Shown here: piece after piece, positions 1 to 41,097 of the stretch
Layout of the letters: every line of letters starts with the position of its first letter
Position numbering within the stretch: the stretch's first letter is position 1
NCBI GenBank assembly: GCA_902826455.1
Contig: CADEEV010000040.1
Span: 1-41,097, forward strand
Reading direction: 5' to 3'
Length of the DNA: 41,097 nucleotides
DNA from: an uncultured Acidobacteriota bacterium
GTDB taxonomy: Bacteria > Acidobacteriota > Vicinamibacteria > Fen-336
Program-made: the position numbers and the translations under genes
The notes under the pieces: model-generated
The model's database searches: none
The model's input: only the letters and a program-made list of their open reading frames with translations
Told to the model about the DNA's origin: nothing

Positions 1-1
1 C

Positions 2-2470
2 GGCAACGTTACGATCGCCGTCGAGGTGCTCGCGCCGGTCGAGAGCATCACGCTCAACGCAGTCGACCTGAAATTCTCAGCAGTGCGGGTCGCGGACGGA
101 CAGGGCAAGCTCGTCGCAACCGATCCGAAGATCATGCTGGACGAAACGGCGCAGACGGCGATATTCGCTTTCGGCAAGTCGATTCCCGCCGGCAAGTACT
201 CGCTCGCGATCGAGTACACCGGCAAGATCGTTACGCAGGCGAGCGGACTGTTCGCGATCGACTACGACACGGCCGCCGGCCAGAGGCGCGCGCTGTACAC
301 GCAGTTCGAAGCGCCGGACGCGCGTCGCATGATTCCGAGCTGGGATGAGCCCGCGCACAAGGCGACGTTCTCGCTCGCAGCGGTCGTGCCGCAGAACCAG
401 ATGGCCGTCAGCAACATGCCGGTCGCCGAGCGAGTCGATATCGAGAACGGCCGGGCGCGCGTGCGCTTCCAGCAGACGCCGAAGATGTCGACCTACCTGC
501 TGTTCTTCGGGCTCGGCGAATTCGATCGTGCCACCGCGAAGCTCGGCGCGACCGAGCTCGGCGTCGTCACGCAGAAGGGCAAGGCAGATCAGGCAAAGTT
601 TGCGCTCGACTCGTCCGTGCGCGTGCTGCGCGAGTACAACGATTACTTCGGCACGCCGTATCCGCTGCCCAAGCTGGACAATATCGCCTCGCCCGGCCGC
701 AGCCAGTTCTTCGCGGCCATGGAGAACTGGGGCGCCATCTACACGTTCGAATACGCGATGCTGATCGACCCGAGCATCTCCACTCAATCCGACAAGCAGG
801 GCATCTTCTCGATCGCCGCGCACGAAATCGCGCACCAGTGGTTCGGCGATCTGGTGACGATGAGCTGGTGGGACGACCTGTGGCTGAACGAGGGCTGGGC
901 GTCGTGGATGGCCGGCCGCACCACGCAGAAGCTGCGGCCGGAGTGGAACACGGTGATGAGCACCGTGAAGGACCGCGAGAAGGCCATGGAGCGCGACGCG
1001 CTCTCGACCACGCACCCGGTGGTGCAGCGCATCGAGACGGTGGAGCAGGCGAGCCAGGCCTTCGACGCGATCACGTACGAGAAGGGCGAGGCCGTGATCC
1101 GCATGCTCGAGGGCTACGTGGGCGCCGAGGCCTGGCGCACCGGCGTCCGCAACTACATCGATCGTCACAGCTACGGCAACACGGTGTCCGACGACCTCTG
1201 GCGCAGCGTCGAGGCCGCGGCTGGCCAGCCGATCACCGACATCGCGCACCAGTTCACGCTGCAGCCCGGCGTGCCGATGATCACGGTCGGCGACGTGACC
1301 TGCAGCGGCGGCGCGAGCCGGGTCTCCCTCGTGCAGGGCGAGTTCAGCAAGGACCAGCCGAACCGCAAGCCCCTCGCGTGGCGCGTGCCGGTGATCCTGA
1401 AGGGCTCGGGGGCCGCGGTGCGGACCCTCGTCGACGGCGGCAAGGTCGAGGTGACCGTGCCGGGCTGCGAGCCCGTGATCGTGAACGCGGGCCAGAGCGG
1501 CTACTACCGCACGCGCTACGCGCCCGCGCAGTTCGCCCGGCTCGTGTCGGGGTTCGCGGCCGTGCCGGCGCTCGACCAGCTCGGTGTCGTGGCGGACAGC
1601 TGGGCCCTGGGCCGTGCCGGACTGCAGCCCGCGTCCGACGTGCTGGACCTCGCGCGCGCGACGCCGCTCGACGCCGACCCGCAGGTCTGGGGCCGCTTCG
1701 CGGCGATCTTCGCGGAAGTGGACGGCCTCGCCCGCGAGGACGGACCGGGCCGCGAGGCGTTTCGGAAGTTCGCGATCGCGCGGCTCGCGCCCGTGTTCGC
1801 CACGCTCGGCTGGACGCCCCGCGACGGCGAGGCGGCCCAGCAGGCCATCCTGCGCAACGACCTGATCGCGACCCTGGGCGCCCTCGGGGAGCGCGGCGTC
1901 GTCGACGAAGCGCAGCGCCGCTACGCGGCCGAGGCCACGGACCCGGCCGCGATGCCGGGCTCGCTCCGCAAGACGATCCTGGGCGTCGTGGCGCTCAACG
2001 CCGACGCGGCGACGTGGGATCGCCTGCACGCGGCGGCGTTCGCCGAGAAGACGCCGCTCATCAAGGACCGCCTGTACGCGCTGCTCTCGTCCACCGCCGA
2101 CGAGGGCCTCGCGCGCCGCGCCCTGGATCTGGCCCTGACCCCGGAGCCGGGCGCCACGAACAGCGCCGAGATGATCTCCCAGGTGGCGAAGAGGCACCCC
2201 GACCTGGCCTTCGACTTCGCCGTGGCCCACATGCAGGCGGTGAACGCGAAGGTGGATCCCACCTCCGAGAGCCGCTACTACGCGCGGCTCGCCGAGGCCT
2301 CGGAGAACCCCGCGATGGTCACGAAGCTGCGGGCCTACGCGGCGGCGCACCTCGACGCGAAGTCACGGGGCGAGACCGAGCGCGTGTGCGCCGTGGTCAC
2401 GGACAACATCCGGGTGCGCAGCGCGGCGCTGCCGTCGATCGAGGCCTGGCTGGGGCGCAGCGCCGACTAG
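2..2470 (+). CDS. M1 family metallo-aminopeptidase (5' end outside window)
   Basis: Zinc aminopeptidase that removes N-terminal residues from peptides. The reading frame is already open at base 2, and the residues before the first possible start (GTG at 26) fit the N-terminal beta-domain of the family, so the true start lies upstream of the window. Numbering from the GTG, the exopeptidase motif is AAMEN (230-234), the zinc site is HEIAH (266-270) and the third ligand is Glu289 in LNEGW, giving the expected HEXXH-x18-E spacing. The C-terminal half is the helical ERAP1-like domain and looks complete. The signal peptide, if any, is not visible. The first ~850 bases look less GC-rich than the rest (see findings). 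The stop overlaps the stop of the convergent kinase gene at a shared CTAG. Family assignment is firm; substrate is unknown. Confidence 0.95.
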   Translation, partial: GNVTIAVEVLAPVESITLNAVDLKFSAVRVADGQGKLVATDPKIMLDETAQTAIFAFGKSIPAGKYSLAIEYTGKIVTQASGLFAIDYDTAAGQRRALYTQFEAPDARRMIPSWDEPAHKATFSLAAVVPQNQMAVSNMPVAERVDIENGRARVRFQQTPKMSTYLLFFGLGEFDRATAKLGATELGVVTQKGKADQAKFALDSSVRVLREYNDYFGTPYPLPKLDNIASPGRSQFFAAMENWGAIYTFEYAMLIDPSISTQSDKQGIFSIAAHEIAHQWFGDLVTMSWWDDLWLNEGWASWMAGRTTQKLRPEWNTVMSTVKDREKAMERDALSTTHPVVQRIETVEQASQAFDAITYEKGEAVIRMLEGYVGAEAWRTGVRNYIDRHSYGNTVSDDLWRSVEAAAGQPITDIAHQFTLQPGVPMITVGDVTCSGGASRVSLVQGEFSKDQPNRKPLAWRVPVILKGSGAAVRTLVDGGKVEVTVPGCEPVIVNAGQSGYYRTRYAPAQFARLVSGFAAVPALDQLGVVADSWALGRAGLQPASDVLDLARATPLDADPQVWGRFAAIFAEVDGLAREDGPGREAFRKFAIARLAPVFATLGWTPRDGEAAQQAILRNDLIATLGALGERGVVDEAQRRYAAEATDPAAMPGSLRKTILGVVALNADAATWDRLHAAAFAEKTPLIKDRLYALLSSTADEGLARRALDLALTPEPGATNSAEMISQVAKRHPDLAFDFAVAHMQAVNAKVDPTSESRYYARLAEASENPAMVTKLRAYAAAHLDAKSRGETERVCAVVTDNIRVRSAALPSIEAWLGRSAD

Positions 2471-3663
2471 CGCTTCGGCTTCGGCCGGCGTCCGACGAGC
2501 TTCCAGAACTGGGTCTCGTCGAGCAGCGTGATGCGGTAGCCCTTCTCGCGGAGCCGCTTGATCTCCATGAGCTTGCGGCCCGCGTCGCGGCCGGCGAGCT
2601 GCAGCGGGTTGGGCTTGCCCCGCACGACGACCGTGGTCTGGATCGACGGGGCGCCGTGGACGGTCGCGCCGGCCTTGCGCGCGGCCTTCATGGCGTCGGC
2701 GCGCGGCACGCTCAGGATCCCCGTGAAGGCGACGTGGGCTCCCTTCAGCGTCTTCAAGGCGCCGGTGCGGAGCACCGCCGGGCGCTTGCGCAGGGCCTCG
2801 ATGAGCTCGTCCGCCGCCTCGTAGCGCTTGCGGCGCTCGCCGATGCAGCGCACCAGGATCTCCTTCAGGTGATCGCTGCAGCCGAGATGGCGGATCTCGC
2901 CGGTCCTCACGCGCGTGCGCGCGTCGCCGCGCACCAGCATGCCGAGGAGCTGGCCGACCTGGTAGACGTCGTCGCGGGCCTGCCACTTGGGGATGCCGCC
3001 GGCCACGATGTCGCTCGGCGCGTTGAAGGGGTTCAGGGTGCGGGCGCTGGCGCCGCGCTTGTCGCTCTGCGGCCGCACCAGCCCGAAGTCGCCGAGCTTG
3101 AGCCGGCCGCCCTCGCAGACGAAGACGTTGAGCGGCGTCAGGTCGCGGTGGAGCTGCTGGCCGCGGTGGAGCTTGCCGAGCACCTCGAGAACGCCCGCGA
3201 TTTCGCGGCGGGCCGTCAGCTCCGGCAGGGCCTTGCCGCTGCGGTGCAGGAACGCGCGCAGGTCGCCGTGGCGGGCGTACTCGATGGCGAGGCAGTAGAG
3301 CGGCCGGCCGTCGGGCTGCAGCAGGACGAACGTGTCGTACACGCGGATCGCGCGGGGATGATCGTCCAGCACCTGCCCGAAGTACGCCTCCCGGAGCCAG
3401 CCGTCGATCCGGACGCTCGCCTTGATGCACAGGAGTGGCGGCATGCGCGTCGAACGGGTGACGCGCCGCGCCAGGTAGACCTGGCCGAAGCCGCCCTCGC
3501 CGAGCAGGCGCTCGACGCGGTAGCGCACGCGGGACTCCGGGCTCTCGACGACCTGGTCCTCGGTCAGGAGGCGTGGCCCGCGACCGGGACGGGAGCGGGC
3601 GGGGCCGGTGCGCGTCGGCAGGTGCGAGAGCTCGGTCGAAGGGATCGTCGAGGGCGCGGACAT
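2467..3663 (-). CDS. Ser/Thr protein kinase with C-terminal BRCT domain
   Basis: A 398-aa cytosolic protein with no membrane segment. Residues ~45-295 are a Hanks-type kinase: glycine loop GEGGFG (55-60), ATP-anchoring Lys81, catalytic HRD (172-174) with Asn179, and DFG (192-194). The activation segment is short and lacks a recognisable APE triad; GGIPKWQARDDVY follows where it should be. Residues ~306-393 fit a BRCT domain: LKGAHVAFTG, a conserved Arg321, a TTVVV strand, then an Ala/Gly helix and the closing TQFWKLV. BRCT domains bind phosphopeptides or DNA ends, so a role in DNA-damage or phospho-dependent signalling is possible but inferred. ATG start; divergent from the hydrolase at 3727 with 63 bp between. 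Kinase call is firm, BRCT call good. Confidence 0.88.
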   Translation of the reverse strand: MSAPSTIPSTELSHLPTRTGPARSRPGRGPRLLTEDQVVESPESRVRYRVERLLGEGGFGQVYLARRVTRSTRMPPLLCIKASVRIDGWLREAYFGQVLDDHPRAIRVYDTFVLLQPDGRPLYCLAIEYARHGDLRAFLHRSGKALPELTARREIAGVLEVLGKLHRGQQLHRDLTPLNVFVCEGGRLKLGDFGLVRPQSDKRGASARTLNPFNAPSDIVAGGIPKWQARDDVYQVGQLLGMLVRGDARTRVRTGEIRHLGCSDHLKEILVRCIGERRKRYEAADELIEALRKRPAVLRTGALKTLKGAHVAFTGILSVPRADAMKAARKAGATVHGAPSIQTTVVVRGKPNPLQLAGRDAGRKLMEIKRLREKGYRITLLDETQFWKLVGRRPKPKR

Positions 3664-3675
3664 CGGTACGTGCGC

Positions 3676-3704
3676 ATTGAATCAACTTGCCGGCACCACA
3701 GCAA
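3676..3704 (-). promoter_or_regulatory. Candidate promoter of the kinase-BRCT gene
   Basis: Read on the minus strand: -35 TTGCTG (3704-3699), 17-base spacer, -10 TTCAAT (3681-3676). Transcription would start a few bases before the ATG at 3663, leaving almost no leader. It physically overlaps the divergent promoter on the plus strand, so the two could compete. Pattern match only. Confidence 0.35.
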
Positions 3705-3717
3705 CCCTCGCTAGAAT
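3687..3717 (+). promoter_or_regulatory. Candidate promoter of the alpha/beta hydrolase gene
   Basis: -10 TAGAAT at 3712-3717, preceded by TTGCCG at 3687-3692 (19-base spacer, longer than ideal). The ATG at 3727 lies only 9 bases after the -10, with no Shine-Dalgarno, which suggests a leaderless transcript. The same TAGAAT-like -10 recurs elsewhere in the window. Confidence 0.4.
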
Positions 3718-3726
3718 GGTCGGCCC

Positions 3727-4668
3727 ATGAAGCGGCTCGTCGCACGCGCCCTCGGCGCGCTCCTCGTCCTCGCCCTCGTCACCGGTGTCGGTCTCTCCGC
3801 GCTCGGAGCGCTGCAGAGGCCGGACACGACCCTGCCGCCGGGCGTGCCGGGCGTCCACGTCGTGGTCGACGGCGTTCCGATCCGCTACGTGCAGCAGGGC
3901 CAGGGTCCGGACGTGCTGCTGCTCCACGGCTCGCCGGGCTCCATCGAGGACTGGGAGCCCGTGCTCGCGCGCCTCGCCGAGCGCTTCCGCGTGACCGCGA
4001 TCGACCGGCCGGGCCACGGCTACAGCGGGGGAGTCGAGGTCCCGCACACGCCGCAGGCCAACGCGGCCGTGGCGCTCGGCGTGATCCGGGCCTTGAGGCT
4101 CCAGGACGTCGTGGTGGTCGGCCATTCGTTCGGCGGCATGACCGCCGTGGCCCTGGCGCTCGGCGACCCCGCAGAGGTCCGCGCGATCGTCGTGGTGGCG
4201 TCGCGCGCGTACCCGCCGGCGCCCGTCGAGCCGTTGTATCGCCTGCTGGCGCTGCCGTGGCTCGGGCCCGGGCTCGCCGCGGCCCTGGCCCCGACCGTGG
4301 GCGAGGCGAAGATCGACGCGGGCGTGCGCGCGGCGTTCGGTCCCAACTCCGGCGCCATCCCACCGGGCTTCGTGGCCGAGCGCACGCGCCTGTGGACGCG
4401 GCCGACCGTCACGACCACGCTGTCCCGAGAGCGCGTCGAGCTCGAGCCGGCCTTGCGCGCGCTGGCCCCGCACTACCGCGAGATCCGCAAGCCCGTGTAC
4501 CTCGTGTACGGCGCCGACGACGCGCGGGCGGGCAGCGACGGCCCGCGCCTGGCCCGGGACATCCGGGGCGCTACCCTCCTGTCGCTCCCCGACACCGGTC
4601 ACTACGTCCAGTACGCGCGGCCGGAGGCGCTGCTCGAGGTGATCGGGCACGCCGTGTTCATGCCCTAG
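3727..4668 (+). CDS. Membrane-anchored alpha/beta hydrolase
   Basis: 313-aa alpha/beta-hydrolase fold protein. An N-terminal hydrophobic stretch (residues ~5-29) without a clear cleavage site suggests a signal anchor with the enzyme in the periplasm. The oxyanion segment is LLLHGSPGS (64-72), the nucleophile elbow is VGHSFGG with Ser134, the likely acid is Asp264 or Asp265 in YGADD, and the catalytic His is His292 in DTGHYVQY. A cap domain (~150-235) separates the halves. Substrate cannot be deduced; esterases, epoxide hydrolases and haloalkane dehalogenases share this fold, but the Ser nucleophile excludes the last two. ATG start with no Shine-Dalgarno, probably leaderless. The lipoprotein genes follow on the same strand after 62 bases. 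Confidence 0.88.
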   Translation: MKRLVARALGALLVLALVTGVGLSALGALQRPDTTLPPGVPGVHVVVDGVPIRYVQQGQGPDVLLLHGSPGSIEDWEPVLARLAERFRVTAIDRPGHGYSGGVEVPHTPQANAAVALGVIRALRLQDVVVVGHSFGGMTAVALALGDPAEVRAIVVVASRAYPPAPVEPLYRLLALPWLGPGLAAALAPTVGEAKIDAGVRAAFGPNSGAIPPGFVAERTRLWTRPTVTTTLSRERVELEPALRALAPHYREIRKPVYLVYGADDARAGSDGPRLARDIRGATLLSLPDTGHYVQYARPEALLEVIGHAVFMP

Positions 4669-4679
4669 CTGTCGGATTC

Positions 4680-4728
4680 CCAACCTCGATTCCGATCTCC
4701 CCAACGACGGGGGAGTTCTGGAGGTTGG
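4680..4728 (+). promoter_or_regulatory. Stem-loop covering the Shine-Dalgarno of the first lipoprotein gene
   Basis: A perfect 8-bp outer stem pairs CCAACCTC (4680-4687) with GAGGTTGG (4721-4728). Inside it, CTCCCC (4697-4702) can pair with GGGGAG (4710-4715). The right outer arm contains four of the five bases of the GGAGG (4720-4724) that serves the TTG start at 4731. The structure could hide the ribosome site, or it could be a weak terminator for the upstream hydrolase; there is no T-tract. Confidence 0.4.
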
Positions 4729-4730
4729 AC

Positions 4731-5495
4731 TTGAGGATTTCAGGCTGTATCCGGACGTTCGTGGCGGGCCTCGCCGTGGCGGCGGCGGCCTGCGGGGGGT
4801 CGGGCGGCGCCGATCCGCAGCTGCCGACCGCGCCGATCGGGCCTTCGGGCGCCCGCTCGGACCTGGACTTCGCCATGGAGTCGAGCAACGGCCTCGCGCC
4901 GGCCGGCTTCAAGATGGTGTCCCACGTCGATCCCAAGGCGGGTGAGGACGGCGTGATCCGCGAGGGCTCGCCGGTCACGGTGACGTTCGACCTGTGCGAC
5001 TCGACGGTCGACGACGGCGGCCATCCGTGGTTCCTGTTCGACTTCGACTTCAACCACGTCCCGGACGTCATCGGCAAGACCGAGTCCTGCCGCCAGACCC
5101 ACACGTATCGGATCCCGGTGGACGCGACGCGCGACGCCATCCAAGGTGCCAACTTCTGCTTCACGAATGCGGACCCGTCGAAGGGGCTCAAGGGGACGTA
5201 CTTTTCCTGCCGTTCCGTGCGGATCGGCCTGCCGGACTTCAAGGGCGCGGCCGCGGGGTGCTACTTCGCCAATCCCTTCTGGTTCTCCTGGCCGGGGGGC
5301 ACGGGCCCGACGAACGAGGTCGTCCTCTTCGACAACCCCGCCTGCCAGCCTCCGGGCGAGGCTCTCGAGGACCAGTCCTACGTCGTCGCTCCGACAGCGG
5401 TCGACGCGCGGCAGCTCTGTGGCCAGGTGGTCGTGGAGACGCCGTTCCACATCGGCGACGGAACAATCTTCCAGTGCGGTCCGGAGGCGGAGTGA
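4731..5495 (+). CDS. Cys-rich PKD-like lipoprotein, paralogue 1
   Basis: 254-aa predicted lipoprotein of a family repeated five times in the window; function unknown. I chose the TTG at 4731 because GGAGG (4720-4724) sits 6 bases upstream and the frame then opens with a signal sequence ending in the lipobox VAAAAC. After a Pro/Ser linker comes the family signature: MESSNGLAPAGFK, DPKAGEDGVIREGSPVTV, FDLCDST, FLFDFDFN, SCRQTHTYRIP, NFCFTN and TYFSCR. The WDF-like strand followed by HTY resembles a PKD/Ig-like fold braced by conserved cysteines (inference). The C-terminal part (CYF...SWPGGTGP...VVAPTAVDARQLCG...FQC) is a second conserved module. The next gene starts inside its stop codon (TGATG). 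Confidence 0.82.
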   Translation: MRISGCIRTFVAGLAVAAAACGGSGGADPQLPTAPIGPSGARSDLDFAMESSNGLAPAGFKMVSHVDPKAGEDGVIREGSPVTVTFDLCDSTVDDGGHPWFLFDFDFNHVPDVIGKTESCRQTHTYRIPVDATRDAIQGANFCFTNADPSKGLKGTYFSCRSVRIGLPDFKGAAAGCYFANPFWFSWPGGTGPTNEVVLFDNPACQPPGEALEDQSYVVAPTAVDARQLCGQVVVETPFHIGDGTIFQCGPEAE

Positions 5496-6241
5496 TGAAA
5501 TCCCTGATCGTTCGTGTCGCCGTGCTCGTCACCGTCCTCGGCATCGCCGCCTGCGGCGGCTACGACCGCAAGGTGCCGTCGTCCCCGACGGCGCCGTCGA
5601 TCCCGGACGGCGGATTGCCCGGGGACATCGTGATGGAGTCGAGCCAAGGACTCGCGCCGGCGGGCTTCCAGCTGGTGTCCCACACCAACCCGAAGGCCGG
5701 CGAGGACGGAGTGATCCGCGCCGAGTCGCCCATCACGGTCGACTTCGACCTGTGCGGCTCGACCGTCAACGAGGGCGGCCGTCCCTGGTTCCTCTTCGAC
5801 TTCGACTTCGATCACGTCCCGGACGTGATCGGAAGGAGCGAGAGCTGCCACCAGACCCACACCTACCGCATCCCGCGCGACGCCGCGCAGGACCTGGTCG
5901 TGGGCGCCAACTTCTGCTTCGCCAACGCCGACCCGTCGGCTCACCGGCCGGGGACGTACTTCTCCTGCCGATCGGTCAAGATCGCGCTTCCGCACTTCCC
6001 GGACGCGGCCGCGGGCTGTTACGAGATCGACGGCGAGGACGCGTCGTTCTTCTGGCCGGGCGGCAAGGGTCCGATCGACCCCCCTCTCTTCAGCGATGCG
6101 ACGTGCACGCTCGCCGCCATGGACGATCTCGGCCCCCTGGTGTTCGCGCCCAGCGCGAGCGAGGCGAAGCGCCAGTGCGGCGGCGCCGACTTCGTCCTCG
6201 AGATCCATCGAAACTTCTTCCTCTGCGATCCGGTGGTCTAG
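5495..6241 (+). CDS. Cys-rich PKD-like lipoprotein, paralogue 2
   Basis: 248-aa predicted lipoprotein, nearest to paralogue 1. Signal peptide MKSLIVRVAVLVTVLGIAAC ends in the lipobox GIAAC. The same core follows: VMESSQGLAPAGFQ, PKAGEDGVIRAESPITV, FDLCGST, FLFDFDFDHVPDVIG, SCHQTHTYRIP, NFCFAN, TYFSCRSV. The C-terminal module keeps CYE, FFWPGGKGP, VFAPSASEAKRQCGG and a final FFLC. The ATG shares one base with the stop of paralogue 1 (TGATG), so translation is probably coupled; a GTG three bases earlier is also in frame. No enzymatic motif is visible. Outer-membrane or periplasmic location is inferred from the lipobox. Confidence 0.85.
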   Translation: MKSLIVRVAVLVTVLGIAACGGYDRKVPSSPTAPSIPDGGLPGDIVMESSQGLAPAGFQLVSHTNPKAGEDGVIRAESPITVDFDLCGSTVNEGGRPWFLFDFDFDHVPDVIGRSESCHQTHTYRIPRDAAQDLVVGANFCFANADPSAHRPGTYFSCRSVKIALPHFPDAAAGCYEIDGEDASFFWPGGKGPIDPPLFSDATCTLAAMDDLGPLVFAPSASEAKRQCGGADFVLEIHRNFFLCDPVV

Positions 6242-6279
6242 AGAACAGCTCCCTCCTTGGTCGTACCTGCCTTGTCGTG

Positions 6280-6317
6280 CTCCTGGCGCCCGATCCCCCC
6301 TGGTCGGGCGTCAGGAG
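6280..6317. terminator. Bidirectional hairpin between convergent genes
   Basis: A 14-bp stem (6280-6293 with 6304-6317) with one G-T wobble and a 10-base loop lies just after the plus-strand lipoprotein gene and overlaps the stop codon (6311-6313) of the minus-strand HAD gene. No T-run follows on either strand, so it would be a weak or factor-assisted terminator. Confidence 0.5.
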
Positions 6318-7090
6318 GCCGTTTCGATCCTCTCGACGAACTCCACGAGCGAGGACAGGTCCGGCCCGATGCCGTCGGGCGTCGCGCCGAGCTCCTCGAC
6401 CGCTTGCCCGGTACGGTTCACCCAGAACGTGGGATAGCCGAACTGCCGGGCGCCGGCGGCATCCCAACCGGCCGAAGCCACGAACACCATCTCCTCCCGC
6501 GCCAGGCCGAAGGCATCGAGGCCCATGCGGTACGCGCGGGGATCGGGCTTGAAGGCGCCGACCCGATCGGTGCTGAGGTGCGGCTCGAACACGCCGGCGA
6601 GCCTCGCGTTCGCCACGGCGGCGTCGAGCATCGCCGAGGTGAGGTTGGAAAGGAACGCGAGCCGCAGCCCCGCCGTGCGCAACCTCGCCAACGCTGCCGG
6701 TGCGTCCGGCCAGGCGCCGAGCTCGAGGAACGCATGGAGGAGAGCCGCCTTCTTCTCGGCGGTGAGCTCGAGCCTCTGCTGCCGGGCCGCGAACACCAGG
6801 GCATCCTCGGTCACGCGGCCGAAGTCGACGTAGCTGCCCGAGAGCGTCCGCAGCCACGCGTACTCGAACTGCCGCGTCCGCCACGCGTCCATCAGGGCCG
6901 TTCCCGACCCCGGGAAGAGCTCCTCGGCGCGCTTCGCCACGGGCCGCGGATCGATGACGGGGAAGCCGTCGAAGAGCACGGCCTTGATGCGGCGGCTCGC
7001 CGCAGGGGCCGGGTTCGGACGGGCCCAGGCGGATGGCGCGGCCCACGCGGCCACGACCGCGCCCAGGAACTCACGGCGCCGGGTTCGCAT
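6311..7090 (-). CDS. Tat-exported HAD-superfamily protein (haloacid dehalogenase type II-like)
   Basis: 259-aa HAD hydrolase with an N-terminal twin-arginine signal (TRRREF, then a hydrophobic stretch ending AWA near residue 23), predicting folded export to the periplasm. HAD motifs in order: AVLFDGFPV with nucleophile Asp41, LSNLT, FKPDPRAY with the Lys, and GWDAAGARQFGYPTFWVNR, which is typical of L-2-haloacid dehalogenases. Motif I reads D-G-F-P-V instead of the usual D-x-Y-G-T, an unusual change. Substrate is therefore uncertain. The ATG at 7090 is preceded by GGAGG with a 5-base spacer. It interrupts the lipoprotein array on the opposite strand, being convergent with paralogue 2 and divergent from paralogue 3. 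Confidence 0.85.
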   Translation of the reverse strand: MRTRRREFLGAVVAAWAAPSAWARPNPAPAASRRIKAVLFDGFPVIDPRPVAKRAEELFPGSGTALMDAWRTRQFEYAWLRTLSGSYVDFGRVTEDALVFAARQQRLELTAEKKAALLHAFLELGAWPDAPAALARLRTAGLRLAFLSNLTSAMLDAAVANARLAGVFEPHLSTDRVGAFKPDPRAYRMGLDAFGLAREEMVFVASAGWDAAGARQFGYPTFWVNRTGQAVEELGATPDGIGPDLSSLVEFVERIETAS

Positions 7091-7199
7091 GCATACCTCC
7101 AGGTGACGCTAACGTCGCCGGCCCCCTCCTTGTTCCCCCGTTGTTCCCGGGTCGGAAGTTGTGCCACCATCGGCCACTCGCTTTTCAGGAGGTCTCCCG

Positions 7200-8021
7200 A
7201 TGAAGCAGACGGGGTGGCGCTATTGGGGTGTCCTTTCGGTCGGCGTCGTGCTGGCGTCGTGCAGCGGTTCCGGGGGCTCGCCGCAGAGCCCGGCCGCGCC
7301 CGCGCCGGTGACACAGGGCGCGGACCGAGGGATCGTGATGGAGTCGAGCCGGGGCCTGGCGCCGGAAGGGTTCAAGCTCGCGATGAAGGTCGACCCGAAG
7401 CCGGGCCTGGACGGGATCATCCGTGAGGGATCGCCGGTGACGGTCGAGGTGGATCTGTGCGGCTCGACGCCCGATGCGGGCAAGACGCTGCACTTCCTGT
7501 ACGACTGGGACTTCAACGACCTCGCGGAGGTCGTCGGCACGGGCGACGCGTGCGTGCAGAAGCACACCTACCGCGTCCCGAAGGACGCGACGAAGGACCT
7601 GGTGCTCGAGTCGAACGTGTGCGTCACGAACGGCGATCCCGGCGTGCATGACGGCAGCACGTACTTCTCGTGCCGCGTGGTGCGCGTGGCCCTTCCCAAG
7701 CCCGCGAGCTGCAGCTCCGGGCTGGCCGAGGGCTGTCAGGCCTTCAGCTCCGTCATCGAGGGCGGCATCGCGCTCTCGGTCGAGTGGCCGGGCGGCAGCG
7801 GACCCTACGGGCTCGTGCTCGGCTACGAGGACTCGTCCTGCGGAGGCACTCCCCTCAACGGAACGGACGTGGCTGTCGCCTGCTCGCTCGCGGAGGCCCA
7901 GGCTCTCTGCGAGAACGAGGACGCGGAGCTCTACGGGACCTTCCCGGGCGGCCAGGGGTTGTACTTCTGTTTCGGCCTGGGCGATGCCAGGGCGGCTGTC
8001 CCGACGCACTGGGGACGCTGA
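7200..8021 (+). CDS. Cys-rich PKD-like lipoprotein, paralogue 3
   Basis: 273-aa predicted lipoprotein; ATG chosen because AGGAGG (7187-7192) lies 7 bases upstream. The signal peptide ends in the lipobox VLASC. The core is better conserved toward PKD than in paralogues 1-2: FLYDWDFNDLAEVVGTGDAC, then QKHTYRVPKDATKD, NVCVTNGDPG and TYFSCRVVRVALP. The C-terminal module has VEWPGGSGPYG, ACSLAEAQALCE and GLYFCFG, with extra cysteines, and a short tail. Its closest relative is paralogue 4, with which it shares long stretches of near-identical DNA, indicating a recent tandem duplication. Function unknown. Confidence 0.85.
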   Translation: MKQTGWRYWGVLSVGVVLASCSGSGGSPQSPAAPAPVTQGADRGIVMESSRGLAPEGFKLAMKVDPKPGLDGIIREGSPVTVEVDLCGSTPDAGKTLHFLYDWDFNDLAEVVGTGDACVQKHTYRVPKDATKDLVLESNVCVTNGDPGVHDGSTYFSCRVVRVALPKPASCSSGLAEGCQAFSSVIEGGIALSVEWPGGSGPYGLVLGYEDSSCGGTPLNGTDVAVACSLAEAQALCENEDAELYGTFPGGQGLYFCFGLGDARAAVPTHWGR

Positions 8022-8041
8022 AGACGGGGCGGAAGCCGTGT

Positions 8042-8066
8042 GGGCGGGCCGAGAGGCCCGCCCTTT
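8042..8066 (+). terminator. Intrinsic-type terminator after lipoprotein paralogue 3
   Basis: A perfect 9-bp GC stem (8042-8050 with 8055-8063) closed by a GAGA tetraloop (GNRA type) and followed by TTT. It separates paralogues 3 and 4, implying that they are separate transcripts or that read-through is reduced. Confidence 0.7.
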
Positions 8067-8088
8067 CCTAGGTTAACAGGGGGTTTCG

Positions 8089-8871
8089 ATGATGCAGCGG
8101 TGGGTCGGGTGGCGCGCGATCGCGCTCGGTGTGGTGCTCGCCTCGTGCGGCGGCAACGGTGGGGCGCCGCAGAGCCCGGTGGCGCCGGCCCCGGTGGTCG
8201 TGGGCGCCGGAGCGGGCTACGTCATGGCCTCGAGCCAGGGCCTGGCCCCCGAGGGCTTCAAGCTCGCGATGAAGCTCGACCCGAAACCGGGTGAGGACGG
8301 GATCATCCGCGCAGGCGAGCCGGTCACGGTCGAGGTCGACCTCTGCGGCTCGACCGCGGACGACGGCAAGACCCTTCACTACCTGTTCGACTGGGACTTC
8401 AACGACCTCGCCGACGTCGCGGGCACCGGCGACGACTGCGTCCAGAAGCACACGTATCGGGCGCCCAAGGACGCGACGAAGGACGTCGTGCTGGAATCGA
8501 ACGTGTGCGTCACGAACGGCGATCCCGGCGTCCACAACGGCAGCACCTACTTCTCCTGCCGGACGATCCGTGTCGCGCTGCAGCCGCGGCCCCAGGGCGT
8601 CTGTGCCGGGGCCTTCGCCGTGCCGGAGGGTTGCTACGCCTATCAAGGCGGCACGTTCGGCTGGGAAGGCGGCGCCGGTCCGTACGACGCGGTGGCGGTC
8701 TTCGAGGGCGTCGGCGACTGCAGCGGGCAGGCCGAGATCGAGTCGGGCCCCTACGCGGCCGCGTGCAGCGAGGCCGAAGCCGCCCAGCTGTGCGGCGGCC
8801 CGGCGAACTACATCGGCATCAACTTCGGCGGCGACGTGGGCCTCTATTTCTGCGGACAGCCGCCGGTCTAG
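8089..8871 (+). CDS. Cys-rich PKD-like lipoprotein, paralogue 4
   Basis: 260-aa predicted lipoprotein. Two adjacent ATGs (8089 and 8092) follow AGGGGG at 8078-8083. The signal peptide ends VLASC. Core signatures: MASSQGLAPEGFKLAMKLD, GEDGIIRAGEPVTVEVDLC, YLFDWDFNDLADVAGTGDD, QKHTYRAPKDATKD, NVCVTNGDPGVHNGSTYFSC. The C-terminal module has CYAYQGG, WEGGAGPYD, ACSEAEAAQLCGG and GLYFCG. It is the sister of paralogue 3. The stop codon lies in a 14-bp palindrome shared with the end of the convergent helicase gene. No known enzymatic function is visible. Confidence 0.85.
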   Translation: MMQRWVGWRAIALGVVLASCGGNGGAPQSPVAPAPVVVGAGAGYVMASSQGLAPEGFKLAMKLDPKPGEDGIIRAGEPVTVEVDLCGSTADDGKTLHYLFDWDFNDLADVAGTGDDCVQKHTYRAPKDATKDVVLESNVCVTNGDPGVHNGSTYFSCRTIRVALQPRPQGVCAGAFAVPEGCYAYQGGTFGWEGGAGPYDAVAVFEGVGDCSGQAEIESGPYAAACSEAEAAQLCGGPANYIGINFGGDVGLYFCGQPPV

Positions 8872-8881
8872 CTCGAGCTAG
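8868..8881. repeat. 14-bp palindrome containing both stop codons of convergent genes
   Basis: CTAGCTCGAGCTAG is a perfect inverted repeat. Its left TAG (8869-8871) ends the lipoprotein gene and its right CTA (8878-8880) is the TAG stop of the helicase gene on the minus strand. It has no loop or T-run, so it is not a convincing terminator. Confidence 0.7.
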
Positions 8882-11430
8882 GCGAGCGGGCCGAGGCGGT
8901 CGAGCCGCAGCATCGCGTCGCTCGTGGCCCGGGACGCGAGCAGATCGACAGTGAACTGCGCGACCCAGTCGTTGTCGCCCTCGGCGTCGATCAGCATCTG
9001 CTCGACACGCCACGTTCCCGGCGCGTCGGGCGGAGCCGGCTCCACGTGGGTGTGGCGGATGTTGCGGGCCTCGGGGTCGAGGCGGATGCCGGCCGGGTGC
9101 AGCGCCTTGTGGGCCTCGCGCGCGGTTTTGAGCCGGGCCGGCGTCCAGGCCGCACCGTCGGCGTCGCTGGCCGAATCGAACAGGGCCAGCGCCGCCTCGT
9201 CGTCGCCGATCGACCAGGCCCGCAGGAACGCGAACACGCGCGTCCGGACCATGGCCGTGAAGGCCTTGGTGTCCCGGGTGACGTCCTCGGGTAGCTCCGG
9301 CCGCGCCGGTCGGAGCTCCGGGCCCGCGAGCGGGACGTAGCTCGGGTCCTTCATCCGTTCCCATTCCTCGAGCAGGCTCGAGTCCACCTGCCGCAGCATG
9401 TCGCGCAGGTAGAGCTCGGTCTCGAGCACGGCGTCGCTCTTGAAGCCGTCGGGCACGTTCTGGCTGAGGACCTTGTACGTGCTGTTGAGGTGGCGGAGCA
9501 GCAGGCCTTCGCTGCGCTCGAGGTCGTACTCCTGCACGTAGTCGGAGAACGAACGGAAGCCCTCGAACATCTCGCGGGCGATCGACTTGGGCCGGATCGC
9601 CTCCTCGCCGACCCAGGGATGGCGGTCGGCGAAGGCGTTGAACGTGTTGTAGACGAAGTCGCGCAGCGGCTTGGGATGCTCCATCTTCTCGAGCTCCGCC
9701 ATGCGCTGGTCGTACTCGACGCCCTCGGACTTCATCTCGGCGACCTTGCGGTCCTTCAGCTTGTCGAGCTGGCGGCGCAGGATCGCCTCGGGGTTCTCCA
9801 GGATGCTCTCGACCAGCGTCAGCACGTCGAGGGCGTGGCTCTCGGCCTCGGGGTCGAGCAGCGGCAGCGTCTCGAGCAGGTAGAGCGAGAGCGCGTGGTT
9901 CATCGAGAAGTCTTCCTGGAGGTCGACGTTGACCCGGACCCGGGAGCCTTCGGCGCTGCGGGGCACGATCTCGACGATGCCGCGGGCCACGAGGGAGCGG
10001 AACAGCTGCCAGGCGCGCTTGAAGTGGCCCGCCTTCGCGTGCTCCGTCTCGTGGCTGTCGTGGATCAGGTGCTGCATCGCGCGGCAGCCGTCGGCCTTGC
10101 GCGACAGGACGTTCAGCAGCATGCCGTGGCTCACGTCGAAGCGCGAGGTGAGGCGCTCGGGCGGCGCCGTCATGAGGCGCTTGAACGTGTTGAGGTCCCA
10201 GTTGGCAAAGTTGCGCTCGGGGGGCTTGCGCTTCACGACCTTCTTGCCCTCCTTCGCCTTCTCGTCGAGCTTCAGGTTCTCGATGAAGTGCTCGGGGGCC
10301 TGGGCCACCACGTAGCCCTGGTCGTCGAAGCCCTTGCGGCCGGCCCGTCCCGAGATCTGGTGGAAGTCGCGGGCGGAGAGGATCGCGGTCTTCTGGCCGT
10401 CGAACTTGCAGAGCCGGCTGAACAGCACCGTGCGGATCGGCACGTTGATGCCGACGCCCAGCGTGTCGGTGCCGCAGATGACCTTGAGCAGGCCCTTCTG
10501 GGCGAGCTGCTCCACGAGCACGCGGTACTTCGGCAGCAGCCCCGCGTGGTGCACGCCGATGCCCTGCTTCAGCCACTTGCGCAAGGTCGGGCCGTACGGG
10601 CTCGAGAAGCGGAAGCCCTCGATCGCCTGGGCCACGGCGTTCTTCTCCTCGCGCGTCGCGAGGTTGAGGCTCGTGAAGTCCTGGGCGCTGTCCGCGGCGT
10701 CCTTCTGGGTGAAGCTCACGACGTAGACCGGCGCCTTGCCGTCGCCGACGAGGGTCTCGAGCATCTGGGCGATCGGGATCTGCGAGTAGGCGAAGTCGAG
10801 GGGCACCGGGCGGTCCGTGGCCTTCACGGTCGCGGTGGGGAGGCCGTTGAGCCGCGTCAGGCCCTCCTCGAAGTACGCGACGTCGCCGAGGGTCGCCGAC
10901 ATGAGGAGGAAGCGGCTGCGCGTGAGCGTCAGCAGCGGCACCTGCCAGGCGACGCCGCGGTCGCGGTCGGCGTACCAGTGGAACTCGTCCATGACCACGT
11001 CGTCGACGTCGGCGTCGGCTCCGTCGCGCAGGGCCATGTTCGCGAGCACCTCGGCCGTGCAGCAGAGGATCGGCGCGTCGTGGTTCACGGTCGCGTCGCC
11101 CGTCGAGAGCCCCACGTTCTCCGGGCCGAACTCGCGGCACAGGGCCATCCACTTCTCGTTGACGAGGGCCTTGATCGGGCAGGTGTAGACCGAGCGGCGG
11201 CGCTGCGCCATCGAGGCGAAGTGCAGCGCCGAGGCCACGAGGGACTTGCCCGAGCCCGTCGGGGTGTTGAGGATGACGTTCTTGTCCTCGAACAGCTCGA
11301 GGATCGCCTCCTCCTGCGCGGCGTAGAGCTCGAGGCCGCGGCTCGTGACGTAGTCGAGGAAGCCGCCCAGCAGCGCGTCGCTCCCGGTCTCGCCCCCGGG
11401 CGGGAGTCTCTGGAGGAGCGGACCGCTCAG
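8878..11430 (-). CDS. DExH-box helicase of the DUF3516 type
   Basis: Superfamily 2 (Ski2/HelY-like) helicase, ~850 aa. No ATG, GTG or TTG precedes the Walker A motif in this frame: the first is the GTG at 11238, which would remove NTPTGSGKS. Coding similarity runs back to near the end of the FHA-EAL gene, so I set the start at CTG 11430; this is uncertain. From there: Q-motif-like YAAQEEAI (36-43), Walker A (57-63), DEFH (148-151), SAT (178-180), and [10 protein letters not shown] in motif VI. The long C-terminal part, with its [10 protein letters not shown]-like end segment ([13 protein letters not shown]), is typical of the DUF3516 helicases. Presumably ATP-dependent RNA or DNA unwinding. 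It begins 4 bases after the FHA-EAL stop, so translation may be coupled. Family confident, start not. Confidence 0.85.
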
Positions 11431-11434
11431 GAGC

Positions 11435-12532
11435 CTAGAGCTCGGTGGCCGGAACGGGGCGGTGGAAGAAGTAGCCCTGGGCGAGCTCGAAGCCGAGCTG
11501 CGCGCAGACCTTCGCGTCGGCCTCGGTCTCGATGCCCTCGGCGATGCCCCGGGCGCCGAGCTCGCGGGCCAGCGTCACGAGGGAGCGGACCATGCGCTGC
11601 TTCGACTCGGGGGCCTCGGCGATGCCGCTCACGAAGCGGCTGTCGAACTTCAGGTACTCGGGCGGCACCTCGGCGAGCTCGAGGAGGCGGGCCTGGCCGG
11701 CGCCGAAGTCGTCGTAGGCGAGGCTGATGTTGAGCTTCTTGAGCTGCGAGCGGAACTCGCGGATGCCGGCCGAGTCCACGATCGTCGACTCGTGGACCTC
11801 GATCGCGAGCTGGGCGTCGGGGGCGATCTCGCGCAGGTCCGTGAGGGACTCGACCAGGCTCGGCAGGGCCAGCTCCCGCGGATGGGTGTTGAGGAACAGG
11901 CTGCCGATCGAGGGGTGCACGCTCGCGATCTCGACGGCGCGCCGGCGGAAGATCTGGCTGAGCAGCGGCGCCTGGCCGATGCTGTCGGCGATATGGAGCA
12001 GCGCCTGGGGCCCCACGGGGAGCAGCGGGTGCCGGCCCCGGCCAAGGGCCTCGTAGGCGATCGCCTCGCCCGTGGCCATGAGCGAGATGGCCTGGAAGTG
12101 CATGGTCACGAGCTGATCGCGGATCAGCTCGTCCATCTCCCGGGTGCCCTTCACGAACTGCTCCGGGAGCGAGACCTCGCGCATCACCGCGGTCGTCTTG
12201 CGGTGGGACGAGAGCGCCTCTTCGAGACGGAACTCGAAGTCCGCGAAGTGGATGATGTCGCCGTCGCGCAGCGCCTCGTCCGTGATGCGCCGCCGGTTCA
12301 CGTAGGTGCCGTTGGTGCTCGACAGGTCCCGGACGTGGAGCTCGCCGTCCATCTCGTAGAACTCGGCGTGCTCGGTCGAGACCGACGTGCTGGGCAGCGT
12401 GAGTTCGAGGCCCGAGCGACGTCCCACCCGGAACGGGAGCTGGTTGATCGAGACGTTCCAGACGCGGCTGCCGCCGTCGATCAGGGAGCGCAGCACCCAG
12501 GGCGTCCGGACGATGTTGATGGGTGTCGTCAC
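11435..12532 (-). CDS. FHA-EAL protein: phosphothreonine-binding domain fused to c-di-GMP phosphodiesterase
   Basis: About 365 aa. FHA domain at ~15-110 with VGRRSG (36-41), STEH (52-55) and STNGTYVN (72-79), the phosphothreonine-binding residues. EAL domain at ~135-360 with EAL (161-163), Asn215, Glu245, DDFGAG (274-279), Lys295, AEGIET (331-336) and Gln352, so catalysis looks intact; the usual R after EAL is one place off in EALGRGR. It should degrade c-di-GMP in the cytosol, gated by a phosphorylated partner. I used GTG 12532; TTG 12541 is equally in frame and neither has a good Shine-Dalgarno. A CKSCG just upstream, still after the kinase stop, hints that an even earlier non-standard start is possible. 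The gene directly follows a Ser/Thr kinase, the obvious source of the FHA ligand. Confidence 0.9.
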
Positions 12533-12579
12533 GCCCTGCAACGGTACGGAAGCGCCGCACGACTTGCAAGCCGCGGAGG

Positions 12580-13862
<1,283 letters not shown>

Positions 13863-13866
<4 letters not shown>

Positions 13867-14942
13867 CGGTTCTGGAGCAGGGCGAGGGCCTGACGCCGCA
13901 GCGAGTCGGGATGGTTCGCCGCGCGCAGCGCTTCCTCGAGCGTGATGCTGCCCTGCTCGATGTGGCGGAGTAGCGAGCCGTCGAGGCTCTGGGAGCCGAG
14001 GCTGTCGCGCGCCGAGGACTGCAGCATCGCGTCGACCTGGTACGTCTTGTTCTCGCGGATCAGGTTCGCCACCGCGTGATTCTGCAGCAGGATCTCGAGG
14101 GCGGCGATGCGCCCCTCGCCGCCGGTGCGCAGGCAGAGGTGCTGCGCGATCACGGCCTTCAACACGACCGAGAGCAGGCCGCGAACCTCCTCGCGGGCGT
14201 CCTCGGGAATCATGTCGACGATCCGGTCGACGGCCTTCGCCGCCGAGTTCGTGTGCAGGGTGCCGAAGACCAGCAGGCCCGTCTCCGCGGCCGAGAGCGC
14301 CAGCTGCATGGTCTCGAGGTCGCGCATCTCGCCGACCACGACCACCTGGGGCGCCTCGCGCAGGGCCGCCCGCAGGCCCGAGGCGAAGCTCTCGGTGTGG
14401 CGCCCGACCTCGCGCTGGGTGACGACGCTCTGGGCCGGCTGGTGCACGTACTCGATCGGGTCCTCGATCGTGATGATGTGCCGCTTCGACGTGCGGTTGA
14501 TCTCCTGGAGGATCGCGGCGAGCGTCGTGGTCTTGCCCGAGCCCGTGGGGCCGGTGATGAGGACGAGGCCCTGGCCGAGCCGGGTGAGGCGCGAGACCGC
14601 CGGCGGGAAGGCCAGGTCGCGCAGCGACGGGATGCGGGCCGGGATGAAGCGCAGCACGATGCCGAGGCCGTCGTTCTGGGCGAGGGCGCTCGCGCGGAAG
14701 CGCCCGACGCCCTCGAGGGCGTACATGAAGTCGACCTGGCGCTCGGTCTCGAGGGTGTCGCGCTGCTCGGGCGTGAGGATCTCGAGCACGAAGCGGCGCG
14801 CTTCCGCGTCGGACAGGGTCCGGAAGGGGAGCCGGATCAGCTGGCCGTTGTGGCGGATCGTCGGCACCTTGCCGGCGTGGAGGTGCAGGTCGCTCGCCTG
14901 TTGATCGGCCACCACCCGCAGGAACGAGTCGATGCGGGCCAT
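13863..14942 (-). CDS. pilT: Type IV pilus retraction ATPase PilT
   Basis: 359 aa, the usual PilT length. N-terminal PAS-like domain with ASDLHLHAG; Walker A GPTGSGKT (131-138); Asp box IEDPIEY; Walker B VVVVGEMRD with catalytic Glu205; His box GTLHTNS; and the AIRNLIRE-like C-terminal motif as AVANLIREN. It is a hexameric cytoplasmic ATPase that powers pilus depolymerisation and twitching. The segment before Walker B reads REAPQ instead of the common REDPD. The ATG follows the upstream HEAT-PilT stop after a single base (TGA-G-ATG), and its own stop overlaps the kinase start. It could equally be called PilU by some schemes. Confidence 0.95.
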
Positions 14943-14943
14943 C

Positions 14944-17697
14944 TCAGGCCGGCGCCCCGCCGCCCAGGCGGCTCTCGAAGTCCTTCTTGCTGACGGCCTT
15001 CATGTAGGCGTCCTCGGCCGAGATCTTGCCCTCGTCGCACAGCCGCGCGAGCTCCGAGTCCATGAGCTGCATGCCCGCCTCGCGCGACGTCGCCATGATC
15101 GAGGGGATCTGGAACGTCTTGCCCTTGCGGATCAGGTTCGAGATCGCGTCGTTGTTCAGCATCACCTCGACGGCCAGGCAGCGCCCAGGCGCGTCGCGGC
15201 GCGGGAGCAGGTACTGGCAGATCACGGCGTTCAGGCTGCCCGCGATCATCGTGCGGACCTGGTCGTGCTGGCCCGGAGGGAAGGCGTTGATGAGGCGGTC
15301 GACCGTGAGCGCCGCCGACGAGGTGTGGATCGTCCCGAAGACGAGGTGGCCGGTCTCGGCGGCCGTCACGGCGAAGGCGATCGTCGGCAGGTCGCGCATC
15401 TCGCCGATCAGGATGACGTCGGGGTCCTGGCGCAGCGTCCCGCGAAGGGCCTGGTCGAGCTCGCCGGTGTGGGTGTGGATCTCGCGCTGGTTGACGATGC
15501 TGAGGTCGCGGCGGTGCACGACCTCGATCGGGTCCTCGAAGGTCACGATGTGGCGGGCCGAGGTGCGGTTGATCTCGTTGATGATGGCGGCCAGCGTCGT
15601 CGACTTGCCGGAGCCGGTCGGGCCGCCCACCAGCACCAGGCCGTTCTTGAGATCGGCGAGGCCCTGCACCACGGGCGGCACGCCGAGGTCCTCGATGCGC
15701 GGGATCGTGCCCCGGACGATCCGGAACACGGCGCCCAGGCCGCCGAGCTGCTCGAAGACGTTCACGCGGAAGCGCAGGTCGTGCTCCGGGATCACGTACG
15801 AGAAGTCCGCCTCGCGGCCGGCGCGTACCCCGCGCACCTGCTGCGGCGAGAGGTGGCGCAGCAGCATGCCCGCCACGTCCTCGGCCCGCAGCACGTCCTT
15901 CGCGAGCACCGCGACGGAGCCGTAGCGGGTGACGTAGGGCTGGCGGCCCGGGGCCAGGATCAGGTCGTCGCAGTTGCGCTGCGACACCGCCACCAGCAGC
16001 TTGTCGAGGAACGAGAGCGTGTCGACGGCCGGGCCGGCCGGAGCGTCGAGGCGGGCCTGGAGCTCCTGGAGGACGTCGCGCGCCAGGGCGCGCACGGTGG
16101 ACGACGGGTCCTTGAGGGATGCGCGGATCGTGTCGGCGTGGCGCGTCGAGCCGAAGGCCTTGAGGCAGCGCAGCGCCGCGACCTGCACGTCCTCGTCTCC
16201 GGACGCGAGCTGCGAGACGACGCTCTCCTCGGCCTCGAGAGCGCTCGGCCCGAGCACCTCGAGGCCCTGCAGGCAGGCGATGCGCAGCTCGGCCTCGCGG
16301 CTCATGATGTCGGCCAGGTAGGGCACCGAGCGCGGATCGCGCTGGGCCGCGATCGCGTCCACCGCGCGCTCGCGCACCCACCAGTCCTCGTCGTTGAGGG
16401 CCGTGACCAGGAGCGCCCCCAGGGCGTCGGGCACGTGGAGGCGCGTGATCATGTCGACCGCGAACTGCCGCATCACGGGCGCCGGGTCCTGCAGGTAGGG
16501 CAGCACGTGGGCGAGCAGGGCCTCGCCCGCCAGCTCGATCAGCACGTCGGCCAGGCGCTCGCGCACCCACCAGTCCTCGTCGCGCAGGCAGCCGAGGAGT
16601 TTGGGCCAGAGCTCTCCATGGGGATCGCGCACCGTCTGGGCGAGCTCGACGGCGAGGCGCCGGATGTCGGCGTCCTTGCTGCGGAGCAGCCACACCACGG
16701 TGCGGGCCAGGTCGAGCTTGCCGGCGGCGCTGAGGCGCGCGAGGGCCTCGGCGGCCTTGAGACGCACCGTGATCTGGGCGTGGCCGAGGGTCTCGGCGAG
16801 CGGCCGCAGGACGTCGGGCGTGCCGATGGACTCGAGGGCCTCGATGGCCGCGAAGCGCACGAGCTGGGGACCCTCGCGCAGCTTCTCCTGCAGCATGTCG
16901 ACCGCGCGCTCGCTCGCGAACTTGCTCAGTCCCGAGACGGCCGCCGAGACGAGGCCGGGACGGGACGAGGCGAACAGCGGGGCGGCGCTCTCGAAGTACT
17001 CGTCCTCGCTTGCGATCGACGCCAGGGTCGCGACGGCGTGGCCGGCCACCGCCTCGGACGAGTCCCTCACGGCGGACGCGACGGCGCGCGCCGCCGCGGG
17101 GGCGTCCCGCGCCATGCAGCGGGCCGAGGCGAGCTGGTCGATCGTGAAGATCCTGTCCTCAGGCGTGCCGAAGGCGAGGGCGGCTCCGAGGGCCGCCACG
17201 GCGCGGTGCTCGCCGATCGCCACCAGGACCTCGACGATCTCCCGCCGGCTCTCGAGGCCGGGCTCGCGCACCATCTCCGAGAGCAGCTCGAAAGCGGTCT
17301 TGGCGCCGACCTCGCTCAGGACGCTGGCCGCCGTCGCGCGCAGGTTCGGGTCCGGGCTGCGCATGAGCGCGCACAGGGCCGGGTGGTCGAGGATGCTGTT
17401 CATGCGCGGCAGCAGCAGGGCGATCGCGGCACGCAGGGCGGGATCGGCGCCGCGCAGCGCCGAGACGAAGTGGGGGAACAGGCGCTTGTCGGGGAAGCGC
17501 TCGGCCAGGCGCTCGAAGGCGTGGACGCGCGCGTCGTGGCCGGGCTGCGACGGCGCCCCGGAGACCGTCAGCATCTGCAGGAGACGCAGGATGTCGGCGC
17601 TCTCCAGCTCCGAGGCGGCCAGGGCGAAGGCGTCGATCTCCGCGACGGAGGCCCACGGGCTGGCCTTGAAGATTCTGAGGGTCTCGGCAGCGTTCAT
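14944..17697 (-). CDS. HEAT-repeat/PilT fusion ATPase
   Basis: 917 aa. Residues ~1-545 are tandem HEAT-like helical repeats, including two copies of DEDWWVRER (373-381 and 436-444) 63 residues apart. Residues ~560-910 are a complete PilT-family ATPase: CDDLIL segment, Walker A GPTGSGKS (692-699), EDPIE (721-725), Walker B with Glu766, His box GTIHTSS, and NLIRKGK. It probably acts on pilus retraction together with the adjacent PilT, with the HEAT array as docking or regulatory platform (inference). The C-terminus is extended past a normal PilT by a short charged tail. First gene of the minus-strand run; ATG with no clear Shine-Dalgarno but a good candidate promoter upstream. Confidence 0.93.
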   Translation of the reverse strand: MNAAETLRIFKASPWASVAEIDAFALAASELESADILRLLQMLTVSGAPSQPGHDARVHAFERLAERFPDKRLFPHFVSALRGADPALRAAIALLLPRMNSILDHPALCALMRSPDPNLRATAASVLSEVGAKTAFELLSEMVREPGLESRREIVEVLVAIGEHRAVAALGAALAFGTPEDRIFTIDQLASARCMARDAPAAARAVASAVRDSSEAVAGHAVATLASIASEDEYFESAAPLFASSRPGLVSAAVSGLSKFASERAVDMLQEKLREGPQLVRFAAIEALESIGTPDVLRPLAETLGHAQITVRLKAAEALARLSAAGKLDLARTVVWLLRSKDADIRRLAVELAQTVRDPHGELWPKLLGCLRDEDWWVRERLADVLIELAGEALLAHVLPYLQDPAPVMRQFAVDMITRLHVPDALGALLVTALNDEDWWVRERAVDAIAAQRDPRSVPYLADIMSREAELRIACLQGLEVLGPSALEAEESVVSQLASGDEDVQVAALRCLKAFGSTRHADTIRASLKDPSSTVRALARDVLQELQARLDAPAGPAVDTLSFLDKLLVAVSQRNCDDLILAPGRQPYVTRYGSVAVLAKDVLRAEDVAGMLLRHLSPQQVRGVRAGREADFSYVIPEHDLRFRVNVFEQLGGLGAVFRIVRGTIPRIEDLGVPPVVQGLADLKNGLVLVGGPTGSGKSTTLAAIINEINRTSARHIVTFEDPIEVVHRRDLSIVNQREIHTHTGELDQALRGTLRQDPDVILIGEMRDLPTIAFAVTAAETGHLVFGTIHTSSAALTVDRLINAFPPGQHDQVRTMIAGSLNAVICQYLLPRRDAPGRCLAVEVMLNNDAISNLIRKGKTFQIPSIMATSREAGMQLMDSELARLCDEGKISAEDAYMKAVSKKDFESRLGGGAPA

Positions 17698-17736
17698 GTG
17701 GATGTCCGCGGGAAGGCTTGGATCGCGGACCGGCCG

Positions 17737-17765
17737 ACTATGTCACGTCGCCCGGACCTCTACAA
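17737..17765 (-). promoter_or_regulatory. Candidate promoter of the HEAT-PilT/pilT/kinase/FHA-EAL operon
   Basis: Read on the minus strand: -35 TTGTAG (17765-17760), exactly 17 bases, -10 CATAGT (17742-17737). It implies a leader of about 30 bases before the ATG at 17697. Pattern-based; no activator site recognised. Confidence 0.45.
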
Positions 17766-17783
17766 CGCGCGGAGGAGTGCGGT

Positions 17784-17789
17784 TAGACT
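17784..17789 (+). promoter_or_regulatory. Candidate -10 box of the PilZ gene
   Basis: TAGACT lies 10 bases before the ATG at 17800, in the same geometry as TAGAAT before the hydrolase at 3727, and no Shine-Dalgarno is at a usable distance. This suggests a leaderless PilZ message. No convincing -35. Confidence 0.35.
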
Positions 17790-17799
17790 CGCGCGCGAG

Positions 17800-18114
17800 A
17801 TGCGGAGCGAGCGCAGGGCGGCGCAGCGCGTGGCCTTCGGGTGCGAGGTCGAGTGCGAGGGTCCGCAGCCCGACCCGATCCGTCCCCAGATGCGCGACCT
17901 GAGCGCGACGGGCGCCTTCATCCAGTCCGCGACTCCGGTGGCGCTGGGCACGCGCCTCGCGCTGCGCTTCCAGCTCCCGGGCGGGGACGTGATGCTCGCC
18001 GCCGAGGTCGCCCGCACCACGCAGGACGGCGTCGGCGTGCGTTTCGTGGAGCTCTCCGAGCTCGATCGTCGGCTCATCGCCGACGCGATCGCGAGGGCAG
18101 GAGAGATGTCATGA
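17800..18114 (+). CDS. PilZ-domain protein (c-di-GMP receptor)
   Basis: 104-aa single-domain PilZ protein. The c-di-GMP-binding motifs are present: R-x3-R as RRAAQR near the N-terminus and the D/N-x-S-x-x-G motif as DLSATG. The rest is the beta-barrel (RLALRFQLPGG, VARTTQDGVGVRF). It would report cellular c-di-GMP to pilus or surface functions. I used ATG 17800, which puts the ERR...R motif at the N-terminus as usual; an in-frame ATG at 17740 would add 20 residues but has no ribosome site and overlaps the opposing promoter. It is divergent from the HEAT-PilT operon, whose FHA-EAL protein degrades c-di-GMP. Its stop overlaps the next gene's start (ATGA). Confidence 0.88.
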   Translation: MRSERRAAQRVAFGCEVECEGPQPDPIRPQMRDLSATGAFIQSATPVALGTRLALRFQLPGGDVMLAAEVARTTQDGVGVRFVELSELDRRLIADAIARAGEMS

Positions 18115-18569
18115 CCGGAGTCCTGCTGGCGTTGCTCCTGGCCGCCGCACCGGCGCCCCTCGCCGGGACCTACGCGCTCGCCGCGGCCGACGATCTCAGG
18201 ACCGACGGCACGCGGGTGCCGGCCTACGGGCCGAGCCCGCAGGGGCTCCTGGTGCTGTTCCCCGACGGTCGCTACGCGCTCCAGATCTACCGCTCCGACC
18301 GCAAGCCGTTCGCGTCCGCGAGCAAGAAGCAGGGAACGCCGGCCGAGTACGAGGCGGCGTCCCTGGGCATGAGCGCGCACTTCGGCCGCTACGTCGTGGA
18401 CGAGGCCGCCCACACGATCACGTTCGAGATCGAGGCGGCGAGCTTTCCGAACTGGAACGGCGCGAAGCAGACGCGGCCGTACGAGCTGAAGGACGGCGAG
18501 CTCAGCTATCGCGTGCCGCCGGCGCCGGACGGCACCGTGCCCTTGTCGGTCTGGAAGCGCGTTCCCTAG
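18111..18569 (+). CDS. Secreted lipocalin-like protein
   Basis: 152 aa with a short N-terminal signal (hydrophobic residues 3-15). The body fits the lipocalin-like (Lipocalin_5) family: LAGTYAL at the start, GPSPQGLLVLFPDGRYALQIY, a central helix-rich segment, FGRYVVDEAAHTITFEIE, SFPNW and QTRPYELKDGELSYRVP. Such proteins are small beta-barrels, some binding hydrophobic ligands; role here unknown. The ATG overlaps the PilZ stop by 4 bases (ATGA), with GGAGAG just upstream, so the two are an operon. Its TAG shares the CTAG with the stop of the convergent DNA polymerase gene. Confidence 0.8.
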   Translation: MTGVLLALLLAAAPAPLAGTYALAAADDLRTDGTRVPAYGPSPQGLLVLFPDGRYALQIYRSDRKPFASASKKQGTPAEYEAASLGMSAHFGRYVVDEAAHTITFEIEAASFPNWNGAKQTRPYELKDGELSYRVPPAPDGTVPLSVWKRVP

Positions 18570-20875
18570 AACAGGCGCAGCTGCCGGCCCAGCAGCCGGT
18601 CGAGGTCGAGGCCGAGCAGGGTCAGGACCGGCTCGGCCACCGCTCCCACCTGCTTCTCCACGTAGTGCTCGTAGTCGAGGGGATCGCGCCGCTTCTCCGC
18701 GGGCTGCGGCCCGGCTGTCGTGATGACGTAGGCGACGCGGCCGCGCTCCTGCCCGCGCTGGCGCGCGACGCTGACGTGGGGCGGCGTGTTCGCCGTGTAG
18801 GCGCTCGGCGGCTTGCGAAGCGCCTTGCGGTACACGAGCCGGTCGTCGAGCTCTCCCGCGCGCAGGCGCGCCACGACGTCCGTCAGGTAGCTCTCGACGG
18901 GCCGGTCCGAGAAGAGCCGGCCATAGAGCTCGCGCTGGACCTGCTTCGCGAGCTCGGTCCAGTCGCTGCGCACGGCTTCCATGCCGGTGAAGACGACGCG
19001 GCTCCCGCCCGGCGCATCCACGAGCCCGGCGTAGCGCTTGCGGGCGCCCGCGGCATCGTGGCGCATGGCCGGAAGGCAGAGCCGGAGGTAGAGGCGGTCG
19101 AAGACCGGGTCGAGCCGGCTCTCGACGCGCCAGCGCTCGCGGACGTGGACCGCGAGCTCGGCCTCGAGGCGCTCGGCGAGCTCCGTGCCGAAGGCCCGCG
19201 CGGCGGCCACGTCGTCGAGGCCCGACTCGACGAACAGGCTGTCGGTGTCGCCGTACAGCACCCGGTGCCCGCCGGCCTCGATGCGCGCCTTGCACCACAG
19301 CAGCGTCTCGCGGCCGAAGCCCGTGATCGCGTTCGCGAGGCGCGGGTCGTAGAAGCGGCAGGCGGAGGTGCCGAGCACGCCATAGAGGGAGTTCATCAGG
19401 ATCTTGATCGCGTAGCTCTTGACCTCGTCGCCCGCGCGCCGCGCCGCCTCGCGCTGGGGCAGGAGCTCGTCGAGGATCGCGCCGAGGATCGCCTTGCCGC
19501 GCCGGAAGGACGCGCCGTTCGGCGCCAGGATGGGATCCGGGTCGGACTCTCCCGCCTCCGGCCGCACCAGGTTCACGGGATCGATCTCGAAGGTGCGGAT
19601 GAGGCTGGGATAGAGGCTCTTGAAGTCGAGCACGACGACGTTCGCGTAGAGCCCCGGCAGCGAGTCGAGGACGTGGCCGCCTTCCTGGGGCTCGGCGTCG
19701 GGCGCCGCCCGGACGCTGGGCGCCACGATCCGGCGTGGGCCCAGGCGTGAAAGATAGAGGGAGTCGAACGCCGCGATCGAGCCCGACACGCGATCGAGGG
19801 GCAGTCCCGTGAGCCGGCTGCGCTCCACGGTCAGCTCGACCAGGCTCTTCTTCTCGAGGATCTCGAGAGCCAGCCGCGCGTCGGTGCGGTTGTACGCGAC
19901 GAAGCGCTCCCGCTCGTCCTTGAACAGCCGCAGGATCTCCGCGGCCTTGTTCTCGGCGACGACCGTCTTGCCTTCTCCCAGGACCTCTCGCGCCACCGCG
20001 TCGAGGCCGTAGTCGGTCATGCGGATGAAGGAGCTGCGCAGCAGCAGGATCCCGTCGAGCACGATGCGCCCCGGGATCGTGGCCTGGGTGGCGCCACGCT
20101 CGTATCCCGACGCGCGCAACCTCAACGTGCCCGGGCCACGCCCGAGCTCGAGGCCGACGTGGTGCCGCTCGGCGAGGCGGGCCAGCACGGCGAGGTCGAA
20201 GTCGACGACGTTCCAGCCCGTGAGGACGTCGGGGTCGAGGGCGCGCACGCGCCGGGCGAACGCCGCCAAGAGCTCCCTCTCGGTCGCGAAGGGGAGCGCG
20301 CCGTCGGGGCAGCTCCAGCCGTCCGGAGTCAGGAGCAGCACTTCGGACGCCCCGCACCCGTGCAGGGCGATCGAGAGCAGGCGGCGCGCGGTCGGATCGG
20401 TCTCGATGTCCAGGGACAGCACGGTGAGCTTCGGGCTCCAGTCGGCGGACCGAACGTCGGGGTCGTCGAAGACGACACCGAGCCCCGGGAGCTCCCGCGC
20501 CTCGCCGTCGATCTCCAGCGAGCCCCGGATGCCGCGGTCGATGAGGTAGCGCATCGCGAAGCGCACGTCCGCCTCGTACGTCGGGATTCCGGCGGCGGTC
20601 AGAGCATCGCGCAGTGGCGGCGCGTCGGACGGGGTCGCCACGTCCACGCGGGCGACCGCGCGCCCCGTGAGCGTGACCTGATCCGTGGCCGCGACCCGCG
20701 CCCCGAGGCCCTGCGCCTTCGGGCCATCCTCCGCCTCGACGTAGAAGTGCGGCGTCTCGCGATGCTCGCGGACGAGGAACGTGCGTCCGTCCTCGAGCCG
20801 GCCGTGGACGTGGACCACTGGCCGGTGCGCCTCGACCCGATAGGTCGGCTGCAGGACGAAGCCGCGGACGATCAC
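18566..20875 (-). CDS. polB: Family B DNA polymerase (DNA polymerase II type)
   Basis: 769 aa, close to the length of E. coli Pol II. Proofreading exonuclease motifs: Exo I SLDIET, Exo II TGWNVVDFD, Exo III YNRTDARL. Polymerase motifs: DFKSLYPSLI, KILMNSLYG and YGDTDSLF with the catalytic aspartates, all intact. It would act in replication restart or damage tolerance. The GTG at 20875 has no clear Shine-Dalgarno; it begins 13 bases after the stop of the TPR/Sel1 gene on the same strand, so co-transcription is likely. No LexA-like box was recognised. The stop shares CTAG with the lipocalin-like gene. Confidence 0.95.
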   Translation of the reverse strand: MIVRGFVLQPTYRVEAHRPVVHVHGRLEDGRTFLVREHRETPHFYVEAEDGPKAQGLGARVAATDQVTLTGRAVARVDVATPSDAPPLRDALTAAGIPTYEADVRFAMRYLIDRGIRGSLEIDGEARELPGLGVVFDDPDVRSADWSPKLTVLSLDIETDPTARRLLSIALHGCGASEVLLLTPDGWSCPDGALPFATERELLAAFARRVRALDPDVLTGWNVVDFDLAVLARLAERHHVGLELGRGPGTLRLRASGYERGATQATIPGRIVLDGILLLRSSFIRMTDYGLDAVAREVLGEGKTVVAENKAAEILRLFKDERERFVAYNRTDARLALEILEKKSLVELTVERSRLTGLPLDRVSGSIAAFDSLYLSRLGPRRIVAPSVRAAPDAEPQEGGHVLDSLPGLYANVVVLDFKSLYPSLIRTFEIDPVNLVRPEAGESDPDPILAPNGASFRRGKAILGAILDELLPQREAARRAGDEVKSYAIKILMNSLYGVLGTSACRFYDPRLANAITGFGRETLLWCKARIEAGGHRVLYGDTDSLFVESGLDDVAAARAFGTELAERLEAELAVHVRERWRVESRLDPVFDRLYLRLCLPAMRHDAAGARKRYAGLVDAPGGSRVVFTGMEAVRSDWTELAKQVQRELYGRLFSDRPVESYLTDVVARLRAGELDDRLVYRKALRKPPSAYTANTPPHVSVARQRGQERGRVAYVITTAGPQPAEKRRDPLDYEHYVEKQVGAVAEPVLTLLGLDLDRLLGRQLRLF

Positions 20876-20888
20876 GGCTTCGATGCTA

Positions 20889-22814
20889 CTAGCGTTGACG
20901 GATCTTGAGCTGTGCCTTCAGGTCGCAGGCCGCCTCGACGCCGGCCGCGCAGGCCCCGGTCGCGAGCTCCATGGCGCGCTTCATGTCGTCGGGCGCCTTG
21001 CGGTTGGCCAGCACCACGGCCAGGTTCACGCAGGCGGGCTGCAGTCCGCCCGTGCAGGCCTTCTCGAGGAGCGGCGCCGCCTTCACGGGATCGCGCGGGG
21101 CGGTGCGGCCGCCCGTGTAGGCCCAGCCCGCGGAGCTGCACGCCTCGAGGGAGCCGGCGCCGCAAGCCTTCTCGGATTCCGCGAGCCACCAGGCGCACAG
21201 CCGGGCGTCGTCGGTGGCGCAAGGGTGGGTGTCCTCGTCGAGGACCTGCACCTTCGTCCGGGCGGCTTCAGTGGTCGTCGCCACCAGCGCCGCCGTCGAG
21301 GGCGTGGCGCTCTTCATGACCGGCGCCAGCTTCTTGCTGGCGAGCCAGGAAAGCATCTCGCGTCCCTGGCGCTTCTGCTCGTCGGTCTTCGCGAGAGCGA
21401 GCGAACGGCCGGCCTCGGCGGTGGCGTCGTCGAGCTGCCCGAGCTCTCCGAGCACCCGGGCCAGGGTCCGGCGATGGGAGGGCTCGCCGGGAGCGAGGGC
21501 GACGGCCTTGCGGGCCGGCTCGCGGGCGCCGGCCGGGTCGTCGAGCCGTACTCGCACCTCGGCCAGGTACGACTGCGCCCAGGGACTGTCGGGGTTGATC
21601 CGGGTCGCCTTCTCCAGAGCGGCGGCCATCCGCGCGAGCGTGGCCGAGTCGTTGTCGGGCTTCCAGAGGAGCTGGGCCAGCCGGTAGTGGGCGTAGTAGC
21701 CCTGGGAGCCGCGATCCATCGCCTTCCCGTAGGCGTCCGCGGCGTCCGCGTCGCGGTCCTCGGCGTCCGCGATCAGCCCCAGGACCTCGTAGGCCAGGGG
21801 TTCGTCGGGGTTGGCCTTGAGCGCCTGCTGGGCGAGCGCGTGGGCCGAGGCCGCGGGCTCCCGCATCGCGAGGACGTACGCGGCCTTCAGGGCCGCCACT
21901 TCTGAGGGTGGCATCGGCCGCGTCCGGAACGTCGCGCGGTCGACGTTCACGTCGAGGTCGAGCTGCGTGTAGCGATACAGGCGGCGCGTGACGTACGCGT
22001 TCAGTCCCTTTTCAAGGGCATCCACGTCCTCGAAGGCCGCCTTGAACGCCTCGGGCCCGGGCGTGCCGTTGCGAAGCAGGCTCGCGTACCGGTTGAGCTT
22101 CGGTAGCAGCGTGCCGTTCTCGCCGAAAAAGAGGTAGTGGACGAACAGCCAGGACTCGGCGTCGAACAGGAAGCGAGACGTCTCGCCCCGATAGATCGGG
22201 GAGTCGCGGTCGACGCCGACGAGCTCCGGGATCGAGAAGCGGGCCGTGGTGTTGAGTCGCTCCAGGTAGCTGTTGATGAGCCGCCCGACGTGCACGTCCT
22301 TGTCGCGGACGAGGGTGTTGCCGAAGAACCCCTGCATGCCCTTGTGGAACCACAACGGCAGGACGCCCGGAAAGCTCGCGTCGAGAACGATGCTCACGTA
22401 GCCGTGGTACGCGGTCGTGTATGGATTCTCCCCGTTGGGCGTCGGTCCGCCGAGGTCGTTGCGGATCCCGACGAAGTCGCGCCCTGCGGCGCTCACGAAG
22501 GCGGCGCCCGGATGGATCTTGTAGCCGGCCCAGAACGCCGGCGAGAGCTCCCGCAGCGCGGCCTCGTTGCGCACGACGAGCACGACGAAGGGGCGTCCCG
22601 ACTCGAGGCGCGCCCAGGGATACGCCTTCGCGAACACGGAATGCACCTGCTCGAACTGCCAGGCCATGTCGCGGGCGGACTTCTCGCCCGACTGCGAGAC
22701 GACCGTGAAGCGCGGGCTCCGCACCTCGAGCCACGGGCGCTCTTCACCCTGCCCGAGGGCTGCGATCGAGACGAGCACGCACGCGAGCGCGGCGACGCGC
22801 CAGGGCGTCCGCAT
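20889..22814 (-). CDS. Secreted TPR/Sel1-like protein with a degenerate metallopeptidase domain
   Basis: 641 aa. ATG 22814 is chosen because GGAGG lies 7 bases upstream and a signal peptide follows (MRTPWRVAALACVLVSIAAL). Residues ~30-285 resemble the peptidase-MA-like domain found before TPRs (FTVVSQSGEKSARDMA, VVLVVRNEAALREL), but the HEXXH site reads HGYVS (137-141) and the distal NEG reads HKG (157-159), so every catalytic or zinc position except the first His is lost. Residues ~305-500 are TPRs. The C-terminal ~110 residues are Sel1-like repeats with paired cysteines (EKACTGGLQPAC, GACAAGVEAAC). Probably a periplasmic scaffold. A short spacing links it to polB. No function is claimed. 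Confidence 0.8.
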   Translation of the reverse strand: MRTPWRVAALACVLVSIAALGQGEERPWLEVRSPRFTVVSQSGEKSARDMAWQFEQVHSVFAKAYPWARLESGRPFVVLVVRNEAALRELSPAFWAGYKIHPGAAFVSAAGRDFVGIRNDLGGPTPNGENPYTTAYHGYVSIVLDASFPGVLPLWFHKGMQGFFGNTLVRDKDVHVGRLINSYLERLNTTARFSIPELVGVDRDSPIYRGETSRFLFDAESWLFVHYLFFGENGTLLPKLNRYASLLRNGTPGPEAFKAAFEDVDALEKGLNAYVTRRLYRYTQLDLDVNVDRATFRTRPMPPSEVAALKAAYVLAMREPAASAHALAQQALKANPDEPLAYEVLGLIADAEDRDADAADAYGKAMDRGSQGYYAHYRLAQLLWKPDNDSATLARMAAALEKATRINPDSPWAQSYLAEVRVRLDDPAGAREPARKAVALAPGEPSHRRTLARVLGELGQLDDATAEAGRSLALAKTDEQKRQGREMLSWLASKKLAPVMKSATPSTAALVATTTEAARTKVQVLDEDTHPCATDDARLCAWWLAESEKACGAGSLEACSSAGWAYTGGRTAPRDPVKAAPLLEKACTGGLQPACVNLAVVLANRKAPDDMKRAMELATGACAAGVEAACDLKAQLKIRQR

Positions 22815-22844
22815 TCCGTCACCTCCACCTAGCAGGATGCGCAC

Positions 22845-22874
22845 AGTATCGACGCGGGAGCCGGCGCGGGGCAA
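22845..22874 (-). promoter_or_regulatory. Candidate promoter of the TPR/Sel1-polB pair
   Basis: Minus strand: TTGCCC (22874-22869), 18-base spacer, GATACT (22850-22845), about 30 bases before the ATG at 22814. A plus-strand TAGAAG at 22912-22917 could be the -10 of the divergent hydrolase. Pattern-based. Confidence 0.35.
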
Positions 22875-22957
22875 GGGCGTTTTCCTCGCGACACGAGCGC
22901 CGCCTCTGTGCTAGAAGGGTGCATCCACGAACCGGTCCCGATCCCAAGGAGTCGCCC

Positions 22958-24229
22958 ATGAAGCGCTTCGTCCTCGCCCTCTTCTTCGCCTTGTGCCTCG
23001 CTCCGGTGCAGGCGGCGGCCGAGTCCATCTGCGACGCCGACGGCGTCCAGGCCAGCGGCTCGATCTACCGCATCTGCATGCCGCCGCCGGAGCAGTACAA
23101 CGGCATCCTCGTCGTGTGGGCCCACGGCTTCCAGGACGCCGGGACGCCGGTCTCGATCCCCGAGGACCAGCTCTGCATCGGCACGTTCTGCATCCCGGAG
23201 GTCATCAACTACCTGGGCTTCGGCTTCGCGACCAACAGCTACAGCAAGACCGGCCTCGCGATCGTCCAGGGCCAGGACGACGTCCGCGACCTCGTGGACA
23301 TCTACGCGGCCCAGAAGGGCGCGCCCCAGAAGGTCTACATCGTGGGGGCGTCGGAGGGCGGCATCATCACGGCGCTGTCGGTGGAGCAGTCGCCCGACGT
23401 CTTCGACGCGGGCCTCGCGGCGTGCGGGCCGATCGGCGACTTCCCGCTGCAGATCAACTACTTCGGCGACGGGCGCGCGACGTTCCAGGCCTACTACCCG
23501 GGGTTGATCCCCGGCGACCCGTTCCACCCGACGGCGGCCCTCGTGGCGGACTGGCCGAACTACTACGACACGGTGGTCGAGCCCTACGTCTTCCACCCGG
23601 GGCGGCGCCTGCGTCTCGAGCAGTGGGCGACCGTCGCGCACCTGCCCTTCGACGAGAACGACTACGTCAACAGCCTGAAGGTGTCCGTGCGCGACATGCT
23701 GCGCTACGGCGTCGTCAACCTGAACGACGCGGCGGCGACCCTGGGCGGCTTCCCGTTCGACAACATGACGCGGGTCTACACCGGCTCGAACAACGACGCC
23801 GCCCTCAACAGCCTGGTGCCGCGCATCGCCGCCGACCCGGTGGCCCTCGCGGCCATGAACGCGCAGTACCAGACGAGCGGCGTGCTCGAGCGGCCCCTCA
23901 TCACCCTGCACACCCGCAAGGACCAGCAGGTGCCCTACGTCCACGAGCCGCTGTACGCCTTCAAGACGCTGGCTTCCGGGGCGCTCATCGCGCGCCACCT
24001 GCCCATCACGATCGAGCGCTTCGAGCACTGCAACTTCACGCCCGCCGAGCTCCTCGTGAGCTTCGCGATCATGCTGCAGTACGACAACCTGCTCGAGCAG
24101 GTCACCGGCACCCGCGCGTACCTGTCCCCGAAGGACCTCGCCGCCTTCGAGGCGAACGCGAAGGTGCTCGGGATCCCGACCCGTCGCGACGGCGCGCGCC
24201 TCTCGTTCAAGCTCAAGAAGCAGCGCTGA
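22958..24229 (+). CDS. Exported alpha/beta-fold serine hydrolase
   Basis: 423 aa. ATG 22958 follows AAGGAG with a 6-base spacer and opens a signal peptide (MKRFVLALFFALCLAPVQAA). The fold is alpha/beta hydrolase: WAHGFQD (54-60), a nucleophile elbow GASEGG with Ser132, probable acid Asp322 in TRKDQQVP, and His357 in RFEHCNF. It resembles poorly characterised prolyl-oligopeptidase or lipase-like secreted hydrolases. Several cysteines near the N-terminus (25, 40, 73, 78) could form disulfides. The exported amidohydrolase follows 7 bases later, so the pair may degrade one extracellular substrate together (inference). Confidence 0.82.
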   Translation: MKRFVLALFFALCLAPVQAAAESICDADGVQASGSIYRICMPPPEQYNGILVVWAHGFQDAGTPVSIPEDQLCIGTFCIPEVINYLGFGFATNSYSKTGLAIVQGQDDVRDLVDIYAAQKGAPQKVYIVGASEGGIITALSVEQSPDVFDAGLAACGPIGDFPLQINYFGDGRATFQAYYPGLIPGDPFHPTAALVADWPNYYDTVVEPYVFHPGRRLRLEQWATVAHLPFDENDYVNSLKVSVRDMLRYGVVNLNDAAATLGGFPFDNMTRVYTGSNNDAALNSLVPRIAADPVALAAMNAQYQTSGVLERPLITLHTRKDQQVPYVHEPLYAFKTLASGALIARHLPITIERFEHCNFTPAELLVSFAIMLQYDNLLEQVTGTRAYLSPKDLAAFEANAKVLGIPTRRDGARLSFKLKKQR

Positions 24230-24236
24230 CGCCCGC

Positions 24237-25532
24237 ATGAGCGCGCGGCGTCGGGCGGTCGTGTGGCTGGCGGCGTTCGCGTGGGCGGCCGCGGCCACGG
24301 CGGCGCCCGGCGACGTCACGTACTTCAAGTGCGGGCGCCTGTTCGACGGCGTCTCGGCAACGCTGGCGGCCGGCATCGGCGTCGTGGTCCGGGACGGCAC
24401 GATCCTCGACGTCGGTCCGGGGCTGCCGGTGCCCGCCGGCGCCACGGTCGTGGACCTCGGCGCCTACACCGTGCTGCCGGGCATCATCGACGCCCACACC
24501 CACGTCGCCTTGCATCCCGGGAGCTACGAGGACCAGATCCTGCGCGAGACGCCGGAGCGGCGCGCGATCGAGGCCACGGTCAACGCCCGTCTCACCCTGG
24601 AGTCGGGGATCACGACGATCCGCGACCTCGGCAACGAGGGCGCCGGCCTCGCCGACGTGGCCCTGCGCGACGCGATCGCGAGGGGCAGCGTGCCCGGGCC
24701 ACGGATCCTGGCGGCGATCCAGCCGGTCACGGCCACGGGCGCCTACGGCCTCGTCGGCTTCCAGCCGGCCGCGAAGCTGCCCCGGATCTCCTACGAGGCG
24801 GACGGGCCCGTCGAGGTGCGCCGGCAGGTACGGACCCTCGTGCGCGAGGGCGCCGACGTCATCAAGATCTACATGGAGAGCTTCGAGAAGAGGCAGGCCG
24901 AGAGCGACGTGCTCTCGGGAGCGCGCACCTACAGCGACGAGGAGCTGGACGCCCTCGTGGACGAGGCCCACGCGGGCGGCCTCAAGGTCGCGGCCCACAC
25001 CTACTCGGACGAGAACGGCCGCCGCGCGATCGCGGCCGGCGCCGACTCCATCGAGCACGGCCTGTACCTGGGCGAGGCGACGTTCCGGCTCATGGCCGAC
25101 AAGGGCGTCGCCTACGTGCCGACGCTGCTCGTCTACGAGCTGTGGCGGGACGCCCGCATCTTCCCGACGTCGTCGCCCGAGACCCTGCGCAAGCTCAAGA
25201 GCACCGTGGACCGTCACAGCGAGGCGTTCCGGGCGGCGCTGCGCACCCCCGTGAAGATCGTCATGGGCTCCGACACGTTCGAGCTGCCGGGCACCAACTC
25301 CCAGGAGCTCGTGGCCATGGTGCGGGCGGGCATGACGCCGCTCGAGGCCTTGCGCTCCGCGACCTCGCGCAGCGCCGACCTGCTGGGGCTGCCCGGCCGC
25401 ATCGGCGTCGTCCGCAAGGGGGCCTTCGCCGACCTCGTGGCCGTCTCGGGCGACCCGCTCGCCGACATCGCCGCCGTGACCCGCCCGGTCGTGGTCGTGA
25501 AGGGCGGGACGCTCGCCCTCGACAAGCGCTAG
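24237..25532 (+). CDS. Exported amidohydrolase-family metal hydrolase
   Basis: 431 aa with an N-terminal signal peptide (to about residue 23). Metal-site residues of the amidohydrolase superfamily are all present: HTH (87-89), carbamylatable Lys210 in DVIKIYM, His254 in AAHTYS, His274 in IEHGLYL and Asp346 in GSDTFEL. The pattern matches the subgroup of imidazolonepropionase-like and Xaa-Pro/Xaa-Lys/Arg dipeptidases, which carry two metals. A periplasmic dipeptidase role is plausible but unproven. It follows the serine hydrolase by 7 bases. Its TAG is shared through CTAG with the convergent esterase-like gene. Confidence 0.9.
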   Translation: MSARRRAVVWLAAFAWAAAATAAPGDVTYFKCGRLFDGVSATLAAGIGVVVRDGTILDVGPGLPVPAGATVVDLGAYTVLPGIIDAHTHVALHPGSYEDQILRETPERRAIEATVNARLTLESGITTIRDLGNEGAGLADVALRDAIARGSVPGPRILAAIQPVTATGAYGLVGFQPAAKLPRISYEADGPVEVRRQVRTLVREGADVIKIYMESFEKRQAESDVLSGARTYSDEELDALVDEAHAGGLKVAAHTYSDENGRRAIAAGADSIEHGLYLGEATFRLMADKGVAYVPTLLVYELWRDARIFPTSSPETLRKLKSTVDRHSEAFRAALRTPVKIVMGSDTFELPGTNSQELVAMVRAGMTPLEALRSATSRSADLLGLPGRIGVVRKGAFADLVAVSGDPLADIAAVTRPVVVVKGGTLALDKR

Positions 25533-26632
25533 GGCACCCGCGTGTAGCGCTCCTCGTGGCGCTCGTCGCGGAAGCGCAGGGCCCCGACCGCGCCGTCCGC
25601 GCCGCGCTCGAACGTGATCTCCAGCAGCTCCTCCCACTCGCAGCGGAAGGTCTCGTTGCCGAGCGGCCGCAGGACGGCGGCGGACGACCAGTCGGCGCCT
25701 TGCACGACGAGCTGGTCGCCGTCGCGGGCGACCTGCAGCCAGTACGGCCCGCCGCCCGCGCTCATCCGGTACTCGTAGCGGCCGACGTAAGCGGCGAGGC
25801 CGGCCGTGTCGGACGCGGCCGCCGGAGGCAGCAGCGGCACGCGCTCGCGTTCCGCGAGTGCTGGCAGGGCCGTGCCGAGGCGGTGCTCGAGGAGCCAGCT
25901 CGGGAAGTCGGCGCGCATCAGCGTCGGCATCGGCGTGTGGCCGACCTCCTGATACTCCGTGTAGCGGACGCGGCCGCCGGCGCGCTCCAGCGCCTCGTAC
26001 AGCGCGCGCGCCTCGTCGACCGATACCGTGCCGTCGGCATCGCCGTGGGAGATCCAGACCGGCGTCTTGGCCAGGGCTCTCGCCACGCGATCGTAGGCCT
26101 CGGGTGCCTGGCTGTCCGGAGGTGTCCAGGAGGCCCGGACGCCACCCGAGAGCGCCGCGATCGCAGCGAAGCGGCCCGGGTAGCGCGACGCCAGGTACCA
26201 CGCGCCGAAGCCGCCCATGGAAAAGCCCGCGAGGTACGTGCGGGCCTTGTCGCCGGCGAACTCGCGGCTGGCGGAGTCGAGCATCGCGAGCGCCGCGTCC
26301 GCCCGCTCCGTCTCGAGCCAGGTGTGCTTCCAGGGGTTCTGCGGGAACACGACGACGAACGGGAAGCGGTCCGGATGCAGCGAGATCGCCGTGGCGAGGG
26401 CGTTCGCGATCGGGGCCTGGCCGTCGTCGCCGGACTCGCCGTAGCTGTGGAGGTAGAGGAGCACGGGCCACAGGCGCGCGGTCTCGGGCCGCCAGGAGCG
26501 CGGGACGTAGACGACGTAGCGCTCCGTCGCCGAGCCGATGCGGATCTCGCGGTTCAGGAAGCCGGTCTCGGCGCCGGTCTCGGCCGCAGCGCAGACAGAA
26601 AGGACGAGGAGGGCGACGGCCGGCAGCTTCAT
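25529..26632 (-). CDS. Exported esterase/peptidase-like alpha/beta hydrolase
   Basis: 367 aa, signal peptide MKLPAVALLVLSVCAAA. Hydrolase motifs: YLHSYGE (60-66, oxyanion), FPQNPWKHTW, nucleophile elbow GFSMGG with Ser138, Asp198 or Asp200 in SHGDADG, His232 in EVGHTPMP. This is the arrangement of PHB-depolymerase-like or phospholipase/carboxylesterase proteins. The last ~90 residues (AYVGRYEYRM onward) form a beta-rich C-terminal domain like that often attached to beta-lactamase-type enzymes. ATG 26632 is used; a GTG two codons earlier is also possible. There is no Shine-Dalgarno, and TATCCT (26646-26641) sits 8 bases before the ATG, so the message may be leaderless. Confidence 0.87.
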   Translation of the reverse strand: MKLPAVALLVLSVCAAAETGAETGFLNREIRIGSATERYVVYVPRSWRPETARLWPVLLYLHSYGESGDDGQAPIANALATAISLHPDRFPFVVVFPQNPWKHTWLETERADAALAMLDSASREFAGDKARTYLAGFSMGGFGAWYLASRYPGRFAAIAALSGGVRASWTPPDSQAPEAYDRVARALAKTPVWISHGDADGTVSVDEARALYEALERAGGRVRYTEYQEVGHTPMPTLMRADFPSWLLEHRLGTALPALAERERVPLLPPAAASDTAGLAAYVGRYEYRMSAGGGPYWLQVARDGDQLVVQGADWSSAAVLRPLGNETFRCEWEELLEITFERGADGAVGALRFRDERHEERYTRVP

Positions 26633-26654
26633 CGCCACGCAGGATAGCGCGGGA

Positions 26655-27337
26655 TCACTTCTCGGGCGTGAGCGCGCCGCGGTGGCACGTCCAGCAACTC
26701 ACGGCGGCGAGCGGCGGAGGGGCCTCGGAGTTCCAGCGCGCGGTGAGCTCGAGCATCCGGCGCGCCGCGAGCTTCGCTGCACTGGACCCCGAGGCCGCGC
26801 GCGAACGAGCGCATGACGCCCGGGAGCTGCGAGGCCGGCAGTCCCTTCAGGACCTGGATGTTCCGGTACTGGGTCTCGGCCGGCTCCGTGGAGCGGTCGG
26901 GGGGCCAGTCCGCTTCGCCGCGGCGCCTCATCACGAAGACCGACGTCCGCTCCGGATCGTCCTTGTTCTGGCTCACCTCGCGCAGCGTGAGCGTCGCGCC
27001 GTCGGCCGAGAGCGTCCAGCGGTCGTGGAGCTTCAACGGGTCGTTCCCGAACATCCATCGGGGCGCCGCGCATCGTGTTCGTGGCGCCCCGCGTCCCTAT
27101 CGTGTAGACGAACGTCTAGTTCTCCTCGGCCTGACCGGTGGGGAACACGCGCAAGGTCGCGACCAGCGTCGAGCCCGCGTGCTCGACCCGGAGCCAGGCC
27201 ATCTCCGTGGTCGGGGCCACCTGGCTCGCCGCCGGGTCGAGCTGCCAGTAGCCGGAGAAGTCGGGAGGCGCGTCACCCGCCGCGGCGAGCGACGCCAGCA
27301 GGCAGATACACAAGAACGCGATCGATGCTCGGCGCAT
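26655..27337 (-). pseudogene. Broken gene for an exported c-type cytochrome (reaction-centre-cytochrome-like)
   Basis: The minus strand holds pieces of one protein in three frames. The start (ATG 27337, with AAGGA upstream) gives a signal peptide and DFSGYWQLDPAASQ, then a TAG (27118-27116) after TGQAEEN. The same frame continues past the stop (TFVYTIGTRGATNTMRGAPM). At ~27056 the sense shifts frame to MFGNDPLKLHDRWTLSADG...QYRNIQVLKGLPASQLPG...LGVQC. There the first CxxCH expected in this family is missing, and a third frame resumes (AAKLAARRMLELTARWN) and ends SCWTCHRGALTPEK-stop, with an intact haem motif. So there is one nonsense codon and two frame changes, the second probably through a deletion that removed a haem site. 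Family identification rests on recognition of these motifs. A cluster of assembly errors is the alternative. Confidence 0.85.
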
Positions 27338-27449
27338 GCCGGGTCCTTCCCTCGAAGCCCCGCGCGCATTGGAGTCGAAGGCCGAGCGCTGCGCAAACGA
27401 CGCGTTCAGCCGGCTGTACGGCTCTTCGGACGTGCTACGCTCGGCGCTC

Positions 27450-29369
27450 ATGGACGAGGCGTTGAAGCCCGGCGATCGCATCGGCTCCTTCGAGCTGATC
27501 GAGCGCCTGGGCTCCGGCGGGATGGGCGACGTCTTCCGGGCGCGCGACACCCGCCTGGGCCGCACCGTGGCCCTCAAGTTCCTCAAGCCCGGCGCGGCGC
27601 CGGAGCTCCTGCCGCGCTTCAAGCGCGAGGCGCGGGCGGTCTCGGCGCTCAACCATCCGAACATCGTCCAGATCCACGACATCGTCGAGCCGGCGGGCGG
27701 CTCGGGCGAGGCCTACATCGTCATGGAGGACGTGGCGGGGGAGACGCTGCGACGCCGGCTCAACCGCGGGCCGCTCTCGATCGACCAGCTGCTGCAGTTC
27801 GGCGCCCAGCTCACCGACGGCCTCGCCAAGGCCCACCGGACGGGCATCCTGCACCGCGACCTGAAGCCCGAGAACCTCATGGTGACGCCCGAGGGCACCC
27901 TGAAGATCCTGGACTTCGGCCTCGCGAAGCTCGCGACGGCGCCGCTCGCCGACATCGAGGACGGCAACACGGTGTCGCGCCACGAGACCCGCGTCGGGAC
28001 CCTGCTCGGCACCCTCGAGTACATGTCGCCCGAGCAGGCGAGCGGCAAGGCCGTCGACCATCGGTCCGACCAGTTCTCCTCGGGCCTCGTGCTCTGGGAG
28101 ATGGCCGCCGGCCGGCCCACGTTCCGGCGCGACACGCCGGCGCAGGTGCTGGCGGCCGTGATCGAGCGCGAGGCTCCGCCGCTGCGCGACGTGCGGCCGG
28201 AATCTCCGGCGGAGCTCGAGGCGCTCGTCACGCGCTGCCTCCAGAAGGATCCCGCCCGACGCTTCGCGAGCACGGACGAGCTCGCCTCCGAGGTCGCGGC
28301 GTTGGCGGGACGGTCGCGCGCCGGCTCGTTCCCCGCCCCGATGGCGCCGCGACCCTCGGCGCCGCCCTCGGTCCCCGGGCTGCCGCTGCCTGGGTTGCCG
28401 GGCTTGCCGCCGTTGCCTTCGCCCGCGCAGAGCGGGCCGTACTACGTCCAGAGCGGCGACAACGACGTGAAGGTCTACGAAGAGGCGAAGCTGGTCAAGG
28501 CGCTGCGCCGGGGCAACCTGAGCGGCCTCGAGATGGTGCGGCGCGAGGGCGAGGAGCAGTGGCAGCCCCTCTACCAGAGCCGCATCTACCGCCTCGAGGT
28601 GCCGAGCTCCGGCGACCCGCGCGATGCCGCGCGCTGGCGGCTGCTGCGCGGCCTGGGCGGGCACTTCACCGGCTTCTTCATCACCGCCGCCATCATGGTC
28701 GCGGTCCAGCACCAGATCCCGTCCTGGATCTGGATCTGGGGCGTCGTGATCGCGGCCCAGGCCCTGCGCACGGCACCGGCCGCGTGGCAGCTCTACAAGC
28801 GCAGCCAACAGCCCCTCGAACCAGGACCGGCGGGCCCGCTGCCGCTGCCGGAGAAGCCCGCCCCTGTGCTGGCCCTGCCCGTGTCACCGCTGGCGCAGGA
28901 GGCCGGCCGCGTGCGCGCGCTCATCCAGCAGCGCGGCGGCAAGGACACGAAGCCGCTGCTCGACGAGGTCGAGGCGATCGTCAAGCGCACCGACGAGCTG
29001 GTGGCGCGGATGGCCGACCTGGAGGAACAGACCTCCCCGAGCGAGCGCGCGTCCGTGGCCACGGCGGTCTCCGAGGCGCAGAGCCGCATCGAGCGGGCCG
29101 ACTCGGACCAGGATCGCCGTCTCTTCGAGCGGCAGCTCGTGGTGCTCCAGGGCCGGGAAGAGGCGATCGGCAAGGCCGTCCGCGTCCTCGAACGCCTGCG
29201 CGTCCGCAAGGACCTCGCGGAGCACCAGCTGAAGCAGTTGCGTCTCGACCTGTCCCGCGGCGCCGCCGGGGACCTCGCGTTGCCGGAGCTCTCGTCGCGC
29301 CTCGAGTTCATCCGCGACGAGATCGACGCCCGCGAAGAGGTGGACGAGATCGCCCAGGGCCGGAAATAG
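27450..29369 (+). CDS. Membrane Ser/Thr kinase with GYF-like, 2TM and coiled-coil regions
   Basis: 639 aa. Kinase at ~14-285 with GSGGMG (21-26), Lys43, HRDLKPEN (135-142), DFGLAK (155-160) and YMSPEQ. A Pro-rich linker (~296-327) leads to a ~55-residue GYF_2-like segment (YYVQSGDNDVKVY...GLEMVRREGEEQWQPLYQ), which resembles domains that read out tile-like beta folds. Then come two hydrophobic helices (~404-422 and ~425-442) like a 2TM domain, and an acidic coiled coil (~480-635). The protein is thus a membrane-tethered kinase with both large ends in the cytosol. ATG 27450 is 8 bases after TACGCT, with no Shine-Dalgarno, so probably leaderless. Divergent from the cytochrome pseudogene. Confidence 0.92.
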   Translation: MDEALKPGDRIGSFELIERLGSGGMGDVFRARDTRLGRTVALKFLKPGAAPELLPRFKREARAVSALNHPNIVQIHDIVEPAGGSGEAYIVMEDVAGETLRRRLNRGPLSIDQLLQFGAQLTDGLAKAHRTGILHRDLKPENLMVTPEGTLKILDFGLAKLATAPLADIEDGNTVSRHETRVGTLLGTLEYMSPEQASGKAVDHRSDQFSSGLVLWEMAAGRPTFRRDTPAQVLAAVIEREAPPLRDVRPESPAELEALVTRCLQKDPARRFASTDELASEVAALAGRSRAGSFPAPMAPRPSAPPSVPGLPLPGLPGLPPLPSPAQSGPYYVQSGDNDVKVYEEAKLVKALRRGNLSGLEMVRREGEEQWQPLYQSRIYRLEVPSSGDPRDAARWRLLRGLGGHFTGFFITAAIMVAVQHQIPSWIWIWGVVIAAQALRTAPAAWQLYKRSQQPLEPGPAGPLPLPEKPAPVLALPVSPLAQEAGRVRALIQQRGGKDTKPLLDEVEAIVKRTDELVARMADLEEQTSPSERASVATAVSEAQSRIERADSDQDRRLFERQLVVLQGREEAIGKAVRVLERLRVRKDLAEHQLKQLRLDLSRGAAGDLALPELSSRLEFIRDEIDAREEVDEIAQGRK

Positions 29370-29372
29370 GAA

Positions 29373-29394
29373 AGGGCCCCGTCGCCGGGGCCCT
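29373..29394. terminator. Bidirectional terminator between convergent genes
   Basis: A 9-bp stem (AGGGCCCCG 29373-29381 with CGGGGCCCT 29386-29394) around a TCGC loop, directly after the kinase stop. Read on the minus strand it is followed by TT, the better tail for ending the lipoprotein message. Confidence 0.65.
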
Positions 29395-29420
29395 CTCGTG
29401 CGGATCGCGCGGCCCGGCCG

Positions 29421-30197
29421 CTAGGGGCGGCGCTGCGACGCGAGACCCTCCGTGACGTAGGTCAGGTTCTGTCCCTGCACGCAGGCGTCGTAGTTGCAGA
29501 CCGACTTCACCTCGTTGACGCAGATGCCGTCCCACGCGGTGTCGCAGCAGAACGGATCGACCGCGCAGATGTCGGCGACGCACGGGCTGCAACCCGGAGC
29601 CAGCACCGAGCCGCTCGCGCACGCGCTGTGGACGCAGAGGCTGTCGTCGAGGATCCGGAGGACCTTCTCCTTCTCCGGCACGAGCTCGAAGCGCAGCGCG
29701 CGGCACGAGAAGTACGTGTCGGGCCCCTTGACGTTCGGGTTGCCGCTCACCACGCACACGTTGGCGCGGAGCGAGCGCGCGGCACCGGTCGCGCCGACGG
29801 GCACGGCGAAGCGGTGGGTGAACACGCAGTCGTCTCCGGTCGCCGCGGCGTCCGCGAAGCTGTCGAAGTTCCAATCGAGCAGGTACGTGAGCGGCGCGCC
29901 CTCGCCCTGCTTCGACTGGCAGACGTCGATCTCGACCTCGAGGGGCGAGTTGCCGCGGATGATCCCGTCCTCGTCGGGCTTCGGGTTCACGCGGATCGAG
30001 GAGTCGAAGCCCACGGGCTTGGTCCCGGAGCTCTCGGCCGGCAGCGCGACGCCGACGCCGGGCGTCCGGGTGTCGGGAGTCCGCGTGCTCTGGACGGCCG
30101 AGGGAGAGGACGGTGTCGCGCGATCGCCGGCACCGCACGCCGCCACACACAACGCGACTGCGGGCGCGAGCCCGCGACGCAAGATCGAACCGGTCAT
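29421..30197 (-). CDS. Cys-rich PKD-like lipoprotein, diverged paralogue 5
   Basis: 258-aa predicted lipoprotein; ATG 30197 has AGGAGG 4 bases upstream (a GTG at 30212 is less likely). The lipobox is VAAC after a typical signal. It keeps the family core (RVNPKPDEDGIIRGNSPLEV, IDVCQSK, LLDWNFDSFADAAATGDDC, THRFAVP, NVCVVSGNP, TYFSCRALRF), although HTY has become HRF. The C-terminal module of the tandem copies is replaced by a different cysteine cluster (CSPCVADIC, FCCDTAWDGICVNEVKSVC), a motif seen in other secreted proteins of high-GC environmental bacteria. This shows that the core and the C-terminal module are separable. Function unknown. Confidence 0.85.
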   Translation of the reverse strand: MTGSILRRGLAPAVALCVAACGAGDRATPSSPSAVQSTRTPDTRTPGVGVALPAESSGTKPVGFDSSIRVNPKPDEDGIIRGNSPLEVEIDVCQSKQGEGAPLTYLLDWNFDSFADAAATGDDCVFTHRFAVPVGATGAARSLRANVCVVSGNPNVKGPDTYFSCRALRFELVPEKEKVLRILDDSLCVHSACASGSVLAPGCSPCVADICAVDPFCCDTAWDGICVNEVKSVCNYDACVQGQNLTYVTEGLASQRRP

Positions 30198-30238
30198 GCT
30201 GCCTCCTGTCACTGCCCGAACGAGGGATGAGTTGGCCG

Positions 30239-30244
30239 ATTGTA
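30239..30244 (-). promoter_or_regulatory. Candidate -10 box of lipoprotein paralogue 5
   Basis: TACAAT on the minus strand, about 40 bases before the ATG. TCGTCA at 30267-30262 is a poor -35 at 17 bases. The rest of the 143-bp gap up to hppD (30198-30340) shows only a weak 5-bp inverted repeat (CCCGC/GCGGG) near 30303-30319, possibly the operon's end. Confidence 0.35.
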
Positions 30245-30340
30245 CGCTAGGGGCGGACGGCTGACGACCGGCAACGAAGGGGATCTGTGGCGGGATTCTG
30301 CGCCCGCCCTTCGCGGGGTGTCAACCGGAGACGACCGGGG

Positions 30341-31486
30341 CTAGCGCGCGGCTCCCGCCTGCTGGCGCTCGATCGATTCGAACAGGGCCCGGAAGTTCCC
30401 GGCGCCGAAGCCCTGGTCGCCCTTGCGCTGGATGATCTCGTAGAAGAACGGCCCGGCGCTGGGATCGTTGTAGAGGCCGGCCGCCTCCTTCAGGAAGATC
30501 TGGAGCAGGTAGGCGCCCTTGTCGCCGTCGACGAGGATCTCGAGCTCCCGCAGCACCGCGAGGTCCTCGTCGATCCTCTCGAGGCCCATCTCGCGGATGC
30601 GCTGGGGCAGCGCGTCGTAGTAGGTGCCGGGGGTCGGCATGAACTGGAGGCCCGCGGCCCGCAGGCCGCGCACGCAGCCGATGATGTCGGCGGTGCCGAT
30701 CGCGAGGTGCTGGACGCCGTCGCCGCGGTGCTGCTCGTTGAAGATGTTGATCTGGGACTGCTTGAAGAACGGCCGCCACGGCTCGTTGTTCGCGAACTTC
30801 ATGCCCGAGACCGGGTCCCACATCACGATCGAGCGCAGCCCGGAGCCGTGGGAGCGGTCGGGCGTCACGTCGGTCGTGTGGAACTCGATCTCCCAGTAGC
30901 GCTCGAAGCCCATCACGTGCTCGAGCCAGAGGATCGCCGGGCTCATCGTCTGGAAGTTCGAGGTGGCGTGGTCGAAGCCGCGGAAGCCGTGGCGGTTGCT
31001 CACGGGCGGCACGCTCGCCGCCGGCTCGAAGCCGGGGTAGAGGGCCTCGAAGCCGTCGCGCTGGAGGAAGCGGAACGTGGTGTCGCCGAAGGGCGTCGCG
31101 ATCGAGAAGAAGCGGATCCGGCCGCCGTCGCCCTCGACGGTCGTGACCTCGTCGATCGGCGTGCCGCCGCGCCGCTCGAGCAGCGCGAACGTCCGCTCGA
31201 CGTCCTCGACCGCGAAGTTCAGGGTGCCGATGCCGTCGGGGTGCTTCTGCAGGTAGCGCCAGGCGCGCCCGCCCTCGCCCTCGGGGGCGATGCACACGAC
31301 GACGCACTGGCCCGCCTTGAACGCCACGGACTTCTCCCGCCCGGCCTTGGACAGCTCGGCCGAGCTGCCGCCGACCTCGGCGAAGTCCATGACGCCCGTG
31401 TAGAAGCGCCGGCTGCGCGCGAGGTCGTGGACGTAGTAGTGCACCGACTCCAGGCCCTTGATTCCCAGCGATTCGACCTTCGACAT
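30341..31486 (-). CDS. hppD: 4-hydroxyphenylpyruvate dioxygenase
   Basis: 381 aa, full length. It converts 4-hydroxyphenylpyruvate and O2 to homogentisate and CO2, the entry step of tyrosine breakdown. The Fe(II) facial triad is visible: His173 in GFDHATSN, His260 in GVQHLAIG and Glu350 in FFYEIIQRKG, followed by the conserved GFGAGNFRALFESIE. Both vicinal-oxygen-chelate halves are present. ATG 31486 lies 3 bases after the fahA stop, with AAGGAG inside the end of fahA, so it is the last gene of the hmgA-fahA-hppD operon. No oddities. Confidence 0.97.
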   Translation of the reverse strand: MSKVESLGIKGLESVHYYVHDLARSRRFYTGVMDFAEVGGSSAELSKAGREKSVAFKAGQCVVVCIAPEGEGGRAWRYLQKHPDGIGTLNFAVEDVERTFALLERRGGTPIDEVTTVEGDGGRIRFFSIATPFGDTTFRFLQRDGFEALYPGFEPAASVPPVSNRHGFRGFDHATSNFQTMSPAILWLEHVMGFERYWEIEFHTTDVTPDRSHGSGLRSIVMWDPVSGMKFANNEPWRPFFKQSQINIFNEQHRGDGVQHLAIGTADIIGCVRGLRAAGLQFMPTPGTYYDALPQRIREMGLERIDEDLAVLRELEILVDGDKGAYLLQIFLKEAAGLYNDPSAGPFFYEIIQRKGDQGFGAGNFRALFESIERQQAGAAR

Positions 31487-31489
31487 CCG

Positions 31490-32806
31490 CTACTCCTTCG
31501 CAGAAAGGATCGTGCCACGGCACGCACCGAAGCCGATCGGCACGAAGCCCTCGCGCCTGGCCCGGCCCGTGAGCGTGATCTCGTCCCCGTCCTCGAGGAA
31601 CCGGCGCTCCTCGCCCGACGGCAGCCGCACCGCGTCGCGCCCGCCGTTCGTCAGCTCGAGCAGGCAGCCCCTGTTCCCGGGCTCGGGACCCGACACCGTG
31701 CCGGTCGCGAGCAGGTCGCCGGGCCGCAGGTTGCAGCCGTTGCTCGCATGGTGGGCCACGAGCTGGGCCGGCGTCCAGTAGAGATCCCGGAGGTAGCTCG
31801 ACGAGAGCTGGAAGGCGGGCTCGCCCCGCTCACGCATGCGCTCAGTGCGCAGCCAGACGGCGAGCTCCACGTCGAACGCGCCGTGGGCCTGGTCCTCGCT
31901 CGCGCGCAGGTACGGCAGCGGCGCGGGATCGCCCGCCGGTCGCGGCGAGGCCGGGGCCCGGAACGGAGCCAGGGCCTCGACGGTCACCAGCCACGGGCTC
32001 ACCGTGGTCGCGAAGCTCTTCGCCAGGAACGGGCCGAGGGGCTGGTACTCCCACTTCTGGAGGTCGCGAGCCGACCAGTCGTTCACGAGGCACAGGCCGG
32101 CGATGTGGGTGCCGGCCTCGCCGATCGGCACGGGCGTTCCGAGGGCATTGCCGGGCCCGAGGAACAGGCCGCCCTCGAGCTCGTAGTCGAGCCGGCGGGA
32201 CGGCCCGAAGGCCGGCGCGTCCCCTTCGGCCTTGGGCTCGGTCTGGCCCGAGGGCCGGCGGATCGCGGTCCCGCTCGGCACGAGCGACGACGCGCGGCCG
32301 TGGTACCCGATCGGCACGTGCTTGTAGTTCGGGAGCAGCGGGCTCTCGGGCCGGAACAGACGTCCGACGTTCGTCGCGTGGTGCACCGAGGCGTAGAAGT
32401 CGGTGTAGTCGCCGACCTCCGCCGGCAACGCCATCGCGACCTGGCCCTGCGGAATCAGCACGGCTCCGGCGTGGCCCTGGGCGCTCCCGCCGGTACGCAG
32501 GAGCTCCGAGAGCCGCGCGCGCAGCGTCCCGCGCGACGCGGCGGGCAGCGCCATGTAGGCGTTGAGGCTCGCGGCGCGGGCCGCCTCGACGACCGCGGGC
32601 GGCAGGCCGCCGAGCAGCCCGAGCGCGACGCTGGCCGAGAGGTCGAGCACGTCGGCGCCGATCGCGCAGCCGACGCGGGCCGGCTCGCCCGGCGACCGGC
32701 GAAAGACGCCGAGCGGCAGGTTCTGGATGGGGAAATCGGTTCCGGGCGCGCGGGAGGACTCCACCCAGCTCGCGAGTGTCGGCTCGTGGGTGGCGTCCAG
32801 GGTCAT
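31490..32806 (-). CDS. fahA: Fumarylacetoacetase
   Basis: 438 aa. It hydrolyses fumarylacetoacetate to fumarate and acetoacetate, the last step of the homogentisate pathway. Conserved segments match the metal and catalytic sites of the family: DYTDFYASVHHATNVG (metal Asp and catalytic His), YKHVPIGYHGRASS, LDYELEGGLFLGPGN (two metal Glu), NDWSARDLQKWEYQPLGPF (metal Asp) and GTVSGPEPGNRG. The N-terminal SH3-like domain is present (NLPLGVF). ATG 32806 overlaps the stop of the unknown gene (ATGA), so translation is coupled; the frame upstream of this ATG overlaps the unknown gene and is not coding. Confidence 0.96.
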   Translation of the reverse strand: MTLDATHEPTLASWVESSRAPGTDFPIQNLPLGVFRRSPGEPARVGCAIGADVLDLSASVALGLLGGLPPAVVEAARAASLNAYMALPAASRGTLRARLSELLRTGGSAQGHAGAVLIPQGQVAMALPAEVGDYTDFYASVHHATNVGRLFRPESPLLPNYKHVPIGYHGRASSLVPSGTAIRRPSGQTEPKAEGDAPAFGPSRRLDYELEGGLFLGPGNALGTPVPIGEAGTHIAGLCLVNDWSARDLQKWEYQPLGPFLAKSFATTVSPWLVTVEALAPFRAPASPRPAGDPAPLPYLRASEDQAHGAFDVELAVWLRTERMRERGEPAFQLSSSYLRDLYWTPAQLVAHHASNGCNLRPGDLLATGTVSGPEPGNRGCLLELTNGGRDAVRLPSGEERRFLEDGDEITLTGRARREGFVPIGFGACRGTILSAKE

Positions 32807-33696
32807 TGCAGGAGGCCCAGGCTGCGCAGGTCGGCGACCGGCTCGGCGAACGAGCACGAGCCGAAGCCGGCGAGCAAGCCGCGGGCCGCGCGCAGCGCCG
32901 GCGCCCCGAGGCGATGGCCGCGGACCACGAACGCGCCGGCCTCGACCCGGAACGCGGCGGGGTCTTGCTCCTGCAGCAGATCCAGCGCCTGGGCCGAGCC
33001 GAGCCCCGACCGCAACAGCGCGGTCGCGCCGAGAACGTTGAGGAAGCCGTGCATGACGCCGCGTGGGGCGTTCGCGTCGTAGGTGAGCGATTGCTCGCCC
33101 CGCACTGGATGGTGCAGGCCCGCCGTGGCCTTGAAGGGGAGGCCGCGGCGCACGCAGCCGGCCAGGAAGCGCTCCACGTCCTGCGGCTGGGGGAAGGCCG
33201 TCGCGGTCGTGCCGCCGGTCCGGATCTTGGCGCGGCCGCCGTGAGCCTTCACGACGTCGAGCAGCGCGTCGAGGGACGCGTCGAGCGGAACCTCGACGTA
33301 CGCGGCGATGCCCGCAGGCGCGGCGGCGAGCGCCGGGCCCACGGCCTCCGGCGTCGTCGCTTTCAGCTCGACGGCGTCGACCAGCGCCCGGGGTCCGTGC
33401 CCGTCGTTGAAGGCGCTCACCCGCGCGGCGTCGGCCGCGATGTCGGGCCCCAGGAGCGCGCTGAGACGCCACGGCGTCTCGTCCCGCGCCCAGAGCGGCG
33501 CTGCGGCGGCCGCGAGCTCGTCGAGTCGTGCCGCCGGCAGGACGAAGCGTCCCAGCATCCAGGCGTCGGGGCCGCGCCGGCGCGCGTCGTACTCGGCGAC
33601 GGCCCCGGCCATGTCCAGCGCCGCCGGCGGAAACAGGCCCGCGTAGTCGACGACGCCCTCGAGCAACGGCCCGAGGGCCGTGGCCGGCCTGGTCAC
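32803..33696 (-). CDS. Unknown protein of the homogentisate operon (possible maleylacetoacetate isomerase substitute)
   Basis: 297 aa, no signal peptide or membrane segment, no known domain that I can name. GTG 33696 overlaps the hmgA stop (GTGA) and its own stop overlaps the fahA start (ATGA), so it is locked between pathway steps. Conspicuous motifs: DYAGLFPPA (17-25), VELKA (109-113), YVEVP (133-137), AKIRTGG (156-162), PFKATAGLHHPVR (187-199), MHGFLN (215-220) and GSCSFAEP (279-286). Charged residues at the ends of successive beta-strands suggest a TIM barrel (inference). The GST-type isomerase MaiA, which should act between HmgA and FahA, is absent here, so a non-homologous isomerase is one hypothesis; an accessory or unrelated aldolase-like role is the alternative. 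Confidence 0.85.
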   Translation of the reverse strand: MTRPATALGPLLEGVVDYAGLFPPAALDMAGAVAEYDARRRGPDAWMLGRFVLPAARLDELAAAAAPLWARDETPWRLSALLGPDIAADAARVSAFNDGHGPRALVDAVELKATTPEAVGPALAAAPAGIAAYVEVPLDASLDALLDVVKAHGGRAKIRTGGTTATAFPQPQDVERFLAGCVRRGLPFKATAGLHHPVRGEQSLTYDANAPRGVMHGFLNVLGATALLRSGLGSAQALDLLQEQDPAAFRVEAGAFVVRGHRLGAPALRAARGLLAGFGSCSFAEPVADLRSLGLLQ

Positions 33697-34847
33697 GCCT
33701 GGGTCCACGACAGCGTGTACGGCTCGTCCTCGACCGCGGTCGCCTGGCGGGTCACGCGCAGCGGGCGGAAGGTGTCGACCATGACCGCCAGCTCGTTCGT
33801 CCACTTGGCGCCCAGCGACTCCTCGGTCTTCCCGGGCTGCGGCCCGTGGGGGATGCCGTCGGGGTGCAGGGTGATCGAGCCGTACTCGATGCCCTTGCGG
33901 CTCATGAACTCGGAGTTCGCGTAGTACAGCACCTCGTCCGACATGGCGTTCGAGTGGCTGTAGGGCGCCGGCACTGCCTCGGGATCGAAGTCGAAGGGCC
34001 GTGGGCAAAAGGAGCACACCACGAACGCGTCGGCCTCGAAGGTCTGGTGCACGGGCGGCGGCAGGTGCACGCGGCCCACCCGCGGCTCGAAGTCGTGGAT
34101 GCTGAACGCCCAGGGATAGTAGAAGCCGTCCCAGCCCACGACGTCGAAGGGATGATGGTCGAGGACGAGCTCGCTCAGGCCGCGGGCGTTCTTCACCAGC
34201 ACCGACACGTCGCCCGTCTCGTCGCGCGGCGCCAGGGCCTCCGGCCGACGGATGTCGCGCTCGGAGTACGGCGCCATCTCGGTGAGCTGGCCGTGCTCGT
34301 TGCGGTAGCGCTTCGGCGTGCGCACGTCGCTGCCGCTCTCGATCACGAGGAAACGGCCCGGCGCCTCGAGGACGAAACGGTGGAGGACGCCGCGCGGGAT
34401 CACGACGTAGTCGCCCTGCCGTACCGGCAGGCTGCCGAAGACCGACTCGAGACGGCCGCTGCCCTCGGTCACGAAGACGATCTCGTCCGCGATGCCGTTG
34501 CGGAACAGCGGGTGCTCGCCGGCTCGCGGTGCCGCGATCGACAGCGTGACGTCGGCGTTGAACAACAGCGGCAGCCGGCCCTCGACCGCGCAGCCGCCCG
34601 GCTGCAGGCGATGCGTGCGGAAGTGCCGGTGGCGCAAGGCGCCTTCGGACTCGGCCTCGAGAGCCAGGGGCCGCAAGGCGCGCACCTCGCGCACCGTCGT
34701 CGGCGGCCGCAGGTGGTACATCAGCGACGAGAGGCCCGAGAACCCCTTGTTGCCGATCAGCTCCTCGGAGTGCAGGCCGCCGTCGGCGCGGCGGAACACG
34801 GTGTGGCGCTTGCGGGGAACCTGGCCGAGGCGATGGTAGAGGGGCAT
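33693..34847 (-). CDS. hmgA: Homogentisate 1,2-dioxygenase
   Basis: 384 aa. It opens the aromatic ring of homogentisate to maleylacetoacetate using Fe(II) and O2. The cupin-type active site is visible: His298 (YSHSNAMSDE), Glu305 and His334 (DGIPHGPQPG), in the same order as the known ligands. Other family landmarks are the N-terminal MPLYHRLGQVPRKRHTVFR and DGFYYPWAFSIHDFEPRVGR. This is the short bacterial form. First gene of the operon; a sigma70-like promoter lies directly upstream. Confidence 0.96.
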   Translation of the reverse strand: MPLYHRLGQVPRKRHTVFRRADGGLHSEELIGNKGFSGLSSLMYHLRPPTTVREVRALRPLALEAESEGALRHRHFRTHRLQPGGCAVEGRLPLLFNADVTLSIAAPRAGEHPLFRNGIADEIVFVTEGSGRLESVFGSLPVRQGDYVVIPRGVLHRFVLEAPGRFLVIESGSDVRTPKRYRNEHGQLTEMAPYSERDIRRPEALAPRDETGDVSVLVKNARGLSELVLDHHPFDVVGWDGFYYPWAFSIHDFEPRVGRVHLPPPVHQTFEADAFVVCSFCPRPFDFDPEAVPAPYSHSNAMSDEVLYYANSEFMSRKGIEYGSITLHPDGIPHGPQPGKTEESLGAKWTNELAVMVDTFRPLRVTRQATAVEDEPYTLSWTQA

Positions 34848-34864
34848 GGGGTCAGCCCTTTCTT

Positions 34865-34893
34865 TCTACAGGACTTGCGGCGACTTCGCAAAA
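34865..34893 (-). promoter_or_regulatory. Candidate promoter of the hmgA operon
   Basis: Minus strand: TTGCGA (34893-34888), exactly 17 bases, TAGAAA (34870-34865). The start would fall ~11 bases before the hmgA ATG, with an AAAGGG just after the -10. It lies in the 53-bp gap after the beta-lactamase-like gene, so the operon can be transcribed on its own. Confidence 0.5.
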
Positions 34894-34900
34894 GCGGCGC

Positions 34901-36355
34901 TCAGCGGCCGCGGACCGGCGCGCTGCGCGACGGAAGGCCTTCGGGCGCGCGCACCGCGACGCCCGTGAACCAGCCGTTCCGGTAGCGCGCGTAGCCGAGC
35001 ACCTGGGAGTCGTGGTCGCGAAAGCGCAGCTCCACCGTCGGGTCCTCGGCGGCCACGAACGTCCCCTTGCCGGCCGCGAGGTACTGCGACGCCGTCCGGT
35101 GCCGCAGGCCCGGCCGCACCGTGAGGCCGTCGGACACCGCCGCTACGTGCACGACGCCACCCGCGTCCCGGTACTCGCCCGCGTACGTGCGCAGGTTCTC
35201 GTCGGGCGCGCCCGCGACCCGCGGACCGAACAGGCGCTGGGCGACCTGCTCCTCGAGGCCGTTCGCCGTCACGATGCCGCCGGCCCGCTCGGTGTTGAGC
35301 AGCACGACGATCGTCACGTCGTCGTCGGGATAGCGGGCGAGCACGGCCTTGTTGCCCTGGCCGCCTCCCGTGTGGCCGAGCTTGCGATGCGTGCCGGTGT
35401 TGCCCATGCGGGTGCCGAGGCCGTAGTCCGCCTCGAGGGCTCCGGGCAGCACGGTCGGCGTGCGCATCGCCTGGAGCGACGCGGGACTGAGCAGGCGCCC
35501 CTCGTCGAGGGCCTTCTGGAAGCGCACGAGATCCAGCACCGTCGAGCACAACCCGCCGGCGGCGAAGAAGTGGGGCTTCTGCCAGTAGTCGGTCGCGATC
35601 GGCAGCCGCGCGCCCGAGAGGTAGTCGCGGCCGCGTCCCGGGATCGCCGCGCCGTCCTCGCAGTAGCCGGTGCCCGTGAGCCCGAGCGGAGCCACGAACT
35701 CCTCGTGGACGTACGCGGCGTAGTCGCGGCCGGTGACCTGCTCGAGCACGAGCCCCAGCAGCGAGAAGTTGTAGTTGCTGTAGTTCCAGGTCAGGCCCTG
35801 GTCGCGGGCGGTGCCGCCGCGACGCAGGACGCTCGTCGCGGCCTCGCGCGGGGCCGGCCCGCCCTTCGTCAGCCCCGAGGTGTGGTCGAGCAGGTGACGC
35901 AGGGTGAGCGCGCCGATCTTCTGCCGGGCGTCGGGAAAGAAGCGGCTCAGCGGATCGTCGAGGCTGAGCTGGCCCTTGTCGGCCAGGCGCAGGATCGCGG
36001 CGGCCGTGAACAGCTTGCTGACCGACGCGATCGGGTACGACGTCTCGGCCGCGGCCAGCGTCCCGGCCGAGAGGTCCGTGAACCCGTAGCCGCGCGCCAC
36101 GACCGGTCGACCGCGCTCGACGACCGCGATCGAGAGGCCGGCGATCGGGCCCCGGGCCAGGGCGTCGGCGGCCAGCGCGTCGACCTCGGCCACGAACGCG
36201 CTGCGGTCGGGCGCGGGCGGCGCGGTGGGCCGCGGCGGGGGAGTCGCGACGGCGCCCGGCTCGCGAAGGGGCTCGGGCTCGGCGCTTCGGGCACACGCGC
36301 CCGTGGCGCTGGCCAGAAGCAGGAGAAGGAGGACGCTGTGACGCACTCGAGGCAT
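34901..36355 (-). CDS. Class C beta-lactamase-family serine hydrolase, predicted lipoprotein
   Basis: 484 aa. ATG 36355 opens a signal peptide with a lipobox-like ATGAC near residue 21, followed by a Pro-rich linker. Active-site motifs of the serine beta-lactamase/DD-peptidase fold: S-x-x-K as SVSK (IASVSKLF), Y-x-N as YSN (NYSNYNF), and H-x-G as HTGG. A beta-rich C-terminal extension (~375-484) ends the protein. Such proteins are often esterases or D-peptidases, so resistance activity should not be assumed. No good Shine-Dalgarno. Divergent from the YcaQ-like gene. Confidence 0.9.
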   Translation of the reverse strand: MPRVRHSVLLLLLLASATGACARSAEPEPLREPGAVATPPPRPTAPPAPDRSAFVAEVDALAADALARGPIAGLSIAVVERGRPVVARGYGFTDLSAGTLAAAETSYPIASVSKLFTAAAILRLADKGQLSLDDPLSRFFPDARQKIGALTLRHLLDHTSGLTKGGPAPREAATSVLRRGGTARDQGLTWNYSNYNFSLLGLVLEQVTGRDYAAYVHEEFVAPLGLTGTGYCEDGAAIPGRGRDYLSGARLPIATDYWQKPHFFAAGGLCSTVLDLVRFQKALDEGRLLSPASLQAMRTPTVLPGALEADYGLGTRMGNTGTHRKLGHTGGGQGNKAVLARYPDDDVTIVVLLNTERAGGIVTANGLEEQVAQRLFGPRVAGAPDENLRTYAGEYRDAGGVVHVAAVSDGLTVRPGLRHRTASQYLAAGKGTFVAAEDPTVELRFRDHDSQVLGYARYRNGWFTGVAVRAPEGLPSRSAPVRGR

Positions 36356-36389
36356 GATGGCGGGCTCGCGACGATCCTGCAAGGGCCAC

Positions 36390-36419
36390 TTGTCGAACGC
36401 CGCGACACCCCCGTAAGCT
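36390..36419 (+). promoter_or_regulatory. Candidate promoter of the YcaQ-like gene
   Basis: TTGTCG (36390-36395), 18-base spacer, TAAGCT (36414-36419), then the GTG at 36431. Short or absent leader and no Shine-Dalgarno. Pattern-based. Confidence 0.4.
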
Positions 36420-36430
36420 CAACAACACTC

Positions 36431-37525
36431 GTGAGCCGTCGCAAGTCCCTCGATCTCGCTCAACTGCGGCGCTATGCGATCGCCCGCAGCCTCTTCCCGC
36501 CGACGACGCTGCGGCGCGCGATCGCGCGGCTCGGGTTCCTGCAGGCGGACCCGATGCGCGCCCCGGCTCGTGCTCAAGACCTGATCCTCGCGCACCGTGT
36601 TCGCGACTATCGCGCCGGAGAGCTCGAGCGCCGCTATCCGCGCCTGGCCGTCGAGGAAGCCGTCTTCGTGAACTACGGGTTCCTGCCTCGAGAGACCGTG
36701 GCGATGCTGCACGCGCGGCAGATGCCGGACTCGTGGGACGCGAAGACCCGAGCTCGCGCGGAAGAAGTCCTGGCGTTCGCACGCGAGCGTGGGCGCATCC
36801 ATCCCCGGGACGTGCAGACCCGCTTCGACCATGGCCGCATCCAGCGCTGGGGCGGGGCGCTCAGCGCCAGCACCCAGATGCTGGAGCGGCTGCACCATCA
36901 CGGGCTGCTGCGGGTCGCGCGGCGCGAGGCCGGCACGCGCATCTACCAGCCGATCGAGCATCCGCCGCGCGACGACAGCCCCGAGGCGCGGCTCGAGCGC
37001 GCCGGCCAGCTCCTGGACACGGTGGTGCAGCTCTACGCCCCGCTTCCCGCGGGAAGCCTCGTCTATCTGGGCCGGCTGCTCCGCGACGGCGTGCCCCACA
37101 TGGCCGCCGAGATCCGGCAGGTTCAGGATCAGGCCCTGGCGCGCTACGCCCACGCCGAAGTGGACGGCCGCGTCTGGTTCTGGCCGCAAGGCGAGAACCC
37201 CGCGTCCCGGCGCTACGCCGTGGACGATCGCCTGAGATTCCTGGCGCCCTTCGATCCCGTGGTCTGGGACCGGCGACGCTTCCAGCTGTTCTGGGGCTGG
37301 GAGTACAAGTTCGAGGCCTACGTGCCGGCCGACAAGCGGCGCATGGGGCACTACGCGATGCCGGTCCTCTGGGGCGACGACGTGCCCGGCTGGGTCAACC
37401 TGAAGGTGGTCGACGGCCGGTTGAAGCATCAGCTGGGCTTCGCTGGCCCGCGGCCGAAGGACGGCGCGTTTCGCCAGGCGTTGGACGAGGCACTCCAGAA
37501 GACGACGGCGTTCCTGGGCCTCTAA
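36431..37525 (+). CDS. Winged-helix DNA glycosylase-like protein (YcaQ/AlkX family)
   Basis: 364 aa; the GTG at 36431 is the first in-frame start after the candidate promoter. The protein belongs to the winged-helix family of E. coli YcaQ, which removes damaged or crosslinked purines. The catalytic Q-x-D motif is present as LGFLQADP. Three winged-helix units are suggested by LAQLRRYAIARSL, the QRWGGALSASTQMLERLHHHG segment and the C-terminal half (LAPFDPVVWDRRRFQLFWG, YEF-like wing with KFEAYVPADKRRMGHYAMPV). The family is called HTH_42 in domain catalogues. DNA repair role is by homology only. Confidence 0.88.
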   Translation: MSRRKSLDLAQLRRYAIARSLFPPTTLRRAIARLGFLQADPMRAPARAQDLILAHRVRDYRAGELERRYPRLAVEEAVFVNYGFLPRETVAMLHARQMPDSWDAKTRARAEEVLAFARERGRIHPRDVQTRFDHGRIQRWGGALSASTQMLERLHHHGLLRVARREAGTRIYQPIEHPPRDDSPEARLERAGQLLDTVVQLYAPLPAGSLVYLGRLLRDGVPHMAAEIRQVQDQALARYAHAEVDGRVWFWPQGENPASRRYAVDDRLRFLAPFDPVVWDRRRFQLFWGWEYKFEAYVPADKRRMGHYAMPVLWGDDVPGWVNLKVVDGRLKHQLGFAGPRPKDGAFRQALDEALQKTTAFLGL

Positions 37526-37556
37526 GGACTCCCCTCAGGAACGCGGCGCTTTTTCC

Positions 37557-37586
37557 TTGCGTCCGCCGATCCGCGTGTCCTATACT
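37557..37586 (+). promoter_or_regulatory. Promoter of the arsR-SRPBCC operon
   Basis: TTGCGT (37557-37562), 18-base spacer, TATACT (37581-37586). The ATG at 37594 is 7 bases after the -10, so transcription should start at or next to the initiation codon (leaderless). The -10 lies inside the operator palindrome. Confidence 0.6.
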
Positions 37587-37606
37587 GAACCATATGGTTC
37601 AGTATA
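37581..37606. promoter_or_regulatory. Perfect 26-bp palindromic operator over the -10 and start codon
   Basis: Left half TATACTGAACCAT (37581-37593) is followed directly by its exact reverse complement ATGGTTCAGTATA (37594-37606). The left half holds the -10; the right half is the start of the repressor gene and encodes M-V-Q-Y. A bound ArsR dimer would block the promoter, so negative autoregulation is very likely. Confidence 0.85.
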
Positions 37607-37965
37607 GCCAAGCCCACTTCGACGCCTCGTTCGCGGCACTCTCGGACGTCACCCGGCGCGGCGTCCTGGAGCAGCTCGGACGCGCCGACGCCTCGATCAC
37701 GGAGCTCGCCGACAAGTTCGACATGACCCTCACGGGCATGAAGAAGCACGTCGGCATCCTGGAGCAGGCAGGGCTCGTCACCACGGAGAAGGTCGGGCGC
37801 GTGCGCACCTGCAAGCTCGGCGAGTGCCGCCTCGAGGAAGAGGCGGCCTGGATCGAGAGATATCACCGGCTCTGGGACGCACGTTTCGACGCGCTGGACA
37901 AGGTCGTCGCAGAACTGACGCGCAAAGAGAAGGCCCATGGACGGAAGAAAGGAAAGCGAGCCTGA
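37594..37965 (+). CDS. ArsR-family transcriptional regulator
   Basis: 123 aa. Winged-helix repressor: FAALSDVTRRGVLEQLGR (helices 1-2), ASITELADKFDMTLTGMKKH (recognition helix-turn-helix), VGILEQAGLVTTEKVGRVR (wing), then a C-terminal dimerisation helix (WIERYHRLWDARFDALDKVV). It lacks the Cys-rich metal site of classical ArsR proteins, so metal sensing is unlikely. The start codon sits inside its own operator. It is followed by a SRPBCC-domain gene, a pairing commonly seen for this ArsR type. The ligand is unknown. Confidence 0.93.
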   Translation: MVQYSQAHFDASFAALSDVTRRGVLEQLGRADASITELADKFDMTLTGMKKHVGILEQAGLVTTEKVGRVRTCKLGECRLEEEAAWIERYHRLWDARFDALDKVVAELTRKEKAHGRKKGKRA

Positions 37966-37969
37966 CCCC

Positions 37970-38428
37970 ATGAAGAACCCGACGACGGTGGAGAGGAAGT
38001 CCGAGCGCGAGGTGGTCGTGACGCGAACCGTCGACGGCCCGGCGCGCATCGTGTTCGAGGCGTGGACCCGGCCCGAGCTGTTCAAGCAATGGTGGGTGCC
38101 GAGGTCGATGGGCATGTCCCTGCGCTCCTGCGAGATGGATGTTCGTGTCGGGGGCAAGTACCGTCTGGCGTTCGAACCCGATGGCATGGCGTTCTTCGGC
38201 ACGTACCTCGAGGTGACACCGCCCTCGCGCCTCGCCTGGACCAACGAGGAAAGCGACGGGGGTTCCGTCACGACGGTGACCTTCGAGGACAAGGGCGGCA
38301 AGACGCTGCTGGTCCTGCACGAGCTCTATCCCTCGAAGGAAGCTCTGGACGCGGCCGGCACCGGGGCGGCGGACGCGATGGTCGAGACGTTCGCGCAGCT
38401 GGACGAGCTTCTTCTCACGCTTTCCTGA
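37970..38428 (+). CDS. SRPBCC-domain protein (AHSA1-like)
   Basis: 152 aa; ATG 37970 gives the usual family start MKNPTTVERKS and lies 4 bases after the arsR stop. An ATG at 37937 inside arsR would add 11 residues. The START/Bet v1-like fold is indicated by VFEAWTRPELFKQWWVP, MDVRVGGKYRL, FFGTYLEVTPPSRLAWTNEE, VTTVTFEDKGGKTLLVLHELYP cut by short loops, and a long C-terminal helix. These proteins have a hydrophobic cavity for lipid-like or aromatic ligands; the true ligand is unknown. Probably co-transcribed with and regulated by the ArsR protein. Confidence 0.92.
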   Translation: MKNPTTVERKSEREVVVTRTVDGPARIVFEAWTRPELFKQWWVPRSMGMSLRSCEMDVRVGGKYRLAFEPDGMAFFGTYLEVTPPSRLAWTNEESDGGSVTTVTFEDKGGKTLLVLHELYPSKEALDAAGTGAADAMVETFAQLDELLLTLS

Positions 38429-38476
38429 CCCTTCGCGGGCCGTCGTCAACTAGAATCGCCGGCGAGAGGTGCGCGC

Positions 38477-39166
38477 ATGAAGATGCCGGTCGTCACACGG
38501 CGTACGGCGCTCAAGGCGATCGGCACCGCCGCCCTTCTGCCCTGGCTGTCCGACGACGCCCTCGCCGAGTTCGCGGACATCCAGGCCCGGAAGGCGCCCC
38601 CGAAGCTGAAGGTGCTGACGCAAGCCCAGTACCAGGCCGTGGACGCCCTGGTCGAGGCGATCATCCCGCGCGACGAGCGCTCTCCGGGCGCGAGCGAGGC
38701 GCGGGTCGCGGACTACATCGACCTGCTCCTGGGCGAAGCCGACGAGCCGATGCGATCGCGATGGCTCGCGGGGCTGGCCGCGCTCGATGCCGAAGCCGTG
38801 ACGCGGTACGGGGCGCCGCTGGTCAAGCTCTCGGAAGAGCAGATGACGGCGCTGCTCACCGACGTCAGCCGTTACGAGACCGTCAAGCCGAGAGGCGACG
38901 CGGGTCTCGAGACCCCGCGCAACGAGCAGCCGAAGCCGCGGGTGGACACGCTCTGGGGCGAGGTGCGGCAACCGCTCGGCCGGCAGCCCCTCGAGACCTT
39001 CTTCGCCGACACCAAGCAGGCCACGATCCACGGCTACTACACGTCCGAGATCGGCATCCACCAGGACCTCCGCTACAAGGGCAACACGCTCCTGGCCGAG
39101 TTCGTGGGCTGCGGCACCGAGGACGGCACGGATTGCCCGCACTGCGGGCGGAAGGCGAAGGCCTGA
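38477..39166 (+). CDS. Gluconate 2-dehydrogenase subunit 3-family protein, Tat-exported
   Basis: 229 aa with a twin-arginine signal (TRRTALKAIGTAALLPW). The body matches the small subunit of membrane-bound FAD-dependent gluconate/glucose/sorbitol dehydrogenases (AQYQAVDALVEAIIPRDE, VADYIDLLL, TIHGYYTSEIGIHQDLRYKG). In these complexes the small subunit acts as a Tat chaperone that escorts the flavoprotein, which lacks its own signal, to the periplasm. The C-terminus has a short cysteine cluster (VGCGTED, CPHCG). TAGAAT at 38451-38456 is a probable -10, followed by a GAGAGG ribosome site. The GMC subunit starts 1 base after its stop. Confidence 0.92.
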   Translation: MKMPVVTRRTALKAIGTAALLPWLSDDALAEFADIQARKAPPKLKVLTQAQYQAVDALVEAIIPRDERSPGASEARVADYIDLLLGEADEPMRSRWLAGLAALDAEAVTRYGAPLVKLSEEQMTALLTDVSRYETVKPRGDAGLETPRNEQPKPRVDTLWGEVRQPLGRQPLETFFADTKQATIHGYYTSEIGIHQDLRYKGNTLLAEFVGCGTEDGTDCPHCGRKAKA

Positions 39167-39167
39167 G

Positions 39168-40982
39168 ATGCCCGCGGATCCGACGCTCGACCTCGACCTC
39201 GCCGCGGTGCTCGACGAATCCCGCCGCCTCGCCGCCTCCATCACGCCCGCCTCGGGCCCCTGGGACGCGATCGTCGTGGGCAGCGGCGCCGCCGGCGGCA
39301 TGGCGGCGTACCAGCTCGCCATGGCGGGCGTGAAGGTGCTCGTCCTCGAGGCCGGGCGCATGGTGGACCACCGGAAGGAATACCGGACGATGGAGTGGCC
39401 GTACGCGTCTCCGCGCCGTCACCGGCTTCCCCCCGACCAGCGCGCGATCGCCGCCGCCGAGTACAACTTCCTCGACCGCCCGTACGGGAACGACCCGGCG
39501 TTCGCGAAGCACAAGAAGCTCGCGTCGTACGCGGGCAACACGTTCACCCGCAACTGGGTGGTCGACGAGAAGCAGCACCCGACCACCGGCACGCCGTACT
39601 CGTGGGTGCGGGCGCGAGTGCTGGGCGGCAAGACGAATTTCTGGGGCCGCGTCGCGATCCGCTACGGCCCGCTCCAGTTCCAGGCCGCGAGCCGCGACGG
39701 CTTCGACGTCGACTGGCCCTTCGGCTACGAGGAGCTGAAGCCGTACTACGACAAGGTGGACGTCCTGCTCGGCGTATCGGGGACGAAGGAAGGCCTGGAC
39801 CAGGTGCCGGACGGCATCTACCAGCGCGCCCACAAGCTCAACTGCGTCGAGGTGCACTTCCGGGACGCGGTCACGAAGCTGGGGCGCCGCTACATCCCGG
39901 GCCGGGCGGGCGTCACCACGGACGGCGTGCTGGGCAACAAGTACCGCGCCCGCTGCCTCGGCCGCGGGCGCTGCTCGCGCGGCTGCGACATCGGCGCGAC
40001 CTTCCATTCGCCCACGGCGCTGATCTTCCCGGCGCGCGACAGCGGCAACCTCACGCTGCGTCCGTACTCGGTCGCGGCCGAGGTGTTCCTCGACCCGGCG
40101 ACCGGCCGCGCCGGTGGCGTCCGAGTGATCGACGCGAACACCCACGAGGTGATGGACTTCAAGGCCAAGGTCGTGGTGCTGGGGGCGGGCTGCCTCGACA
40201 GCACCCGCATCCTGCTCAACTCGAAGTCGGCGCGCCACCCCGACGGCATGGGCAACTCGACGGGCCTGCTCGGCTGCTACCTGAGCGAGCACCACATGGG
40301 GCCGCGGGGGAGCGGCTTCATCCCCACGCGCATCGGCACCGAGCCGACCCTGGACGACGGCCGCCCGACGGGCCCCTACATCCCGCGCTTCCGGAACGTG
40401 ACGGACAAGCACCCGGACTTCATCCGCGGCTATCACTTCCAGGGCGGCAGCGCCTCGTACGAGTTCCCGGGCCACGCCCAGGACCTGCCGGGCTTCGGCA
40501 AGGCCTTCAAGTCGTCGGTGCGGAAGTACTACCCCGCCCAGTTCGCGATCGGCGGCTTCGGCGAGGTGCTGCCGCGCAAGGAGAACCGCGTCGCGCTCGA
40601 CGCCGAGGTCAAGGACGCCTGGGGCATCCCGGTGCTGCGCTTCACGTACCGGTTCAGCGACAACGAGATCAGGATGGCGAGGGACATGGCCGACACCGCC
40701 GACGAGATGCTGCGGGCGGCCGGCGCCGAGAACATCAAGATCGACCCGACCATGCTGCCGCCCGGCTGGTCGATCCACGAGATCGGCACCGCGCGCATGG
40801 GCGACGACCCGAAGGCCTCGGTCACCGACCGCTTCTGCCGCCTTCACGACGTGCCCAACGTCTACATGGCCGACGCCGCGCCCTTCGTCTCGGGCGGCAC
40901 GCAGAACACGACGTGGTCGATCCTCGCCATGTGCTGGCGGACGATGGACCATCTGAAGGAAGACCTGCGCACCCAGGCTTGA
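39168..40982 (+). CDS. FAD-dependent GMC oxidoreductase, sugar/alcohol dehydrogenase large subunit
   Basis: 604 aa, no signal peptide, consistent with hitch-hiker export by the preceding subunit. FAD site [19 protein letters not shown] with GxGxxG (38-43) and Glu61; catalytic His537 ([12 protein letters not shown]) and Asn580 (GGTQNTTW). Cysteines 263, 269 and 273 (C-x5-C-x3-C, in [11 protein letters not shown]) match the spacing of the [3Fe-4S] ligands known for the FAD-glucose dehydrogenase of Burkholderia cepacia. The enzyme would pass electrons from sugar or alcohol through FAD and the cluster to a cytochrome c, whose gene may lie beyond the window. The start follows the upstream stop by one base (TGA-G-ATG). 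Confidence 0.94.
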
Positions 40983-41097
40983 GGGCCTCTCTCGGTGACC
41001 GCGTCGCGGGGCATCTCGCGTGCATTCTCGGGAAGCCTTTGTGGGGCTGCGGGCGTGCAGCGGGCCTGTTGTGGCTTCAGTTTGTCTCGCGCCGCAT
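40983..41097. other. 115-bp tail after the last gene
   Basis: No start of a plausible gene, hairpin with a T-run or recognisable promoter is visible before the window ends. Confidence 0.5.

Follow-up and report, generated by a model that had tools for sequence, protein, structure and literature searches.

A conserved HEAT-PilT fusion encoded beside a diverged PilT paralogue and, usually, a putative kinase gene

The window analysed here is a 41,097-nucleotide stretch of contig CADEEV010000040.1 (assembly GCA_902826455.1) from an uncultured Acidobacteriota bacterium. It contains a gene in which a HEAT array is fused to a PilT ATPase domain. A second PilT gene, termed PilT2, and a gene for a predicted Ser/Thr kinase follow on the same strand (Table 1). 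The HEAT-PilT frame starts with an ATG at 17697 and ends with a stop codon at 14944-14946. A long plus-strand frame covers the same interval, 14944-17697; it was rejected as the mere complement of the minus-strand gene. The start codon of the FHA-EAL gene is ambiguous; its open frame extends upstream into the kinase gene. The PilZ gene lies in divergent orientation to HEAT-PilT, across a 102-nt gap. A scan of 11200-18200 for sigma-70-like promoters and terminators returned 0 and 0 sites and was uninformative.

Table 1. Features of the HEAT-PilT operon and its neighbours in the window
Feature	Position	Strand	Description
HEAT-PilT gene	14944..17697	minus	917 aa; N-terminal HEAT array and complete PilT
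HEAT array, residues 1-550	16048..17697	minus	PF13646 1.9e-45; AF2 model; PDB matches
First DEDWWVRER, residues 373-381	16555..16581	minus	conserved
Second DEDWWVRER, residues 436-444	16366..16392	minus	conserved core D-x-D-W-W-x-R/K-E
PilT domain, residues 564-906	14980..16008	minus	TIGR01420; canonical catalytic motifs present
PilT2	13863..14942	minus	359 aa; TIGR01420 414.7 bits (cut-off 319.1); start 1 nt past HEAT-PilT stop
Predicted Ser/Thr kinase	12580..13866	minus	428 aa; PF00069 1.4e-50; start overlaps PilT2 stop by 4 nt
FHA-EAL protein	11435..12583	minus	PF00498 5.1e-16, PF00563 5.1e-42; phosphothreonine-reader and c-di-GMP phosphodiesterase domains
PilZ-domain protein	17800..18114	plus	PF07238 2.3e-16; 104 aa from chosen ATG

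A sequence-only reading of this DNA had placed HEAT repeats ahead of a complete PilT in this interval. Its coordinates proved exact; the minus strand had been left unstated. Seven stretches of HEAT-PilT match PF13646. AlphaFold2 (AF2) predicted residues 1-550 alone as helices throughout, with a pLDDT of 94.0 and a pTM of 0.80. All of the 50 PDB matches listed for this model are HEAT/ARM-type solenoids or designed repeat proteins, and they include alphaRep, the PP2A scaffold A, karyopherins, CAND1 and SF3b. The Pfam score and the predicted solenoid fold both identify the region as a HEAT array, in agreement with that reading. The PilT domain scores 393.7 bits against TIGR01420 (cut-off 319.1) and covers model positions 2-343 of 343. 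Residues 563-912 of the predicted structure match PilT4 of G. metallireducens (6ojy) with a Z of 44.0 and an rmsd of 2.2. The whole-chain prediction has a pTM of 0.55, so the orientation of the HEAT array relative to PilT is not fixed by the model.

The window was one of 81 loci compared. The other 80 were retrieved with the patterns LRDEDWW and DxDWWVRE and rank best among 398. Among the loci with the HEAT-PilT fusion are ones assigned by label to Myxococcota, to Vicinamibacteria (Acidobacteriota) and to candidate division CSSED10-310. In the profile searches no more than 7 candidates were scored per genome, and no more than 4 in one of them. HEAT and PilT are fused in one frame in 78 of the 81 loci. 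The exceptions are one locus at a contig edge (L116) and two with a broken frame (L069, L122). In the related loci a second PilT gene is located directly downstream of HEAT-PilT and is usually followed by a kinase gene. It starts between -30 and +60 nt from the HEAT-PilT stop in 58 of the 74 measurable loci; the other spacings mostly come from over-long frames, and one locus (L103) is rearranged. No further family of frames longer than 100 aa is present in more than 9 loci.

The HEAT array contains two DEDWWVRER copies 63 residues apart, beginning at residues 373 and 436, as had been noted from the sequence. None of 2000 shuffled versions of HEAT-PilT contained an identical nine-residue pair (expected 4e-5 pairs). 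HEAT repeats are mutually homologous, so conservation is a better test than shuffling. It was assessed in an alignment of the window with 66 of 72 usable loci, and a second alignment comprised the window and 47 loci. The first motif is nearly invariant among HEAT-PilT relatives. In the second the last Arg is variable and the core is conserved. The exact DEDWWVRER is found there in just 4 of 67 HEAT-PilT sequences, and a perfect nine-letter match between the copies is therefore peculiar to a few members. W377, R379, E380, D436, W439 and E443 are invariant in all 67 sequences. Residues 361-390 are conserved about as strongly as the PilT domain, and most of the array much less. Because the loci had been fetched with DWW patterns, which introduces a bias, conservation was re-tested on 39 HEAT-PilTs found by profile and not by motif; the two motifs are present in 37 and 34 of these. 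Distant HEAT-PilTs found via the PilT domain still carry D-x-D-W-W-x-R. The expectation that the DWW surface would be conserved was thus borne out.

The HEAT array might instead serve only to stabilise the protein or be incidental, with the DWW motif being an ordinary HEAT turn (D..VR..A); HEAT-PilT would then be one more PilT paralogue. Consistent with this, the motifs at 373-381 and 436-444 are located at the usual HEAT turn and helix start, next to predicted helices 376-403 and 439-451. Control HEAT motifs likewise have Asp, Val and Arg most often at these positions; the 131 controls come from 18 reading frames of relatives, out of 23 loci, and some of these frames are perhaps not genes. 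However, Trp-Trp precedes Val-Arg in 0 of the 131 controls; a lone Trp is found two positions before Val in 18 and directly before it in 1. This difference, the invariant residues, the conservation of the patch near the level of the ATPase domain and its retention in the profile-found set make an incidental array quite improbable.

PilT2 is altered at two positions. In the window, Leu223 replaces the first His of the His box and Ala197 replaces the Asp of R-x-D-P. Each of these residues is lost in 73 of 73 genuine PilT2 rows and is present in 80 of 80 HEAT-PilT rows. The alignment originally comprised 78 PilT2 rows; five (L060, L063, L073, L074, L093) were dropped because the match was the PilT domain of HEAT-PilT itself, and L096, L100 and L116 gave no PilT2 match of sufficient length. 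The Walker A Lys, the Asp-box E-D-P and the Walker B G-E are found in 80/80 HEAT-PilT rows and, with those five rows included, in 78/78 PilT2 rows. The second, catalytic His of the His box is present in 79 of 80 HEAT-PilT rows (Asn in the other) and in all 78 PilT2 rows, counted in the same way. The C-terminal segment of PilT2 retains Ile in 75 and Arg in 78 of the 78 rows, five of which belong to HEAT-PilT. His-box residues of PilT contribute to the subunit interface, according to the available part of a published study (PMC6858323). Judged by its profile score, PilT2 is a diverged branch of the PilT/PilU family and a member of it despite the loss of the first His.

In a tree of PilT-family domains, HEAT-PilT (subunit A) and PilT2 (subunit B) fall into one paralogue group each, and the PilT that adjoins PilB lies outside both. 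The tree comprised 27 of the 81 family loci and other PilT-family domains, with additional regions hand-picked from profile matches, and the support for its deep branches is 83-93 only. Both members of one tandem pair (L182) are on the A side, and the pairs in L171/L193 and L196 do not fit A plus B cleanly. The second PilT of L193/L171, whose best PDB match is PilU, is separated from PilT2 by a deep branch with support of 93; its own branch is long, and the tree contains no PilU of known function. Three PilT-PilT fusions (L174, L166, L181) were considered as a ‘Rosetta stone’ for the pair and rejected. In the tree both of their domains group on the canonical-PilT side, outside the A and B groups, and these fusions therefore provide an analogy only. 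The distances among A and among B sequences correlate with an r of 0.88, and shared operon history could yield the same co-inheritance.

The third gene encodes, by its sequence, a Ser/Thr kinase; catalytic activity across the relatives is putative. The kinase domain in the window comprises residues 164-412, with a weak TPR-like region ahead of it, and carries a Gly loop, VALK, HRDIKPAN and DFG. An operon-type kinase gene is located directly downstream of PilT2 in 58 of the 81 loci, and 15 more loci end too early. Among the 56 strong hits, H-x-D-[ILV]-K-x-x-N is present in 53 and DFG in 56; crude patterns recovered the Gly loop in 22 and the Lys in 33. No recognisable operon kinase is found in 4 of the 63 loci with room for one (L120, L124, L126, L127). 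In L102, L112, L113 and L120 a kinase gene is located upstream and scores like unrelated kinases. FHA-EAL was rejected as a conserved core gene: only the window, L051 and L073 possess it, which indicates a local addition. L049 and L050 contain an EAL gene directly upstream in place of FHA-EAL. PilZ was found only in the window among the loci, in a single-sequence search that could miss a distant PilZ.

Several observations point to type IVa pili as the target. HEAT-PilT and PilT2 both score above the curated cut-off of TIGR01420, the T4a PilT/PilU model, over its whole length. A PilB equivalog above cut-off is present in 36 of 49 carrier genomes, including that of the window, versus 0 of 14 controls. 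In L058 the operon is 2 kb from pilB, beside pilB/pilT. These observations make it unlikely that the pair drives another machine under kinase control, for example another type IV filament or a secretion system. Such a machine would fit the rarity of pilus genes next to the operon, with canonical pilB/pilT nearby in just 1 of the 81 loci within the fetched flanks, and another PilB/GspE-like ATPase encoded 4 kb upstream of the operon in L115. It would also fit the 13 of 49 carrier genomes, of completeness not given, in which no PilB scored above cut-off, and the several PilB/GspE-like genes in the genome of the window. That genome has at least 6 PilT-family matches above cut-off, and the HEAT-PilT pair is additional to its canonical PilT.

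On balance, we lean towards an accessory motor that retracts type IVa pili, is built of two subunits, bears a scaffold and has its own kinase as regulator. Subunit A would be the ATPase with the canonical retraction-motor residues. Its HEAT arm would offer the conserved acidic/tryptophan patch, at residues ~330-450, for docking a candidate partner, which may be the pilus base, the neighbouring PilT, the kinase or another protein. Subunit B, diverged at the two positions and with its catalytic residues retained, would cooperate with A in mixed or stacked rings that serve the type IVa pilus in addition to the normal PilT. Phosphorylation by the downstream kinase may set the activity or the docking of A and B. 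In the window genome, the neighbouring FHA-EAL and PilZ genes perhaps tie this switch to c-di-GMP, which would then regulate the motor.

Conserved gene order maintains the pair in distantly related bacteria. Its diverged member shows two clear diagnostic changes, and the operon usually includes a kinase gene. With these two proteins and the kinase it is therefore possible to test whether the paralogues co-assemble, what the first His of the His box does and whether phosphorylation controls pilus retraction. The gene linkage across very different bacteria suggests that the motor has two parts and is controlled by a kinase. It bears on the reason for which several PilT paralogues are retained in many bacteria and on whether paralogues mix in one ring; in the source excerpts PilT-PilU is the pair studied.

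A and B may be obligate subunits of a mixed hexamer with alternating canonical and altered interfaces and hence built-in asymmetry; the kinase would gate the motor via the HEAT arm, and the arrangement would be kept across at least three phyla. We advance this version tentatively. The sequence-only reading had proposed a regulatory or heterohexameric motor. The adjacent sister-paralogue PilT, the altered His-box region and the kinase coupled to most pairs lend this indirect support; its heterohexameric part runs against the analogous PilT-PilU pair, for which a published experiment disfavours mixed hexamers in the accessible text of PMC6762196. That pair, in P. aeruginosa and V. cholerae, likewise consists of two PilT-family proteins, one canonical and the other with Ala or Ser for the R-x-D-P Asp. 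The PilU structure 9n32 has Ala at this position, the same kind of change as in PilT2. As far as the same text extends (PMC6762196), the pilU gene of V. cholerae immediately follows pilT, just as PilT2 follows HEAT-PilT here; PilU depends on PilT and works through it only; the two are argued not to share a hexamer; and the simplest model is a separate PilU hexamer beneath PilT. These likenesses favour a possible arrangement without mixing, although we do not regard it as probable, in which a HEAT-PilT ring on the pilus platform has a PilT2 ring beneath it, or the reverse, and the HEAT arms act as tethers of the rings or the base. By the features compared, however, PilT2 is not PilU. It falls in another group of a tree that contains no PilU of known function, it keeps the C-terminal Ile-Arg segment, which is part of an AIRNLIRE motif that PilU is without in the available text of PMC6762196, and the loss of the first His is unique to it. 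These differences are silent on mixing itself. Unlike in PilT-PilU, the canonical partner bears a HEAT array and a kinase gene usually follows.

The operon also resembles MasABK of M. xanthus, a three-gene operon with a protein kinase gene last and a type IV pilus phenotype (PMC3546991). MasABK was rejected as a known counterpart. MasA is a membrane protein of 505 aa and MasB is a lipoprotein, and the part of that paper available (PMC3546991) describes neither of them as HEAT or PilT, whereas HEAT-PilT and a PilT precede the kinase here. Among the titles and abstract starts listed from open-licence literature, none describes a fusion of HEAT with PilT or an operon joining kinase and PilT genes; no paper matched HEAT repeat, PilT and pilus together, and none matched locus tags of M. 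xanthus PilT paralogues. Proteins of c-di-GMP signalling act on pilus ATPases in PilB-PilZ-FimX and MshE, as far as the source excerpts indicate, and c-di-GMP-type genes (PilZ, FHA-EAL) flank the HEAT-PilT operon. Those ATPases are PilB-type extension ATPases in the same excerpts, whereas the neighbour here is PilT-type and the link is one of gene order alone. The canonical PilT encoded next to pilB, in the window genome (C26) and in L058, has the same fold and catalytic motifs as HEAT-PilT, but it is without a HEAT array and belongs to a separate group of the tree.

We found two PilT ATPases that are nearly always paired. One (HEAT-PilT, subunit A) carries a HEAT arm with a conserved patch, the other (PilT2, subunit B) has an altered His-box region, and a Ser/Thr kinase usually accompanies them. 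The comparison covers 81 loci, the window and 80 loci fetched from other genomes (designated by L-numbers).

The sequence-only reading had placed about 545 residues of HEAT repeats before a complete PilT, and both parts are present. The HEAT array extends to about residue 550 (PF13646, 1.9e-45), and residues 564-906 form a full PilT (TIGR01420, 393.7 bits; cut-off 319.1). An AlphaFold2 model of the whole chain, calculated from an alignment of 67 sequences, has a pLDDT of 90.7 but a pTM of 0.55, so the domains are predicted well and their mutual placing is not. In fold, the PilT part resembles G. metallireducens PilT4 (6ojy; Z 44.0, rmsd 2.2, 349 residues). Modelled alone, the array reaches a pLDDT of 94.0 and a pTM of 0.80, and its structural matches are HEAT solenoids, among them the PP2A scaffold and karyopherins, in agreement with the fold proposed earlier.

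Coordinates of the operon and of other genes in the window
Feature	Coordinates	Strand	Remark
HEAT-PilT	14944-17697	minus	917 residues
PilT2	13863-14942	minus	begins after one base past the HEAT-PilT stop
Ser/Thr kinase	12580-13866	minus	start overlaps the PilT2 stop by four bases
FHA-EAL frame	11435 to about 12583 (start approximate)	minus	follows the kinase
PilZ gene	17800-18114	plus	PF07238, 2.3e-16; upstream of HEAT-PilT, divergent
Lipocalin-like gene	18111-18569	plus	overlaps the PilZ stop
Adjacent similar genes	7161-8021 and 8089-8871	plus	lipoprotein-like starts (by eye)

The PilZ and lipocalin-like genes may form one operon. Compared by eye, the translations of the two adjacent genes are similar over most of their length, which looks like a tandem duplication.

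The two DEDWWVRER copies (residues 373-381 and 436-444) had been read as marking a repeated acidic-aromatic surface that could be a docking site, and in the alignment this surface is conserved. W377, R379, E380, D436, W439 and E443 are invariant in all 67 aligned sequences, and W376 (66), R381 (66), D438 (66) and W440 (64) are nearly so. The mean column entropy of residues 361-390 is 1.05 and that of residues 421-450 is 1.37, compared to 1.5-1.7 in the flanks of the two patches and 1.9-2.6 in the remaining array. The median is 2.09 for the HEAT part and 1.29 for PilT. Because the main loci were fetched with patterns from the same motif, conservation was re-tested on 39 profile hits. The core of motif 1 is present in 37/39 and that of motif 2 in 34/39, with one miss being a truncated sequence. 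As a control, Trp-Trp precedes Val-Arg in none of 131 HEAT turn motifs from 18 other HEAT frames.

More distant HEAT-PilTs were located via the PilT domain. Three of them (L183:3455-5974, L191:1599-4205 and L192:1307-4231) represent a second type, followed by a B-type PilT; they score 102-133 bits against the HEAT profile and contain one D-x-D-W-W-L-R apiece. The motif occurs once in L190 and twice in L185. Since it is retained in these proteins too, the tryptophan motif, in at least one copy, is a widespread mark of HEAT-PilT.

A protein-level search across 60 relatives identified six other genomes of the same family and order with full-length orthologues, one of them with two copies. The eight aligned sequences, the window's included, show 45-55% identity to the window protein; contig ends truncate two of them, and a frame break interrupts another. 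Among the best 80 of 398 related loci from a scan of named genomes, the labels Myxococcota, 'Deltaproteobacteria' and Acidobacteriota (Vicinamibacteria) predominate; candidate division CSSED10-310 and a few others also occur. Profile searches of genome samples (E <= 1e-40) detected the HEAT array in 18/195 genomes from the phylum of an Archangium-labelled carrier, in 18/188 from that of a Polyangiaceae-labelled carrier, and in 1/297 Acidobacteriota, the window's own genome, in a sample without the other carriers of its family and order. In a quick tree the Acidobacteriota HEAT-PilTs are placed among myxobacterial sequences (supports 87-94), tentatively the pattern expected from transfer. L084 (Phycisphaeraceae), L072 and L091 are labelled Phycisphaeraceae or Proteobacteria, yet lie near Myxococcota sequences in this tree; these labels may be binning errors.

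HEAT and PilT share a single frame in 78/81 loci, the exceptions being a contig edge (L116) and frame breaks (L069, L122). In 58 of the 74 loci where the spacing could be measured, PilT2 starts -30 to +60 nt from the stop of HEAT-PilT. Most exceptions trace to broken PilT2 frames or to frames that run too long in high-GC DNA; the gap is wider in L059 and L097, and L103 has both PilT2 and the kinase upstream. An operon-type kinase lies immediately downstream in 58/81 loci, and 15 loci end too early. A kinase is located upstream in five. That of L103 moved along with PilT2 and scores like other operon kinases; those of L102, L112, L113 and L120 score 246-273 bits, the range of unrelated kinases in other flanks. 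No kinase was found within reach in L124, L126 and L127 (3/81). L120 and L127 retain a stretch like the kinase N-terminus without a recognised kinase domain, and the third gene of L126 encodes a REC-GAF-PAS-GGDEF protein. When the remaining frames above 100 aa were clustered across the 81 loci, the sole 69-locus cluster was the kinase, and no other family occurred in more than nine. An HSP70-protein kinase fusion lies immediately upstream of HEAT-PilT in L102 (7015-9708).

In a quick tree of 125 PilT domains (deep supports 83-93), one large group stands apart from canonical PilT (with PilB), a PilU-like row and fused forms. The large group has two sides: its A side comprises 50 rows, HEAT-PilT and kin, some without HEAT; its B side comprises 43 rows, PilT2 and kin. 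All 27 sampled HEAT-PilTs fall on the former and all 27 sampled PilT2s on the latter. Other tandem pairs combine one A and one B, except L182 (both A), L171/L193 (A and PilU-like) and L196 (one B and an unplaced long branch). In the main family, PilT2 replaces the Asp of R-x-D-P by Ser or Ala (73/73) and the first His-box His by Val, Ile, Thr, Ser or Leu (73/73), whereas HEAT-PilT retains both (each 80/80). In a second set, where a gene can be represented by more than one row, this His is found in 0/17 B rows and in 65/65 others (56 by pattern, 9 by reading letters). The HIS box (T221-H230) of G. metallireducens PilT is described as contributing to packing-unit interfaces, and H230 as its only residue contacting ATP (PMC6858323). 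HEAT-PilT and PilT2 both retain the gamma-phosphate His, the Walker A Lys and the Walker B Glu, with one A row as the exception, and PilT2 is therefore predicted to still hydrolyse ATP.

Across 61 loci, pairwise distances calculated for the PilT domain correlate with those for PilT2 at 0.88 (maximum of 1000 permutations 0.20); within HEAT-PilT itself, the distances of the HEAT part correlate with those of the PilT part at 0.89. Shared history explains much of both.

Two tandem PilT domains occur within one protein of 739-813 aa in three loci (L174:1444-3663, L166:187-2628, L181:1734-3959), an independent instance of unequal paired PilTs: the N-terminal PilT has Ser for the R-x-D-P Asp and A-L-T-G for A-E-T-G, and the C-terminal one is canonical. 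L190 (CSSED10-310) encodes a diverged pair at 2968-5871 and 1910-2995. Both lack the usual Walker B Gly-Glu (S-D and S-E instead), and the HEAT-PilT gave no hit to the standard Walker A pattern. Immediately after the pair (149-1888) comes a protein that combines an HD-type domain with a receiver and DUF4388.

PilB (equivalog above cut-off) is present in 36/49 carrier genomes and in 0/14 control genomes. Canonical pilB/pilT are nearby in only 1/81 loci within the flanks examined. In L058 the operon is 2 kb from pilB and pilT, with PilC, PilS, PilR and PilA assigned by eye. The 5.26 Mb source genome carries a canonical pilB-pilT pair on a different contig and has six PilT-family proteins above cut-off among the matches listed.

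We infer that HEAT-PilT and PilT2 cooperate as an accessory retraction motor acting on the type IVa pilus. The HEAT patch would dock a partner, and the kinase would switch both ATPases. FHA domains read phosphothreonine, and the FHA-EAL protein contains EAL-type motifs. From family knowledge and gene order, this fusion and the adjoining PilZ would let phosphorylation and c-di-GMP converge on the motor in the source genome.

The two ATPases of this putative motor could form stacked rings rather than mixed hexamers. This arrangement is possible by analogy with PilT-PilU, where genetics is reported to speak against mixed hexamers and stacked rings are the authors' simplest model (PMC6762196). Like PilT2, PilU (9n32) has Ala at the R-x-D-P Asp position, but it retains the His. 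Searches of an open-licence library gave no description of the HEAT-PilT fusion or its operon. The components all come from known families, and what appears new is their combination, together with the signature of the B subunit and the coupling to a kinase.
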